Source: Bacilli bacterium
GTDB taxonomy: Bacteria; Bacillota_I; Bacilli_A; RF39; UBA660
Direction of reading: 5' to 3'
Assembly (NCBI GenBank): GCA_017541325.1
Contig: JAFXZI010000011.1
Coordinates: 1 to 52,786 of the forward strand
Length of the DNA: 52,786 bases
The translations under genes were made by a program, and so were the position numbers. Below, one piece after another: positions 1 to 52,786 of the stretch (position 1 is the stretch's first letter; each line of letters begins with the position of its first letter). Below the pieces are notes generated by a model. That model was not told where the DNA came from and did no database searches. It worked only from the letters and a program-made list of their open reading frames with translations.

Positions 1-161
1 ATTGTTAGTCCTTCTGCTTTTGGTGGAGTTAATTCTTCTACACTAGTACTTGTCTCTTCTGTTATCTTTTCAATACTTTTTACTGTTACTCCTGTTTGTG
101 CATTTGCAAATATAGGACACATCAATATAAGTGCAAATAATCCTAATATATATTTTTTCAT
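1..161 (-). CDS. Secreted protein, N-terminal 53 residues only (cut by window edge)
   Basis: The minus-strand frame opens at the ATG at 159-161, preceded by an AAAGGGTG ribosome site, and runs off the left edge. The visible 53 residues start with a signal peptide: MKKY, a hydrophobic core, then a signal peptidase I-like site after ANA (residues 19-21). The mature start is Thr/Ser/Glu rich with a TPPK stretch, as in a linker of an exported protein. No family can be named from so little. It is separated from tmk by the tmk terminator. Confidence 0.6.
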   Translation of the reverse strand, partial: MKKYILGLFALILMCPIFANAQTGVTVKSIEKITEETSTSVEELTPPKAEGLT

Positions 162-253
162 TTTTTCACCCTTTCATATTTTATTACAATATCATTATAT
201 TAAATTTAATCGTAAGTGTAAATCAACACGTTAATTAATGTTGTAAATTGACA

Positions 254-278
254 CAAAAAAAAGACTGTTTATACAGCC
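254..278 (-). terminator. Intrinsic terminator after tmk
   Basis: On the minus strand a 6-bp stem (GGCTGT/ACAGTC with one G-U pair, loop ATAA) runs directly from the tmk stop and is followed by eight T. It closes the lepA-to-tmk operon. Confidence 0.75.
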
Positions 279-943
279 TATTCTTTAACTATTGCTAGAA
301 CTTCTTTTGATATTTCATCGATTGTCTTAATTCTTCCATTTTCAACGCATTCAATTGTTTTCCAATTATAAAGTTCACTTAATTCTATATATGCAGTTTC
401 TGCATTTTTTAAATGTTCTGGAGATTTTTCGTGTTCATCTAAGAATTCTCTATTCTTTTTTAATTCTAAAGAATACTCATATGGCATATGTAAAAAAACT
501 GTTATATCTGGCTTTGGTAAATCAAGTAACCAATACTCTAATCTATCAATCCATTGGTACATATTGAATCTTTCATCTTTATCATGTATCTTACCACCTT
601 GATGTCCCATATTGGATGTTGTGTAACGATCAAGTATTACATAATAACCTTTATCTAGATATTCTAATGCTTCTATCATATTATATTTTCTATCAGCAGC
701 ATAATATAGACACGCTACTTTAGGATCAACATTAGTTGCACCTTCAGTAAAGAAAGATTCACCAATTTCTGGTTTACCTAAATAAGCACCACCTACTATT
801 TTACCTGTTGGAGTATCATATCTAGGGAATCCCATTTCAAATACTTTATGTCCTTCTTTTTTTAAATTTTCTACTAATAATTTAGATTGTGTTTCTTTAC
901 CAGAACAATCTGTTCCTTCTATAACAATTAATTTACCTTTCAT
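278..943 (-). CDS. tmk: Thymidylate kinase (dTMP kinase)
   Basis: Phosphorylates dTMP to dTDP with ATP in the cytosol, the step after ThyA in dTTP synthesis. The P-loop is EGTDCSGKETQ (residues 9-19), where the usual bacterial form is GxDGxGKS/T. A DRYTTSNMGHQGGK segment in the middle matches the DRY dTMP-binding region. At 221 residues it is slightly longer than the common ~205-210. Its ATG overlaps the folA TGA by 4 bases, so translation is coupled. It is the last gene of the thyA-folA-tmk thymidine set. The variant P-loop suggests a branch distinct from the classic Bacillus Tmk, but the role is not in doubt. Confidence 0.92.
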   Translation of the reverse strand: MKGKLIVIEGTDCSGKETQSKLLVENLKKEGHKVFEMGFPRYDTPTGKIVGGAYLGKPEIGESFFTEGATNVDPKVACLYYAADRKYNMIEALEYLDKGYYVILDRYTTSNMGHQGGKIHDKDERFNMYQWIDRLEYWLLDLPKPDITVFLHMPYEYSLELKKNREFLDEHEKSPEHLKNAETAYIELSELYNWKTIECVENGRIKTIDEISKEVLAIVKE

Positions 944-1416
944 TTTAATCTCCTATATAATACATGATCATAATTTATTCCATCATCACTATTACTATCT
1001 AAAACAGTTCTTTCATACATAGATTTATCAAATTCAGGGAAGAAAGCATCAGCATTACTATCTTCTTTATCTATTTCAGTTAAATATAATTCATCACATA
1101 AATCGATAAATTGTTGATAGATACTAGCTCCTCCTATTACAAAATAGTCTCTAGATAAATCTAGTTTTTCAAGCATTTCTTCTTTACTATGGAATACTAA
1201 TATATCCTCTTCTTCTATATTTTTAGAAGTAAGTAAAATATATTGTCTTCCTTTTAATTTTTTCGGTAAAGATTCATATGTTTTATATCCCATAATAATT
1301 GGATGATTCATTGTTTGTCCTTTAAAAAAAGTTAAATCATTTGGTAGATGCCAAATAAGATTATTATTTTTTCCTAATTCTCGATTTTTACCTATAGCAG
1401 CAATTAACTTAAACAT
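940..1416 (-). CDS. folA: Dihydrofolate reductase
   Basis: Reduces dihydrofolate to tetrahydrofolate with NADPH, regenerating the cofactor oxidised by the neighbouring ThyA. I chose the start MFKLIAAIGKNRELG at 1416, giving 158 residues, the usual DHFR size; the longer frame adds 14 residues that overlap thyA and match nothing. Visible family features: the N-terminal strand with AIGKNRELGKNN, the WHLPNDL segment with the substrate-binding acidic residue, and IIMGYKTYESLPKKLKGR. Only one base separates it from the thyA stop and no SD is visible, so it is probably translated by coupling. Its TGA stop overlaps the tmk ATG, which shows that UGA is a stop here. Confidence 0.92.
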   Translation of the reverse strand: MFKLIAAIGKNRELGKNNNLIWHLPNDLTFFKGQTMNHPIIMGYKTYESLPKKLKGRQYILLTSKNIEEEDILVFHSKEEMLEKLDLSRDYFVIGGASIYQQFIDLCDELYLTEIDKEDSNADAFFPEFDKSMYERTVLDSNSDDGINYDHVLYRRLK

Positions 1417-1417
1417 A

Positions 1418-2320
1418 TTATTGTGCAATTGGGAATTTAATAGGTCCCATATGCTCATATCCTTCTATTTTAATATCTTTTAGTTCACGAGAATTATCTA
1501 TTTTAAAGAAATCTTTTACTTCGGGGTTAATCCATAATTTAGGTGCAGGTAAATCACCATTTTTTTCATATCTTTCTATTTGTTCTTTTATACCTTCTAC
1601 TTGATTAACATATATATGAGGATCTTTCATACTCCAGTCAATTGTTCCGGGCTTTAATCCAGTTACATGAGCAAGAAGTGATAAAAGAGTTGCATATTGA
1701 GTTACATTAAATGGTACTCCTAAAGGTACATCACAACTTCTTTGATGAACCCAACAATTAAGTTTTCCATCAGTAACATCCCATTCACTACTCCATACAC
1801 ATGAAGGAAGTACTGCAGTTGGTAAATATTCATCTTGCCAAAGAGAAATAACCATACGTCTATCATTAGGATTAGTTTTTATTTTTTCAATTAGATTATC
1901 AGTTAAATTATACTTATTTACAATCCAACCATAAGCAGTACCAATTGTATGAGCCCAGTCCTTACCAAATTCTTTTTTTACTTTAGTTTTTTCAAGTTTA
2001 CCATCTTTATTTGGTAACATTTGTTCTGCTTCCCAGAAACCATCTTCATTGATTTCCCATTCATCCCAAATTTTTACTCCGCGTTCTTGTAGCCATCTAA
2101 CATCATTAGATTTTGCTTGATATATCCAAAGCATTTCAATTATTGCAGCTTTAAAATATAATTGCTTAGTTGTAAGAACAGGAAATTCTTTACTTAAATC
2201 AAAATGTAAATGATATGAAGGAATCTTAATAGTATTAATTCCAGTTCTATTTTCTACTTCTTTTCCTTCTTTTAAGATTTTTTTGCATAATTTGATATAC
2301 TCTTTATCCCACTTAGACAT
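1418..2320 (-). CDS. thyA: Thymidylate synthase
   Basis: Converts dUMP to dTMP using methylene-tetrahydrofolate. The 300-residue protein has the RTG loop near residue 25, RR at 154-155, the catalytic Cys174 in LPSCVWSSEW, QRSCDVPLGVPFN with the nucleotide-binding Arg, Asp and Asn, and DPHIYVNQ with His and Tyr. The active-site context differs from the usual PPCH: the residue after the catalytic Cys is Val instead of His, and the following residues are also changed. The other ligands are intact, so I expect an active enzyme of a divergent ThyA branch. It lies 8 bases after the HD gene and 1 base before folA. Confidence 0.9.
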   Translation of the reverse strand: MSKWDKEYIKLCKKILKEGKEVENRTGINTIKIPSYHLHFDLSKEFPVLTTKQLYFKAAIIEMLWIYQAKSNDVRWLQERGVKIWDEWEINEDGFWEAEQMLPNKDGKLEKTKVKKEFGKDWAHTIGTAYGWIVNKYNLTDNLIEKIKTNPNDRRMVISLWQDEYLPTAVLPSCVWSSEWDVTDGKLNCWVHQRSCDVPLGVPFNVTQYATLLSLLAHVTGLKPGTIDWSMKDPHIYVNQVEGIKEQIERYEKNGDLPAPKLWINPEVKDFFKIDNSRELKDIKIEGYEHMGPIKFPIAQ

Positions 2321-2328
2321 AAATCCTC

Positions 2329-2910
2329 CTAATCAATAATATTATTTTTTTCATCAAATTTTACTATTAAAAACTTACGGCTAGCTAAGTAATCACACAT
2401 ATGAACAAAGTTTTGATATTTAGTCTTTGGAGGATTTAAAACCTCATTTCCATCATAATCTGTTGTCCATGGTCCCATATGAGTTTCAATACAAGATGCA
2501 ATAAGTTCTGCATTATCTTCACTCATTTTTAAATTATCCTTTTCTTCTCTTATAAATTCTGCACAAATAATTGGATGATCAAATCTAGTATATTGTTCCT
2601 TTACTTTTCCAGATTTAAATCCATCATGCAAAATACATGCAATAATCATTAAATCTCTTTCATCTTTTGTATACTTTCCACCAATAGATGGGTTTTCTAG
2701 CAATTCATGAGCTAGACGAGCTACTACTTTAGTGTGTCTTACAAGTCCACCATCTCCAGTTGCATATTCTGGATGATATTTTCCAGTAGATGATGCAGGT
2801 ATTTCAAAAAAATAATCTGGAAGTTTATCTATTAAATATTCTAAATCACTCTTAAAATCATCATTTTTTAAATAAGATATTTCTTTATTAAATGTTTCAA
2901 TCTTTTTCAT
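2329..2910 (-). CDS. HD-domain phosphohydrolase, unknown substrate
   Basis: A 193-residue soluble protein with an HD metal-binding pattern: RHTKVVARLAH (first His), ILHDGFKSG (the HD pair) and a later Asp in CDYLASRK. HD proteins of this size hydrolyse nucleotides or other phosphoesters. Its place between hemW and the thyA-folA-tmk genes suggests nucleotide metabolism, but the substrate cannot be read from the sequence. Its start lies 14 bases inside hemW, so it is coupled. It has no Cas3 or relA-type extra domains. Confidence 0.75.
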   Translation of the reverse strand: MKKIETFNKEISYLKNDDFKSDLEYLIDKLPDYFFEIPASSTGKYHPEYATGDGGLVRHTKVVARLAHELLENPSIGGKYTKDERDLMIIACILHDGFKSGKVKEQYTRFDHPIICAEFIREEKDNLKMSEDNAELIASCIETHMGPWTTDYDGNEVLNPPKTKYQNFVHMCDYLASRKFLIVKFDEKNNIID

Positions 2911-4000
2911 CTATATCTCCTATAAAATTAATTAGAATTTGATTTTCTATATATAACTTATCTTTTGGAATTCTTATATATCCTAAATTATCTTCTAATA
3001 ATTTTTTACCTATTAAATTTATTATATCAAATTCATCTTCTATTTGTTTACCATATTTATTAAAAAAATCTTTTTTATTTACTCCATTTATCTTTCTTAA
3101 CCCTAGAATCAATTCATATTCTTCTTTTTGTCTAGTAGACACTTTTTCTTTTTCATAAATATAGTTTCCATCTAAATATTTATTAATACTTCTTGTATTA
3201 GTATAACGATAATTATTAATGTATCCTGAAGCACCTAAACCTATTCCTAAATAATGCTCATTATTCCAATATGTTAAATTATGAATTGATTCATATCCTT
3301 CTTTAGAAAAATTACTTATTTCATAGTGTTTATATCCTATTTTTTCTAAGTATTTAATAATATAGTCATACATTTTACGATCAAGTTCTTCAGCGATTGG
3401 TAAAGTGTTTTTATTACCAATTACAGTATTATCTTCTATTATTAATGAATAAGTAGATATATGTTCTACATCAAGACTTTTAAAGAAGTCTAAATCATTT
3501 TTTAAGTCATCTATAGTTTCTTTTGGAAAAGCATACATTAAATCAATATTTATATTAGAAAAATATTTTTTACATAACTTAATCTTTTCTTTTAATATAT
3601 CTTTATTATTATATCTATTTAGAAATTTATAGAATTTTTCATTAATAGTTTCAATTCCAATACTAATTCTATTAACTCTATTATCTTTTAGTTTTATTAA
3701 GAGTTCTTCATCAATATCTTCAGGATTTATTTCAAATGTAAATTCATAATTAGAACTTAGTTTAACATCTTTAATAATTTCAAATAATTTATCTAATTCA
3801 TCCATACTTAAACTAGAAGGAGTACCTCCTCCTATATAGATAGTATCAATTACATTATCTTCTTTAAGAGATTCATATTCATTCTTCAACTCTTTTAAGT
3901 ACTTATCTACTAAATTTTTGTTATAAAACATTTTACAAAAATCACAGTAGGAACATATATTATGACAAAAAGGAATATGAATATAGATTGATTTATACAT
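2897..4000 (-). CDS. hemW: HemW-like radical SAM protein (heme chaperone family)
   Basis: A radical SAM protein of the HemW/HemN family. Near the N-terminus it has HIPFCHNICSYCDFC, giving CX3CX2C for the 4Fe-4S cluster plus the extra Cys typical of HemW. GGGTPSSL follows about 45 residues later. I chose the second ATG (4000, 367 residues) because a strong GAAAGGAG site lies 7 bases upstream of it; the first ATG would be only one base from that site. It follows lepA by 14 bases, a common lepA-hemW order in Bacillota. No heme genes are in the window, so a chaperone role is more likely than coproporphyrinogen oxidation. Confidence 0.85.
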   Translation of the reverse strand: MYKSIYIHIPFCHNICSYCDFCKMFYNKNLVDKYLKELKNEYESLKEDNVIDTIYIGGGTPSSLSMDELDKLFEIIKDVKLSSNYEFTFEINPEDIDEELLIKLKDNRVNRISIGIETINEKFYKFLNRYNNKDILKEKIKLCKKYFSNINIDLMYAFPKETIDDLKNDLDFFKSLDVEHISTYSLIIEDNTVIGNKNTLPIAEELDRKMYDYIIKYLEKIGYKHYEISNFSKEGYESIHNLTYWNNEHYLGIGLGASGYINNYRYTNTRSINKYLDGNYIYEKEKVSTRQKEEYELILGLRKINGVNKKDFFNKYGKQIEDEFDIINLIGKKLLEDNLGYIRIPKDKLYIENQILINFIGDIDEKD

Positions 4001-4014
4001 ATTCATACTCCTTT

Positions 4015-5817
4015 CTATTCATCGTAATCATCAGATAAAACACTCATAAATGCTTCTTGTGGTAGTTCAACACTACCTATTTGTTTCATTTTCTTTTTAC
4101 CTTCTTTTTGTTTTTCAAGTAATTTTCTCTTTCTTGTAACATCTCCACCATAACATTTAGCTAGAACATCTTTACGAAGAGCTTTTACTGTACTTCTTGC
4201 AATTATCTTATGTCCAATTGCAGCTTGTATTGGTACTTCAAATAATTGACGTGGAATTGCGTCTTTCAAATGTTCTACTACACTCTTACCTCTATGATAA
4301 GCAAAATCTTTATGAACGATAATACTTAAAGCATCAATTATTTCTCCGTTAAGTAAAATATCCATCTTTACAAGATTACTTGGTAAATATCCAATAAGTT
4401 CATAATCAAATGATGCATATCCTTTAGTGAAACTCTTTAATTTATCAAAAAAATCATATACTACTTCAGAAAGAGGTATTTCATAGTGAATGTTAACTCT
4501 AGATTCATCGATATACTCCATATTAACATAATTACCACGTTTTTCTTGGCATAATTCCATTATTGGACCAATATACTCTGAAGGAGTAAAAATATTTGTT
4601 TTTATAAATGGTTCTCTAATCTCTTTTATTTTAGTTACTTCAGGCATTTTACTTGGAGCATCAATATATAATAAATCTCCATTAGTCATAACTACTTCAT
4701 AAATAACAGATGGTGCAGTTGTAATTATATCTATATTAAATTCGCGTGTAATACGTTCTTTTATTACATCCATATGTAATAGTCCTAAGAAACCACATCT
4801 AAAACCAAATCCTAAAGCAGTAGATGTTTCTGGACTAAATTCTAAAGAAGCATCATTTAATTTTAATTTTTGCAAAGCTTCTCTTAAATCTTCAAATTTA
4901 TTTGATTCAATTGGAAATAGTCCACAGAAAACCATAGATTTCATAGGTTTATATCCAGGAAGTTTAGAACTAGCTGGATCTTTATAATTAGTTATTGTGT
5001 CCCCTACTGAAATATCACTAATATCTTTTATTGCAGCACTGATAAATCCTACTTCACCAGCAGCTAATTCTTTTAATTTTTCTTCTTTAGGAGTATTTCT
5101 AGTTATTTCTACAACATCATATGTTTTACCATTAGACATCATTTCAATAGTATCACCAATACGTACTGTTCCATTAACAACTCTAACAGATACAACTACT
5201 CCACGATAAGAATCAAAAATGCTATCAAAAACAAGCATTTGTAATTTTTCTTCTTTATTACCTTTTGGAGATGGTACTACTTCAACAATATGATCAAGTA
5301 ATTCTTTAACTCCTTCTCCAGTTTTGGCACTAACTAAAAGAATATCTTCTTCTTTATATCCAAACACTTTTATTATTTCATTCTTTACTTTTTCTGGATC
5401 AGCATTTGGTAGATCTATCTTATTAATAACAGGAATAATAGTTAAATCATTTTCCATAGCTAGATACATATTTGCTAAAGTTTGTGCTTCTATTCCTTGT
5501 GTTGCATCCACTATTAAAATAGCACCTTCACACGCTGCTAAACTGCGTGATACTTCATAAGTAAAGTCTACATGTCCTGGAGTATCTATAAGATTTAAAT
5601 TATAATCTTCACCATTATAGGTATAATGTAGAGATGCCGTATTAAGTTTAATTGTAATTCCTCTTTCTCTTTCTATATCCATACTATCAAGTAATTGATC
5701 TTTAGATTCTCTTTCAGATACTGCTCCAGTATATTCAAGTATTCTATCAGCAAGAGTACTCTTTCCATGATCTATATGAGCAATAATTGAGAAATTTCTA
5801 ATATGAGATTTATCCAT
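4015..5817 (-). CDS. lepA: Elongation factor 4 (LepA) GTPase
   Basis: A ribosome-bound translational GTPase thought to act on stalled or mistranslocated ribosomes. G1 AHIDHGKST, the switch region RGITIK, G3 DTPGH, G4 NKIDLP and G5 SAKTG are all present. The C-terminal LepA-specific region with [21 protein letters not shown] is also present. The ATG at 5817 gives 600 residues. The longer frame starts at a TTG (5829), but the extended -10 box at 5834-5842 would place the transcript start at about 5827, after that TTG. A GGTGA site lies 5 bases before 5817. First gene of a six-gene operon. Confidence 0.95.
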
Positions 5818-5833
5818 ATACATCACCAAAAAT

Positions 5834-5842
5834 ATTATATCA
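5834..5842 (-). promoter_or_regulatory. Extended -10 promoter of the lepA operon
   Basis: TGATATAAT on the minus strand. No good -35 is seen. The predicted transcript start is about 10 bases before the lepA ATG. Confidence 0.65.
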
Positions 5843-5854
5843 AACTTAACATAT

Positions 5855-5885
5855 AAATAAAAAGATAAGTTTTAAACTTATCTTT
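5855..5885 (-). terminator. Intrinsic terminator after the PgeF-like gene
   Basis: 10-bp stem AAAGATAAGT/ACTTATCTTT, loop of five, then TTTTATTTAT. It starts over the stop codon of the gene at 5878-6651 and separates it from lepA. Confidence 0.75.
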
Positions 5886-6651
5886 CCATTTTTAATCTTT
5901 TACAATTATCTTTACTCATAATAAATCCACCTGTAAAATTATATCCAGCCTCATCACCATAATAATAATCATAATCATATAAAGTATTAATTCTAGATTT
6001 TTCTATAAATCTAACTCCTCTATCTCTAAAGTCTTTAACTAATACATCCTTTGGATTTACATGAAATCTATCTCTACTATCAAATTCAATAAAAGAGTCT
6101 CTATCTTTTCCTAACCAAACTGGAGCATCATCAAAAGAAATGTCTTCAATAGATGGTCCTATATAAACATAAATATCTTCTTCTTTAGAACCAAAACTAT
6201 TTAATGCATCAATTAGCATATTAGGTACTTCTCTATCTATAATTGGTGGACAATTAATAGACGCTAGTATATTTTGTTTCATATCATATGCAAGAACAAC
6301 AGGCATCCCCTTATGTAATCCACCTATAACAACGTCAGGAGTAGCACTAGTAACTACTAAAATATCACTTGAAATATTGGCATCAGGAAATCCAGTATAA
6401 TTTTCTTCTACATCAGACGATGTTATTTCATGATAAGAACCAGTAGTAGGAATATAATTTGAAACAAACATATTTCTACCACAAAAACCATATTCTGAAC
6501 CCAAATTCATTCTCTTACACATGAACTCAGCTCTTCTTTCGTTTTCTGGTTTTCCTTCAGGATAAAACTCAGGACTATAACTCATTGGTCCATAGTTTTT
6601 ACCAGATGAAACTAATTGTAAATTATAAAATAATAAATTAGCAATTGCCAT
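5878..6651 (-). CDS. PgeF/YlmD-type laccase-fold protein without metal ligands
   Basis: 257 residues. The centre reads like the YfiH/YlmD (PgeF, polyphenol oxidase/nucleoside phosphorylase) family: SDILVVTSATPDVVIG, then GMPVVLAYD, then YVYIGPSIED; near the C-terminus, RDRGVRFIEKSRINT matches the GV..IEV..(I/L)CT region. The metal ligands are gone. ADCxP is replaced by HKGMPV, HAGWRG by INCPPI, and the QVHG segment is not found. Either this is a catalytically dead relative or it has a different chemistry. It has its own promoter (6680-6708) and terminator. The family assignment is by eye and moderate. Confidence 0.55.
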   Translation of the reverse strand: MAIANLLFYNLQLVSSGKNYGPMSYSPEFYPEGKPENERRAEFMCKRMNLGSEYGFCGRNMFVSNYIPTTGSYHEITSSDVEENYTGFPDANISSDILVVTSATPDVVIGGLHKGMPVVLAYDMKQNILASINCPPIIDREVPNMLIDALNSFGSKEEDIYVYIGPSIEDISFDDAPVWLGKDRDSFIEFDSRDRFHVNPKDVLVKDFRDRGVRFIEKSRINTLYDYDYYYGDEAGYNFTGGFIMSKDNCKRLKMER

Positions 6652-6679
6652 AATACCACTTCCTTTTTAGGCCTTGTAT

Positions 6680-6708
6680 ATAATATCAAAAAATAGAAAA
6701 AAAGTCAA
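6680..6708 (-). promoter_or_regulatory. Promoter of the PgeF-like gene
   Basis: -35 TTGACT (6703-6708), a 17-base spacer, and -10 TATTAT (6680-6685) preceded by TG. It overlaps the T tract of the upstream terminator. Confidence 0.65.
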
Positions 6709-6733
6709 AAAAAGAGTAGTTTTTATTCTACTC
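6707..6733 (-). terminator. Intrinsic terminator after the 6723-7145 gene
   Basis: GAGTAG/CTACTC stem with an 8-base loop, followed by seven T on the minus strand. Confidence 0.75.
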
Positions 6734-7145
6734 TCTTTTGTCTTCCACGTATTACTTCTATCATACGTTTTTTAACCTCATCATCAGATTTTCTTAAATA
6801 GCCATCATAATTAGTAAATAATTCTTCACTTACTATACTAAATGGTTTTTCAAAGTAATCAACTTCATGCATATCAATAACTCTAGAATCTCTAAAAGAT
6901 GTATTATTTATTCCATTTGCTTGATGAATTATTTCTATTTTATTACAAGTAGGACAAAAACAACAATTGACTTCCCCTATTTTATGAGGCGTAGAATCTC
7001 CAAACATAAAAACAATTTCATGATTACAATGTTCTTGCAATGTTTTAAGTCTATAATCAATTTCGCCAATTCTTTTTACTAATTTTCTCTTTTCTTGTAA
7101 TAAATCAGTTCTAACTTCATAATCTAGTTCAGCATCTGAATACAT
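6723..7145 (-). CDS. Hypothetical protein with coiled coil and a Cys/His cluster
   Basis: 140 residues, not recognised. Residues 5-40 are charged and helical (probably a coiled coil, EKRKLVKRIGEIDYRLKTLQ). Then CNH, followed by CCFCPTCNK, gives Cys/His residues that could bind one zinc. The rest is hydrophilic with no membrane segment. Its ATG abuts the murE stop with no gap (TAGATG), so it is translated by coupling with murE and belongs to that operon. No function is proposed. Confidence 0.6.
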   Translation of the reverse strand: MYSDAELDYEVRTDLLQEKRKLVKRIGEIDYRLKTLQEHCNHEIVFMFGDSTPHKIGEVNCCFCPTCNKIEIIHQANGINNTSFRDSRVIDMHEVDYFEKPFSIVSEELFTNYDGYLRKSDDEVKKRMIEVIRGRQKRVE

Positions 7146-8576
7146 CTATTTTTTAAATCTTTCTTTTAAATATTTAATTGCTTCTTCTTCATCATTGAAA
7201 TAAATTGTACCATCTTTTAATTTTTCATAAGTTTCATTACCTTTACCTAGTATTAAAACCATATCATTTTCTTCTGCCATATATATTGCTTTCTTTATAG
7301 CTTCACTTCTATCAATTACAATTTCATATTTTGTTTTATCTTCAATATCTTTAACTATATCTTCACATATTTTTTGTGGATCTTCACTACGAGGATCTTC
7401 ATAACAGAATATAGCATAACTTGCATTATCACATACTGTTTTACCTACAACTGGTCTTTTTAAGAAATCTCTTTCGCCTGCTTGACCAATTACAACTATA
7501 CTTCTATTTATATCTAATGTATGAACAAATTTTAATAGATTAGCAATTCCATTAGGAGTATGAGCATAATCTACCATAACTGTATAATTTTGTCCTAAAT
7601 CAGGAAGAATATCAAGTCTTCCATTTATTTTAGCATCATCTACTCTTTTTAGAACCTCATCTATATCATATCCAAGAGATACTACTGTAAGAAGGGCTCC
7701 TGCTAAATTGTAAACATTAAATTCACCAAGTAATTTAGTAGTAAAACTATATTCTTTATCGTGATAGACAAATGTAATATCTGTCTTATCAGGACAAATC
7801 TTATAATCTTTAATCCATAAATCATTATCTTTATCTTTACCATATGTTACTACATTACCATGAGTATGTTTTAAAACATCTTCATAATGTGAATCATCTT
7901 TATTTAAGATAGAATATCCATCTTCTTCAACTTGTTCAAATTCTTGACATTTACATTCCAAGTAATTTTCAAAACTTCCATGAATATTTAAGTGTTCACT
8001 AGTTATATTAGTAATTACACCAGCAACATATTTAAAATGATCTAATCTATGTCTAAAATAAGCTTCACTAGAAGTTTCCATTGCAACATATTTACATCCA
8101 GCATCTAAAAACTCTCTAAAATACATATATAATTTATCTGTATCAGGAGTAGTATTTCCAGTATCTTTTGTAAACTTAGAACAACTTCTTCCATTTGTAC
8201 CAATATAGGCACAATCACTATTACCTATAAGTGCTTGAATAATAGTAGCAGTTGAAGTTTTACCATCAGTACCACCTACAGCAATAATTTTTAATTCTTC
8301 ATCTGGATTATCATAGAATCTTCTACATAATAAAGGAAGTTCTTTATTTGTATCTTCTACTTTAATAATAGGAACACTCTTTTCTCCAACATCACGACTA
8401 ACAACAATAGCACTAGCACCATTTTTAATAGCATCGTCTATATAATCATGACGATCAGCAGTAACTCCCATAGTACAGATAAATAAATCTCCATCTTCAC
8501 AATCTTTAGAATTAATCTTAATACCTTTAATTAAAGTGTCATAACTACAGTCATATAATTCATTTAATTTTTTCAT
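7146..8576 (-). CDS. murE: UDP-N-acetylmuramoyl-tripeptide synthetase (MurE)
   Basis: A cytosolic Mur ligase adding the third residue to UDP-MurNAc-L-Ala-D-Glu. The ATP loop is GGTDGKTST (101-109). TGNTTPD, METSSEA and a SEHLNIHGSFENYL region are in place. The amino-acid selectivity motif in the C-terminal domain reads EDPRSEDP, where DAP-adding enzymes usually have DNPR and Staphylococcus aureus (lysine) has DNPA. The Arg leans toward diaminopimelate, but the motif is not decisive. An AGGTG site lies 5 bases before the ATG. It is the first gene of its transcript and is divergent from the arginase gene. Confidence 0.92.
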   Translation of the reverse strand: MKKLNELYDCSYDTLIKGIKINSKDCEDGDLFICTMGVTADRHDYIDDAIKNGASAIVVSRDVGEKSVPIIKVEDTNKELPLLCRRFYDNPDEELKIIAVGGTDGKTSTATIIQALIGNSDCAYIGTNGRSCSKFTKDTGNTTPDTDKLYMYFREFLDAGCKYVAMETSSEAYFRHRLDHFKYVAGVITNITSEHLNIHGSFENYLECKCQEFEQVEEDGYSILNKDDSHYEDVLKHTHGNVVTYGKDKDNDLWIKDYKICPDKTDITFVYHDKEYSFTTKLLGEFNVYNLAGALLTVVSLGYDIDEVLKRVDDAKINGRLDILPDLGQNYTVMVDYAHTPNGIANLLKFVHTLDINRSIVVIGQAGERDFLKRPVVGKTVCDNASYAIFCYEDPRSEDPQKICEDIVKDIEDKTKYEIVIDRSEAIKKAIYMAEENDMVLILGKGNETYEKLKDGTIYFNDEEEAIKYLKERFKK

Positions 8577-8649
8577 AACATCACCTATTTAAGTATACAA
8601 CACTAGACTGTAAATTAAAATAAAACTATACTTAAATTCTAAAAAGTTT

Positions 8650-8655
8650 TATAAT
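8650..8655 (+). promoter_or_regulatory. -10 box of the arginase gene
   Basis: TATAAT, 18 bases before the start codon. The -35 region is poor (TATACT at 17-base spacing). TTGGAGG lies downstream as the ribosome site. Confidence 0.5.
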
Positions 8656-8673
8656 GGATATATTGGAGGCATT

Positions 8674-9537
8674 ATGAAAATAACAATAATTGAAGCAAAT
8701 AGTGATTTAGGTGTTAAAGTAGATGGAGCTAATTTAGGACCACATATATTAAGTGAACATTTTAAAGATAAATTTGACGTAGTAAAAGTTGATAAAGGTA
8801 ATTTTACCAAGAATAAAGAAGAAAATAATAAATGTAGAAATCTAGAAGCTGTTAATGATTTTGATGAAAGATTATATAATACTATTCTAGAATTAAAAGA
8901 AAATAATATTTTTCCTTTGAATTTTGGTGGAGATCATACTGTTGCTATACCAAGTGCCCTAGCATCAATAAAAAAAGAAGATAGTTTAGGTATTATTTGG
9001 ATTGATGCTCATTCTGACTATAATACTTTTGAAACAACAGTAACAGGAAACTTACATGGACTTCCACTAGCTGCAGTTAATGAAAGGTGTAATAATCTTA
9101 CTAAATTTCATAAAGGAAATTATTATAAAAATGAAAATACAGTTATCGTTGGTGGACGTGATATTGATGATTGGGAATGGCCTAATTTAGAAAAAGATCA
9201 TATTAAAGTATTTACAACTGAAGATATTCATAAATATGGACCAGAAGAAATAATGAGACAAGCATTTGAAATTGCAAGTAATGGTACAAAAGGAGTTCAT
9301 ATTAGTTATGATATCGATGTAATTGATCCAGTTGTTGCACCAGGAGTTAGTGTTCCAGCTAGAGATGGTATTACTAAAGAAGAAGCATTAGAAATTGCCG
9401 ATATCATTCCAAAATATAAAAATATAATTAAATCTATGGATGTCGTAGAATTTAATCCAACAACTGATATTGATCATAAAACAGAAGATCTTGCAGTAGA
9501 AATAATAAATAGAATTACAAAAATAAAAGAAGACTAA
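8674..9537 (+). CDS. rocF: Arginase-family ureohydrolase, probably arginase
   Basis: 287 residues with the full ureohydrolase dimanganese site: GGDHT (His88), DAHSD (Asp111, His113, Asp115) and SYDIDVIDP (Asp213, Asp215). The substrate loop YNTFETTVTGNLHG matches the arginase pattern (Asn, Thr/Ser and His positions) better than agmatinase. The C-terminal SMDVVEFNP...TEDLAVEII is also arginase-like. Expected reaction: arginine to ornithine plus urea in the cytosol. It is a single-gene unit on the plus strand with its own SD (TTGGAGG) and terminator. Agmatinase or formimidoylglutamase are less likely alternatives. Confidence 0.82.
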   Translation: MKITIIEANSDLGVKVDGANLGPHILSEHFKDKFDVVKVDKGNFTKNKEENNKCRNLEAVNDFDERLYNTILELKENNIFPLNFGGDHTVAIPSALASIKKEDSLGIIWIDAHSDYNTFETTVTGNLHGLPLAAVNERCNNLTKFHKGNYYKNENTVIVGGRDIDDWEWPNLEKDHIKVFTTEDIHKYGPEEIMRQAFEIASNGTKGVHISYDIDVIDPVVAPGVSVPARDGITKEEALEIADIIPKYKNIIKSMDVVEFNPTTDIDHKTEDLAVEIINRITKIKED

Positions 9538-9550
9538 GTCTTCTTTTTTT
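9527..9550 (+). terminator. Terminator between arginase and recO
   Basis: GAAGAC TAA GTCTTC stem-loop with the arginase stop as its loop, then seven T on the plus strand. A shorter T tract on the other strand means it may also serve recO. Confidence 0.8.
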
Positions 9551-9551
9551 A

Positions 9552-10280
9552 TTAGAATTTATCTAAGAATTTTTTGCTTTTTAAATATAGTCCAGAATAA
9601 GTATCATAATACTCATCTAAGAAACTACTTATTTCATCTATAGTACTATTAGATAATTCAAGTTTAGATATTTTATCTAGTTCTACATAATAAAACATTC
9701 TAAGTACTTTAATACTTTTTTGACTAACTATTTTTTCATTAGTTAAGCAATTCTTACAAATATAACCTCCACTACTACAACTAAATGTAATAATATCATC
9801 TTGACTACCACAAATATTACAACTATCTAAGTTAATTCCTATACCTAAATAATCAAGTAATTTTAATTCTATTATATTAGTAATAATTAAAGGATTAAAT
9901 CCATCTTCTATTTTATTTAAAGCACTTATTAATAAATCATATATTTCTTCATTTGGATTTTGTTTATAAGTTTGTTCTGCAAGGTCAATTAGATATGTAG
10001 AATAACCAATTTTAGATATATCAGTTAATATATTTTTAAAGAATCTTTTAGTATCAACACTAATTAAAGTAGATAATCCATTCTCTTTATAATAAATATT
10101 AAAATTACCATAAGTTAATTTTTGACTAACTGTTCTTAAATTACTTTTTACTTTTCTACATCCTTTAGAAATAATACCAATTATTCCATATTCTTTAGTA
10201 AATACATTAAGTATCTTACTAGATTCACTATAATTAGTATCTCCTATAATTATTCCTTCTACACTTTTAATTTCTGCCAT
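9552..10280 (-). CDS. recO: DNA repair protein RecO
   Basis: RecFOR mediator that loads RecA on SSB-coated single-stranded DNA. The 242-residue protein has the N-terminal OB-fold start VEGIIIGDTNYSESSKIL and GIIGIISKGCRK. The C-terminal part has a four-cysteine zinc site, CNIC...C...CKNC (about residues 160-185). It usually sits next to era; here an unrecognised membrane protein lies between them. Start: ATG at 10280 with AGGTG 5 bases upstream and a TATAAT at 10302-10307. Confidence 0.9.
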   Translation of the reverse strand: MAEIKSVEGIIIGDTNYSESSKILNVFTKEYGIIGIISKGCRKVKSNLRTVSQKLTYGNFNIYYKENGLSTLISVDTKRFFKNILTDISKIGYSTYLIDLAEQTYKQNPNEEIYDLLISALNKIEDGFNPLIITNIIELKLLDYLGIGINLDSCNICGSQDDIITFSCSSGGYICKNCLTNEKIVSQKSIKVLRMFYYVELDKISKLELSNSTIDEISSFLDEYYDTYSGLYLKSKKFLDKF

Positions 10281-10308
10281 ATGATCACCTAATTCAATAT
10301 AATTATAT

Positions 10309-10332
10309 AAAAAAATCTACACAAAGTGTAGA
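10309..10332 (-). terminator. Intrinsic terminator after the 10350-11063 gene
   Basis: TCTACAC AAA GTGTAGA, a 7-bp perfect stem, followed by seven T on the minus strand. It ends the era operon before recO. Confidence 0.85.
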
Positions 10333-10349
10333 CTTATTATTTTATATTT

Positions 10350-11063
10350 TTAACCAGAATCAGTAGCACAAGTATAATTTTTTTCTTTTTTAATTTCTTT
10401 TAATCCATTATCAATTATTTCAAACTCATAATAATATTCATCCCAACAATAATCTTTTATATTTTCATCATATGCATAAGAATCCCAATCAATCTGATGT
10501 AATTTAAATTTAGTTGCATCTTGTTTAAAGGTTACATCATCAGTTTCGTTTATTACAGAATTATTAAATGTTTTAACTAATTCACCATTTGAATTAACAA
10601 CTATAATTATTTTACTGTCACCAAATTGACCATCGGAAGGTGATAAGATGAAATATATATTTTTAATCTTGTAAATACAAACATTTCCACTAAGATATTT
10701 AAAAAACAAAGAGGAATTATTTAACTTTTTGCCGGCTATAGAAATATCTAAAGAATATATCTTTTCATTTGGATTACCAGTAATCGTTTCCCCAGTAAAA
10801 ATTATACTTAAACTATCGTCAAAAGTATAATTAACTTTACTAGTAGTTAATTCAAAACTATCTTTCCATTTTTCAGTACTATCATTATTTGTTGCTGCTT
10901 TTTTATCATCAGTTGTTTCTTCTTTAGTTTGATTAGCTGGTTCTGGTGGAGTTAATTTTTCTCCTTTTTTAGGTACTGTTTCCTCTCCATTTGGTAAATT
11001 AAATCCAACCGCTATACAAGCTAATCCAATTACAATAAATAAAAAACCCATTATTCTTTTCAT
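10350..11063 (-). CDS. Membrane-anchored extracellular protein, unknown
   Basis: 237 residues. An N-terminal hydrophobic helix (residues 5-22, MGFLFIVIGLACIAVG) has positive charges before it and serves as anchor or signal. Next is a Pro/Glu/Thr-rich linker (about 25-65) and then a globular, mainly beta domain. Three Cys lie in the domain, in GNVCIY, DYCWDE and YTCATD. The lone Cys in the helix does not fit a good lipobox. It follows era by 13 bases, so it is co-transcribed with it. No family recognised. Confidence 0.55.
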   Translation of the reverse strand: MKRIMGFLFIVIGLACIAVGFNLPNGEETVPKKGEKLTPPEPANQTKEETTDDKKAATNNDSTEKWKDSFELTTSKVNYTFDDSLSIIFTGETITGNPNEKIYSLDISIAGKKLNNSSLFFKYLSGNVCIYKIKNIYFILSPSDGQFGDSKIIIVVNSNGELVKTFNNSVINETDDVTFKQDATKFKLHQIDWDSYAYDENIKDYCWDEYYYEFEIIDNGLKEIKKEKNYTCATDSG

Positions 11064-11076
11064 AAAACACCTCTTT

Positions 11077-11961
11077 TTATTTTAATTCATCGGTTAAACC
11101 AAATTCAACTAAATATTTTTCTCTATCTCTCCAGTTTTCTATAGTTTTTACATGTGTTTCTAAAAACACTTGTTTACCTAAGAATTCCTCTAAATCACGT
11201 CTTGCTTCTATTCCAACTTTCTTGATTAAAGATCCACCTTTACCAATAATTATTTTCTTTAAGTTTTCTCTATCTACAATAACAAGAACACTTATATCTA
11301 TAATACTACCTTTATCTTTATAACTTTCTACTAAGCAATTAACTGTATGTGGTACTTCATCATGAGTAAGATGAAGTATTTTTTCTCTTACAAATTCCGC
11401 TATTAAAAAATTACGACTTACATTAGTTATTACAGAATCATCGTAATATTTAATATCTTCTTTTAAATATTTCTTGATTGTATTTATTAAATCTACTACA
11501 TTGTCTCCTTTTAATGCAGATACAGGAATTATTTCTTTAAAATCATATAATTTATTTAATTCTTCAATCATTGGAAATAAACTCTCTTTTTCTATTTTAT
11601 CTACTTTATTTAAAATTAAAAAAGTAGGTTTATTACTTTCTTTTATTTTCTCTAAAATAAAAGAATCTCCTTTACCAAATCCTTCTTTAGCATCCACAAT
11701 AAAAAGAATTATATCAGAATCAATAGTAATATATGCTTTTTGATTAAGATAACTTCCTAATTTATTTTGTGGTTTATGTATTCCTGGAGTATCAATAAAT
11801 ATTATTTGAGAATCAGAATCATTATATATTCCTTCAATTATATTTCTTGTTGTTCCAGATACATCTGATGTAATTGCTATTTTTCTTTCAAGTAAACTAT
11901 TTAGAAGAGTGCTTTTTCCAACATTAGGGCGCCCTACAATGCTTACAAAACCACTTTTCAT
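11077..11961 (-). CDS. era: GTPase Era, 16S rRNA maturation
   Basis: Binds the 3' end of 16S rRNA in small-subunit assembly. G1 GRPNVGKST, G2 SGTTRN, G3 DTPG, G4 NKVD and G5 SALKGD lie in order in the first 160 residues. The C-terminal KH domain has IIGKGGSLIKKVGIEARRDLE. 294 residues is the usual length. An AGGAGG site precedes the ATG. It sits downstream of ybeY, dgkA and cdd, the classic Bacillota order. Confidence 0.96.
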   Translation of the reverse strand: MKSGFVSIVGRPNVGKSTLLNSLLERKIAITSDVSGTTRNIIEGIYNDSDSQIIFIDTPGIHKPQNKLGSYLNQKAYITIDSDIILFIVDAKEGFGKGDSFILEKIKESNKPTFLILNKVDKIEKESLFPMIEELNKLYDFKEIIPVSALKGDNVVDLINTIKKYLKEDIKYYDDSVITNVSRNFLIAEFVREKILHLTHDEVPHTVNCLVESYKDKGSIIDISVLVIVDRENLKKIIIGKGGSLIKKVGIEARRDLEEFLGKQVFLETHVKTIENWRDREKYLVEFGLTDELK

Positions 11962-11970
11962 ATAAACCTC

Positions 11971-12366
11971 CTAATAATTGAATACTGAAGAATACAGATT
12001 ATCTACTCTAAGTATTGCTTGTTCACCAAACAAATTCATACATGTTATTTCTGCATTAGGTTCAAAGAACTCAGAGATAACTGCTCTATCTAAATATTTT
12101 AAATCAGATATTCTTTCACTACCTACCATAATATAAATAGTTTGAAAATCTCCATACTTATAACCAGCAGTTATAGCTTGTCCTATTGCACTTTGTTCAG
12201 CATAAATAGCATCTCTAAATACTGCATTCTTTATATTTATACCAGTAAATTCTGTTCCATCTTTCATAACTGCTATTGCAGCAAAATGAAGAGAATCTGA
12301 AGGAACTACAGCATATTGTAAATGTTTTATTAACTTTTTACGATATATTTCACTACTATTACTCAT
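11971..12366 (-). CDS. Cytidine-deaminase-like protein without zinc ligands
   Basis: 131 residues, clearly a paralogue of the cdd gene just upstream: both share FRD..(C/Y)AEQ.AI in the middle and a GS.....L.R..I.E.F stretch later. The three zinc cysteines of tetrameric cytidine deaminase are replaced: Cys48 of Cdd by Tyr55, Cys83 by Lys90 and Cys86 by Asp93. The catalytic Glu in the AEQ motif is kept (Glu57). It should not bind zinc or deaminate. It may form mixed tetramers with Cdd or bind nucleosides. The frame is intact with a good AGAGG site, so this is not ordinary decay. Confidence 0.75.
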   Translation of the reverse strand: MSNSSEIYRKKLIKHLQYAVVPSDSLHFAAIAVMKDGTEFTGINIKNAVFRDAIYAEQSAIGQAITAGYKYGDFQTIYIMVGSERISDLKYLDRAVISEFFEPNAEITCMNLFGEQAILRVDNLYSSVFNY

Positions 12367-12384
12367 AACAAACCTCTTTATTCT

Positions 12385-12771
12385 TTATACTAAATCATTT
12401 TCATCAAAAGGATGTGGACATAATTCAGATACTTTATACATTTGTGCTTCTCCCTTAGTGTTATAACATATTACTAAGGAACTTTCATCAAATAATTCAT
12501 TTATTAATTGACGACATAAAAAGCAAGGAGTTGAGACAGTACTACCATCTGTCATTACATAGATAGCGGCAAAATCTTTTTTATTATATCCATTTGAACA
12601 TGCATTAGCGATTGCATTTTGTTCAGCACACATACCATCTCTAAAAGAAGGATTCTCTACATTAACCCCTTCAAACATTTTACCATCTTTAGTAACAACT
12701 ATAGAAGATGTCCTAAACTTAGATAAAGGAACATAACTGTTTTCTAATAATTTAAGTAATCTGTCTACCAT
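12385..12771 (-). CDS. cdd: Cytidine deaminase
   Basis: Deaminates cytidine and deoxycytidine to uridine and deoxyuridine (pyrimidine salvage). The zinc site is complete: MCAEQNA (Cys48, catalytic Glu50) and TPCFLCRQ (Cys83, Cys86). With the chosen start at 12771 it has 128 residues, typical of the homotetrameric class. That ATG follows AGGAGG by 4 bases; the longer frame from 12792 includes the ribosome site itself. It lies between dgkA and the zinc-less paralogue. Confidence 0.92.
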   Translation of the reverse strand: MVDRLLKLLENSYVPLSKFRTSSIVVTKDGKMFEGVNVENPSFRDGMCAEQNAIANACSNGYNKKDFAAIYVMTDGSTVSTPCFLCRQLINELFDESSLVICYNTKGEAQMYKVSELCPHPFDENDLV

Positions 12772-12785
12772 ATTTCCTCCTAGAA

Positions 12786-13181
12786 TCACCAACCAAAATA
12801 AACAATTATTTTAGGTATAAAAATAACCAACCCTATAAGTGCAGATGTAACTGCCATTAATAGTACTGCTCCACTAGATGCATCTTTAATCATTCCAGCA
12901 AGCGGACTATATTTAGGCATTACCATATCTACAACCATTTCTATTACAGTGTTCATAACTTCAAAAGCAAGAACAAGTCCAATTAATAAAATACATAGTA
13001 ATAATTCATAGACTCTAACTTCTAATATATATGATGCAAGAACTACTATTAGAGCCATCAAAAGATGTATTTTAAAATTAATCTCAGATGTAAAAGTATA
13101 ATTAATTCCATTTAAAGCATTTTTAAGAGTACCTATTACCGTTTTCTTTTCATGCTTATATCTTCTACCTTTCAATACCAT
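12786..13181 (-). CDS. dgkA: Undecaprenol/diacylglycerol kinase, DgkA family
   Basis: A small membrane lipid kinase. In Gram-positives this family phosphorylates undecaprenol to feed cell-wall lipid carrier. The 131-residue protein has the ExNFKIH motif, FEVMNTVIEMVVDMV with the catalytic Glu, and KDASSGAV. Three hydrophobic segments lie at about 42-60, 63-82 and 107-128. It overlaps the end of ybeY by 17 bases. The GGAGG site is farther than ideal from its ATG, so coupling is likely. Confidence 0.9.
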   Translation of the reverse strand: MVLKGRRYKHEKKTVIGTLKNALNGINYTFTSEINFKIHLLMALIVVLASYILEVRVYELLLCILLIGLVLAFEVMNTVIEMVVDMVMPKYSPLAGMIKDASSGAVLLMAVTSALIGLVIFIPKIIVYFGW

Positions 13182-13611
13182 ACTTAAGTAAAGCCTCCTC
13201 TTGCTTCTTAAACATTATTTCTTCATCTTCTTTTGTCATATGATCATATCCTAAAAGATGAAAAAGTCCATGAACAGCTAAAAATGATAATTCTCTTTTA
13301 AAAGAATGTCCATATTCTAAAGCTTGACTCTTTACCTTATCAAGAGAAATATAAATGTCTCCTAAAATACGTATTTCATCTAATTTCATCGTTTTATCAT
13401 CTTCAAGGGCAAATGATATAACATCAGTTTCTTTATCAATTCCACGATAAATCTTATTAATTTCTTTTATTCTTTCATTATCTATAATTATAACATTGAA
13501 TATAACTCTATCAAGTTTTTCATCTTTACAAATGTTTTCTAACAATTCTTTTAGATCAACTAAATATTTAGATATATCTTCATCTGTTTCATTAAAAACA
13601 CCTATATCCAT
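13165..13611 (-). CDS. ybeY: Endoribonuclease YbeY
   Basis: A zinc-dependent endoribonuclease used in 16S rRNA 3' processing and ribosome quality control. The defining motif HGLFHLLGYDH provides the three metal-binding His near residue 115. ETDVISFALEDD is the conserved upstream block. 148 residues is normal. The ribosome site GGAGG lies inside the last codons of the upstream vanZ-like gene. Confidence 0.93.
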   Translation of the reverse strand: MDIGVFNETDEDISKYLVDLKELLENICKDEKLDRVIFNVIIIDNERIKEINKIYRGIDKETDVISFALEDDKTMKLDEIRILGDIYISLDKVKSQALEYGHSFKRELSFLAVHGLFHLLGYDHMTKEDEEIMFKKQEEALLKYGIER

Positions 13612-13612
13612 A

Positions 13613-14221
13613 TTACCTCCATATAATAAATACTAGTCCTAATACTAATATTATAGTTGTAATAATATTTAAGAATATTTTACTTCTAAAGAATTTAGGC
13701 AATAAGTTTGCAATCTTATAAATAAATCTATATAGCAAGAAACCTATCATTCCTCCGAAAATATTAAGTAAAATATCATCTACATCAAATACTCTTCCTA
13801 TAACTAATTGTGTTATTTCAATAGAAATAGATGCCATAGCAATAATTAAGAATGCTGTTATTGGTTTTTTAATATCGATATAATACGATGCAAAGAAACC
13901 ATATGGAATAAACATAAGTACATTACCGAGTATATTTCTATAAAACAATCTACTACCTATTTCATATCTAAACATTTCTTTAAATAAAGTAAAATTATTA
14001 TTTGAAATAGCATTTAAATCATCTTTTGTAACTAATTGGAACAAACATAATATATATAACATAAAGAATAAATATAACATTTCTTTATAGAAAACAAACG
14101 ATTCTTGATGTTTTATTAAATATCCAATTCTAATAGTTGCAACAAGAACAATAGCGATAAATAAAGTTGGCCAAGATATTCTTAATACTTCATCAAAAGT
14201 TGAATTTATTATTCCACCCAT
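13613..14221 (-). CDS. VanZ-family membrane protein
   Basis: 202 residues and five or six transmembrane helices. The family hallmarks are GNVLMFIPYGFF and SIEITQLVIGRVFDVDDILLNIFGG. The VanZ name comes from low-level teicoplanin resistance, but most chromosomal members have no proven role. It is placed between yqeY and ybeY in a conserved housekeeping operon, 1 base from ybeY, which is not the usual gene order. AGAGGTG precedes the ATG. Confidence 0.8.
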   Translation of the reverse strand: MGGIINSTFDEVLRISWPTLFIAIVLVATIRIGYLIKHQESFVFYKEMLYLFFMLYILCLFQLVTKDDLNAISNNNFTLFKEMFRYEIGSRLFYRNILGNVLMFIPYGFFASYYIDIKKPITAFLIIAMASISIEITQLVIGRVFDVDDILLNIFGGMIGFLLYRFIYKIANLLPKFFRSKIFLNIITTIILVLGLVFIIWR

Positions 14222-14251
14222 TATTTATCACCTCTTTTCTTTATATTCTTT

Positions 14252-14695
14252 TTATCCTAATATATTTTTTATTTTAGTACTTACTTCCTTCATATCAGCT
14301 TTTCCTTTTAATAACGGAGTAACTTCTTTCATAACTAATCCCATTTCTTTTGGAGAAGTTGGATTAACTTTTGCAAACACTTCATCAATTATTTTATCTA
14401 CTTCTTCTTCACTTAATTGTTCTGGAAGAAATTCAGTTAGAATTTTTATTTCATCTTCTGTTTGTTTAATTAAATCTTCACGATTTCCCTTTTTAAATTC
14501 TTCTAATGAATCGTTTCTCATTTTTATTTGTTTACCAACAACATCTATAAGTAATTCTTCATTCATTTCTTTTTTATTATTAATATGTTCAAGTTGCATA
14601 GCACCCTTGATCATTCTAAGTACAGTTAATCTTTCTTTATTTTGTTCCTTCATAGAACTAACCATATCTTGATTAAATTTTTCATACAAATTCAT
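14252..14695 (-). CDS. yqeY: GatB/YqeY-domain protein
   Basis: 147 residues. The family shares the tRNA-interacting tail domain of the GatB amidotransferase subunit and typically follows rpsU. Visible features: ERLTVLRMIKGAMQLEHIN, NREDLIKQTEDEIKILTEFLPEQLSEEEV and KGKADMKEVSTKIKNIL. I start at the ATG at 14695, with GGAG upstream; the longer frame from 14755 would begin inside the rpsU terminator and before the -10 box at 14716-14724. Confidence 0.9.
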   Translation of the reverse strand: MNLYEKFNQDMVSSMKEQNKERLTVLRMIKGAMQLEHINNKKEMNEELLIDVVGKQIKMRNDSLEEFKKGNREDLIKQTEDEIKILTEFLPEQLSEEEVDKIIDEVFAKVNPTSPKEMGLVMKEVTPLLKGKADMKEVSTKIKNILG

Positions 14696-14715
14696 AGTAT
14701 CATCTCCTACGTTTA

Positions 14716-14724
14716 ATTTTATCA
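14716..14724 (-). promoter_or_regulatory. Extended -10 of the yqeY-era operon
   Basis: TGATAAAAT just downstream of the rpsU terminator, 21 bases before the yqeY ATG. It would give yqeY-vanZ-ybeY-dgkA-cdd-era their own transcript. Confidence 0.5.
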
Positions 14725-14734
14725 TAAAAAGACA

Positions 14735-14758
14735 AAATAAAAAAGTGCAAAGCACTTT
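14735..14758 (-). terminator. Intrinsic terminator after rpsU
   Basis: AAAGTGC AAA GCACTTT hairpin followed by a T-rich tract on the minus strand, directly after the rpsU stop. Confidence 0.75.
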
Positions 14759-14761
14759 ATT

Positions 14762-14962
14762 TTAATCATGTCTTGAATTGTTTCTATTTCTCTTACGAGC
14801 ATTCTTTATACCTTGCTCTTTTGCTTCTCTTCTTACAATTCCTGGTTTTTTATAACTTTCTCTTTTTCTACATTCAGAAGGGACACCATCTCTAGCAACT
14901 TTATTTTTAAATCTTTTTAAAGCAGCTTCTAGATTATTATCTTTAACAGTTTGTCTAATCAT
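14762..14962 (-). CDS. rpsU: Ribosomal protein S21
   Basis: 66 residues and very basic: AALKRFKNKVARDG, ECRKRESYKKPG and a Lys/Arg tail are diagnostic for bS21 of the small subunit. A strong GGAAGGAGGG site and an extended -10 at 15000-15008 precede it. The rpsU-yqeY pair is conserved in Bacillota. Confidence 0.95.
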   Translation of the reverse strand: MIRQTVKDNNLEAALKRFKNKVARDGVPSECRKRESYKKPGIVRREAKEQGIKNARKRNRNNSRHD

Positions 14963-14999
14963 TTATATCTTCCCTCCTTCCAGTTCATTACTACAAAAG

Positions 15000-15008
15000 A
15001 TTATAACA
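15000..15008 (-). promoter_or_regulatory. Extended -10 promoter of rpsU
   Basis: TGTTATAAT with a possible -35 TTGTTT 17 bases upstream. The leader is about 30 bases. Confidence 0.6.
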
Positions 15009-15049
15009 CAAGAAATAATAGTAAACAAGCATAAAATAACACTTTTTGA

Positions 15050-15454
15050 CTATTTTTCGTCCATTTTTATATAAAAATAGGTATTTGTTGTCTTCGCTAC
15101 TAAAACATTGTTACTATCATATACATTAACCGTGAATACAGATATTTTACTTCCTGCCTTATCAATTGTTGCGACTGCCTTTGCTGAATTTGTTTTTAAA
15201 GGCTTTAAATAACTAATAGTAGAATCAACAGTTAGAGCAGTTCCATTAACAGCAGCAAGAACCCCAGCAGTTGTATCTGCAAGTCCAAATATATATCCTC
15301 CATGAGCCATTCCATAAGGATTCATACTTGTTTCTGTTATAGTAGCTTCTAAAACGCACTCATCATCTGTTAAACTAACTAATCTATAATTATTATTTTT
15401 AATAAAACCTTCTACTTCATCAAATCTTCTTTTAGCATCATTAAAATCGACCAT
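15050..15454 (-). CDS. Hotdog-fold thioesterase, PaaI type
   Basis: 134 residues. NPYGMAHGGYIFGLADTTAG is the hotdog helix of PaaI/YdiI-like acyl-CoA thioesterases, with HGG and the following Asp as the active-site region. TVDSTISYLKPLK and KISVFTVNVYD are later strands. It hydrolyses some acyl-CoA in the cytosol; the substrate is unknown. It is the last gene of the gpx-ohrR-trxA-trxB-CDF operon, 5 bases after the transporter gene. Confidence 0.8.
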   Translation of the reverse strand: MVDFNDAKRRFDEVEGFIKNNNYRLVSLTDDECVLEATITETSMNPYGMAHGGYIFGLADTTAGVLAAVNGTALTVDSTISYLKPLKTNSAKAVATIDKAGSKISVFTVNVYDSNNVLVAKTTNTYFYIKMDEK

Positions 15455-15459
15455 ATTAC

Positions 15460-16560
15460 CTACCTATCTGAATAATCACTATCAATATTACAATAAATAA
15501 TATAGTTAGGATATAATTCTTTCATTTTATTTAAAACTTCTTCTTTAATTTGATTTCTATCATCTGCTTCGAAAGAAATAATCAAATCGAATGTTATTTT
15601 ATTATCATACATATAAAAACCATGTAATTCTAAAATATCTTTGTACTCTTTAATTATTTTCTTTAATTTTTCTTTGGCAGTTTTTGCATTTTTATCACTA
15701 CTATTATTTGCATATATTCCAACAGTTAAAATAATACCTAGTTTTTCAAATACTTTAGATTCTATCTTTTTAGATAAAGTATGAATTTCACTAGCTTTCA
15801 TATTATCATCAACTTGAATGTGAATTGATCCTATCATATTGTTTGTTCCATAACTATGAAGAATTAAGTCATATGCACCTTCTACATCATCATAAGAAGT
15901 TACAATTTCTTTAACTTTCTTTGTAATTGAAGAATCAATTCTTTCTCCAATTATTTCACTTAAAGTATCTTTTAATATTTCATAACTAGATTTAATTATT
16001 AAAATTGAAATAACTAAACCTAAATAACCTTCTAAAGATATATTAAATAATATACTTATTATTGCTGCAACAAAAGTTGAAAAAGAAATTATTGCATCAA
16101 ACAAAGCATCAGTTCCAGATGCAATTAAATTAGTAGAGTTATATTTTTCTCCTTTGTTTTTTACAAAGTTTCCAAGAAATAACTTAACTATAACGGCAAC
16201 AAATACAATAATTAAAGACACTGTTGTATAGTTTGCTGGTTCAGAATCTAGGATTTTAGAAACTGATTCTTTAAAAGATGTTATACCAGCAATAAATATT
16301 AAAAATGCAATAACTATGGCTGATATATATTCAATTCTTCCATGTCCATATGGATGTTCTTTATCTGGTGCTTTACTAGCTATTTTAGTTCCTATAATAG
16401 TAATAATAGATGATAAAGCATCACTTAAGTTATTAATTGCATCAAGTACAATAGCAATAGAATTAACTATTAATCCAACTGTTGCTTTAAATGCAACAAG
16501 AATTAAGTTAACTAATATTCCTATAATACTTGTTTTTATTATTTCACGTTCTCTTTTCAT
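15460..16560 (-). CDS. Cation diffusion facilitator (CDF) efflux transporter
   Basis: 366 residues with six transmembrane helices in the first ~210 and a cytosolic ferredoxin-like domain afterwards. Metal positions are in TM2 (DAINNLSDALSS) and TM5 (SGTDALFDAIIS, a DxxxD pattern), with HPYGHGRIEY in the cytosolic loop. CDFs export Zn, Mn, Fe or Co by proton exchange. The DxxxD in TM5 hints at Mn or Fe instead of Zn, which would suit a peroxide-stress operon, but this is inference. Its ATG overlaps the trxB stop by 4 bases (ATGA). Confidence 0.88.
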   Translation of the reverse strand: MKREREIIKTSIIGILVNLILVAFKATVGLIVNSIAIVLDAINNLSDALSSIITIIGTKIASKAPDKEHPYGHGRIEYISAIVIAFLIFIAGITSFKESVSKILDSEPANYTTVSLIIVFVAVIVKLFLGNFVKNKGEKYNSTNLIASGTDALFDAIISFSTFVAAIISILFNISLEGYLGLVISILIIKSSYEILKDTLSEIIGERIDSSITKKVKEIVTSYDDVEGAYDLILHSYGTNNMIGSIHIQVDDNMKASEIHTLSKKIESKVFEKLGIILTVGIYANNSSDKNAKTAKEKLKKIIKEYKDILELHGFYMYDNKITFDLIISFEADDRNQIKEEVLNKMKELYPNYIIYCNIDSDYSDR

Positions 16561-17444
16561 GTTAATTCCTTTATAGCAGTTAATGCAGCAATTGTACCAT
16601 CACTAGTTGCTGTAGTTAATTGTCTATACTCTTTTTCTCTAGTATCTCCTGCTACATATATTCCTTTCGTTTTTGTATGACATAATTCATCAGATATTAT
16701 ATATCCATTTTGATCAAGTTCTATTAAATCACCAAAAATATTATTTTCAGGAACTTGACCTATTGCAATAAATAAACCTGAACATAATAATTCTTCTTTT
16801 TCATTAATTGTAATAGATTCTAATCTTTCATTTCCATTAATTGATGTTATTACTGAATTGTATTTTATTTCCACGTTAGGAAGTGATACTAGTTTATCTA
16901 CCATTTTTTCTTCTGCTTTTAATTTATCTCTACGATATATTAATGTAACTTTGCTACAATAATCAGCTAAAAATAAAGCATCATCTACAGCAGTATTTCC
17001 ACCACCATATACAACTACTTCTTTTCCTTTAAAAAAAGCTCCATCACAAGTAGCACAATAAGAAACTCCTTTACTAATAAATTTATCTTCATTAGGAAGA
17101 TTTACTTTCCTTTCATTTACTCCATTTGCAATAATTACAGCACGACAAATATATTCTCCTTTATTAGTAATAATTTTCTTTGTATTTCCTAAATCTTCTA
17201 TGTGTTCTACTTTTTCATATTTTAATAAAGCTCCATATGTTTTAGCTTGTTCATATAAATTATTAGCTAATTCATATCCTGAAATAGTACCAAAACCAGG
17301 ATAGTTTTCAACATTTAGAGCATTTACTATTTTACCACCATAGTTTTTTGCTTCAAAAATTAAAACAGTTTTATTAGCTCTTCCTGCATAAATAGCGGCA
17401 GTTAATCCAGCTGGTCCTGCACCAATTATTATAATATCAGTCAT
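16557..17444 (-). CDS. trxB: Thioredoxin reductase
   Basis: An FAD/NADPH enzyme that reduces thioredoxin. The FAD loop is IIGAGPAGLTAAIYAGRA at the N-terminus, the redox-active pair is CATC (Cys130, Cys133), the NADPH loop is VYGGGNTAVDDAL and the FAD-binding C-terminal motif is GIYVAGDT. 295 residues is slightly shorter than average. The gene starts 1 base after trxA, without a clear SD, so it is probably coupled. Confidence 0.94.
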   Translation of the reverse strand: MTDIIIIGAGPAGLTAAIYAGRANKTVLIFEAKNYGGKIVNALNVENYPGFGTISGYELANNLYEQAKTYGALLKYEKVEHIEDLGNTKKIITNKGEYICRAVIIANGVNERKVNLPNEDKFISKGVSYCATCDGAFFKGKEVVVYGGGNTAVDDALFLADYCSKVTLIYRRDKLKAEEKMVDKLVSLPNVEIKYNSVITSINGNERLESITINEKEELLCSGLFIAIGQVPENNIFGDLIELDQNGYIISDELCHTKTKGIYVAGDTREKEYRQLTTATSDGTIAALTAIKELT

Positions 17445-17445
17445 A

Positions 17446-17742
17446 TTATTTAATTAAACTTTCTAGTTCGTCTTTTGTTTTAACTCCAATAGAACGACCT
17501 ATTTCTTCTCCATTTTCAAATACTAAAACACAAGGAATACCACTAATACCATAACTTTCAGCTAAATCCATATTATCATCTACATTAACTTTAAATACAG
17601 AACTATTTTCTCCTATTTCTTCAATAATTGGACTTAACATTTTACATGGTCCACACCATTCTGCCCAAAAATCAACTAACACTTTTCCTTTTACATTCTT
17701 TATCTCTTCATTAAAATTATCTTGATTTAATTCTTTTACCAT
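17446..17742 (-). CDS. trxA: Thioredoxin
   Basis: 98 residues with FWAEWCGPCKMLSP, the WCGPC redox centre, and the cis-Pro loop GIPCVLVF. It reduces protein disulfides and probably recycles the glutathione-peroxidase-like Gpx in the same operon. An AGAAGGAG site precedes the ATG. An extra Cys in GIPCV is uncommon. Confidence 0.95.
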   Translation of the reverse strand: MVKELNQDNFNEEIKNVKGKVLVDFWAEWCGPCKMLSPIIEEIGENSSVFKVNVDDNMDLAESYGISGIPCVLVFENGEEIGRSIGVKTKDELESLIK

Positions 17743-17744
17743 AA

Positions 17745-18185
17745 TTATTCTCCTTCTACGTTCCTTAATATTTTATATAATATTTTGTATAAAAATACAA
17801 CTTCTTCTTGATCAAGTTTAATACAATTTCCCATTTCTTCTGGTACATATAATGCATCATCTCTAAGTTTTAATCCTGATTCTGTAATTTTTACTTTAAG
17901 TACTCTTTCATCAGTAGAATCTCTATCTCTTGTAATATAACCTTTTTGTTCTAATTTTTTTAATAAAGGAGTTAAAGTACCCGAATCTAAATATAGGAAT
18001 TCACCTAATTCTTTTACACTTAAACTTTCCTTATCCCATAAAACCATCATCGCAATATATTGAGTATAAGTTAAATCTAACTTATCTAACAACGGTTTGT
18101 ATTTTCTTATTATTTCTTTAGAACAAGCATATAATGGAAAACATAATTGGTTTTCTAATTTTAAAGATTCATATTTATTATTCAT
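17745..18185 (-). CDS. ohrR: OhrR-type MarR regulator of peroxide response
   Basis: 146 residues and a winged helix-turn-helix. LENQLCFPLYACS carries the reactive Cys15 at the same position as in Bacillus subtilis OhrR. LTYTQYIAMMVLW and LYLDSGTLTPLLKKLEQKGYI form the DNA-binding domain, and DERVLKVKITE the wing. OhrR represses organic-hydroperoxide defence until Cys15 is oxidised. A perfect inverted repeat at 18741-18755 upstream of gpx fits the OhrR box, implying autorepression. Its ATG shares one base with the gpx stop. Confidence 0.88.
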   Translation of the reverse strand: MNNKYESLKLENQLCFPLYACSKEIIRKYKPLLDKLDLTYTQYIAMMVLWDKESLSVKELGEFLYLDSGTLTPLLKKLEQKGYITRDRDSTDERVLKVKITESGLKLRDDALYVPEEMGNCIKLDQEEVVFLYKILYKILRNVEGE

Positions 18186-18718
18186 TATAATACTTTCTCT
18201 ATTTCTTTTTCGATATCAGATGGTTCAACGATAGGTTCAAATCTTCCAACTACATTTCCTTCTCTATCAATTAAGAATTTAGTAAAATTCCATCTAATAT
18301 CATTATCTTTTGCATGAGATATTTTTTCTACTGCTTTCATAGTTGCACGATTTTTTAAACCATTTACTTTTTTATATGGTTGTTCATTTTTTATATATTT
18401 CCATAAAGAATCAGCATCTTCTCCATTTACTAAAACCTTTTTAAATCTTTTAAAAGTTGTATTATATTTTAAAGTACAAAATTCATGTATTTCAGCATCA
18501 GTACCACTAGCTTGATTAGCAAATTGATTACAAGGAAAATCTAATATCTCAAATCCTTGATCTCTATACTTATCATACATTTTTTGAAGTCCTTCATATT
18601 GTGGAGTAAATCCACATCCAGTTGCAGTATTTACAATTAATAAAACCTTTCCTTTATAATCTTTTAAAGATACTTCATTATCTTTATTATCTTTTACTTT
18701 TAAATCATATAATTTCAT
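18185..18718 (-). CDS. Glutathione-peroxidase-family thiol peroxidase
   Basis: 177 residues. The catalytic tetrad is visible: Cys35 in NTATGCGFTPQY (a Cys, not selenocysteine), Gln65 in PCNQF, Trp143 and Asn144 in RWNFTKF. Bacterial Cys-forms usually take electrons from thioredoxin; trxA and trxB lie in the same operon, which supports this. It should remove organic hydroperoxides and H2O2. First gene of the OhrR operon, with AGGAG 5 bases before the ATG. Known names for the family are bsaA and gpo. Confidence 0.9.
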   Translation of the reverse strand: MKLYDLKVKDNKDNEVSLKDYKGKVLLIVNTATGCGFTPQYEGLQKMYDKYRDQGFEILDFPCNQFANQASGTDAEIHEFCTLKYNTTFKRFKKVLVNGEDADSLWKYIKNEQPYKKVNGLKNRATMKAVEKISHAKDNDIRWNFTKFLIDREGNVVGRFEPIVEPSDIEKEIEKVL

Positions 18719-18740
18719 ATATTCTCCTAATTACATTTTA

Positions 18741-18755
18741 TACAATTTAATTGTA
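18741..18755. promoter_or_regulatory. Predicted OhrR operator
   Basis: TACAATTTAATTGTA, a perfect 7+1+7 inverted repeat. It resembles the repeated TACAATT-AATTGTA sites of Bacillus OhrR (established knowledge). It covers the -10 box of the gpx promoter, so bound OhrR would block initiation. Confidence 0.8.
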
Positions 18756-18777
18756 TCATATATTTTCCTTTAGTCAA
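18750..18777 (-). promoter_or_regulatory. Promoter of the gpx-ohrR-trx operon
   Basis: -35 TTGACT (18772-18777), 16-base spacer, -10 TACAAT (18750-18755), which is one arm of the OhrR operator. Confidence 0.7.
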
Positions 18778-18778
18778 T

Positions 18779-18805
18779 AAAAAAGGATTACTCTTCAAGC
18801 AATCC
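18779..18805 (-). terminator. Intrinsic terminator after the phosphodiester glycosidase gene
   Basis: GGATTGC/GTAATCC stem (one G-U pair) with a 7-base loop and six T. It lies immediately upstream of the gpx -35. Confidence 0.7.
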
Positions 18806-19792
18806 AAATCCACTTACTACACGTCTACCTTCTGATACTTTCTTACCATAAATAGTTTTTGGTGTATTAATAAGTTTATTTTCTATAACTAATTGAGCAG
18901 ATGTTCCTCCATCTAAATTTGCAGCATTATAAGCTCCATATCGATCAAGTACCTCAATAACCTCTTTTAATGAAGGACCACTAGTATGAACTCCCTCAGT
19001 AACTAGGAACAATACTACTCCATCTCGTCTTTGCGCTATAGCAACTCTTGCTGCTCTATCATATCCACCGGCACGACTTTCATATTGTAATTTCTTACCA
19101 TTTACAATTAAGAATGGTCCAAATTGTAAAGCATCCCTTATTCCCATATCAATCGCTTCTTTTGCAGTAGCATCAGTAAGAACAAGTTTATTATCTTTGT
19201 TAAATCCAATTAAATTAGTAGATTGTGATGTATCAGACCAAATTATCTTACCATCTTTTATTAAAGTACCTTTAGGAATATCACTACCGTATCCAGTTGT
19301 ATCATTAAATCTACCACCATTAATACAAACAAGTCCATTGTGTCTTTTACACATATCTTTAATTCTTTCTTGTCCTTTTCCTGTATTAAAAGATTTACTT
19401 GATATTAATTTTACTTTAGATGGATCATATATTGCTACTAAATGTCCATCATACTTACCAACTTTTACTTTAATATATTTATAATCTTCATTTCCTGGAT
19501 CTCTTTTTAATATTTCTTCATCATATTCATTTTCATATGAATCTTTTTCTTTTGTATCAATTACTATTTCATCAAGATTTACCTCATCAGTAAGAGGAAT
19601 ATATCTATTAGCATTTACTATTTCATTTACTGTATCTTCGCTATAGAAGATGTAAGCAATATATTGATGAGTTTTTGTAATCATTGCTGTTGAAATTACT
19701 TTTATCTTTACAGAAGGAACAAGATAAACAAGAATAAAACATGCTGCAACTAATACATCTATAATTCCAACAAATATTGTAAATTTTTTCAT
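18788..19792 (-). CDS. Phosphodiester glycosidase (NAGPA-like) membrane-anchored protein
   Basis: 334 residues. The N-terminal helix (about 6-25) anchors the protein outside the cell. The C-terminal domain has the NAGPA family blocks: GLVCINGGRF, FGPFLIVNGK, ARVAIAQRRDGVVLFLV, GPSLKEVIEVLDRYGAYNAANLDGG and RRVVSGFGL. The human relative uncovers mannose-6-phosphate; bacterial members act on extracellular glycans. The ATG at 19792 is preferred to the TTG at 19810 because GGGGG lies 6 bases upstream. One base separates it from the upstream surface-protein gene, so they may work on the same envelope polymer. Confidence 0.82.
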   Translation of the reverse strand: MKKFTIFVGIIDVLVAACFILVYLVPSVKIKVISTAMITKTHQYIAYIFYSEDTVNEIVNANRYIPLTDEVNLDEIVIDTKEKDSYENEYDEEILKRDPGNEDYKYIKVKVGKYDGHLVAIYDPSKVKLISSKSFNTGKGQERIKDMCKRHNGLVCINGGRFNDTTGYGSDIPKGTLIKDGKIIWSDTSQSTNLIGFNKDNKLVLTDATAKEAIDMGIRDALQFGPFLIVNGKKLQYESRAGGYDRAARVAIAQRRDGVVLFLVTEGVHTSGPSLKEVIEVLDRYGAYNAANLDGGTSAQLVIENKLINTPKTIYGKKVSEGRRVVSGFGLLEE

Positions 19793-19793
19793 A

Positions 19794-21347
19794 TTAATCC
19801 CCCAATACAAATGGACTATCTAATGTACCAGCTCCACTTTTAATATTTGTTTTTTTAATACAAATAGTAGGTTTGATATTACGATATAAGTCTATTTTTG
19901 ATTCAGTTAATAACTCATCATACAAATAAATATTATTGTTAGAATCACCATTTAACAAATAATAACTCTTATCATATTCATATTTAAAATCTTTAATAGA
20001 AGGAATACCTACTTTAGTCTTAATTTTAGTAGATTCTATATCTTTATAACTATCAACATAATTTCCAGTTTCTACTTCAAATTCTAGTAATTTGTTTTTA
20101 TAACTTAAACTATCTAAATAAGTAGTATTTAAATATTCAGCTAATGAATATTTACTAGCTGGATCATATTTATTTGATTTTACATCAAATCTATAAGTCT
20201 TTTTAATTATATCAGTAGATACAAGATATAATTTACTCTTTTCTATTTTATATATAGTCCATAAATCTTTATCAAGTTTTACATGAGAACCTAATTTTAA
20301 TTTTTCTTGTTTTTTATCCTCAATTATGTATGGATCATTCTTAGTACCAGTTCCAGAAATAACTGGTGTAGAATTTTTTAAAGTAATAACCGGTTTAACC
20401 CCATAAGAATTACTTGGAGTTGCAAAACTTACACTTTTATTATTAATAACCCATACTTTATCACTACCACGACTACCTAACCATATGTTAGATCCATCTG
20501 ATAAATAGCTGTTATTATTAACTTTACTATTTAAATATTCATCAATATTTAAAAGTCTAATATATTCTGATTGATCTATATCATCACAACTAATGCTATC
20601 TACATCATCAATAATATCTTTACAAATAGTAGTTTTAGTTAAATTACTAGTATCAATTAAAGGTAAAAATTCATTTTTTAAATAAGCATGAATATCTGAT
20701 TTATTATATTCATCAATTTTATTATTCCATTTTAGAACATTAATATTAGAATCTAATACTAAATCTATTGTCTTATCTTCATTTATTTTTAAAATTCTCC
20801 ATAAGAATCCAGAATATTCAATATAATTATTCTTATTGATACCTTTATATAAATAATTACCATTAATTAAATATAGACCATCGCCTTCATAAACAAAGCT
20901 AGAACTTCCAGTAATTTTATTAGAAAGTAATAATAATGCATTACCATTAGCATCTTTTGGATTAAAGATACTGTAATATTTCATAAATCTACTTCCATAG
21001 AAAATAAAACAACCTATAATAAAGAAAATACTAAGCATGCAAAAAGCAGTTTGAGCTACAAGTCCTTTTTTTAACTTTTTAACTGTCTTTTTAACAACAA
21101 CTTTTTCTTCTTCAGGAATTTCTATTTGTGGTCTTTCTACCTTTTTAGGTTTTTCATTTATTTTAGTTTTTGATGTCTTTTTATTCTTTTCTTCTACTTC
21201 TAGTTCTAGTTGATCATTAATTCTTGTTCTACGATGAGCTTCTCTTCTACCGGGAGAAGTTTTCTTTTCGCCAACAGGGACAAATTCTTTTGTTTTCTCC
21301 TCATCCTCAAAGGCATCTATTAATTCTAATTCTTCATCTTCATTCAT
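19794..21347 (-). CDS. Large type II membrane protein with duplicated extracellular domain
   Basis: 517 residues. The cytosolic N-terminus (1-96) is highly charged, acidic then Arg/Lys-rich. One helix at about 97-117 is followed by a large outer part. The outer part holds two related units, each ending in a Gly-rich closing motif: ISGTGTKNDPYIIE (about 335) and KSGAGTLDSPFVLGD at the C-terminus. Each unit has a VKPVITLK- or IKPTICIK-like strand before it. The first unit (YSGFLWRILKINED, then WLGS) recalls DUF6273-like surface domains. Function unknown. Co-transcribed with the phosphodiester glycosidase gene. Confidence 0.6.
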   Translation of the reverse strand: MNEDEELELIDAFEDEEKTKEFVPVGEKKTSPGRREAHRRTRINDQLELEVEEKNKKTSKTKINEKPKKVERPQIEIPEEEKVVVKKTVKKLKKGLVAQTAFCMLSIFFIIGCFIFYGSRFMKYYSIFNPKDANGNALLLLSNKITGSSSFVYEGDGLYLINGNYLYKGINKNNYIEYSGFLWRILKINEDKTIDLVLDSNINVLKWNNKIDEYNKSDIHAYLKNEFLPLIDTSNLTKTTICKDIIDDVDSISCDDIDQSEYIRLLNIDEYLNSKVNNNSYLSDGSNIWLGSRGSDKVWVINNKSVSFATPSNSYGVKPVITLKNSTPVISGTGTKNDPYIIEDKKQEKLKLGSHVKLDKDLWTIYKIEKSKLYLVSTDIIKKTYRFDVKSNKYDPASKYSLAEYLNTTYLDSLSYKNKLLEFEVETGNYVDSYKDIESTKIKTKVGIPSIKDFKYEYDKSYYLLNGDSNNNIYLYDELLTESKIDLYRNIKPTICIKKTNIKSGAGTLDSPFVLGD

Positions 21348-21410
21348 ATAAAATGCCTCCCCTTTTTCAACACTATATACATTTTACATTAAAAGGTCAT
21401 AAAAAACAAC

Positions 21411-21434
21411 AAAAAAGCACTAAAAGTGCTTTTT
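21411..21434 (-). terminator. Bidirectional-looking terminator
   Basis: AAAGCAC/GTGCTTT stem, loop TAAAA, T tracts on both sides. It closes the operon of the small genes at 21460-23862. Confidence 0.75.
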
Positions 21435-21459
21435 ATTTTTATTCAATAATAATTCTACT

Positions 21460-21690
21460 TTATTGCATTTTTCCTGTAAATAGTTTTAATAATTCTTGTT
21501 TTTCTGTAGGATCTGATACAGTTGTTAAATGAACTTGATCTTGATATGTTACTTTAGCAAATTGTACTTTTACTGGTTTACTAGCAGTTATTAAATATAC
21601 ATATTCAGATCCTTTATAATTTGTAAATGCAACACATACATATTCTTCATTATTAGAAAGTGTTATTACTTCTCCAACTTGTAATTTCAT
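21460..21690 (-). CDS. Small hypothetical protein, beta-rich
   Basis: 76 residues from the ATG at 21690, which follows AGGAGG by 8 bases; the longer frame (TTG at 21714) contains the ribosome site. It opens LQVGEVITLSNNEEYVCVAF and then shows alternating strand-like segments, recalling small DUF1292-like cytosolic proteins, but I cannot assign it. It begins 1 base after the next gene upstream and belongs to its operon. Confidence 0.6.
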   Translation of the reverse strand: MKLQVGEVITLSNNEEYVCVAFTNYKGSEYVYLITASKPVKVQFAKVTYQDQVHLTTVSDPTEKQELLKLFTGKMQ

Positions 21691-21691
21691 A

Positions 21692-21988
21692 TTAAATTCC
21701 TCCTTCATTAGCAACTGATAATTTTTCTAAAAATAATCCAAGAGATTCTTGTAATGATTTTAAATATACATAACTAGCTTCAACAAAATCATCATCACTA
21801 CAACCTTGTCCAAAATCAATTATTTCTCTATTTAATAACATTCCTTCATGGATATCTAAATCTTTTTTTAATTTTTCTAAATAAGCAAGAGTTCTTTTAT
21901 ATTCTTCTATTAAATACTCACGTTTTTTATCTAAAGATAATTTTTTATATGCATTAATATATCTATCAAACAATACTTGTTTATCCAT
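21692..21988 (-). CDS. Small hypothetical helical protein
   Basis: 98 residues, Lys/Glu-rich and probably two long helices (YLIEEYKRTLAYLEKLKKDL and YVYLKSLQESLGLFLEKL). It has no signal or membrane segment. Its ATG shares one base with the stop of the large membrane protein gene upstream, so the two are translationally coupled and probably functionally linked. Not recognised. Confidence 0.6.
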   Translation of the reverse strand: MDKQVLFDRYINAYKKLSLDKKREYLIEEYKRTLAYLEKLKKDLDIHEGMLLNREIIDFGQGCSDDDFVEASYVYLKSLQESLGLFLEKLSVANEGGI

Positions 21989-23862
21989 TACATCGACCTC
22001 CCATCAGATGGAGTATAGTCTCCTTGTTCAGGAACACTATCTACTACTTCACCATCTACTCTTTCTAAAGACTCTACTTTAACAAAAGGTTTTACTACAA
22101 TTGTTTTTCCTTCACTTGTTACTCTATGAAAAGCACTTTGTTTTTCAAACTCTTCTCGATATTTTTCAAATTCTTCTTCGCTTTCAAACTCCAAGTCCTC
22201 TTCCTCTTTTTTAGATAAAAGAGCAGTACCAAGTAATCCAGTTGCAGCGATTGCTGCTGCTAAAAGTGCATGTTCATCAGCAATTCTATGAACATCATAA
22301 GTAATTTTTGTTTTTTCTCCAGTAACTACTTCAGATTCAGTTACAATAGTTTCTGGACTTAAAGAACCAATTCTATATTCTTCTCCATCTACTGTTACAA
22401 CGCTTCCCGGTGCTAAGAAATGTCCATCTTCATCTTTAACTGGAATAACAACATCTCCGTTACTAGTAGTAATTGTAATTGTATCTCCTTGAAAATCTTC
22501 TACTGTTCCTTTATAACTACTGTCTACTGTTATGTGGTGTCCAACTACTTGTGGAGTTTTATCTTCTGTTAATTCTAAATCATCAAAATCAACCCATCCA
22601 GATGTCGGTCCACCTAAATGAACTCTAACTGTAACATCTTCAATAGATACACCTTTTTCTTCACATATTTGACTTACATAATCTCCAACATTTACTCCAT
22701 CTTCAAAAGTATATGTATATATTTGACCATCTATTATAATTGATACACCCTCAACATTGTATTCTCCGGCCGGTCTACTTTCTTGTCCAAAAGTTCCAGT
22801 ATTATTTCTTCCTCCACTATCATAATCACTTGATTCATGAAATTGAACACCTTCATCTACTGGAAAACTCTCACCAAGATCAACTTCAGAAAGAACTCTC
22901 TGTTGAGCTTCACCAAGTGTTTCAAATTCATCTTCTGTTAATTGGTGTGCAACACTATAACCTAGATTAGTACTTTCACTTTGAATTCTTTCTAATTGTG
23001 CTTCTGTAACTCTACCAAGTCCAAGTAGCATTGTAGCGGCAAGAAATAATAGTGCAATAATTGCTTTTACATCAACAGTTTTTTTTCTTGCAACTACTAC
23101 TAAATCTTCACCTTTCTTTTCTGGAACAACAGGTGGATCTAGTTTTTCTTCATCATCTGAACTACCTTTAGGTGGTGTTACAGGAGGATCAAAAGTCTGT
23201 TCATCTTCCGGTTTACCTTTAGGTGGCGTAACAGGAGGAACTATAATTGGGGGAATTTCTTCTTTTTCTTTCTCCATAAGTACATAATTTCTTAATGCTA
23301 CTTGTAGTTCTTCTAAACTAATATAACTACCATCAGGAAGTCGTGCTCCTTTTTTTCCTAAGAATAAAACTCCTCTTTTTTCTGCTTCTTTTTTTTCTTC
23401 TTCTCTAATAGATATATCTTGAGCTTCAATACCTACTTTTGCAGTTGTTGGTGTAAGAATTATTTCACCAGCTTTTCTAGTTACTTCTAAAACTTGTTCT
23501 ACAAAAGTAGGAGGAGAAACCATCTTTCCTGTTCTTACACATACTATTTCTTGTTCTTCTGTAAGTCCACTTACATAATCACTTAAAGCACTAGCAACTT
23601 CTGAATCTAAAATATATGTACCATCTGCAAGTGCTATTTTAGTATATCCAGTTAAAACAGAAGAAGTTCTTCGAGTAGTACTTCCATCAGTTAAATCAAC
23701 TCTTAAATCATGTCTTTCTTTTCCTGGTGCAGTTTTTCCAATTGGAGCTTCAGAAATAGATACTTTTTTTTCAAAAGAAGAATCTACTGTAACTGGTCCA
23801 ACATATTTATATCCTTCTCTTTGTACTTCACCATTTTCTACGAAATCATCATTGTAGTCCAT
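21988..23862 (-). CDS. Large two-helix membrane protein, unknown
   Basis: 624 residues from the ATG at 23862. The frame from 23895 would begin within the extended -10 at 23886-23894. The cytosolic part has two copies of a short unit, ALADGTYILDSEVASALSDYV (77-97) and RLPDGSYISLEELQVALRNYV (174-194), then a Pro-rich linker with PPVTPPKG twice and a third degenerate copy (209-247). Helix 1 lies at 266-284, an outer domain of about 245 residues follows, helix 2 at 531-550, then an acidic tail. The topology is in-out-in. The outer part includes VEGVSIIIDGQIYTYTFEDG and two short beta repeats with VVIPV and VVTVDGEEY. No family recognised. Confidence 0.6.
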   Translation of the reverse strand: MDYNDDFVENGEVQREGYKYVGPVTVDSSFEKKVSISEAPIGKTAPGKERHDLRVDLTDGSTTRRTSSVLTGYTKIALADGTYILDSEVASALSDYVSGLTEEQEIVCVRTGKMVSPPTFVEQVLEVTRKAGEIILTPTTAKVGIEAQDISIREEEKKEAEKRGVLFLGKKGARLPDGSYISLEELQVALRNYVLMEKEKEEIPPIIVPPVTPPKGKPEDEQTFDPPVTPPKGSSDDEEKLDPPVVPEKKGEDLVVVARKKTVDVKAIIALLFLAATMLLGLGRVTEAQLERIQSESTNLGYSVAHQLTEDEFETLGEAQQRVLSEVDLGESFPVDEGVQFHESSDYDSGGRNNTGTFGQESRPAGEYNVEGVSIIIDGQIYTYTFEDGVNVGDYVSQICEEKGVSIEDVTVRVHLGGPTSGWVDFDDLELTEDKTPQVVGHHITVDSSYKGTVEDFQGDTITITTSNGDVVIPVKDEDGHFLAPGSVVTVDGEEYRIGSLSPETIVTESEVVTGEKTKITYDVHRIADEHALLAAAIAATGLLGTALLSKKEEEDLEFESEEEFEKYREEFEKQSAFHRVTSEGKTIVVKPFVKVESLERVDGEVVDSVPEQGDYTPSDGRSM

Positions 23863-23885
23863 TGTCTCACATCCTATACTATTTA

Positions 23886-23894
23886 AGTATATCA
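23886..23894 (-). promoter_or_regulatory. Extended -10 of the 21460-23862 operon
   Basis: TGATATACT. It is divergent from the plus-strand box at 23966-23974. Confidence 0.5.
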
Positions 23895-23965
23895 TAAAAA
23901 CAATAAATAATTGAAGTAAAATTAAGTAAAGATATCGTGCAATTTGTTTTATTTAATAATATATG

Positions 23966-23974
23966 TGTTATATT
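23966..23974 (+). promoter_or_regulatory. Extended -10 of the 23993-25327 gene
   Basis: TGTTATATT, 18 bases before the start codon. Confidence 0.5.
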
Positions 23975-23992
23975 TAAACTAGAGGGATGGAT

Positions 23993-25327
23993 ATGAATGA
24001 ATATGGATTAGAAAATATTGATGAAAAAGATCAAAATTTAGAATCAAGATTAAAAGTTGGTCATATTAGTGATGTAATACATGTAACAGACTTTGGTACT
24101 GTAATTAAAAATTATCATTCTTCATATCAACAAGAAGAAAGATATGACAAATTTATAAAAGGTATAATGAAAGGAATTGAAGCAGGAACTAGTTTAGTTA
24201 AATATGATCAAGAAACAAATAGTTTTTATCTAATTGAAAAATCAGATGAAGGCGAAACAAGAGCTCATCCAATAGAAATAAACGAAAGTGTTATGGAAGA
24301 TTATGCTAATGGGAAATATACTAAAACTACACTTCAATTTAACGGATTAGTATTAAGAAGTGAAGAAAAAGTAAAACTTGAAGAACAAGCACTTGCTAAA
24401 CAAGAAAAAACAAATGCAGTAATTGCTAAAGGTGATAGAAGTATTAATGAATTATCTCCGTTAGATGCTAGAATGTATTTAGATCATTTAAAAAAAACAG
24501 ATAAAAAGAATTATAAAAGTATAGCAAAAGACACTGCAACTATAACAGGACTTGCTGGTTTTCCAATAGCAGCTGGTGTTGCAACTGGTGCTATTCTATT
24601 TGTTCCTGGAGCACCAATTATTTATTCAATTCTAATAGGAGTACTTGGAAGTACAATAGGCTCTTTAGTTGAAGGAATGGTAAGAATGTTTGTTAGTGAT
24701 ACTCCTACTATGGATTTGTTACCAATTAATAGAATTAAACAACTTGCAAAAGAGATCAAGGAAAAAGCAGGTGAAATTGGTGTTAATAAGACAAAAGAAA
24801 GAGAGTTAAAGAAAATAAAATATGTTGATCAAATAGTAATGCCTGAATCCGTTACAATAGTTGAAAACAATTCAGTTGAACCATTAGAGTTAAAAGATAG
24901 TATCTTAAAGCAAATAGATATGATGATTAATCAAGTTTCCACACTAAATCCAAAAGACAGAGATGCTATGATAACCGAATTAAAAGCAATGAAACAATCC
25001 TATATAGATAGAAGTACAAACGCAATAAATAGAGATGGTGTCGCAATGGATCTAAATGCAGATGGACTTGCAAAAATAAGAACAGATATTTGTACAAGTC
25101 TTGGTAAAATGCAATTTAGAGTTGATAAAATTAAGTTAAAAGATGCAAAAACTAAACTTCTAACTAAAGAATCAGAATTATTAGATGCTAAAATGGATCA
25201 TATTGAAAAGGTAAGCAAATCATCTAGAAGAATTGCTCATAATAATCAACATCCACTACCACAACCTGTTATTGAAGATTATTCAACTGTACAAGAGGAA
25301 GCACCTACTAAAAGAAGTGCAAAATAA
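23993..25327 (+). CDS. Membrane protein with central hydrophobic hairpin, unknown
   Basis: 444 residues. The ATG at 23993 is chosen because GAGGG lies 6 bases upstream; the ATG at 23987 directly abuts that site. Residues 183-230 form two Gly/Ala-rich hydrophobic segments with a GAPIIY turn, like a re-entrant or hairpin membrane insertion. About 180 residues of charged sequence precede them and 210 follow; the latter are helical (KDSILKQIDMMINQ, then LKDAKTKLLTKESELLDAKMDH, likely coiled coil). It is divergently transcribed from the large membrane protein at 21988-23862, so a shared function is possible. Not recognised. Confidence 0.6.
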   Translation: MNEYGLENIDEKDQNLESRLKVGHISDVIHVTDFGTVIKNYHSSYQQEERYDKFIKGIMKGIEAGTSLVKYDQETNSFYLIEKSDEGETRAHPIEINESVMEDYANGKYTKTTLQFNGLVLRSEEKVKLEEQALAKQEKTNAVIAKGDRSINELSPLDARMYLDHLKKTDKKNYKSIAKDTATITGLAGFPIAAGVATGAILFVPGAPIIYSILIGVLGSTIGSLVEGMVRMFVSDTPTMDLLPINRIKQLAKEIKEKAGEIGVNKTKERELKKIKYVDQIVMPESVTIVENNSVEPLELKDSILKQIDMMINQVSTLNPKDRDAMITELKAMKQSYIDRSTNAINRDGVAMDLNADGLAKIRTDICTSLGKMQFRVDKIKLKDAKTKLLTKESELLDAKMDHIEKVSKSSRRIAHNNQHPLPQPVIEDYSTVQEEAPTKRSAK

Positions 25328-25352
25328 AAAGAGTTAAACAACTCTTTTTTTT
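25328..25352 (+). terminator. Intrinsic terminator of the 23993-25327 gene
   Basis: GAGTT AAAC AACTC stem extended by A/T pairs, followed by eight T on the plus strand. Confidence 0.8.
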
Positions 25353-25356
25353 AATA

Positions 25357-25433
25357 TGGTGTTCTCGGCGAGATTCGAACTCGCGATCTTTCGCTTAGGA
25401 GGCGACTGCACTATCCTACTGTGCTACGAGAAC
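25357..25433 (-). tRNA. tRNA-Arg (anticodon CCU)
   Basis: A 77-nt cloverleaf on the minus strand. The acceptor GTTCTCG pairs with CGAGAAC, followed by A and an encoded CCA. D stem GCAC/GTGC, anticodon loop CTCCTAA giving CCU (reads AGG), T arm GCGAG-TTCGAAT-CTCGC. The outermost anticodon-stem pair is G-A, a mismatch. The upstream terminator hairpin ends directly at its 5' end, so it may be made by read-through and processing. Confidence 0.93.
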
Positions 25434-25458
25434 ATAAAAAAGAATATTTCTATTCTTT
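25434..25458 (-). terminator. Hairpin after the 25450-25923 gene
   Basis: AAAGAATA/TATTCTTT stem with loop GAAA on the minus strand, then a short T run that leads straight into the tRNA. Either a weak terminator or an RNA-processing site. Confidence 0.6.
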
Positions 25459-25923
25459 ATTATCAAATCTCATTGTACCAATTGGAACATCTTCAATTGT
25501 ACTAGATAAAATAGACAAATAAATATAATTGTCTTTAAATGTTAATTCTCCACTTATCTTTACATCTTCGTTATCAATATCAAAAGATGCCTTATTATCT
25601 ACTAAATCACCAAATTGATTATTATAAATATTATTATCTGATAGTTTTAAATCAAATATAACTGTTGCACCATCTATCTTTATAATAGTAAGTTCATAAT
25701 CAGTTATTATTTCTTCATCATCACCATCTTTAGTCTTCCAAATACCAACATAATCTTCAATAGATTCTTCTTTTACTTCTTCTTTGACATCATAATCATT
25801 ATTCTTCTTATCTACACCTTTTTCAAAGACAAAATAATATCCTAATATTACAACAACAATAATAAATAAGAAAAATATAATCCAATATATACCTTTACTC
25901 TCTTCATTTTCTAAATATTCCAT
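25450..25923 (-). CDS. Single-pass membrane protein, unknown
   Basis: 157 residues. A short acidic N-terminus, one strong helix (about 11-33, IYWIIFFLFIIVVVILGYYF), then a Lys/Glu linker and a beta-rich outer domain (VGIWKTKDGDDE, ELTFKDNYIYLSIL). The VGIWK opening and strand pattern recall small lipocalin-like or META-like domains, without a firm match. It lies 11 bases after the VanY gene and is probably co-transcribed with it. Confidence 0.55.
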   Translation of the reverse strand: MEYLENEESKGIYWIIFFLFIIVVVILGYYFVFEKGVDKKNNDYDVKEEVKEESIEDYVGIWKTKDGDDEEIITDYELTIIKIDGATVIFDLKLSDNNIYNNQFGDLVDNKASFDIDNEDVKISGELTFKDNYIYLSILSSTIEDVPIGTMRFDNKE

Positions 25924-25934
25924 ATATAACTCCT

Positions 25935-27038
25935 TTATTTATCCAAGAACATTGCATAATATTCTTCATAACATAAATTATTTTTATAGATATAAGTTGC
26001 TATATCAACTCCAACATATCTAAAATGCCATGATTCGGTTGATATACCAGTAATATCTACCTTCGTACTAGGATATCTATGAATAAAACCATATTTGTAA
26101 CCATTATTTAATACCCATTTATATTCTTTCGAATTTTTAAAAATAGAATTATGTAGGCTTTTTATATCAACTGCAAGTCCTGTCTCATGTTCAGAAAAGC
26201 CAGGACGAGCAACATATTTTTCATTGTATGCTTTACCATATTGTTTTAAATAATAATCCCATAATCTTTGTTGTCTATCATAATCTCTATATGCGGAATT
26301 AGCCCAAATATCATAACCTTCTTTTTTGGCATCTCTTGCCATGTTTTCAAAAGCATCCGCTGCTTCTTTTGTTAAATATGTCTCTCCATCTGAAAAATCT
26401 TTGGAAATGCTTACTATTTCAGGAACTTCAAACCCATCTTTTAATTTATTAAATTTATTAACTAATATCGTAGTTGAAAATTCATTTACTGTATTAGGAT
26501 CTTGATACCATTCTTTATCAAGGCCTATGTTTACATATAAAACTGTTTTTTGATAATTCCCATTAAAATATTTTAAATATCTTTCATAGTTTTCTTCTTT
26601 AAAATAATCTATTTCTATATATTTTATTATGTCAAATATATATTCTTTAGTTAATCTATCAATAAATTTATCTGATAATTTAGAATATATTATATTAATA
26701 TCATCAACACTATATCCTTTTTCAAGTAGTTTATTTACATTAGCTAAGTAATTATCTTTCTCAATGAAATTAAGTTTCATATAATAATCCATATTCTCTT
26801 TTTTATAATCTTTACTACCATAATATAAATCAGTTAATTTATTATATTCTCTATTCATTAAATAAGAATAATTACCATCTTTATAAACTTTTAAACTAGT
26901 ATCAAAACTATAATTATGCATACATAGTTTATAAATACTTCTAATTGGATAATAAGCAGATACAACAATAACTACTCCAATTAAGACAATTAGAATTCTA
27001 AATGGCCATCTAAGTCTTAATTCTTTTTTGTTTTTCAT
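25935..27038 (-). CDS. Membrane-anchored D-Ala-D-Ala carboxypeptidase, VanY family
   Basis: 367 residues. The N-terminal helix (about 10-32) anchors the enzyme outside. A 150-residue spacer without clear identity precedes the peptidase domain: SAYRDYDRQQRLWDYYL, SEHETGLAVD (zinc His and Asp) and ESWHFRYVG (catalytic Glu and zinc His). It trims the terminal D-Ala from peptidoglycan stem peptides. No vanR/S/H/A/X genes are near, so this is ordinary wall remodelling and does not indicate glycopeptide resistance. A second, shorter VanY homologue is at 45268-45822. Confidence 0.88.
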   Translation of the reverse strand: MKNKKELRLRWPFRILIVLIGVVIVVSAYYPIRSIYKLCMHNYSFDTSLKVYKDGNYSYLMNREYNKLTDLYYGSKDYKKENMDYYMKLNFIEKDNYLANVNKLLEKGYSVDDINIIYSKLSDKFIDRLTKEYIFDIIKYIEIDYFKEENYERYLKYFNGNYQKTVLYVNIGLDKEWYQDPNTVNEFSTTILVNKFNKLKDGFEVPEIVSISKDFSDGETYLTKEAADAFENMARDAKKEGYDIWANSAYRDYDRQQRLWDYYLKQYGKAYNEKYVARPGFSEHETGLAVDIKSLHNSIFKNSKEYKWVLNNGYKYGFIHRYPSTKVDITGISTESWHFRYVGVDIATYIYKNNLCYEEYYAMFLDK

Positions 27039-27097
27039 ATATTCACCTACCTAAATCCTGTATATATAATATATCATAAAACGAATATGTTTCCAAA

Positions 27098-27130
27098 TTA
27101 AAAATAGAATTATATGACAATAATTCTATT
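27098..27130 (-). terminator. Intrinsic terminator after the nucleotidyltransferase-like gene
   Basis: 10-bp AATAGAATTA/TAATTCTATT stem with an 8-base loop, then TTTTTAATTT on the minus strand. Confidence 0.75.
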
Positions 27131-27154
27131 AGTTATACAGTTCAATATTTTATA

Positions 27155-27775
27155 TTAAATACTATTCTTACTTCTTAATCTTTCATAACTAGAAACAGAT
27201 ATATTAGCATTTTCTAGCGAATCTTGAACTCTAGAATATCTATCATAATCTATTCCATTTTCTTTAATAAAATCTATATCTTGTAAATCCTTTTCTCTTT
27301 TATATTGTTCTTTTCCTAAAAGTAACATTTCCATACTTTCACAACGTGTTTTAACTCCATCAACTTCAAAAGGAATTATTACATCTTCTAAATTAGTAAA
27401 AGGAATTGCTTCTGTTCCTGCAAGTTCTTTTTCTGGACTAAAACTTGCACGAGTAAACATATTATTATCAATTGTTATTGGTTCAAATTCAACATAAACT
27501 CCATTAATAAAAGCTTTAACTCCATAATCTTTGTCTAAATCTAGATTTAAAGAATCTAAATCAGGATTATATAAATTATTATCTTGTAATAAAATTCTTA
27601 TTTGATCCATGTAATCTGTATCTACTAAAACATCGATATCAGAGTGATCTCTATTCGATTCTTTACCATGATAAAGATATGGTACTATTCCCCCAAAGAA
27701 ACAGATGTGTTCTCCTATTCCTTCTATACTAAGTATTTTATTTACAACAGATTTAACTCTATCTAAACTAGGCAT
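27155..27775 (-). CDS. Nucleotidyltransferase-fold protein
   Basis: 206 residues. FFGGIVPYLYHGK followed by RDHSDIDVLV is the minimal nucleotidyltransferase GG...DxD pattern, and YVEFEPITID may supply the third acidic strand. The architecture recalls AbiEii or lincosamide/aminoglycoside nucleotidyltransferases, which move NMP to a small molecule, tRNA or protein. No antitoxin-like partner adjoins it and it has its own SD (AAAAGGATG) and terminator. The substrate cannot be told. Confidence 0.65.
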   Translation of the reverse strand: MPSLDRVKSVVNKILSIEGIGEHICFFGGIVPYLYHGKESNRDHSDIDVLVDTDYMDQIRILLQDNNLYNPDLDSLNLDLDKDYGVKAFINGVYVEFEPITIDNNMFTRASFSPEKELAGTEAIPFTNLEDVIIPFEVDGVKTRCESMEMLLLGKEQYKREKDLQDIDFIKENGIDYDRYSRVQDSLENANISVSSYERLRSKNSI

Positions 27776-27878
27776 ATTATCATCATCCTTTTGTATCTAT
27801 ACTAATTTAATTATAACAAATTAAATATTTAAATACATTTATTAAGAAACATTTTACATTTAACTGTAAATAATATAT

Positions 27879-28844
27879 TTATCTTTTTATATCACTATGA
27901 AGTGATTCTTGTTTTCTTTTTTCTAGTTCTATTACTGTAGGAATTCTTAAAAATCTTAAATTCCTTGCATCTATATCATTAGTAATTTTACAATCATTAA
28001 GTGTTAAATCATTAAATCCTTTAGAATATGGTCTTCTTTCTACTGGAACTGGAGTTCCTGAACTATAGTAATAATCAACATCATATTTAAGGCAGTCTCT
28101 ATCGATTAAAACACATCCTACTTCTTGCTCTTCACCAATTAATCTGTCATATAAACTACTCATTACATTAAAGGTTTCTTCTTTTTTTTCTCGATCTAAA
28201 GCAGAAATACATCTTGTAACATGTTCCATTGCTTCTTCTTTATTTCTATTTGATATATTTCCAAATAAAAAACTTAAACTCTCTGGTGTATGATACATCC
28301 AAAATCCATTAGTTAAAGATCCATATGAACTAACACCAGCACCCCATCCCTTATATAAATAATTAAGTTTTTCTTCAGCAGTAGGATCATTCTTTCTTTG
28401 TAATAGTGATGCTTGTTCAATAATTGCATCTTCTTCTTCAGTAAACATTGCATTTTTTCCATACCCAACTAAAACACCTTTTTCTTCAATTTCTTGACAT
28501 ATTCTTGAAGTTGTAAAATGTATTCCAAATCCATGTTTAAGTCTTTCTAATGCAACATCTACATCAATACCAAATCCAGGTAAAATACGTTCTAAAAAAT
28601 CAGGAATAATAGAATTTGAAAACATATCGACAAATTCAGTAATACTCTCTTTATCATCAAATAATTGGCATCCAATTAAGATAGCATTAAATATATTTGC
28701 CGCTACATTTTCCAAATGCTTTTTTGTTGATTCATTATTTGAAGAATCAAGACTAATATGTTCTGTTAATTCAGTATATTTATTTAAGAAGAAATCTCCA
28801 TTTATTAAATCACAAATGTTTTCATAAACTTTATCTTTATCCAT
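27879..28844 (-). CDS. Unknown protein, possibly ADP-ribosyltransferase-like
   Basis: 321 residues, soluble. The middle reads KHGFGIHFTTSRICQEIEEK followed by GVLVGYG, similar to the H..(T/S)...I...G opening of many ART-fold proteins. The second half has VGCVLIDRDCLKYDV, YYYSSGTPVPVERRP and FLRIPTVIELEKR, the kind of strands that follow in such domains. I infer a possible ART-like fold, with low confidence and no proven motif. It is a single-gene unit with an extended -10 (TGATACAAT) and AAGGTG site. Confidence 0.5.
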   Translation of the reverse strand: MDKDKVYENICDLINGDFFLNKYTELTEHISLDSSNNESTKKHLENVAANIFNAILIGCQLFDDKESITEFVDMFSNSIIPDFLERILPGFGIDVDVALERLKHGFGIHFTTSRICQEIEEKGVLVGYGKNAMFTEEEDAIIEQASLLQRKNDPTAEEKLNYLYKGWGAGVSSYGSLTNGFWMYHTPESLSFLFGNISNRNKEEAMEHVTRCISALDREKKEETFNVMSSLYDRLIGEEQEVGCVLIDRDCLKYDVDYYYSSGTPVPVERRPYSKGFNDLTLNDCKITNDIDARNLRFLRIPTVIELEKRKQESLHSDIKR

Positions 28845-28863
28845 ATAACCACACCTTAAATAT

Positions 28864-28872
28864 ATTGTATCA
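28864..28872 (-). promoter_or_regulatory. Extended -10 of the 27879-28844 gene
   Basis: TGATACAAT, about 20 bases before the start codon. Confidence 0.5.
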
Positions 28873-28912
28873 TTTTTTACAATCTATGGTGAACTAATTA
28901 AGTTATAAATAC

Positions 28913-28940
28913 AAAAAACCTTTGATTAAACAAAGGTTTT
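28913..28940 (-). terminator. Intrinsic terminator after the 28940-29491 gene
   Basis: 10-bp AAAACCTTTG/CAAAGGTTTT stem, 6-base loop and T tract. It begins at the stop codon. Confidence 0.85.
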
Positions 28941-29491
28941 TATTGTTGTTTTTGATTTGATAATGTAGCATCTATTTTATCAGTAAAATCTTTTTCTTCA
29001 CTATCATATATTTCTATATTTAATGCTTTAGCTATTTCTCGTATTCTTTTTATAGATGTTCTAAGTAATTCGTGATCTTTTTCTTCTTCTTCATCTAGAC
29101 TTTCTTCATCTAAATATTCTTCAATATATTTAAATGGTAATGCAATACCAACAATATCTGTTGGTGGAATATTACTATCGCATCTCCATTCATCAACTAA
29201 ATTTGTCTCATTACTCGTTGCTTTTCTTGCTTTTATTTCAGGATTAATTATAAGGACAAATTGTCCATCGATCCAACCACCACGAGCTGATTCAAGAGAA
29301 GCGTCGGGACTACTATAATCATATTCTTCATTTTTCTTATATAAACAAACATGTCTTAATTCTTCATCTTCAAAACCACGTGCCGTACTTCTCACAATTA
29401 TTCCCTCTTCAAGCATTTTTACTATAAGATTTGCAGAATAACCAAGAGTTCCATAATATGCTTCTACTCCATGATAATAATATCCACTCAT
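28940..29491 (-). CDS. Unknown protein with ART/KptA-like opening
   Basis: 183 residues. YYYHGVEAYYGTLGYSANLI, then MLEEGIIVRS and RHVCLYKK recall the HG...I...GI...HVxL order seen in ADP-ribosyltransferase and KptA-type folds. QFVLIINPEIKARK is a following strand. The C-terminal third is acidic (EESLDEEEEKDHE) and helical. A fold guess only. It is a single-gene unit with TGATATAAT at 29514-29522. Together with the gene at 27879 it forms a pair of similar-looking orphans. Confidence 0.5.
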   Translation of the reverse strand: MSGYYYHGVEAYYGTLGYSANLIVKMLEEGIIVRSTARGFEDEELRHVCLYKKNEEYDYSSPDASLESARGGWIDGQFVLIINPEIKARKATSNETNLVDEWRCDSNIPPTDIVGIALPFKYIEEYLDEESLDEEEEKDHELLRTSIKRIREIAKALNIEIYDSEEKDFTDKIDATLSNQKQQ

Positions 29492-29513
29492 ATAATCATC
29501 TCTTTCTAAAAAT

Positions 29514-29522
29514 ATTATATCA
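29514..29522 (-). promoter_or_regulatory. Extended -10 of the 28940-29491 gene
   Basis: TGATATAAT, 23 bases before the start codon. Confidence 0.6.
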
Positions 29523-29585
29523 TATAATAAATAAATACTTTATATACCTCCTACATGTTTTTCATTTATTTTTTTATTTTTAGTT

Positions 29586-29748
29586 TATTAATACATGAGT
29601 AATACTTGATTTTCTTTTTATTTAATACATTTATTAATTCTTGTTCTAAATCATTATAAGGTCCACAATTAAAAATAACTTTCTCTACTTTAATTTTTTT
29701 ACTAAATTTACTGATTCTCCCATGTGATTAAAATCTCTATGTGGTGAT
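29586..29748 (-). pseudogene. Decayed fragment of a comEC copy
   Basis: About 163 bases align with 30816-30980 inside comEC, roughly 85% identical by eye over the first 100 bases. Translated on the minus strand, one frame gives HRDFNHMGESVNLVKKLK and then a stop. A frame shifted by one base gives KVIFNCGPYNDLEQELINV, then NKKKIKYYSCIN. ComEC has HGDFDHMGEAINLVNNFK and KVIFNCGSYNDLEKELINV at the same places. A one-base deletion breaks the frame. The surrounding bases do not match, so only a piece of the metallo-beta-lactamase domain (residues ~487-544) survives. Confidence 0.85.
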
Positions 29749-29787
29749 TGTCAAAAAGCAAGTCGAATAACTATCATTATTTGCAAA

Positions 29788-29817
29788 TAAAAAAATTGTC
29801 ATTAGACAACTTTTTTT
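29788..29817 (-). terminator. Terminator after the 29828-30307 gene
   Basis: AAGTTGTC/GACAATTT stem (one G-U pair), loop TAAT, T tract on the minus strand. The plus strand also has seven T. Confidence 0.7.
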
Positions 29818-29827
29818 GTTTTCACCT

Positions 29828-30307
29828 TTATTTAGCATTTCTTTTTTCAGGCTGTTGGCAAAATACATCATCAGTATAAATAGAATTAATCGCATCTTGC
29901 ATTGTATCATATAATATACCAGAATCTCTACTATATGAATGGTTCCAAGCTGCATGTGTTAATTCCCAACCAGCATCTTTCATTGAAAATAGTTTTAACG
30001 CAAAATCAACAAACGCATCATCAGTTATAGAAATACTTGAAATATCAACTCCTGTTTGTTGTGAATAGTATTGTAATATTTTATCAGATTGAGGATATGC
30101 CAATCTCGTAGCAAATTTTGGTTCTTGATCGTCATAACATGGTTCAACAATTACTATTCCTTGTTCTCCAAATACCAATGCTTTAATTGCTCCAACATTA
30201 TCAACTTGTGGAAATACTCTATTCTGAGATTTATCAGCATATAATTGTCTTGCAATTTCTAGCTTTTTTTTACTTTCTTCTATTCTTTTACTGAATAAAC
30301 CATCCAT
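29828..30307 (-). CDS. Hypothetical protein
   Basis: 159 residues, soluble and not recognised. A helical, Lys/Glu-rich start (KRIEESKKKLEIARQLYAD) leads to a domain with ALVFGEQGIVIVEP, TDDAFVDFALKLFSMKDAGW and ELTHAAWNHSYSRDSG. It has a good GGAGG site and its own terminator and lies between comEC and the comEC relic. That position suggests it arrived with the event that copied comEC. Confidence 0.5.
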   Translation of the reverse strand: MDGLFSKRIEESKKKLEIARQLYADKSQNRVFPQVDNVGAIKALVFGEQGIVIVEPCYDDQEPKFATRLAYPQSDKILQYYSQQTGVDISSISITDDAFVDFALKLFSMKDAGWELTHAAWNHSYSRDSGILYDTMQDAINSIYTDDVFCQQPEKRNAK

Positions 30308-30401
30308 ATTATTACCTCCATAGTTATCGTATCACATAATTATGCTTTTTTCTATTCTTTTTATGTAATTCTATATTTTAGTAATTCATATCTAATCCTT
30401 T

Positions 30402-32447
30402 CTATGGACTACATGTTTCTATTTGTAATTTGTTATTCCTAATCTTAAACATAATACTACCATCCTCGTCTGTTCTATATATTTTTGAATCTTTTAAATT
30501 TTCTAATACCTCTTTATTCGGATGCCCATATCTATTATCTTTACCTACACTAATTATGGAATACCTTGGATTAATCTCATCAATAAATTCTTTACCACTA
30601 CTTGTCTTAGATCCATGATGTCCAACTTTTAAAACATCTATATTATTAATATTATAATTCTCTAATATATCTTTTTCTTTATTTATTCCTGCATCTCCCA
30701 TAAACATAAACTTATAACCATCTAGTTTTAAATAAATAACATTACTATTATCATTTTCATTATCATATTTTTTCGTTTGTAAGAAATATAATTTATTATT
30801 ATCAATATTTAATTCTTTAATACATGAATAATACTTAATCTTCTTTTTATCTAATACATTGATTAGTTCTTTTTCTAAATCATTATATGATCCACAATTA
30901 AATATTACTTTTTCTACCTTAAAATTATTAACTAAGTTAATGGCTTCTCCCATGTGATCAAAATCTCCATGTGTAATTATTAAATAATCTATTTTCCTTA
31001 TTCCTAATGACTTTAATAAAGGTATTGTTATATTAGATACAATATCTTTATTATTTCCTCCAGTATCAATTAATACATTATCATTTCCTAATTGAATAAA
31101 GGTAGAATCTCCTTGCCCTACATCTAAAAATATTACTTTTTCACTTTTTATAAAAAAATTATAATTATATGAAAAAATTAATATAGTTCCTAATAATAAT
31201 AAACACTTCTTATTCTTTAAAAAATATAAATATAACAAAACATAATAAAGAATTATAAATAGAATACTTGGTTTAATAAATGTGATATTTGTTTTTATAG
31301 AACTTAACAATGTAGATATATTTTCAAGTAAAGATAATAAAATATATAAAGGATAATCTAATACTTTTATAAATAAAGAAATACAAGATAATGGAAATAT
31401 TATTAAAGATACTAAAGGTACAAATATTAAGTTATAAAATACAGTTAAAATATTTATTTCATAATAATTATATAAAGAAATAGGAATAGATACTAAAAAC
31501 GCTATAAAAGAAGTCATTAATAGTTTATATATATAATTATCCTTCTTATTAATAACATCACTAAATATTATTAAAGAATAAGTTATACTAGCTGAAAATA
31601 TAAATCCAGCATTATAAATAATAAATGGATTAAATAATAAAATAATACTAATTGTAAGTAATAATATATTACTCACCTTTATATTTAAATAATAATATTT
31701 ATTAATGAGTAATAAAATAAAAAATAAACCACTTCTTAAAGCAGATGGAGTAAAACTAACTAAAAAAAGAAATAAGAAAATAAAAATAGAACTAATTATA
31801 TATCTACTTTTTTCTTTAATATTAATTATTTTTAAAATCTTAATTAAAGTACCAGTTAATATAGTTATATGCATACCAGAAACACTAAACAAATGACTAA
31901 TTCCTAATTTTTGATAATTATCTCTTATACTTTTATCTAGATATCTATTATCTCCTAAAATAAATGTATAAAGATATTTTTTAGATTTATAATTATTAAT
32001 TCTTTTATATATAAACTCTTTAATTTTATATAATACATTCTTATTATTTGTAATTAATTCTATTCTTTTTACATAAATAGATCGATATATATTTTTAGAT
32101 TTCATATATTTAGAATAATCAAAAATATTGGGATTAGTTTGCCTAGATATTTTACTTATTTTTCCAGATATTTTTAATTTATTTCCTAATACAAAATAAT
32201 TTTTATATTTTTCAAATTCACTTTCATCTTCTAAAAGTAATATACATTTATACTTATATTTATTCTTTATAATAAAATCCATTTTCAAATTATCATAATG
32301 GTAATCTATTAAAATACCTTCTTCTATATTAGAATCTAACTCTATATTATTTTTTTGATTTATTCTAATAAATAGAATGGTTAAGATAATAAAAAAGATT
32401 AAGTAATAAATACTATTATATAGTAATATTTTCCTTAATCTTAGCAT
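30402..32447 (-). CDS. comEC: ComEC DNA-uptake channel protein
   Basis: Forms the inner-membrane channel for single-stranded DNA during transformation. 681 residues from the ATG at 32447; the TTG at 32462 is rejected because GGAG lies 9 bases before the ATG. The N-terminal OB-like region (about 40-150) is followed by the competence domain with DNYQKLGISHLFSVSGMHI and some ten helices (about 155-430). The C-terminal metallo-beta-lactamase domain has DVGQGDSTF, THGDFDHMGE and GDAG. The frame is intact and full length. It overlaps the end of comEA by 32 bases. A partial decayed copy lies 0.65 kb downstream. Confidence 0.93.
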   Translation of the reverse strand: MLRLRKILLYNSIYYLIFFIILTILFIRINQKNNIELDSNIEEGILIDYHYDNLKMDFIIKNKYKYKCILLLEDESEFEKYKNYFVLGNKLKISGKISKISRQTNPNIFDYSKYMKSKNIYRSIYVKRIELITNNKNVLYKIKEFIYKRINNYKSKKYLYTFILGDNRYLDKSIRDNYQKLGISHLFSVSGMHITILTGTLIKILKIINIKEKSRYIISSIFIFLFLFLVSFTPSALRSGLFFILLLINKYYYLNIKVSNILLLTISIILLFNPFIIYNAGFIFSASITYSLIIFSDVINKKDNYIYKLLMTSFIAFLVSIPISLYNYYEINILTVFYNLIFVPLVSLIIFPLSCISLFIKVLDYPLYILLSLLENISTLLSSIKTNITFIKPSILFIILYYVLLYLYFLKNKKCLLLLGTILIFSYNYNFFIKSEKVIFLDVGQGDSTFIQLGNDNVLIDTGGNNKDIVSNITIPLLKSLGIRKIDYLIITHGDFDHMGEAINLVNNFKVEKVIFNCGSYNDLEKELINVLDKKKIKYYSCIKELNIDNNKLYFLQTKKYDNENDNSNVIYLKLDGYKFMFMGDAGINKEKDILENYNINNIDVLKVGHHGSKTSSGKEFIDEINPRYSIISVGKDNRYGHPNKEVLENLKDSKIYRTDEDGSIMFKIRNNKLQIETCSP

Positions 32448-33120
32448 ACATACTTTCTCCAATTCCTTCTATGTTAGTTATTTCTTCTATACTTTTAAAC
32501 GGGGTTTTACTTCTATATTTAATAATTGCATTTGCTTTTGCTTCACCAATTCCATCTAATGTCATTAATTCTTCTAGGGAAGCTGTATTAATATTTACTA
32601 ATTTATTAGATATAGAATTATTATTACTATTATTGTTATTAATGCATGCATTATTTTTAACTTGATCATTTAAACATAGTTCTTGTTTTTTATTATCTTC
32701 TTCTAGTGTTTTTAAATAATTCTTTACTTCGGTCTTACTATATACTTTTATAACCATACTATCAGTTATCTTTTTACTTAAATTTATTATAGATGTATCA
32801 GCATCACTCATTGGTCCACCAGCAAGATTTATTGCATCTATTACTCTACTATTACAATCTAATTTATATACGCCTTCTTTTTTTACTTTTCCTTTTATAT
32901 CAAAAAAACATTCTTCTTTTTTATCTTCTTTTTCAACTTTTTTATTTTCTGCTTTCTTATCTTGATCTTCTAATATAATTTCTTCTTCTGCTTCTACTTT
33001 ACTTTTAGGCGAAGTAATAATAAATGCAGTTATTCCACCACCTAAAACAATAAGAACTAAAATAAAAGATATAATTCCTTTTTTATTAAAATATATAAAT
33101 TCTTTTAAACTTCTATCCAT
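32416..33120 (-). CDS. comEA: ComEA competence DNA receptor
   Basis: Membrane-anchored DNA-binding protein that feeds ComEC. 234 residues: one helix (about 15-36), a Lys/Glu linker, an SLBB domain (DIKGKVKKEGVYKL, VIDAINLAGGP), a low-complexity Asn/Ser spacer and a C-terminal helix-hairpin-helix domain (NINTASLEELMTLDGIG, ITNIEGIGESMYAKI). The ribosome site GGAGA, 8 bases before the ATG, is the 3' arm of the hairpin at 33121-33144, so it can be hidden in a read-through transcript. Confidence 0.92.
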   Translation of the reverse strand: MDRSLKEFIYFNKKGIISFILVLIVLGGGITAFIITSPKSKVEAEEEIILEDQDKKAENKKVEKEDKKEECFFDIKGKVKKEGVYKLDCNSRVIDAINLAGGPMSDADTSIINLSKKITDSMVIKVYSKTEVKNYLKTLEEDNKKQELCLNDQVKNNACINNNNSNNNSISNKLVNINTASLEELMTLDGIGEAKANAIIKYRSKTPFKSIEEITNIEGIGESMYAKIKENITI

Positions 33121-33144
33121 AAAAAAATCTCCTCTAAGGAGATT
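33121..33144 (-). terminator. ftsW terminator that includes the comEA ribosome site
   Basis: AATCTCC/GGAGATT 7-bp stem with a 5-base loop, then seven T directly before the comEA ATG. The 3' arm is the comEA SD. A weak -10-like TGTAATAAT (33142-33150) would start transcripts in the loop. Confidence 0.75.
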
Positions 33145-33156
33145 ATTACATTTATA

Positions 33157-34314
33157 TTATTCATTTCCTTTTAAAGTAGCTAGTTTTAATCTTGTTTCAA
33201 AAGAAATTCTTTGAATAACTGATAATATTATAGATAATGAAAGAAGATAACTTCCTCCATAACTCATAAATGGAAGTGGTACCCCTGTCATTGGAATAAT
33301 ACCAAATACACCTAATAAATTAACCATAATATGAATAAAGATATAGAAAGCACCACCATAACAAATTAAAGCATCTCTATTATTTGAACACTTTCTTCCT
33401 AAAATAATTATTTTTGCAAGTAAAACTATATATAAAAGAATTATAAATAATCCAAATAATAAACCTAATTCTTCTATAATAATACAGAAAATAAAGTCAG
33501 TATGAGCTTCAGGTAAATATAGATATTTTTGAATACTATTACCTAAACCTTTTCCCATCAATCCACCATTATTAATTGCAATATATCCATTACATATTTG
33601 GTTACCATCTGTATAATAATTTTCTTCACTACAAGGATTAGAACTAATTACACTTGTAATACGTTGCATTTGAGTTTCTGATAAAATCTTACTACCAAAA
33701 CCTGCAACTACTAATACACCTAAAAAGACAAAAGCTAACCCTAAACCTACTATTTTATATTTAATATCTTTAGAAATTGGTGCTAAAACAAATATAAAAG
33801 CAAATATTAATAAGACAATTAATGCTGTACCTAAATCTGGTTGTAAGAATATTGCTGCAAAAGCGATTAGAATAATCATTGCTGGATATAAAGCTGTTGT
33901 ATAATTATCTAGTTTTTTTTCTTTTAGATCATAATATCTTGCTGCCCAAATAATCATAAAGACTTTTAAAAATTCACTTGGTTGTACATTAAAAAACCCT
34001 AATTTAAACCAGCTTTGTGCGTGATTAGTAATTTTACCAAATAAGAACAACATAAATAAAGAAATAATAAATAGATATGTCAGTAATGTCGATAATTTGC
34101 TTGTAGTTTTTACATTTATCAGTAAAAAGAAAATAGAAATTATAAAAGCAACTACTAAGATAACTATTTGTCTTATTAAATAATAATATGGACTATTTGC
34201 ATTTCTAATATATGTTGAAACGTTTGAAGCAGAGAAAATCATTACAGTACCAATTGCAAATAAAATAATGGTTATAATTAAAATTGTTTTATCCATATAC
34301 TTGAACAATTTCAT
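33157..34314 (-). CDS. ftsW: FtsW/RodA-family peptidoglycan glycosyltransferase
   Basis: A SEDS polytopic membrane enzyme that polymerises lipid II at the septum (FtsW) or side wall (RodA). 385 residues and about ten helices. PEAHTDFIFCIIIEELGLL and GVPLPFMSYGGSYLL are the conserved SEDS blocks and contain the catalytic-region residues. I lean to FtsW, but RodA cannot be excluded. The start at 34314 has AGGAG 7 bases upstream; the frame from 34353 begins before the -10 box at 34336-34344. It stands alone between the tgt and com genes. Confidence 0.9.
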   Translation of the reverse strand: MKLFKYMDKTILIITIILFAIGTVMIFSASNVSTYIRNANSPYYYLIRQIVILVVAFIISIFFLLINVKTTSKLSTLLTYLFIISLFMLFLFGKITNHAQSWFKLGFFNVQPSEFLKVFMIIWAARYYDLKEKKLDNYTTALYPAMIILIAFAAIFLQPDLGTALIVLLIFAFIFVLAPISKDIKYKIVGLGLAFVFLGVLVVAGFGSKILSETQMQRITSVISSNPCSEENYYTDGNQICNGYIAINNGGLMGKGLGNSIQKYLYLPEAHTDFIFCIIIEELGLLFGLFIILLYIVLLAKIIILGRKCSNNRDALICYGGAFYIFIHIMVNLLGVFGIIPMTGVPLPFMSYGGSYLLSLSIILSVIQRISFETRLKLATLKGNE

Positions 34315-34335
34315 TTTCTCACTCCTATCATATAA

Positions 34336-34344
34336 ATTATAACA
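34336..34344 (-). promoter_or_regulatory. Extended -10 of ftsW
   Basis: TGTTATAAT, 21 bases before the chosen ATG. Confidence 0.6.
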
Positions 34345-34366
34345 TATAAACAAAAAAGAAACTAAA

Positions 34367-36450
<2,084 letters not shown>

Positions 36451-36451
<1 letters not shown>

Positions 36452-36960
36452 TAATCTTCTAACTCCAATTCAATTTTTTTATGTTTACCAGCTTCAAACT
36501 TTCTATACTTAACTCCGCACTCATCAAACATTCTCATAGATGCAGTCATTTCATCACTATGATTATCATAATCATATGAATGTGAATATATTACTTCTTT
36601 TATACCACATTGAATAATAGCTTTAGCACATTCATTACATGGAAAATAATGAACATAAATTTTACCATTTTCAAAATCTTTATTATTTCCACGATAATTT
36701 AAAATCGCATTTAATTCTCCATGACAAACATACATATATTTAGTATTAAGTCTTTCACCAACTCTACCCCATGGAAATTTATCATCATCAAAACCACGAG
36801 GAGCACCATTATAACCAACTGATAATATTCTATTATCTTGACTTACTATACAACATCCTACTTGAGTATTTGGATCTTTACTTCTCATTGAAGATAGTTT
36901 AGCAACTCCTATAAAATATTCATCCCAACTTAGATAATCTTTTCTTTTTAAACTTCCCAT
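36451..36960 (-). CDS. comEB: dCMP deaminase (ComEB family)
   Basis: Makes dUMP from dCMP for ThyA. 169 residues from the ATG at 36960 (AGGTG 5 bases upstream; the longer frame would start near the transcript start). DPNTQVGCCIV and NGAPRG are family blocks. The zinc site is CHGELNAIL (His, catalytic Glu) and PCNECAKAII (two Cys). The motif has HGE where HAE is usual, a mild change. It sits apart from comEC/comEA despite its name, and is functionally linked to cdd and thyA elsewhere in the window. Confidence 0.9.
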
Positions 36961-36977
36961 AAAAACACCTCTCATAA

Positions 36978-36986
36978 ATTATAACA
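36978..36986 (-). promoter_or_regulatory. Extended -10 of the comEB-tgt operon
   Basis: TGTTATAAT, 17 bases before the chosen ATG; leader about 10 bases. Confidence 0.6.
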
Positions 36987-36992
36987 AATAAT

Positions 36993-37018
36993 AAAAAAAG
37001 AAGAAATACTCTTCTTTT
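36993..37018 (-). terminator. Terminator after the 37018-38166 gene
   Basis: AAAGAAG/CTTCTTT stem with a 7-base loop, then seven T. Confidence 0.7.
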
Positions 37019-38166
37019 TACTTAGTTTCTGGTAAAGAAATCTTATCAACTAAAGATATTCTAAATACTCTTCCTTCAGAAGTTGGAACTTCTGAAAATC
37101 CATTTACACTTACTGATCCATAAGTTATATATTCATTTAAATAATCTTCTAGTTCTTTAGTATAAGTCTCTTCTAATCTAGAAATACTAATTACTGTTGC
37201 AGTTGTAACAACTTCACAAAAACTCATATTTTCATCAGTACAAGTTGCTACCAAATCAGTACCATCTTTATCAAAAGTAACTGTAATTGTTTCTTCTTCA
37301 CTTATTTTTATATAGTTAGAAGTAACAAATGAAATCTTATTATTTGTTTCATCTAAACTAATAGATACTTCAATATTATTAGTAGTTTCAAATTTATCAA
37401 TTATAGAAGATTCATCAAGTTTAGCCAAGATATTCTTTAAAGGAATTTCTTCTTTCTTAGGTTTTACTTCTTCTTTAACTTCTTCCTTTTTATTTTTGTT
37501 TAAATAATTTTTAATATAACTACTTACTGTATCAATATTAAAAGCTGCAATTATTAGTAATATTAATATTAATACCATAAAGAAAGGAAATTTATGTTTT
37601 TCTTCTCCTATTTTAGCTGTTTGTGCTTGAGCATTAGAATTTGTATTATCAACTTTATTAAAAATACTATTTGGATCATTTTCAGCATCTGTTAATTCAA
37701 GAGAAGAACTATCTAATGATAAACTTACTTCTTCAAAAGTACCTTGTTTTTGTTCTTCTTCAAGAACTTGATTGTTTAAATCAGTCTCTATTACTGTTTC
37801 ACTAACAACATTAGATTCAGAAGAAATATTATTTGTTTCTTGATTAACATTAATAGAACTTGAATCAACCATTTGAGGACTACTTGAAAGAATTTTTTTA
37901 TTTTTATCTATCATCTCTTTAGATTCATCTACAACTGCTGGGTTATCATTTTTTACTTCTTCCTCAGCTTGAATAACTGGTGTTGTAGTTATAGGAGTAG
38001 CACTTTCACTTACTTCAGGTTTAACTTCACTTGTAGTTTGTACTGGTTCTACAGAAACTTCTACTTGTGGTTGTTGAACTGATGTATTTTCTACTGGTTG
38101 AGTATTAGTAACTGAAGTTTGCGCTTCTACATTACTAGTATTTGTTTCAATCTTATTTTCATCCAT
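37018..38166 (-). CDS. Type II membrane protein with long disordered cytosolic tail
   Basis: 382 residues. Residues 1-190 are Thr/Ser/Gln/Val/Glu-rich and low complexity, clearly disordered. A helix follows at about 193-213 (FPFFMVLILILLIIAAF), then a Lys/Glu linker (KNKKEEVKEEVKPKKEE) and an outer domain of about 140 residues with two Cys in VATCTDENMSFCEV that could pair. Not recognised. It forms a single-gene unit with its own terminator. Confidence 0.6.
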   Translation of the reverse strand: MDENKIETNTSNVEAQTSVTNTQPVENTSVQQPQVEVSVEPVQTTSEVKPEVSESATPITTTPVIQAEEEVKNDNPAVVDESKEMIDKNKKILSSSPQMVDSSSINVNQETNNISSESNVVSETVIETDLNNQVLEEEQKQGTFEEVSLSLDSSSLELTDAENDPNSIFNKVDNTNSNAQAQTAKIGEEKHKFPFFMVLILILLIIAAFNIDTVSSYIKNYLNKNKKEEVKEEVKPKKEEIPLKNILAKLDESSIIDKFETTNNIEVSISLDETNNKISFVTSNYIKISEEETITVTFDKDGTDLVATCTDENMSFCEVVTTATVISISRLEETYTKELEDYLNEYITYGSVSVNGFSEVPTSEGRVFRISLVDKISLPETK

Positions 38167-38223
38167 AATATCACTCTCTTTATTCTCTATTTAATAATAA
38201 CATATATTTATTTTTTTGAAAAT

Positions 38224-38247
38224 AAAAAAGATGATTTACATCATCTT
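38224..38247 (-). terminator. Terminator after the 38246-38782 gene
   Basis: AAGATGAT/ATCATCTT 8-bp stem, 4-base loop, T tract. Confidence 0.75.
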
Positions 38248-38782
38248 AATTAGCATTTAAATAATTATAATTAGCATTAGTTGCATATACTCCACCAGTA
38301 TATGATTCAACTATTCTATTTTGTCTTTTAGCTGCACTATATAAATATTCTCTTTCATTATCATTAAACTCAATAGAATTAGTAGTACCTGTTCCATTTA
38401 CACAATATAGATTATGTCCATTAACGGCAAAATATCTATTTTTAAAATCAACTCTTGATAATAATAATTTCTTGTCTAATTCTCTTGCAATAATTCTTTC
38501 AGAAATAGAAAAATATATTTTTAAATCTCTATTTTCTGGTCTATTGATATAATCTTCAGCAGTACTTTTCATGTCGATATCTAAAACACCATCTTTTTCT
38601 TGAGATAATGCTAATCTTTGTAAGAGAATATAATTACTTAGTTTTCTATTAAATAATGGATCTTTCTTATACTCATCTTTTTTTTGCTTTAAAACTGCTA
38701 TTGAATAATCTAATGTATGATATTGAAAAGCAAGTACATGAATATTATCATCTTTGGCTTTTAACTCATAAAAATTATTCAT
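38246..38782 (-). CDS. Hypothetical protein
   Basis: 178 residues, soluble and not recognised. It is Lys/Arg/Glu-rich and mainly helical in the first two thirds (SIAVLKQKKDEYKKDP, ISERIIARELDKKLLL), with a Asn/Tyr-rich tail. It has a clear AAAGGGGG ribosome site and TGTTATAAT box at 38810-38818, so it is a real gene. It is placed between the disordered membrane protein and the ABC exporter, with no shared transcript. Confidence 0.5.
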   Translation of the reverse strand: MNNFYELKAKDDNIHVLAFQYHTLDYSIAVLKQKKDEYKKDPLFNRKLSNYILLQRLALSQEKDGVLDIDMKSTAEDYINRPENRDLKIYFSISERIIARELDKKLLLSRVDFKNRYFAVNGHNLYCVNGTGTTNSIEFNDNEREYLYSAAKRQNRIVESYTGGVYATNANYNYLNAN

Positions 38783-38809
38783 AATAATCCCCCTTTAAAA
38801 AGTAGCATT

Positions 38810-38818
38810 ATTATAACA
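38810..38818 (-). promoter_or_regulatory. Extended -10 of the 38246-38782 gene
   Basis: TGTTATAAT, adjacent to the terminator of the ABC operon. Confidence 0.55.
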
Positions 38819-38844
38819 GAAAAACCTTGAAAAATCAAGGTTTT
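38819..38844 (-). terminator. Terminator after the ABC exporter operon
   Basis: 10-bp AAAACCTTGA/TCAAGGTTTT stem, loop of four, T tract. Confidence 0.8.
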
Positions 38845-38850
38845 AATCAA

Positions 38851-40263
38851 TTACTGATTCTTTATATTCTTTTTACTGAAAATAAATTGAGATAAAATGA
38901 TAAGAAATATAATCGTTATTATAACAATTATTATTGAACTAGATAAACTTCCATACGGATTAGATGACATTCCTCCAAATAAATAATCATTAAAATTCCA
39001 AACTGAAGTAGGTAAATAATTAATTATTTTAATATTTTTAAATGAATCAATAATACTTGATGCAAACATTAAGAAATATCCAGCAGCCATTGATACACTA
39101 CTACTAGTTGAAATAATACTTACTAAAAATACAAATAGAATAATAATTAAATATTTAGGTAATATTGCCAAGAAAGATAAAATACAATAAGTTAATAAAC
39201 TATATTCTACAACTGCACTCTTATTATAATTATATACAATCATTGGTTCAAATATCTCCTTAACTCCACCTAAACCAACTGCAGTTATTATTCCATCAAG
39301 TACGGTGTAACACAACAAGAATAGAATAAAGACAATTAATGAAGCAATAAGTTTACTAAATAATATTTTACTACGACTAAATGGTCTAACTAACAACTGT
39401 TTAATTGTACCTTTATTAAATTCTTCAGATAGTATTGAACCTGTTATCATAATAACAGTAATTAATACAAATACATCTACTGTAGTAAATTTATAAATTA
39501 TTGAATCACGTAAACTATAATTTTTACCACTTACATATAATTTATTATCAATTTTATATTTAATTTCAAATAATTGTTTTTCTTTTTCTTTTTTTACTAA
39601 TAAATCTTCTTTATTTTTATAATCTTTATCATTTTGATCTAAACTAAAATACTCTCTATATAAATCAGGATATGACTCAATTTCTTTAGAACTATCAGTA
39701 TAAGTTTTAGGTAAGTTATTGTCAATACGATAATCTATAACTAATATTTTTGCTTTAACATAGTCAAGTTCGGTTAATTCAGCATCTTCTCCAATTTTAT
39801 TTAATTCTTTAACTAGTTCAGCTTTTTCTTCAAGTAATACTTTTTTGTAATCAAAATTTTTAGCATTGGCAAGTAATATTTCATGTTCACTAGAACATTC
39901 TTTCTCTTTTTTTTCATTTTTTTCTATATATTTAGCTCTATTTTGACAATAAATAACATCATATAAATTATTATCTAAATAATAATATTCTGGACTTTCA
40001 TACTTGTACTTAGATATTTCTTTTAAAGTTTCATAGTTAGATTTATCTGCAACATAATTTTCAAGTTGAATAGGATCTTTTACATCATAGTCTTCCATTT
40101 TAACTTCAACTAAGAAACTATTACTTATATCTTCAACTGATAGATATTTGTTTAAAACAACCGCTATTATAGATAAAACTACTACAATAAGAAGCATTAC
40201 GTAAATACCAGCTTTGTGAAATATTTTAATTAGTTCATTTTTTATTAAATTAATCAATTTCAT
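38851..40263 (-). CDS. ABC-2 type transporter permease
   Basis: 470 residues from the ATG at 40263, inside the end of the ATPase gene (GGGGG just upstream). One N-terminal helix (about 17-38) is followed by a ~210-residue extracytoplasmic, charged and helical domain (residues 40-250), then five or six helices to the C-terminus. MITGSILSEEFNKGTIKQLL is the typical ABC-2 sequence after a helix. With the ATPase it forms an exporter of the bacitracin/lantibiotic-resistance type; the cargo is unknown. Confidence 0.82.
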   Translation of the reverse strand: MKLINLIKNELIKIFHKAGIYVMLLIVVVLSIIAVVLNKYLSVEDISNSFLVEVKMEDYDVKDPIQLENYVADKSNYETLKEISKYKYESPEYYYLDNNLYDVIYCQNRAKYIEKNEKKEKECSSEHEILLANAKNFDYKKVLLEEKAELVKELNKIGEDAELTELDYVKAKILVIDYRIDNNLPKTYTDSSKEIESYPDLYREYFSLDQNDKDYKNKEDLLVKKEKEKQLFEIKYKIDNKLYVSGKNYSLRDSIIYKFTTVDVFVLITVIMITGSILSEEFNKGTIKQLLVRPFSRSKILFSKLIASLIVFILFLLCYTVLDGIITAVGLGGVKEIFEPMIVYNYNKSAVVEYSLLTYCILSFLAILPKYLIIILFVFLVSIISTSSSVSMAAGYFLMFASSIIDSFKNIKIINYLPTSVWNFNDYLFGGMSSNPYGSLSSSIIIVIITIIFLIILSQFIFSKKNIKNQ

Positions 40264-41155
40264 TACCCCCTGCCGCATTTAAGAAAGCATCTTCTAAAGA
40301 TAACTCTTCTTTTGTAATACCATATATTTTATAATTAGCTTCAATTAGTTTAACTATTACATCATTAATATTATCTTTTTCTGTATACACTCTAATGGTA
40401 TCGCTATCTACTATTTCATCTTCTTTATATAAAATCTTCTTTAATCCAGTAGTTTTATTAAGTCTTATTAAATATGATTCTCTATTAGTCTTTTTAGCAT
40501 CTTCTATGGTTTTATTAGTTAGTATTTTACCTTTTTTAATAATACATACATCAGTACAAAAATTATCAAGTTCTGCTAAATTATGACTAGAAATCAAGAT
40601 TCCTATTTTTTCTTTTTTAACTAAACCTTTTAGTAAATCTCTTAATTCTTTTATTCCTTCTGGATCAAGTCCATTAGTAGGTTCATCTAATATTAATAGA
40701 TTTGGTTTGTTAATTATTGCAGCTGCAATACCCAAACGTTGTCTCATACCCAAACTATATTTTGACACCTTATCATCTATTCTATTACTTAAACCAACAA
40801 GTTCAATAACATCTTCTACTCTTCCGTCAGGAATATCTTTATACATGTCTTTTATTAACTCCAAATTTTTTCTACCAGTTAAATACATATATAAATCAGG
40901 ACTTTCTACAATTGCACCAACTCGTTCTATTGCTTTTGAAAAATCTTTTTTAATATTATATCCATTAATAGTTATTTCTCCACTTTTCATTGATTGAAGT
41001 CCAAGTATTAATTTAATAGTTGTAGTTTTACCACTTCCATTAGGTCCAATAAAACCTAATATTTCACTTTCATGAATAGTAAAAGAGACGTCTTCTAAAA
41101 CTTGTTTTTTTCCATAAAATTTATTAATATTTTTTACTTCCAAAATATTTTTCAT
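40250..41155 (-). CDS. ABC transporter ATP-binding protein (BcrA-type)
   Basis: 301 residues. Walker A GPNGSGKTT, signature YSLGMRQRLG, Walker B NLLILDEPTNGLD, and switch His in SSHNL. A C-terminal extension of about 80 residues is typical of the BcrA/CcmA-like peptide exporter class. AGAAGGGTG and TGTTATAAT (41177-41185) give it its own start. No two-component system is nearby to suggest bacitracin induction. Confidence 0.9.
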   Translation of the reverse strand: MKNILEVKNINKFYGKKQVLEDVSFTIHESEILGFIGPNGSGKTTTIKLILGLQSMKSGEITINGYNIKKDFSKAIERVGAIVESPDLYMYLTGRKNLELIKDMYKDIPDGRVEDVIELVGLSNRIDDKVSKYSLGMRQRLGIAAAIINKPNLLILDEPTNGLDPEGIKELRDLLKGLVKKEKIGILISSHNLAELDNFCTDVCIIKKGKILTNKTIEDAKKTNRESYLIRLNKTTGLKKILYKEDEIVDSDTIRVYTEKDNINDVIVKLIEANYKIYGITKEELSLEDAFLNAAGGNEID

Positions 41156-41176
41156 AACCTCACCCTTCTAAAATTT

Positions 41177-41185
41177 ATTATAACA
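41177..41185 (-). promoter_or_regulatory. Extended -10 of the ABC exporter operon
   Basis: TGTTATAAT, 21 bases before the ATG. Confidence 0.6.
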
Positions 41186-41238
41186 CATATTATATTTTAA
41201 ATGGATAATATATATGTTAAAATCAAATTGGTGATAGT

Positions 41239-42423
41239 ATGAAAAAAGTATTATTAGTAGTAATGATATTATTATTAATTTCAGGATGTGATGATATGAA
41301 AAAGGATAATAAAGATAATCCAAGTAAAGAGAAAAAAACTATGACTATAGATGAAAAAGTAGATCAAAAATTAAAAGAGATGACTATTGAACAAAAAATA
41401 GCCCAAATGTTAATAGTATACTACTCAAAAGATGAAGTCGATTCTAATCTAAAAAATGTATTTACAACAAATACTCCTGGTGGATTTATTTTAATGGGAG
41501 ATAATATAACTACTTATGAAAGAACTAAAAAAATGGTAGATGATTTAAAAAAATTAAGTGATGTTCCATTAATTATTTCTATTGATCAAGAAGGAGGAAA
41601 TGTTCAAAGACTAAAATCTATGCTTGATAAAGAAATAACTAATATTCCATATATGTATAATTTAGGTTTAAAAAACGATTTAAATCTTACATATGAAATT
41701 GGTAAAATTATGGCTTATGAATTACGTACTATTGGAGTAAATGTAGATTACGCTCCAGTTGCCGATATATATTCTAATCCAAATAATCCAGTAATTGGAA
41801 AAAGAAGTTTCGGTACAAATAAAGAAATCGTTTCAAATCATTCAGTTAAACTAGCTCAAGGACTAGAAGATAATAAAGTAATCGCAACATATAAACATTT
41901 CCCAGGACATGGAGATACAGATGTTGATTCACATGAAAGTCTTCCTATAATTAATAAAACATATGACGAATTAAAAGAAGAAGAACTAGTTCCATTTAAA
42001 AATGCCATTAATAATAACGCTAAAATAATTATGGTTGGTCATCTAGCACTACCTAAAATAACAGGAAGTAATATACCAGCAAGTCTATCAAAAAAAATAG
42101 TTACAGATATTTTAAAAAATGATTTAGGTTACAATGGCCTTGTTATTACAGATGCATTAAACATGGGTGCATTAACAAAAAACTATTCAGATGAAGAAAT
42201 ATATGTTGGTGCAATAAACGCTGGATGTGACTTATTATTAATGCCTAATGGTAGTAAAAAAGCTATAGAAATAATTAAGAAAAATATTAGTGAAGAAAGA
42301 ATTAATGAATCAGTAAAGAAAATACTAAAATTTAAATATACATACTTAGATGAAGATAATACCTTAGACGAATCATATATAGGAAAACAAGAATATAGAA
42401 ATATAATTAATCAAATAAAATAA
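41239..42423 (+). CDS. nagZ: GH3 beta-N-acetylhexosaminidase lipoprotein (NagZ-like)
   Basis: 394 residues. The lipobox LISGC (Cys17) marks a surface lipoprotein, as expected for Gram-positive NagZ. GH3 features: IDQEGGNVQR, GKRSFG, KHFPGHGDTDVDSHE (the His-Asp dyad of bacterial NagZ) and ITDALNMGAL with the nucleophile Asp. It removes GlcNAc from muropeptides or other surface glycans outside the cell. It forms a single-gene unit on the plus strand with GGTGA as ribosome site. Confidence 0.92.
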   Translation: MKKVLLVVMILLLISGCDDMKKDNKDNPSKEKKTMTIDEKVDQKLKEMTIEQKIAQMLIVYYSKDEVDSNLKNVFTTNTPGGFILMGDNITTYERTKKMVDDLKKLSDVPLIISIDQEGGNVQRLKSMLDKEITNIPYMYNLGLKNDLNLTYEIGKIMAYELRTIGVNVDYAPVADIYSNPNNPVIGKRSFGTNKEIVSNHSVKLAQGLEDNKVIATYKHFPGHGDTDVDSHESLPIINKTYDELKEEELVPFKNAINNNAKIIMVGHLALPKITGSNIPASLSKKIVTDILKNDLGYNGLVITDALNMGALTKNYSDEEIYVGAINAGCDLLLMPNGSKKAIEIIKKNISEERINESVKKILKFKYTYLDEDNTLDESYIGKQEYRNIINQIK

Positions 42424-42446
42424 AAAAGCACTTTAAGTGCTTTTTA
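42421..42446. terminator. Bidirectional terminator between nagZ and the 42444-42917 gene
   Basis: AAAAGCAC/GTGCTTTT stem with loop TTTAA and T tracts on both strands. It covers both stop codons. Confidence 0.85.
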
Positions 42447-42917
42447 TTTGCTTCTTTCATTTACTTTTGCTTCAAGTGCTGCTATTACAAATCCATCTCT
42501 AACTGATCTAGTTGGATATTCAGTTTTCATTTCTTTTATTTCTTTATATAATTCCTCATCAACAAGGTTAGCGCGAAAATCAAAATTTTGACTAAATGCA
42601 ATATCTCCTTTTGGTTTTCCTTCTGCTTCTATAGAAGCAATTAATTCTTTAGCTTGTGGAGATGAAGATGCTGATAAATTTTCTTGTCGTCCAGGAAAAT
42701 AGAATTCAGCTTGAGTTATAACTCCTCTATCTGTTACTTCTGCAGTAACATCCATTACACATGGTTTTACAAAAATATTTCCTTCTCTTCTAGTTACTAA
42801 ATAGTATTCACCATGGTCTTCAATCGCACCAACATATTCTTCTTCAGGATATCTTCCTACTATACTTATTTCACCATCTATTTTTTCTAATTCTTGTATT
42901 CTTACTACTCTTTCCAT
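42444..42917 (-). CDS. Hypothetical protein
   Basis: 157 residues, soluble and not recognised. Short strands at the start (EYVGAIEDHGEYYLVTRREG, IFVKPCVMDVTAEV) are followed by a mixed region with FYFPGRQENL and a helical, charged C-terminus. A strong AGGAGG site and TGGTATAAT box (42934-42942) support expression. Confidence 0.5.
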   Translation of the reverse strand: MERVVRIQELEKIDGEISIVGRYPEEEYVGAIEDHGEYYLVTRREGNIFVKPCVMDVTAEVTDRGVITQAEFYFPGRQENLSASSSPQAKELIASIEAEGKPKGDIAFSQNFDFRANLVDEELYKEIKEMKTEYPTRSVRDGFVIAALEAKVNERSK

Positions 42918-42933
42918 AAATCCTCCTATACTT

Positions 42934-42942
42934 ATTATACCA
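42934..42942 (-). promoter_or_regulatory. Extended -10 of the 42444-42917 gene
   Basis: TGGTATAAT, 17 bases before the ATG. Confidence 0.55.
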
Positions 42943-42947
42943 TATTA

Positions 42948-43700
42948 TTACTTATAAAAATCATTATATATTTTCATTTCATATATATATGGATAATACT
43001 TACCTGTAAAATAAATATGTTTATTATCTTTGTTATAAGCAATTCCATTTAAAACATCTACATTCTTATCTTTTATATCTTCGTTAATTATATCAGATAC
43101 ATCTATTTCTTTTATTATATTTCCTGTACTATCTATTACAACTAGTTTATTAGTCATCCAAATATTTGCCCATATATATCCATCAATATATTCAAGTTCA
43201 TTTATATTATCTATTTTCTTATTATCTTTTTTTACTACTATTTTTTTTACTTCATTTAACTCTTCATCAAAGAAATAAATATTTGAACTACCATCACTTG
43301 CTATTAAATACTTTCCATCTGTTGTAAGTCCCCATCCTTCATATGGATAATCTATTTCTTTTTCAATTTCTAACGTTTCATAATTAAGAACTAATACCTT
43401 TTTCTCTTTATATGTAAGCAAATATAACTTATCTTTAAAAACTGTACTACCTTCTATAAATAAATCAAAAGAAAAATGTTTTTCTTCTTTAGGTATTCCC
43501 TTTTTTAAATCTATATCTTTATAAAAATAAGAACTGTTATATAATCCACTTGATTCATTTAATTTACCATCATAAAAAAATAATCCTTCTGTAAATGTGT
43601 TAATATCATGTGGATATTTGTTTATTATTTCATAACTAGGACTATTATTACTACATCCAACTATTAATAATAATATAAGTACAATTATAATTTTCTTCAT
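42948..43700 (-). CDS. Glutaminyl-peptide cyclotransferase (bacterial five-bladed type) lipoprotein
   Basis: 250 residues from the ATG at 43700; the longer frame overlaps the -10 box. The lipobox LIVGC (Cys16) makes it a surface lipoprotein. KYPHDINTFTEGLFF, DGKYLIASDGSSNIYF, NELEYIDGYIWANIW and VDVLNGIAYN are the conserved blades of the glutamine cyclotransferase family, which forms pyroglutamate at protein N-termini. The substrate in this organism is unknown; other exported proteins with an N-terminal Gln are candidates. Confidence 0.85.
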   Translation of the reverse strand: MKKIIIVLILLLIVGCSNNSPSYEIINKYPHDINTFTEGLFFYDGKLNESSGLYNSSYFYKDIDLKKGIPKEEKHFSFDLFIEGSTVFKDKLYLLTYKEKKVLVLNYETLEIEKEIDYPYEGWGLTTDGKYLIASDGSSNIYFFDEELNEVKKIVVKKDNKKIDNINELEYIDGYIWANIWMTNKLVVIDSTGNIIKEIDVSDIINEDIKDKNVDVLNGIAYNKDNKHIYFTGKYYPYIYEMKIYNDFYK

Positions 43701-43716
43701 AACTACTCCTATTTTC

Positions 43717-43725
43717 ATTATATCA
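43717..43725 (-). promoter_or_regulatory. Extended -10 of the glutaminyl cyclase gene
   Basis: TGATATAAT. It overlaps the upstream in-frame ATG at 43718, which excludes that start. Confidence 0.6.
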
Positions 43726-43784
43726 ATTACGTAGTAAAAAAAGAATCTTGTTTACATATTATTTTCAATATATAAACAAAAATA

Positions 43785-43793
43785 TGATATAAT
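43785..43793 (+). promoter_or_regulatory. Extended -10 of the 43811-44419 gene
   Basis: TGATATAAT, 17 bases before the ATG. Confidence 0.6.
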
Positions 43794-43810
43794 TAATACG
43801 AGGTAATAAT

Positions 43811-44419
43811 ATGTTAGATAGAGAGATAAAAGAACAAAAACGAAGACATAAAATAATAAGTAAATTTAAAAAAAGTAAATTTGATTACTCTAAATTTGTA
43901 AAGAATTATTATTTAGAAAATAAAAAAGCTTATATTAGTGTTAGATGCAATGATTACTATGATATAATATCTGATTTTTCTATTAAAGGATCTGAATGGA
44001 TTGATCAAGAGTTTGCAGATTTTGTAACAGAACAAGCATATTATATTCCACTTCACTATGACATAGTATTAGAAATATGTGGTAAATTTACTGAAGAAGA
44101 AAAAGCAAGAATTAAAAAAACTATAAAATCATACTTTGGGGTAAAACTTGCTAATGCAGAAATTGAAATAAATAATAATCGAAAACGTAGATTATTACTT
44201 CTATTATTTGGAATACTAACATCAATATTTATTTATCTTGCTTATAGGTTTATAGATGATTCAATTCTATTACTTGAAACGATTTTTATACTATTTTGGT
44301 TTTTCTTAGAATCATATTTAGATGATAGATTTATAACTTATAATGATTTAGAAAGTGATAAATTAGATGCTGCTCAACTTGCTAATATGACAATTGTTTT
44401 TGATGAAAATGAAAAATAA
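43811..44419 (+). CDS. Two-helix membrane protein, unknown
   Basis: 202 residues. A basic, soluble N-terminal part (residues 1-125, with EWIDQEFADFVTEQAYYIPL and YDIVLEICGKF) is followed by two helices (about 128-147 and 152-170), then an acidic tail. Both ends face the cytosol. Not recognised. GAGGT precedes the ATG. It is convergent with the TtcA-like gene and shares its terminator. Confidence 0.55.
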   Translation: MLDREIKEQKRRHKIISKFKKSKFDYSKFVKNYYLENKKAYISVRCNDYYDIISDFSIKGSEWIDQEFADFVTEQAYYIPLHYDIVLEICGKFTEEEKARIKKTIKSYFGVKLANAEIEINNNRKRRLLLLLFGILTSIFIYLAYRFIDDSILLLETIFILFWFFLESYLDDRFITYNDLESDKLDAAQLANMTIVFDENEK

Positions 44420-44440
44420 GTCTTAAGACTTATTTTTTTT
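44414..44440. terminator. Shared convergent terminator
   Basis: 9-bp AAATAAGTC/GACTTATTT stem with loop TTAA. The stop codons of the genes on both sides lie inside it. T tract on the plus strand, shorter on the minus. Confidence 0.85.
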
Positions 44441-45259
44441 ATCATAATTATCTAAGAACGAAGTATACACTCCATCTTTTTTAGTTCCATAAATACAATT
44501 TAAATTAACATTATCGGTTGCTTTAAAGATATTCATATCTACATTTGGATTAATCTGTTTTAATTCTTTTATTAATTCTTTGATTTCTTTTCTTTTACTT
44601 TCTCCATCATTTTTACTAAAATGTTCTTCAGTAAAACGACAAGCACAATTTAGAAAATGTAGGTCATTAAAATTAGCCCAAGATATAATATCATCTTCGT
44701 GAACTAATACTAGAGGTCTAATAAGTTCAAGTCCTTCAAAATTCTCACTATGTAATTTTGGCATCATTGTTTTTATCTCACTACCGTATAACATAGATAA
44801 AAGAGTTGTTTCAATAACATCATTAAAATGATGTCCTAAAGCAATTTTATTACATCCTAATTCTTGAGCTTTACTATATAAGTATCCTCTACGCATTCTA
44901 GCACATAAATAACAAGGACTCTTATCTATATCGACAACAATATTAAAAATATCGCTTTCAAACATTTCTAAATCTATATTCATAAGTTTAGCATTTGATA
45001 AAATTAATTCTCTGTTTTTTTCATTATATCCTGGATTCATACAAACGTATTTTGCTTCAAATTTAACTTTTCCATGACGAATTAATTCTTCAATACACTT
45101 CGCTAGTAAAAACGAATCTTTTCCTCCACTAATACAAACCATAACTTTATCGTTCTCTTTAATAAGTTCATAGTCTGAAACAGCTTTTACAAATTTACTA
45201 TATATGTCTTTACGGTATTTTTTTATTATACTTCTTTCTATCTCTTTATATTTTTCCAT
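44423..45259 (-). CDS. TtcA-family PP-loop tRNA thiolation-type protein
   Basis: 278 residues. The PP-loop SGGKDSFLLA binds ATP. PCYLCARMRRGYLY gives the CxxC of TtcA-like enzymes, and CAC (in LNCACRF) lies further on, so an iron-sulfur cluster is possible. ALGHHFNDVIETTLL is the conserved second motif. TtcA makes 2-thiocytidine in tRNA; Gram-positive relatives may modify other bases. It lies 8 bases after the VanY gene, an operon without an obvious functional link. Confidence 0.82.
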   Translation of the reverse strand: MEKYKEIERSIIKKYRKDIYSKFVKAVSDYELIKENDKVMVCISGGKDSFLLAKCIEELIRHGKVKFEAKYVCMNPGYNEKNRELILSNAKLMNIDLEMFESDIFNIVVDIDKSPCYLCARMRRGYLYSKAQELGCNKIALGHHFNDVIETTLLSMLYGSEIKTMMPKLHSENFEGLELIRPLVLVHEDDIISWANFNDLHFLNCACRFTEEHFSKNDGESKRKEIKELIKELKQINPNVDMNIFKATDNVNLNCIYGTKKDGVYTSFLDNYDKKNKS

Positions 45260-45267
45260 AATAACTC

Positions 45268-45822
45268 CTAGTTATCTTTCAAGTACTTTTCATAATACTC
45301 TTCAAAAGTCTTTATATCTTCATTATACATTTTAGTAGAATGTTCTACTCCGATATAACGATAATGCCAATGTTCATAATTATATCCTGTTATATCTTCA
45401 TATCCTTCTGGATATCTTAAAATAAAACCATATTTATATAGATTCTTATGAAGCCAAATTATTTCTGGATCTGTTGGTTTAGAGTTTTCTGAATTACCAT
45501 CAATTCTAATTAATTTAACATCAAAGCAAAGACCAGATTGATGCTCTGAAGTACCTGCTGGTGCACAATAGGCTTTAGTGTAATCTTCACCATATTTTTC
45601 TAACCATTCTTCATATAATCTTTTTTGATGATCATAACTTCTATATCCAGAGTCTACATCTATTTCGTATCCTGCTTCTTTAGCAGATTCTTTTAATAAT
45701 AAATAATGATTATAAGTTTCTTTTTCTAGAAATTCAGTATCATTTACTTTTACTAAGTTTTCTGGAACAAAACTATCTTTAAGAGGGTTGTCTCTATTAA
45801 TTAGAATTAAATAATTTGTCAT
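45268..45822 (-). CDS. VanY-family D-Ala-D-Ala carboxypeptidase without export signal
   Basis: 184 residues. SGYRSYDHQKRLYEEWL, TSEHQSGLCFDVK (zinc His and Asp) and YEHWHYRYIG (catalytic Glu and zinc His) form a complete VanY domain. The start at 45822 has GGTGA 5 bases upstream; the frame from 45840 overlaps the -10 box. No signal peptide or anchor helix is visible, unlike the homologue at 25935-27038, so it may act inside the cell on recycled peptides. Exported by another route is possible. Confidence 0.82.
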   Translation of the reverse strand: MTNYLILINRDNPLKDSFVPENLVKVNDTEFLEKETYNHYLLLKESAKEAGYEIDVDSGYRSYDHQKRLYEEWLEKYGEDYTKAYCAPAGTSEHQSGLCFDVKLIRIDGNSENSKPTDPEIIWLHKNLYKYGFILRYPEGYEDITGYNYEHWHYRYIGVEHSTKMYNEDIKTFEEYYEKYLKDN

Positions 45823-45838
45823 AAAAATCACCAAAAAC

Positions 45839-45847
45839 ATTATAACA
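45839..45847 (-). promoter_or_regulatory. Extended -10 of the VanY-TtcA operon
   Basis: TGTTATAAT, directly after the terminator of the glycan operon. Confidence 0.6.
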
Positions 45848-45848
45848 T

Positions 45849-45876
45849 AAAAAAAGCATCTATCTAAAGATGCTTT
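45849..45876 (-). terminator. Terminator after the glycan operon
   Basis: 9-bp AAAGCATCT/AGATGCTTT stem, 6-base loop, seven T. Confidence 0.8.
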
Positions 45877-45880
45877 AATT

Positions 45881-46840
45881 CTATTTATCTTTATTTCTAA
45901 CTAAATACATATATAGTTCATAATTTTGTTTATGTTTTTTAGCAATTACTTGTAGAATAATTCCTGTAATCCAGAATAGTAATGCCATTAATACTAAGAA
46001 ACAACTTACTATCAAACTAGGAAATTTCTCAACTAAACCAGTTTGAAAATAACCAATATATGCAGGAAGTCCTATTAATATTCCTAGAACAAGTGTAATA
46101 AATGAACAAATATTAAAGAATAAAGATGGTTTATATTCTTTAAATAAAACTGCAATTGTCATCAATACTTTAAATCCATCACTATAAGTATTAAGTTTAG
46201 AAACAGATCCATCTGGTCTATCTCTATAAGTAACTGGAATTTCTTTTACTTTAAAGTTTTTGTCTACTGCATGAATAGTCATTTCAGTTTCTATTTCAAA
46301 TCCTTTTGATAATACTGGGAACCCTTTAACAAATTCATAACTAAAGGCTCTATATCCAGTCATAATATCTTTAATATTATTTTTAAATAATTTATTTATT
46401 AAGAATCTAACCAGTTTATTTCCTAAATTATGGAATGGTCTTTTATTCTCTGTAAAATATGTAGATGATAATCTATCTCCAACTACCATATCTGCTCTAC
46501 CTTCAAGAACTAATTCACACATCTCTTTAGCAAATTCAGCAGGATATGTATCATCTCCATCAATCATTAAATAACAATCAGCATCTATATCTCTAAACAT
46601 AGATCTAATAACATTACCTTTTCCTTGACGATATTCATATTTAACAATTGCACCAGCTTTTCTTGCAATTTCATCAGTATGGTCAGAAGAGTTATTATCA
46701 TAAACATAAATATCTGCTGTTGGTAGTTCTCTTTTATAATCTTTAACTACTTTTTCAATTGTTTTTGCTTCATTGTAACATGGAATTAAAACCGCTATCT
46801 TTTTATTCTCAAAATTATTTTCTTTTTTTAATTTCTTCAT
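45881..46840 (-). CDS. Polyprenyl-phosphate glycosyltransferase, GT2 family
   Basis: 319 residues. The GT-A domain shows VLIPCYNEAKTIEKVV, YVYDNNSSDHT, RQGKGNVIRSMF and MIDGDDTYP (the metal-binding DxD), followed by MTGYRAFSYEFVKGFP. Two C-terminal helices (about 245-268 and 280-304) anchor it. Such enzymes load a sugar onto undecaprenyl phosphate for transfer outside the cell. I start at 46840, with AGAGAGGT upstream. It overlaps the DUF6020 gene by 26 bases, so the two are coupled and probably work in sequence. Confidence 0.85.
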   Translation of the reverse strand: MKKLKKENNFENKKIAVLIPCYNEAKTIEKVVKDYKRELPTADIYVYDNNSSDHTDEIARKAGAIVKYEYRQGKGNVIRSMFRDIDADCYLMIDGDDTYPAEFAKEMCELVLEGRADMVVGDRLSSTYFTENKRPFHNLGNKLVRFLINKLFKNNIKDIMTGYRAFSYEFVKGFPVLSKGFEIETEMTIHAVDKNFKVKEIPVTYRDRPDGSVSKLNTYSDGFKVLMTIAVLFKEYKPSLFFNICSFITLVLGILIGLPAYIGYFQTGLVEKFPSLIVSCFLVLMALLFWITGIILQVIAKKHKQNYELYMYLVRNKDK

Positions 46841-48656
46841 ATTTATTACCTCTCTCATTATACTTTAATACAAAATATGGTGCTAAGACAATAACTAGAC
46901 TAGCTATCGGCATAACATACCTAGGATTTGAATTAACTGGTGATACAAATAAGAATAATATTGATACAAAAAGTGGAATAAATGGTATCGCTTCTTTTAG
47001 TTTTGTTTTTGTAATACTTAATACTATCATTAATATACCTAACCAGAAGTATAATCCCATACTAAATAACATTGATATTCCTGGAGAATTCATTATTATT
47101 CTATAACTATCTTCTACAAAAGTAGAAGTCTTTTTAACTCTATTACTCTTTGAATAAGTAGTTAAGCCATCTACATAAAATGAATCATTTGTTAATTTCC
47201 AATAAACCATTCCTCTTGGAGCAGGAATATAAGTATATCCACTTGTTAGGTTAAGAAAAGCAGATATATAAGTTCCAGGGTATTTAAAGAATAGTTTTAT
47301 ATAAGTTTGTAAAAACGATTTCATTTCAGTATCAGTATAATTCTTGTTAAAATAATTACTTTTAATTGTATCAGCTAAAATTGGATTATATGCATCTTTT
47401 AATTTATCTACTTCTAAAACTTTATTTAAATTTTCTTTATCTTTTTTAGACAACTCATCTCCATGGTTTGATACAGTTCTTCCAATTTGTTGAATTGGTA
47501 CAGCAAGTATTTCTCTAACGCTACCTGGAGTAACATCAAATACATTATATAGTATTTTGTCGTATGATACTCCTAGCACTAATAAGATTAACATTAAGAA
47601 TGCAAGTCTTTTATAATTCTTAAAGTACATTATAGTTAAAGCAATTGATGAAAATACTAATATATACATTCCTTTTTTTGATAACATCATCATCAATAAA
47701 GATGAAACAATTAATTTTGTAATTGTTTTCCAATCTCTTTTTTCTAAATAACATGTCTCTACTAAAAGACAAGAGAATAATACCATTGCCATTGTAAATG
47801 GTGCATCTTTATATACTGTAAATGAGTTAACGAAGAATACTGGTAAAAACAAATATAACAACAATATAATTGTCCTAAATTTATAATTAATTTTTAGTTC
47901 TTTATACAACTTAAATGTATATGATAAGACAATTGCAAAAAATACAATTTGAATAAAAGCATTTAATGCTAGTCCAATATTTTCATTTTTTAAATCTATT
48001 CCAACGTTATTAATCTTTCCAACTACAAAGGTATGGAAAGCACTATGATGTCCATTAATAAATTGATTTTCATTTTTTAAAATAATTGATGAACTTGTAT
48101 ATGATTGTATCGTATTATATTGATATATTTCATCATAATAGTCTGCAGTTGTATTTCCTGGAAAAAACAAAAAAAACCATATTAAATAAACCGGAAGTAT
48201 TATAAGAAAACTATTTCTTATAGGGTGTCGATCAAATAATTTAGTTGTAATTTCACTTCTTGCTTTACTAAACCTAATATTTTTCAAACAAGATAATAAC
48301 ATGATAATCAAATTATATATAAGCATAGTATTCCCTGTTATAAAAACTATTGCTTTTAATATTTGAAATTTATTTCTAAATATACTTGATATTGAGTTAT
48401 ATACCGTAAAGTTATAACTAACTATCTGCATTACCGCTACTATAATGGAAAATAAAACTAGTATTATTTTTTTATTTTTTTCAATATTAATTTTTTTACA
48501 TTTCTCAAGTATTAAATATACACCCCATACAAGCATTATAGTAATCATTGTATTTCTGGTAATATATGGAATACTTGTAAAAGATTGATTATTCAAATTC
48601 ATTATAAGTGCCATTGATATTAAAAGTGATTCTAAAAATAATAATATTTTTTTCAT
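46815..48656 (-). CDS. Polytopic membrane glycosyltransferase-like protein (DUF6020-like)
   Basis: 613 residues and about 12-13 helices. The first outer loop has FFPGNTTADYYDEIYQY and later NGHHSAFHTFVVG, matching the acidic and His positions of GT-C type enzymes that use polyprenyl-linked sugars, as in DUF6020 proteins. A large outer loop at about residues 380-540 precedes the last helices. It probably transfers the sugar loaded by the adjacent GT2 to a wall polymer or lipid. Acceptor unknown. Confidence 0.7.
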   Translation of the reverse strand: MKKILLFLESLLISMALIMNLNNQSFTSIPYITRNTMITIMLVWGVYLILEKCKKINIEKNKKIILVLFSIIVAVMQIVSYNFTVYNSISSIFRNKFQILKAIVFITGNTMLIYNLIIMLLSCLKNIRFSKARSEITTKLFDRHPIRNSFLIILPVYLIWFFLFFPGNTTADYYDEIYQYNTIQSYTSSSIILKNENQFINGHHSAFHTFVVGKINNVGIDLKNENIGLALNAFIQIVFFAIVLSYTFKLYKELKINYKFRTIILLLYLFLPVFFVNSFTVYKDAPFTMAMVLFSCLLVETCYLEKRDWKTITKLIVSSLLMMMLSKKGMYILVFSSIALTIMYFKNYKRLAFLMLILLVLGVSYDKILYNVFDVTPGSVREILAVPIQQIGRTVSNHGDELSKKDKENLNKVLEVDKLKDAYNPILADTIKSNYFNKNYTDTEMKSFLQTYIKLFFKYPGTYISAFLNLTSGYTYIPAPRGMVYWKLTNDSFYVDGLTTYSKSNRVKKTSTFVEDSYRIIMNSPGISMLFSMGLYFWLGILMIVLSITKTKLKEAIPFIPLFVSILFLFVSPVNSNPRYVMPIASLVIVLAPYFVLKYNERGNKYEEIKKRK

Positions 48657-48683
48657 GTTTTACTCCTTTATGTATAAATGATA

Positions 48684-49724
48684 TTAATTAGCCATTTTTT
48701 TATGACTAAAAATTCTTGTAATTAGTTTTTCAATTAATTTACTTATTCTATTAACTATAGGAACAAGTAATATAGAAATAACAATATATGGAACAAAATA
48801 TTTTGGTTCACAAGTATACCATTTATATGATGCAAATACTCTTCTTATAGAAACGTGAATTAAATATATTTCAAAAGAATACTTTCCAAACCATTCTACT
48901 ATTCTTTTTAAAAAAGCTATAACTTTATATTTATCAATTTTATTTAGTAATAGAACAAGTAAGAAACAACATGCTGTAATAGATAAAAATCTACCATAAG
49001 TCTTTAAAATAACACTACTAGTTCTTACAAGTAAGATAAAAGGAATTCCCATTACCATCATCATATAATCAGTAGTTTCAATTTTCTTTTTATTATATGA
49101 TAAATAACCAAATAACATTCCTAAGAAAAATGGAAAGAATCTTACAAGCATTAAATTAATTCTTTTAAATAAAACTGGATTACTACTTTGAAATATAAAA
49201 GTAAATAAAGTAATTATAGTTGTTAATAATAGTACTTTAGTTACTACTTCATCAGTATCTTTACTTTTATTAATATATTTAAATAATATAGGAAAAATAA
49301 AATAACATATACAAATAAAAACAACATACCAATATTTTCTAGTTCCTATTAAGAATACATTAATAAAAGATAATTCTTTAAAAAAATAAGATATATCTTG
49401 ATTATATGCAATACAAAATTGAATTAATGCAGGTATCGCTACCACTAGATAAGGAATTAATATTTTTAAATATCTCTTTTTATAAAATTCTTTAATATTA
49501 TCATTTTTTTTCATGGAATAGAAAAGTCCTAAACCAGATAACAATAAGAATATATCTACTCCTACTGCACTAATATAGTTATAATATAACTTTATTACTC
49601 CATTAAACATATAATGATAATTATGACAATCTTCAGTAACATGGAAAATAATAATACTTATAATTGCTATTCCCATTAAAAAAGATCTATAATCAGATAA
49701 GATTTTAAATGTGTTTTTTTTCAT
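48684..49724 (-). CDS. Acyltransferase family 3 membrane protein
   Basis: 346 residues and about ten helices. YRSFLMGIAIISIIIFHVTE carries the conserved Arg and His of the family, and VGVDIFLLLSGLGLFYSMKK follows, with KRYLKILIPYLV typical. The C-terminal EIYLIHVSIRRVF is also conserved. It adds acetyl or similar groups to surface glycans. First gene of the three-gene glycan operon, with AAAGGTG before the ATG. Confidence 0.85.
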   Translation of the reverse strand: MKKNTFKILSDYRSFLMGIAIISIIIFHVTEDCHNYHYMFNGVIKLYYNYISAVGVDIFLLLSGLGLFYSMKKNDNIKEFYKKRYLKILIPYLVVAIPALIQFCIAYNQDISYFFKELSFINVFLIGTRKYWYVVFICICYFIFPILFKYINKSKDTDEVVTKVLLLTTIITLFTFIFQSSNPVLFKRINLMLVRFFPFFLGMLFGYLSYNKKKIETTDYMMMVMGIPFILLVRTSSVILKTYGRFLSITACCFLLVLLLNKIDKYKVIAFLKRIVEWFGKYSFEIYLIHVSIRRVFASYKWYTCEPKYFVPYIVISILLVPIVNRISKLIEKLITRIFSHKKMAN

Positions 49725-49791
49725 TCTATCACCTTTTTCATTATAATATCTATATATTTATATTTCAAGGTTTCAACTAGTAATAATCATT

Positions 49792-49817
49792 AAAAAAAGC
49801 ACATAAATATGTGCTTT
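49792..49817 (-). terminator. Terminator after the MetRS-tail gene
   Basis: 9-bp AAAGCACAT/ATGTGCTTT stem, loop of four (ATTT on the minus strand), seven T. Confidence 0.8.
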
Positions 49818-50195
49818 TTAATATAATTTTGCTCCTGCTGGTATACTTTCATCTACCATTAAAAGATTTAGTTTTTCTTCACCATTTACTTCATGGACAG
49901 CTGATAAAAGCATTCCACAAGAATCTATTCCCATCATACTTCTTGGTGGAATATTAAGTATTGCAACTACCTTTTTACCAATTAATTCTTCAGGTTCATA
50001 ATAATTATGTATTCCACTTAAAATAGTTCTTTCTTTATCTGTTCCATCATCTAAAGTAAAATGTAATAATTTCTTACTTTTTTCTACGGCCTTACAATCA
50101 AGTATTTTTACAACACGCATATCACTTTTACTAAAAGTATCAAAATCTATTTCTTCAGATAATGGTTCAATAGTTATATTTAATTCTTCTTCCAT
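49818..50195 (-). CDS. Stand-alone MetRS C-terminal tRNA-binding domain
   Basis: 125 residues. IDFDTFSKSDMRVVKIL, SKKLLHFTLDDG, RTILSGIHNYY, IGKKVVAILNIPPRSMMGI and SCGMLLSA are the EMAP-II/OB-fold blocks of the C-terminal tail of methionyl-tRNA synthetase (also CsaA-like). Separate genes of this kind act as a MetRS beta subunit or general tRNA-binding cofactor. The catalytic MetRS is not in the window. It lies 10 bases after the oxidase-family gene. Confidence 0.88.
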   Translation of the reverse strand: MEEELNITIEPLSEEIDFDTFSKSDMRVVKILDCKAVEKSKKLLHFTLDDGTDKERTILSGIHNYYEPEELIGKKVVAILNIPPRSMMGIDSCGMLLSAVHEVNGEEKLNLLMVDESIPAGAKLY

Positions 50196-50205
50196 ATAGT
50201 TCTCC

Positions 50206-50598
50206 TTAAAACTCTATTACTCTTGGTTCCTCAGTAAATGAATTAATAGTTGCTTTACCACTTTCAAAATATAATACTTCTGTATTATCATCTTCTGCAC
50301 TATACATATCTTTTAAACTAGGATTTTTATCAAGCATATCTTTTTTTGCTTCTATTCTATCATCTCTTACTAGAGTACCTTCTACTCTAATCCATCTTCC
50401 ATCTTTAAATCCACATAATTCTACTTTAGGATTTTTTTCTATTTGTTTAGATACATTTTTAGATTTTCCTGTTTGAATATATAAATGATCTTCAAAAATT
50501 TCTGCAGTACCAAATGGTCTAACTCGAGGTTGATCACCATCCATAGTAGCTAAATAATAAACCCCACAATCTTTTAAAAATTCTTGTACTTCTTTCAT
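50206..50598 (-). CDS. Pyridoxamine-5'-phosphate-oxidase-family flavoprotein
   Basis: 130 residues. VYYLATMDGDQPRVRPFG, LYIQTGKSKNVSKQIEKNP and RWIRVEGTLVRDD are the split-barrel FMN-binding blocks of the PPOX superfamily (NimA-like small members). It probably binds FMN and reduces or stores flavin; the substrate is unknown, and PLP synthesis is not implied. AGGAGG precedes the ATG. Co-transcribed with the MetRS-tail gene. Confidence 0.82.
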   Translation of the reverse strand: MKEVQEFLKDCGVYYLATMDGDQPRVRPFGTAEIFEDHLYIQTGKSKNVSKQIEKNPKVELCGFKDGRWIRVEGTLVRDDRIEAKKDMLDKNPSLKDMYSAEDDNTEVLYFESGKATINSFTEEPRVIEF

Positions 50599-50642
50599 AA
50601 TATCCTCCTATTTTTATTATACTAAATAAATATAAATATTTA

Positions 50643-51398
50643 CTAATAAGTTCCTAATTTTTTTTGATTTCCTTGATTATCAATTAATTCAGTTAAAGAA
50701 TATCCATTAATTGAGTAATTGTTTATAACTCTATCTTCTTCTTTAAAAGATAAGTTATAATTTACTAAATACCCATCTACATTTATATATAGTTTTCCTT
50801 CAACCATATTCCCAAATCTAATTACTCTTTCTTGTTCTTCAACACCAAATTTATATTCTATATGATGTTTCCTTTTTATTTCTGCTAGTCTTTCACTTGA
50901 TATTTTTAATGCTCTTCCTTTTCTAAATAAAACTACACATTGATTTATATCATTACTTAAATATTTTCTTATTCCAACAGATTCATTATATCTATCAAAA
51001 TTTCTTTCTACCAATTCTTCTACTCCTAATCTTTGCCATTCTAATCGATGAAATAAATCACTAGATAATACGAAATCTAGTTCATTACAACACCCTTTTA
51101 ATCCATTAAGAGCATCAACATGTCTTTCACTATAAACTGTACCATTTGTAATAATCCCTATTCTATTTACATCTATATTATACTTTTCTATTAAATGCGG
51201 TAACGCTTCTAAAAGTTGGATATTAATTAATGGTTCTCCACCAGATAATAATAAAGTACCAATTTTTTTTATATTTTTTAAAACATTTTCAAGAGTAGTA
51301 ACACTCATATTTTTATGTTCTTTTTCTCCTCTTAAACAGTGTTCACATTCAATAGTACAATCTCTTGTAATTTCTAAATATAAATTATCAAGTATCAT
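50643..51398 (-). CDS. Radical SAM protein, unknown substrate
   Basis: 251 residues. RDCTIECEHCLRGE gives CX3CX2C at about 13-20 for the catalytic 4Fe-4S cluster, LLSGGEPL binds SAM and IGIITNGT is the following strand. No SPASM or extra Cys cluster is visible in the C-terminal half, which ends with a beta-rich tail. It lies 44 bases upstream of the oxidase gene and has its own promoter; no small precursor-peptide frame adjoins it. Whether it modifies a peptide, RNA or small molecule is open. Confidence 0.8.
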   Translation of the reverse strand: MILDNLYLEITRDCTIECEHCLRGEKEHKNMSVTTLENVLKNIKKIGTLLLSGGEPLINIQLLEALPHLIEKYNIDVNRIGIITNGTVYSERHVDALNGLKGCCNELDFVLSSDLFHRLEWQRLGVEELVERNFDRYNESVGIRKYLSNDINQCVVLFRKGRALKISSERLAEIKRKHHIEYKFGVEEQERVIRFGNMVEGKLYINVDGYLVNYNLSFKEEDRVINNYSINGYSLTELIDNQGNQKKLGTY

Positions 51399-51425
51399 AT
51401 ACTCAACTCCCCCAAAAACGCTTAT

Positions 51426-51434
51426 ATTATATCA
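51426..51434 (-). promoter_or_regulatory. Extended -10 of the radical SAM gene
   Basis: TGATATAAT, 27 bases before the ATG. Confidence 0.6.
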
Positions 51435-51444
51435 CGTTTTAGCC

Positions 51445-51470
51445 AAAAAGAAAACCGAACTTGAAGTTCG
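51445..51470 (-). terminator. Terminator after the 51473-52567 gene
   Basis: CGAAC TTCAA GTTCG hairpin on the minus strand followed by TTTTCTTTTT. Confidence 0.7.
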
Positions 51471-51472
51471 AT

Positions 51473-52567
51473 TTATCCTATAGAATCAAAACAATGAGAA
51501 CCATTATCAGTATTAATTACACAAAGCATTTCTTGATCACCTGCTTCAACATATCCATCATTTCCAATAATTACTTCTAATTTTGAATGTGAATCTTTAC
51601 AAACAAAATTATTATTTAATTCAGTACAATTATCTTCACCAAAGACTTTTAATAATTCTTCTTTAGCATCGGTATAATGATTTCCATCATTTCCTCCTGG
51701 TATATAATAGAATTTACCATCTTTTATATATCCAACATAAGAAGATATGATTTTATTTTCTTCATCCATTGAATGTCTAATAAAGAAATTATGATCAAAG
51801 CTATCTAAAGCTTGTGAACTTGAATGATATACTGGATCTCCTGAATTAATAGTATTATTTACATAATAAATATTTGTTGATGTAGTATATAAATAATTAT
51901 TCTTATTAATATTTACATTTGATTTAATATTAATATTACACTTACAAATCGCATTAATTGTAATTGGTAATAATATTAATCCAATTAATACCATAAATCT
52001 TTTATATTTATTTCTTTTTAAAACAAAGTATAACGATAATCCAATTACTAAAACAATTGCAATTTTAACTAAAGGATTATTTAATCCTGTTTCTGGATTT
52101 GGAACATTTGGTTCTACTCCAATCAAATTAAGAGAAAATTCTTTACTATCATTATAAGTATTACCTGTATAATTACTAGGATCTACTTTGTTTTTATATT
52201 CAATAGATAAATAAAATTCTTTTGATTCTCCTGCTTTAATAGTATTTGAATTATCAAGTGGTTCTAAATCATAATTAACATAATTAGTATTAGTAGTTAT
52301 TTTATCTTCATTTAGAGTAAAATCTTCTTTAGATTCATTACTAACTAGTATCTTATATTTAATATGGTCTCCAATTTCAGTGAAATCTAAATCTAACGTT
52401 ACAACGCTTCCATTTATAACTGGTTTATTCTTTTCAATTAAAGATTCTGATGATAACTCTCTAGTAATTGATTTAATTACTATTTCGTTATTGTTACATG
52501 TTTCAGCTTTTGCAAAAATAGGAATGATTATTAATAATGTAAAACATACTAAAAATAGTTTTTTCAT
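51473..52567 (-). CDS. Surface protein with internal NPETG anchor motif and second secreted half
   Basis: 364 residues. Residues 1-21 are a signal peptide ending AKA. A beta-rich domain (22-150, with GDHIKYKILVSNES) follows. NPETG (157-161), a helix (about 167-183) and KRNKYKR (184-190) form a complete sortase-type cell-wall sorting signal in the middle of the protein. Immediately after it, residues 191-207 look like a second signal peptide (FMVLIGLILLPITINA), then an exported 155-residue part with five Cys. Either two genes fused or one protein uses both helices as a hairpin. No sortase is in the window. Confidence 0.65.
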   Translation of the reverse strand: MKKLFLVCFTLLIIIPIFAKAETCNNNEIVIKSITRELSSESLIEKNKPVINGSVVTLDLDFTEIGDHIKYKILVSNESKEDFTLNEDKITTNTNYVNYDLEPLDNSNTIKAGESKEFYLSIEYKNKVDPSNYTGNTYNDSKEFSLNLIGVEPNVPNPETGLNNPLVKIAIVLVIGLSLYFVLKRNKYKRFMVLIGLILLPITINAICKCNINIKSNVNINKNNYLYTTSTNIYYVNNTINSGDPVYHSSSQALDSFDHNFFIRHSMDEENKIISSYVGYIKDGKFYYIPGGNDGNHYTDAKEELLKVFGEDNCTELNNNFVCKDSHSKLEVIIGNDGYVEAGDQEMLCVINTDNGSHCFDSIG

Positions 52568-52599
52568 ATAAAAATCTCCTTATTTATAAATCTAACAAG

Positions 52600-52628
52600 A
52601 TTATAAAACAAAATGCTTTTTTTAACAA
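52600..52628 (-). promoter_or_regulatory. Promoter of the 51473-52567 gene
   Basis: -35 TTGTTA (52623-52628), 17-base spacer, -10 TATAAT (52600-52605). Confidence 0.65.
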
Positions 52629-52642
52629 GTTTTTTATAAAAG

Positions 52643-52670
52643 AAAAAAACTTATAGATAAACTATAAGTT
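52643..52670 (-). terminator. Terminator of the right-edge gene
   Basis: 9-bp AACTTATAG/CTATAAGTT stem, loop of five, seven T. It starts at the stop codon. Confidence 0.8.
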
Positions 52671-52786
52671 AATTCTTTTTAATCATAAAGTATGCGCAGT
52701 TTATAATAGTCATTACACTCATAAATAACATTCTTACATGAGTTGATATATGATCTGCAGTATGAGGATTAACTGGTTCTTCTTCC
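52669..52786 (-). CDS. C-terminal end of a surface protein (cut by window edge)
   Basis: The last 38 codons on the minus strand, ending at TAA 52669-52671. The tail reads EEEPVNPHTAD, then a hydrophobic stretch (MLFMSVMTIINCAYFMI) and KKN. This is the shape of a C-terminal sorting signal: NPHTA in place of LPxTG, a helix, then positive residues. The rest of the gene lies beyond the right edge. Together with NPETG in the neighbouring protein it points to a sortase using an NPxT-type motif. Confidence 0.6.
   Translation of the reverse strand, partial: EEEPVNPHTADHISTHVRMLFMSVMTIINCAYFMIKKN

What the first reader, a model, noticed from the sequence alone, without database searches (positions are those of the whole stretch)
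18741..18777. Perfect OhrR operator covering the promoter of a six-gene peroxide-defence operon
Seen: TACAATTTAATTGTA, a perfect 15-base inverted repeat, covers the -10 of a promoter (TTGACT, 16 bases, TACAAT). The operon downstream is gpx, ohrR (with Cys15), trxA, trxB, a cation exporter and a hotdog thioesterase. Known: Bacillus OhrR binds TACAATT-AATTGTA type sites and controls ohrA. Inference: here OhrR controls a glutathione-peroxidase/thioredoxin chain, a metal exporter and a thioesterase in one unit, instead of ohrA. The complete reducing chain under OhrR is an unusual and testable regulon.
Basis: partly seen in the sequence, partly recalled or inferred. Interest (0 to 1): 0.7.

Follow-up and report, generated by a model that had tools for sequence, protein, structure and literature searches.

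The report
OhrR-controlled peroxidase–thioredoxin operon
A small-genome bacterium appears to use a known peroxide-sensing repressor, on a textbook binding site, to switch on a complete peroxide-destroying chain (peroxidase, thioredoxin and thioredoxin reductase) instead of the enzyme that repressor usually controls; the parts are known, the combination is a new variant that recurs in uncultured relatives.

Summary
TACAATTTAATTGTA at 18741-18755 is a perfect Bacillus-type OhrR box whose first six bases, read on the minus strand, are the -10 of the promoter of a tightly packed six-gene unit: gpx, ohrR, trxA, trxB, CDF exporter, hotdog thioesterase. It is the only perfect copy in the 1.25-Mb genome. 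Of 145 genomes of the same family, 12 keep ohrR. All 12 have gpx beside it, 11 have trxB and 10 have trxA, and 7 have the box with at most one mismatch over the -10 of gpx. In 190 kb of this DNA, sites that good occur nowhere else. Promoters of gpx genes without ohrR lack such a site. No OsmC/Ohr protein was found in any of the 145 genomes, and Gpx is the only AhpC/TSA-family match in this one. Best reading: OhrR, perhaps 2-Cys, represses a thioredoxin-dependent peroxidase operon that also encodes the likely reductant of OhrR itself. OhrR-type control of gpx has a precedent (OspR). The thioredoxin system inside the regulon, the absence of ohrA and a recurrent CDF exporter are the new parts. 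Exporter and thioesterase are lineage-specific. No binding or expression data exist.

The parts
18741..18755 (.). OhrR box, perfect dyad TACAATTNAATTGTA
   Evidence: identical to the B. subtilis consensus quoted in PMC6034001; conserved in relatives
18750..18777 (-). promoter: -35 TTGACT (18777-18772), 16-base spacer, -10 TACAAT (18755-18750) lying inside the OhrR box
   Evidence: same arrangement seen in relatives
18785..18805 (-). terminator-like hairpin with T tract ending the upstream NAGPA-domain gene, isolating the operon promoter
   Evidence: 4 terminator-like sites found in the region against 0.7 expected
18185..18718 (-). gpx: Cys-type glutathione-peroxidase-family enzyme with peroxidatic Cys35 and a second Cys at about position 80 (EIHEFC); likely thioredoxin-dependent
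   Evidence: PF00255 E 2e-38; aligned with yeast HYR1/Gpx3 3cmi, including its DEIAQFC cysteine; both cysteines in all 12 family Gpx
17745..18185 (-). ohrR: MarR-family OhrR repressor, Cys15, Tyr29, Tyr40, second Cys121
17446..17742 (-). trxA: thioredoxin, WCGPC
   Evidence: TIGR01068 above cut-off; only close trxA of the genome
16557..17444 (-). trxB: thioredoxin reductase, CATC
   Evidence: TIGR01292 above cut-off; a second trxB (48% identity) lies on contig C1
15460..16560 (-). cation diffusion facilitator with NxxxD (TM2) and DxxxD (TM5) metal site
   Evidence: substrate not established
15050..15454 (-). hotdog (4HBT) thioesterase-family protein
   Evidence: found only in this genome among the relatives examined

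Best explanation
The six genes form one transcription unit repressed by its own second gene product. Reduced OhrR dimer sits on TACAATTNAATTGTA and blocks RNA polymerase by covering the -10. An organic peroxide oxidises Cys15, probably followed by a disulfide with Cys121 of the other subunit (2-Cys type), and OhrR leaves the DNA. The operon then makes a two-cysteine Gpx that reduces peroxides with electrons from NADPH via TrxB and TrxA. The same TrxA/TrxB probably also reduces OhrR, which rebinds and shuts the operon off once peroxide is gone. The exporter (perhaps Mn or Fe rather than Zn) and the thioesterase are lineage-specific additions under the same switch. Shown here: site, gene order, conservation of site with ohrR, absence of OsmC/Ohr, conserved cysteines. 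Inferred: binding, oxidation chemistry, Trx-dependence, reset loop and metal. The confidence given is for the core (OhrR represses this operon through this box); the reset loop is rated separately in the section on the most novel reading.
For: The box equals the published B. subtilis OhrR consensus (PMC6034001). OhrR is closest to B. subtilis OhrR, whose operator complex is solved as 1z9c. gpx and ohrR co-occur in 145 genomes: 12/12 ohrR genomes have gpx against 8/133 others, Fisher P 1e-12. The gene cluster is retained in shuffled order. The box over the -10 is enriched upstream of gpx in ohrR genomes (0/1000 shuffles reach the summed score), and all 7 sites with at most 1 mismatch in 190 kb are gpx promoters. 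gpx promoters without ohrR have 3-5 mismatches. No OsmC in 145 genomes while the control rings in 12 of 14. Gpx is the sole AhpC/TSA-family match in the genome. Gpx keeps both cysteines. OhrR Cys121 is in 12/12 family members and a Cys lies in the same stretch in 71/73 wider OhrRs. C. violaceum OhrR is reduced by TrxA/TrxB in vitro (PMC3469484).
Against: No binding, expression or redox data exist. Four of the 12 relatives have a shifted dyad (centred on TTTGTATACAAA or close to it) rather than a good 15-mer. A genome of the same genus (G057) has neither ohrR nor gpx, so the operon is patchy. A second trxB exists elsewhere, so the operon's TrxB is not the only one. Cys121 aligns one residue away from Xanthomonas Cys127 in the ungapped alignment, so the 2-Cys chemistry is unproven. 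Several relatives carry a second, abutting half-matching site, whereas only one good site is present here.
Confidence: 0.85

Rival explanations
1. OhrR and the box control only the first genes (gpx-ohrR); trxA, trxB, CDF and thioesterase are transcribed also or mainly from internal promoters and merely sit downstream.
For: Gene order varies and the downstream genes differ between relatives; promoter-like sequences are found throughout this AT-rich DNA at the chance rate; L018 has gpx-ohrR without trx genes.
Against: Genes overlap or are at most 5 bases apart, no terminator-like site lies between the genes (one weak 5-bp stem lies inside CDF at 16122-16106), and trxB and trxA stay in the cluster in 11/12 and 10/12 relatives, often between gpx and ohrR.
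Confidence: 0.12
2. A 1-Cys mechanism as in B. subtilis: Cys15 is oxidised and trapped as a mixed disulfide with a small thiol, and the operon's thioredoxin system serves Gpx only, not OhrR.
For: Highest sequence similarity is to the 1-Cys B. subtilis OhrR; Cys121 is offset by one residue from Xc Cys127.
Against: A second Cys in the same stretch of nearly all OhrRs of this group (12/12; 71/73), a position where B. subtilis OhrR has no Cys; no glutamate-cysteine ligase family PF04262 in this genome (other small thiols not tested).
Confidence: 0.3
3. The palindrome is a chance AT-rich dyad, or the site of an unrelated factor.
For: The window is 26% G+C, and matches with up to 3 mismatches are at chance level.
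Against: Conservation at the same promoter position in relatives, dependence on ohrR presence, and identity to the known consensus.
Confidence: 0.03

Closest known systems
Bacillus subtilis OhrR - ohrA (1z91/1z9c)
   Same: Same regulator family (about 50% identity in the structural alignment), same 15-bp box, Cys15
   Different: Target is gpx-trxA-trxB instead of ohrA, and no OsmC-family protein is in the genome; here an extra Cys121; the regulator lies inside the operon it controls
Pseudomonas aeruginosa gpx-ospR (PMC4999210)
   Same: OhrR-family regulator adjacent to and repressing gpx, induced by organic peroxides; two cysteines (C24, C134)
   Different: That genome also has ohr-ohrR; no trxA-trxB or exporter in the unit in the passages read; different box
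Staphylococcus epidermidis AbfR (Liu et al. 2013, cited in PMC12090800; a link to gpxA-2 is from memory)
   Same: OhrR/MgrA-type Cys regulator of oxidative stress in a Gram-positive
   Different: Different regulon and biology; text of the primary paper not held here
Chromobacterium violaceum OhrR (PMC3469484)
   Same: OhrR reduced by thioredoxin/thioredoxin reductase in vitro
   Different: There the thioredoxin genes are not described as part of the OhrR operon; the target is ohrA

Membership tests
OhrR (MarR superfamily peroxide repressor) | MarR winged helix with closest similarity to characterised OhrRs | tested here: met
   PF01047 above cut-off; best PDB match 1z91/1z9c. NCBIfam NF052638 (OhrR) hit 181 bits, just under its cut-off of 200
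OhrR (MarR superfamily peroxide repressor) | Peroxidatic Cys15 with Tyr29 and Tyr40 | tested here: met
   Present in the window protein; both Tyr invariant in 12; Cys15 in 11 of 12 (L024 has Ser)
OhrR (MarR superfamily peroxide repressor) | AATT-N-AATT-type inverted repeat at the target promoter | tested here: met
OhrR (MarR superfamily peroxide repressor) | Peroxide-reversible DNA binding | not testable with these tools
   needs gel shift
OhrR-ohrA system | Ohr/OsmC-family peroxidase as target | tested here: not met
   No PF02566 in the own genome or in any of 145 family genomes, control positive
2-Cys OhrR subfamily (Xanthomonas type) | Second redox Cys equivalent to Cys127 | tested here: inconclusive
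   Cys121 conserved but one column off Xc Cys127 in the ungapped alignment
Thioredoxin-dependent Gpx (atypical 2-Cys) | Peroxidatic Cys plus resolving Cys in the EI..FC segment | tested here: met
   thioredoxin-dependent activity itself not testable
Mn-type CDF exporter | No His in the TM2/TM5 metal site | tested here: inconclusive
   NxxxD/DxxxD in all five CDFs of OhrR clusters; PMC10932157 links NxxxD in ZnT10 to Mn, but ZnT10 has HxxxD in TM5

The most novel reading that the evidence does not exclude
A self-resetting OhrR switch: a 2-Cys OhrR whose own operon supplies the thioredoxin system that re-reduces it, replacing ohrA entirely by a Trx-dependent Gpx as the cell's only thiol peroxidase, and recruiting a Mn/Fe exporter to the same switch in several lineages of gut anaerobes.
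Probability: 0.45. Interest if true: 0.6.

Novelty: new variant of a known kind. Interest (0 to 1): 0.42.

Why it matters
PMC3469484 leaves open whether thioredoxin reduces OhrR in vivo. An operon that places ohrR, trxA and trxB under one OhrR box makes that question directly testable. It also gives a predicted peroxide regulon for uncultured bacteria that lack ohrA, and warns that finding OhrR in a genome does not imply Ohr.

Tried and rejected
Second chromosomal targets: the only near-perfect extra box is inside a coding region, and the reversed-pattern control gives as many matches, so no wider regulon is claimed. A link between the recognition-helix residue (DSG/DSS) and the operator type is seen in the family (4 against 8) but could not be confirmed in the wider set, where nearly all are DSG. 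The AbfR primary paper is not held. No paper in the held library holds both OhrR and Lachnospiraceae, and the two that mention both OhrR and MntE do not suggest such a regulon by title and abstract start. Ohr/OsmC beside the 80 wider OhrR loci was not tested. The wider neighbour survey lost ohrR in some loci to overlap filtering, so counts are quoted. My automatic promoter picker chose other hexamers in L017 and L020; there the alignment over the box was read by eye.

Full report
Observation. TACAATTTAATTGTA is at 18741-18755 and is a perfect dyad of two 7-base arms around one base. Read on the minus strand, its left arm supplies the -10 hexamer of TTGACT-16-TACAAT, which lies just before gpx. 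The upstream gene ends in a terminator-like hairpin at 18805-18785, so the promoter starts a separate unit. In the whole genome the box has one perfect copy. The single copy with one mismatch lies inside an aldo/keto-reductase reading frame. Base composition alone predicts about 0.14 perfect copies per genome, and no shuffle of the promoter region gave one. Matches with up to three mismatches are chance.

Genes. The unit is gpx (PF00255), ohrR (MarR), trxA (TIGR01068), trxB (TIGR01292), a cation diffusion facilitator (PF01545/ZT_dimer) and a 4HBT hotdog protein. The genes overlap or are at most 5 bases apart. OhrR carries Cys15, Tyr29 and Tyr40. Its closest solved relative is B. subtilis OhrR, including the operator complex 1z9c, both by sequence profile and by the predicted fold. 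The published B. subtilis box is TACAATTNAATTGTA (PMC6034001).

Of 145 genomes of the same family (the window's own, one more of its genus, the rest from other genera), 12 carry this OhrR and 20 carry gpx. All 12 ohrR genomes have gpx in the same cluster, 11 have trxB and 10 have trxA, in more than one order; for ohrR and gpx, Fisher P is about 1e-12. Counting the window, seven of the 12 gpx promoters have the box with at most one mismatch and two more with two mismatches, and the box overlies the -10. In 190 kb of DNA (the window and the stretches fetched around the 11 other operons), every site with at most one mismatch is a gpx promoter. Six gpx promoters from genomes without ohrR have only 3-5-mismatch matches. 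Their summed score is still slightly better than shuffles (9 of 1000 reach it), probably because the box contains a -10-like word and because one of them (L042) resembles a decayed site. The predicted refutation therefore did not occur.

Variant operators. Four relatives (L016, L020, L024, L025) have instead a dyad around TTTGTATACAAA (TTTGCATACAAA in L025) just after the -10, and their OhrRs share DSS in place of DSG in the recognition helix. L020 is intermediate, with a two-mismatch 15-mer as well. This suggests co-change of regulator and operator, but is only four against eight.

What the operon is for. OsmC/Ohr proteins were not found in this genome or in any of the 145. Gpx is the only AhpC/TSA-family match in this genome; one rubrerythrin exists. 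PF04262 glutamate-cysteine ligase is absent (this family marks only some glutathione makers). Gpx has Cys35 and the second cysteine in EIHEFC, which aligns with the DEIAQFC cysteine of yeast Gpx3/HYR1; both are kept in all 12 family Gpx. From established knowledge of such enzymes, this is the form that uses thioredoxin. The genome has no close second trxA but a second trxB. The encoded chain NADPH-TrxB-TrxA-Gpx is therefore complete inside the operon.

Switch chemistry. OhrR Cys121 is invariant in the 12 family members, and a cysteine lies in the same stretch in 71 of 73 wider homologues; B. subtilis OhrR has no cysteine there. It aligns one residue from the resolving Cys127 of Xanthomonas OhrR, so a 2-Cys mechanism is likely but not shown. 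C. violaceum OhrR is reduced by TrxA/TrxB in vitro, and its authors call the in vivo role open (PMC3469484). Here the candidate reductants would be under OhrR's own control, which would make an automatic off-switch. This is inference.

Wider distribution. A genome scan returned at least 590 related OhrR loci. Of the best 80, mostly Lachnospiraceae and other gut or rumen bins, 30 have gpx within the fetched DNA, 18 trxA and 14 trxB. One bin labelled Saccharibacteria (L122) has gpx-ohrR-trxA-trxB-CDF in the window's order. The exporter recurs in L023, L099, L104 and L122, always with NxxxD and DxxxD motifs, which hints at Mn or Fe rather than Zn but is not decisive. The thioesterase was not found in the 11 other family clusters nor in the 80 wider loci.

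Verdict. OhrR-family control of gpx is already known from P. aeruginosa (PMC4999210). The new part is the complete thioredoxin system in the regulon with no ohrA in the genome, and the recurrent exporter. This is a new variant of a known kind, of moderate interest and easy to test.

Noticed in passing
L016, L020, L024, L025 (gpx promoters): A different dyad (TTTGTATACAAA core) replaces or joins the 15-bp OhrR box in relatives whose OhrR has DSS instead of DSG in the recognition helix.
   Followed up: partly
L024:2327-2767 and L114: OhrR homologues with Ser in place of Cys15, still beside gpx; these could not sense peroxide by the usual route.
   Followed up: no
L023, L099, L104, L122 and window 15460-16560: CDF exporters with NxxxD/DxxxD metal sites recur inside gpx-ohrR clusters of distant lineages.
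   Followed up: partly
L016, L017, L019, L020, L022, L025: A short-chain dehydrogenase (adh_short) ends the gpx-ohrR cluster in at least six family members, in the place where the window has the exporter and thioesterase.
   Followed up: partly
L037 (G039): gpx without ohrR carries an in-frame TAG; possible pseudogene or assembly error.
   Followed up: no
G057 (same genus as the window): No ohrR and no gpx found, so the operon is patchy even within the genus (gain or loss).
   Followed up: no
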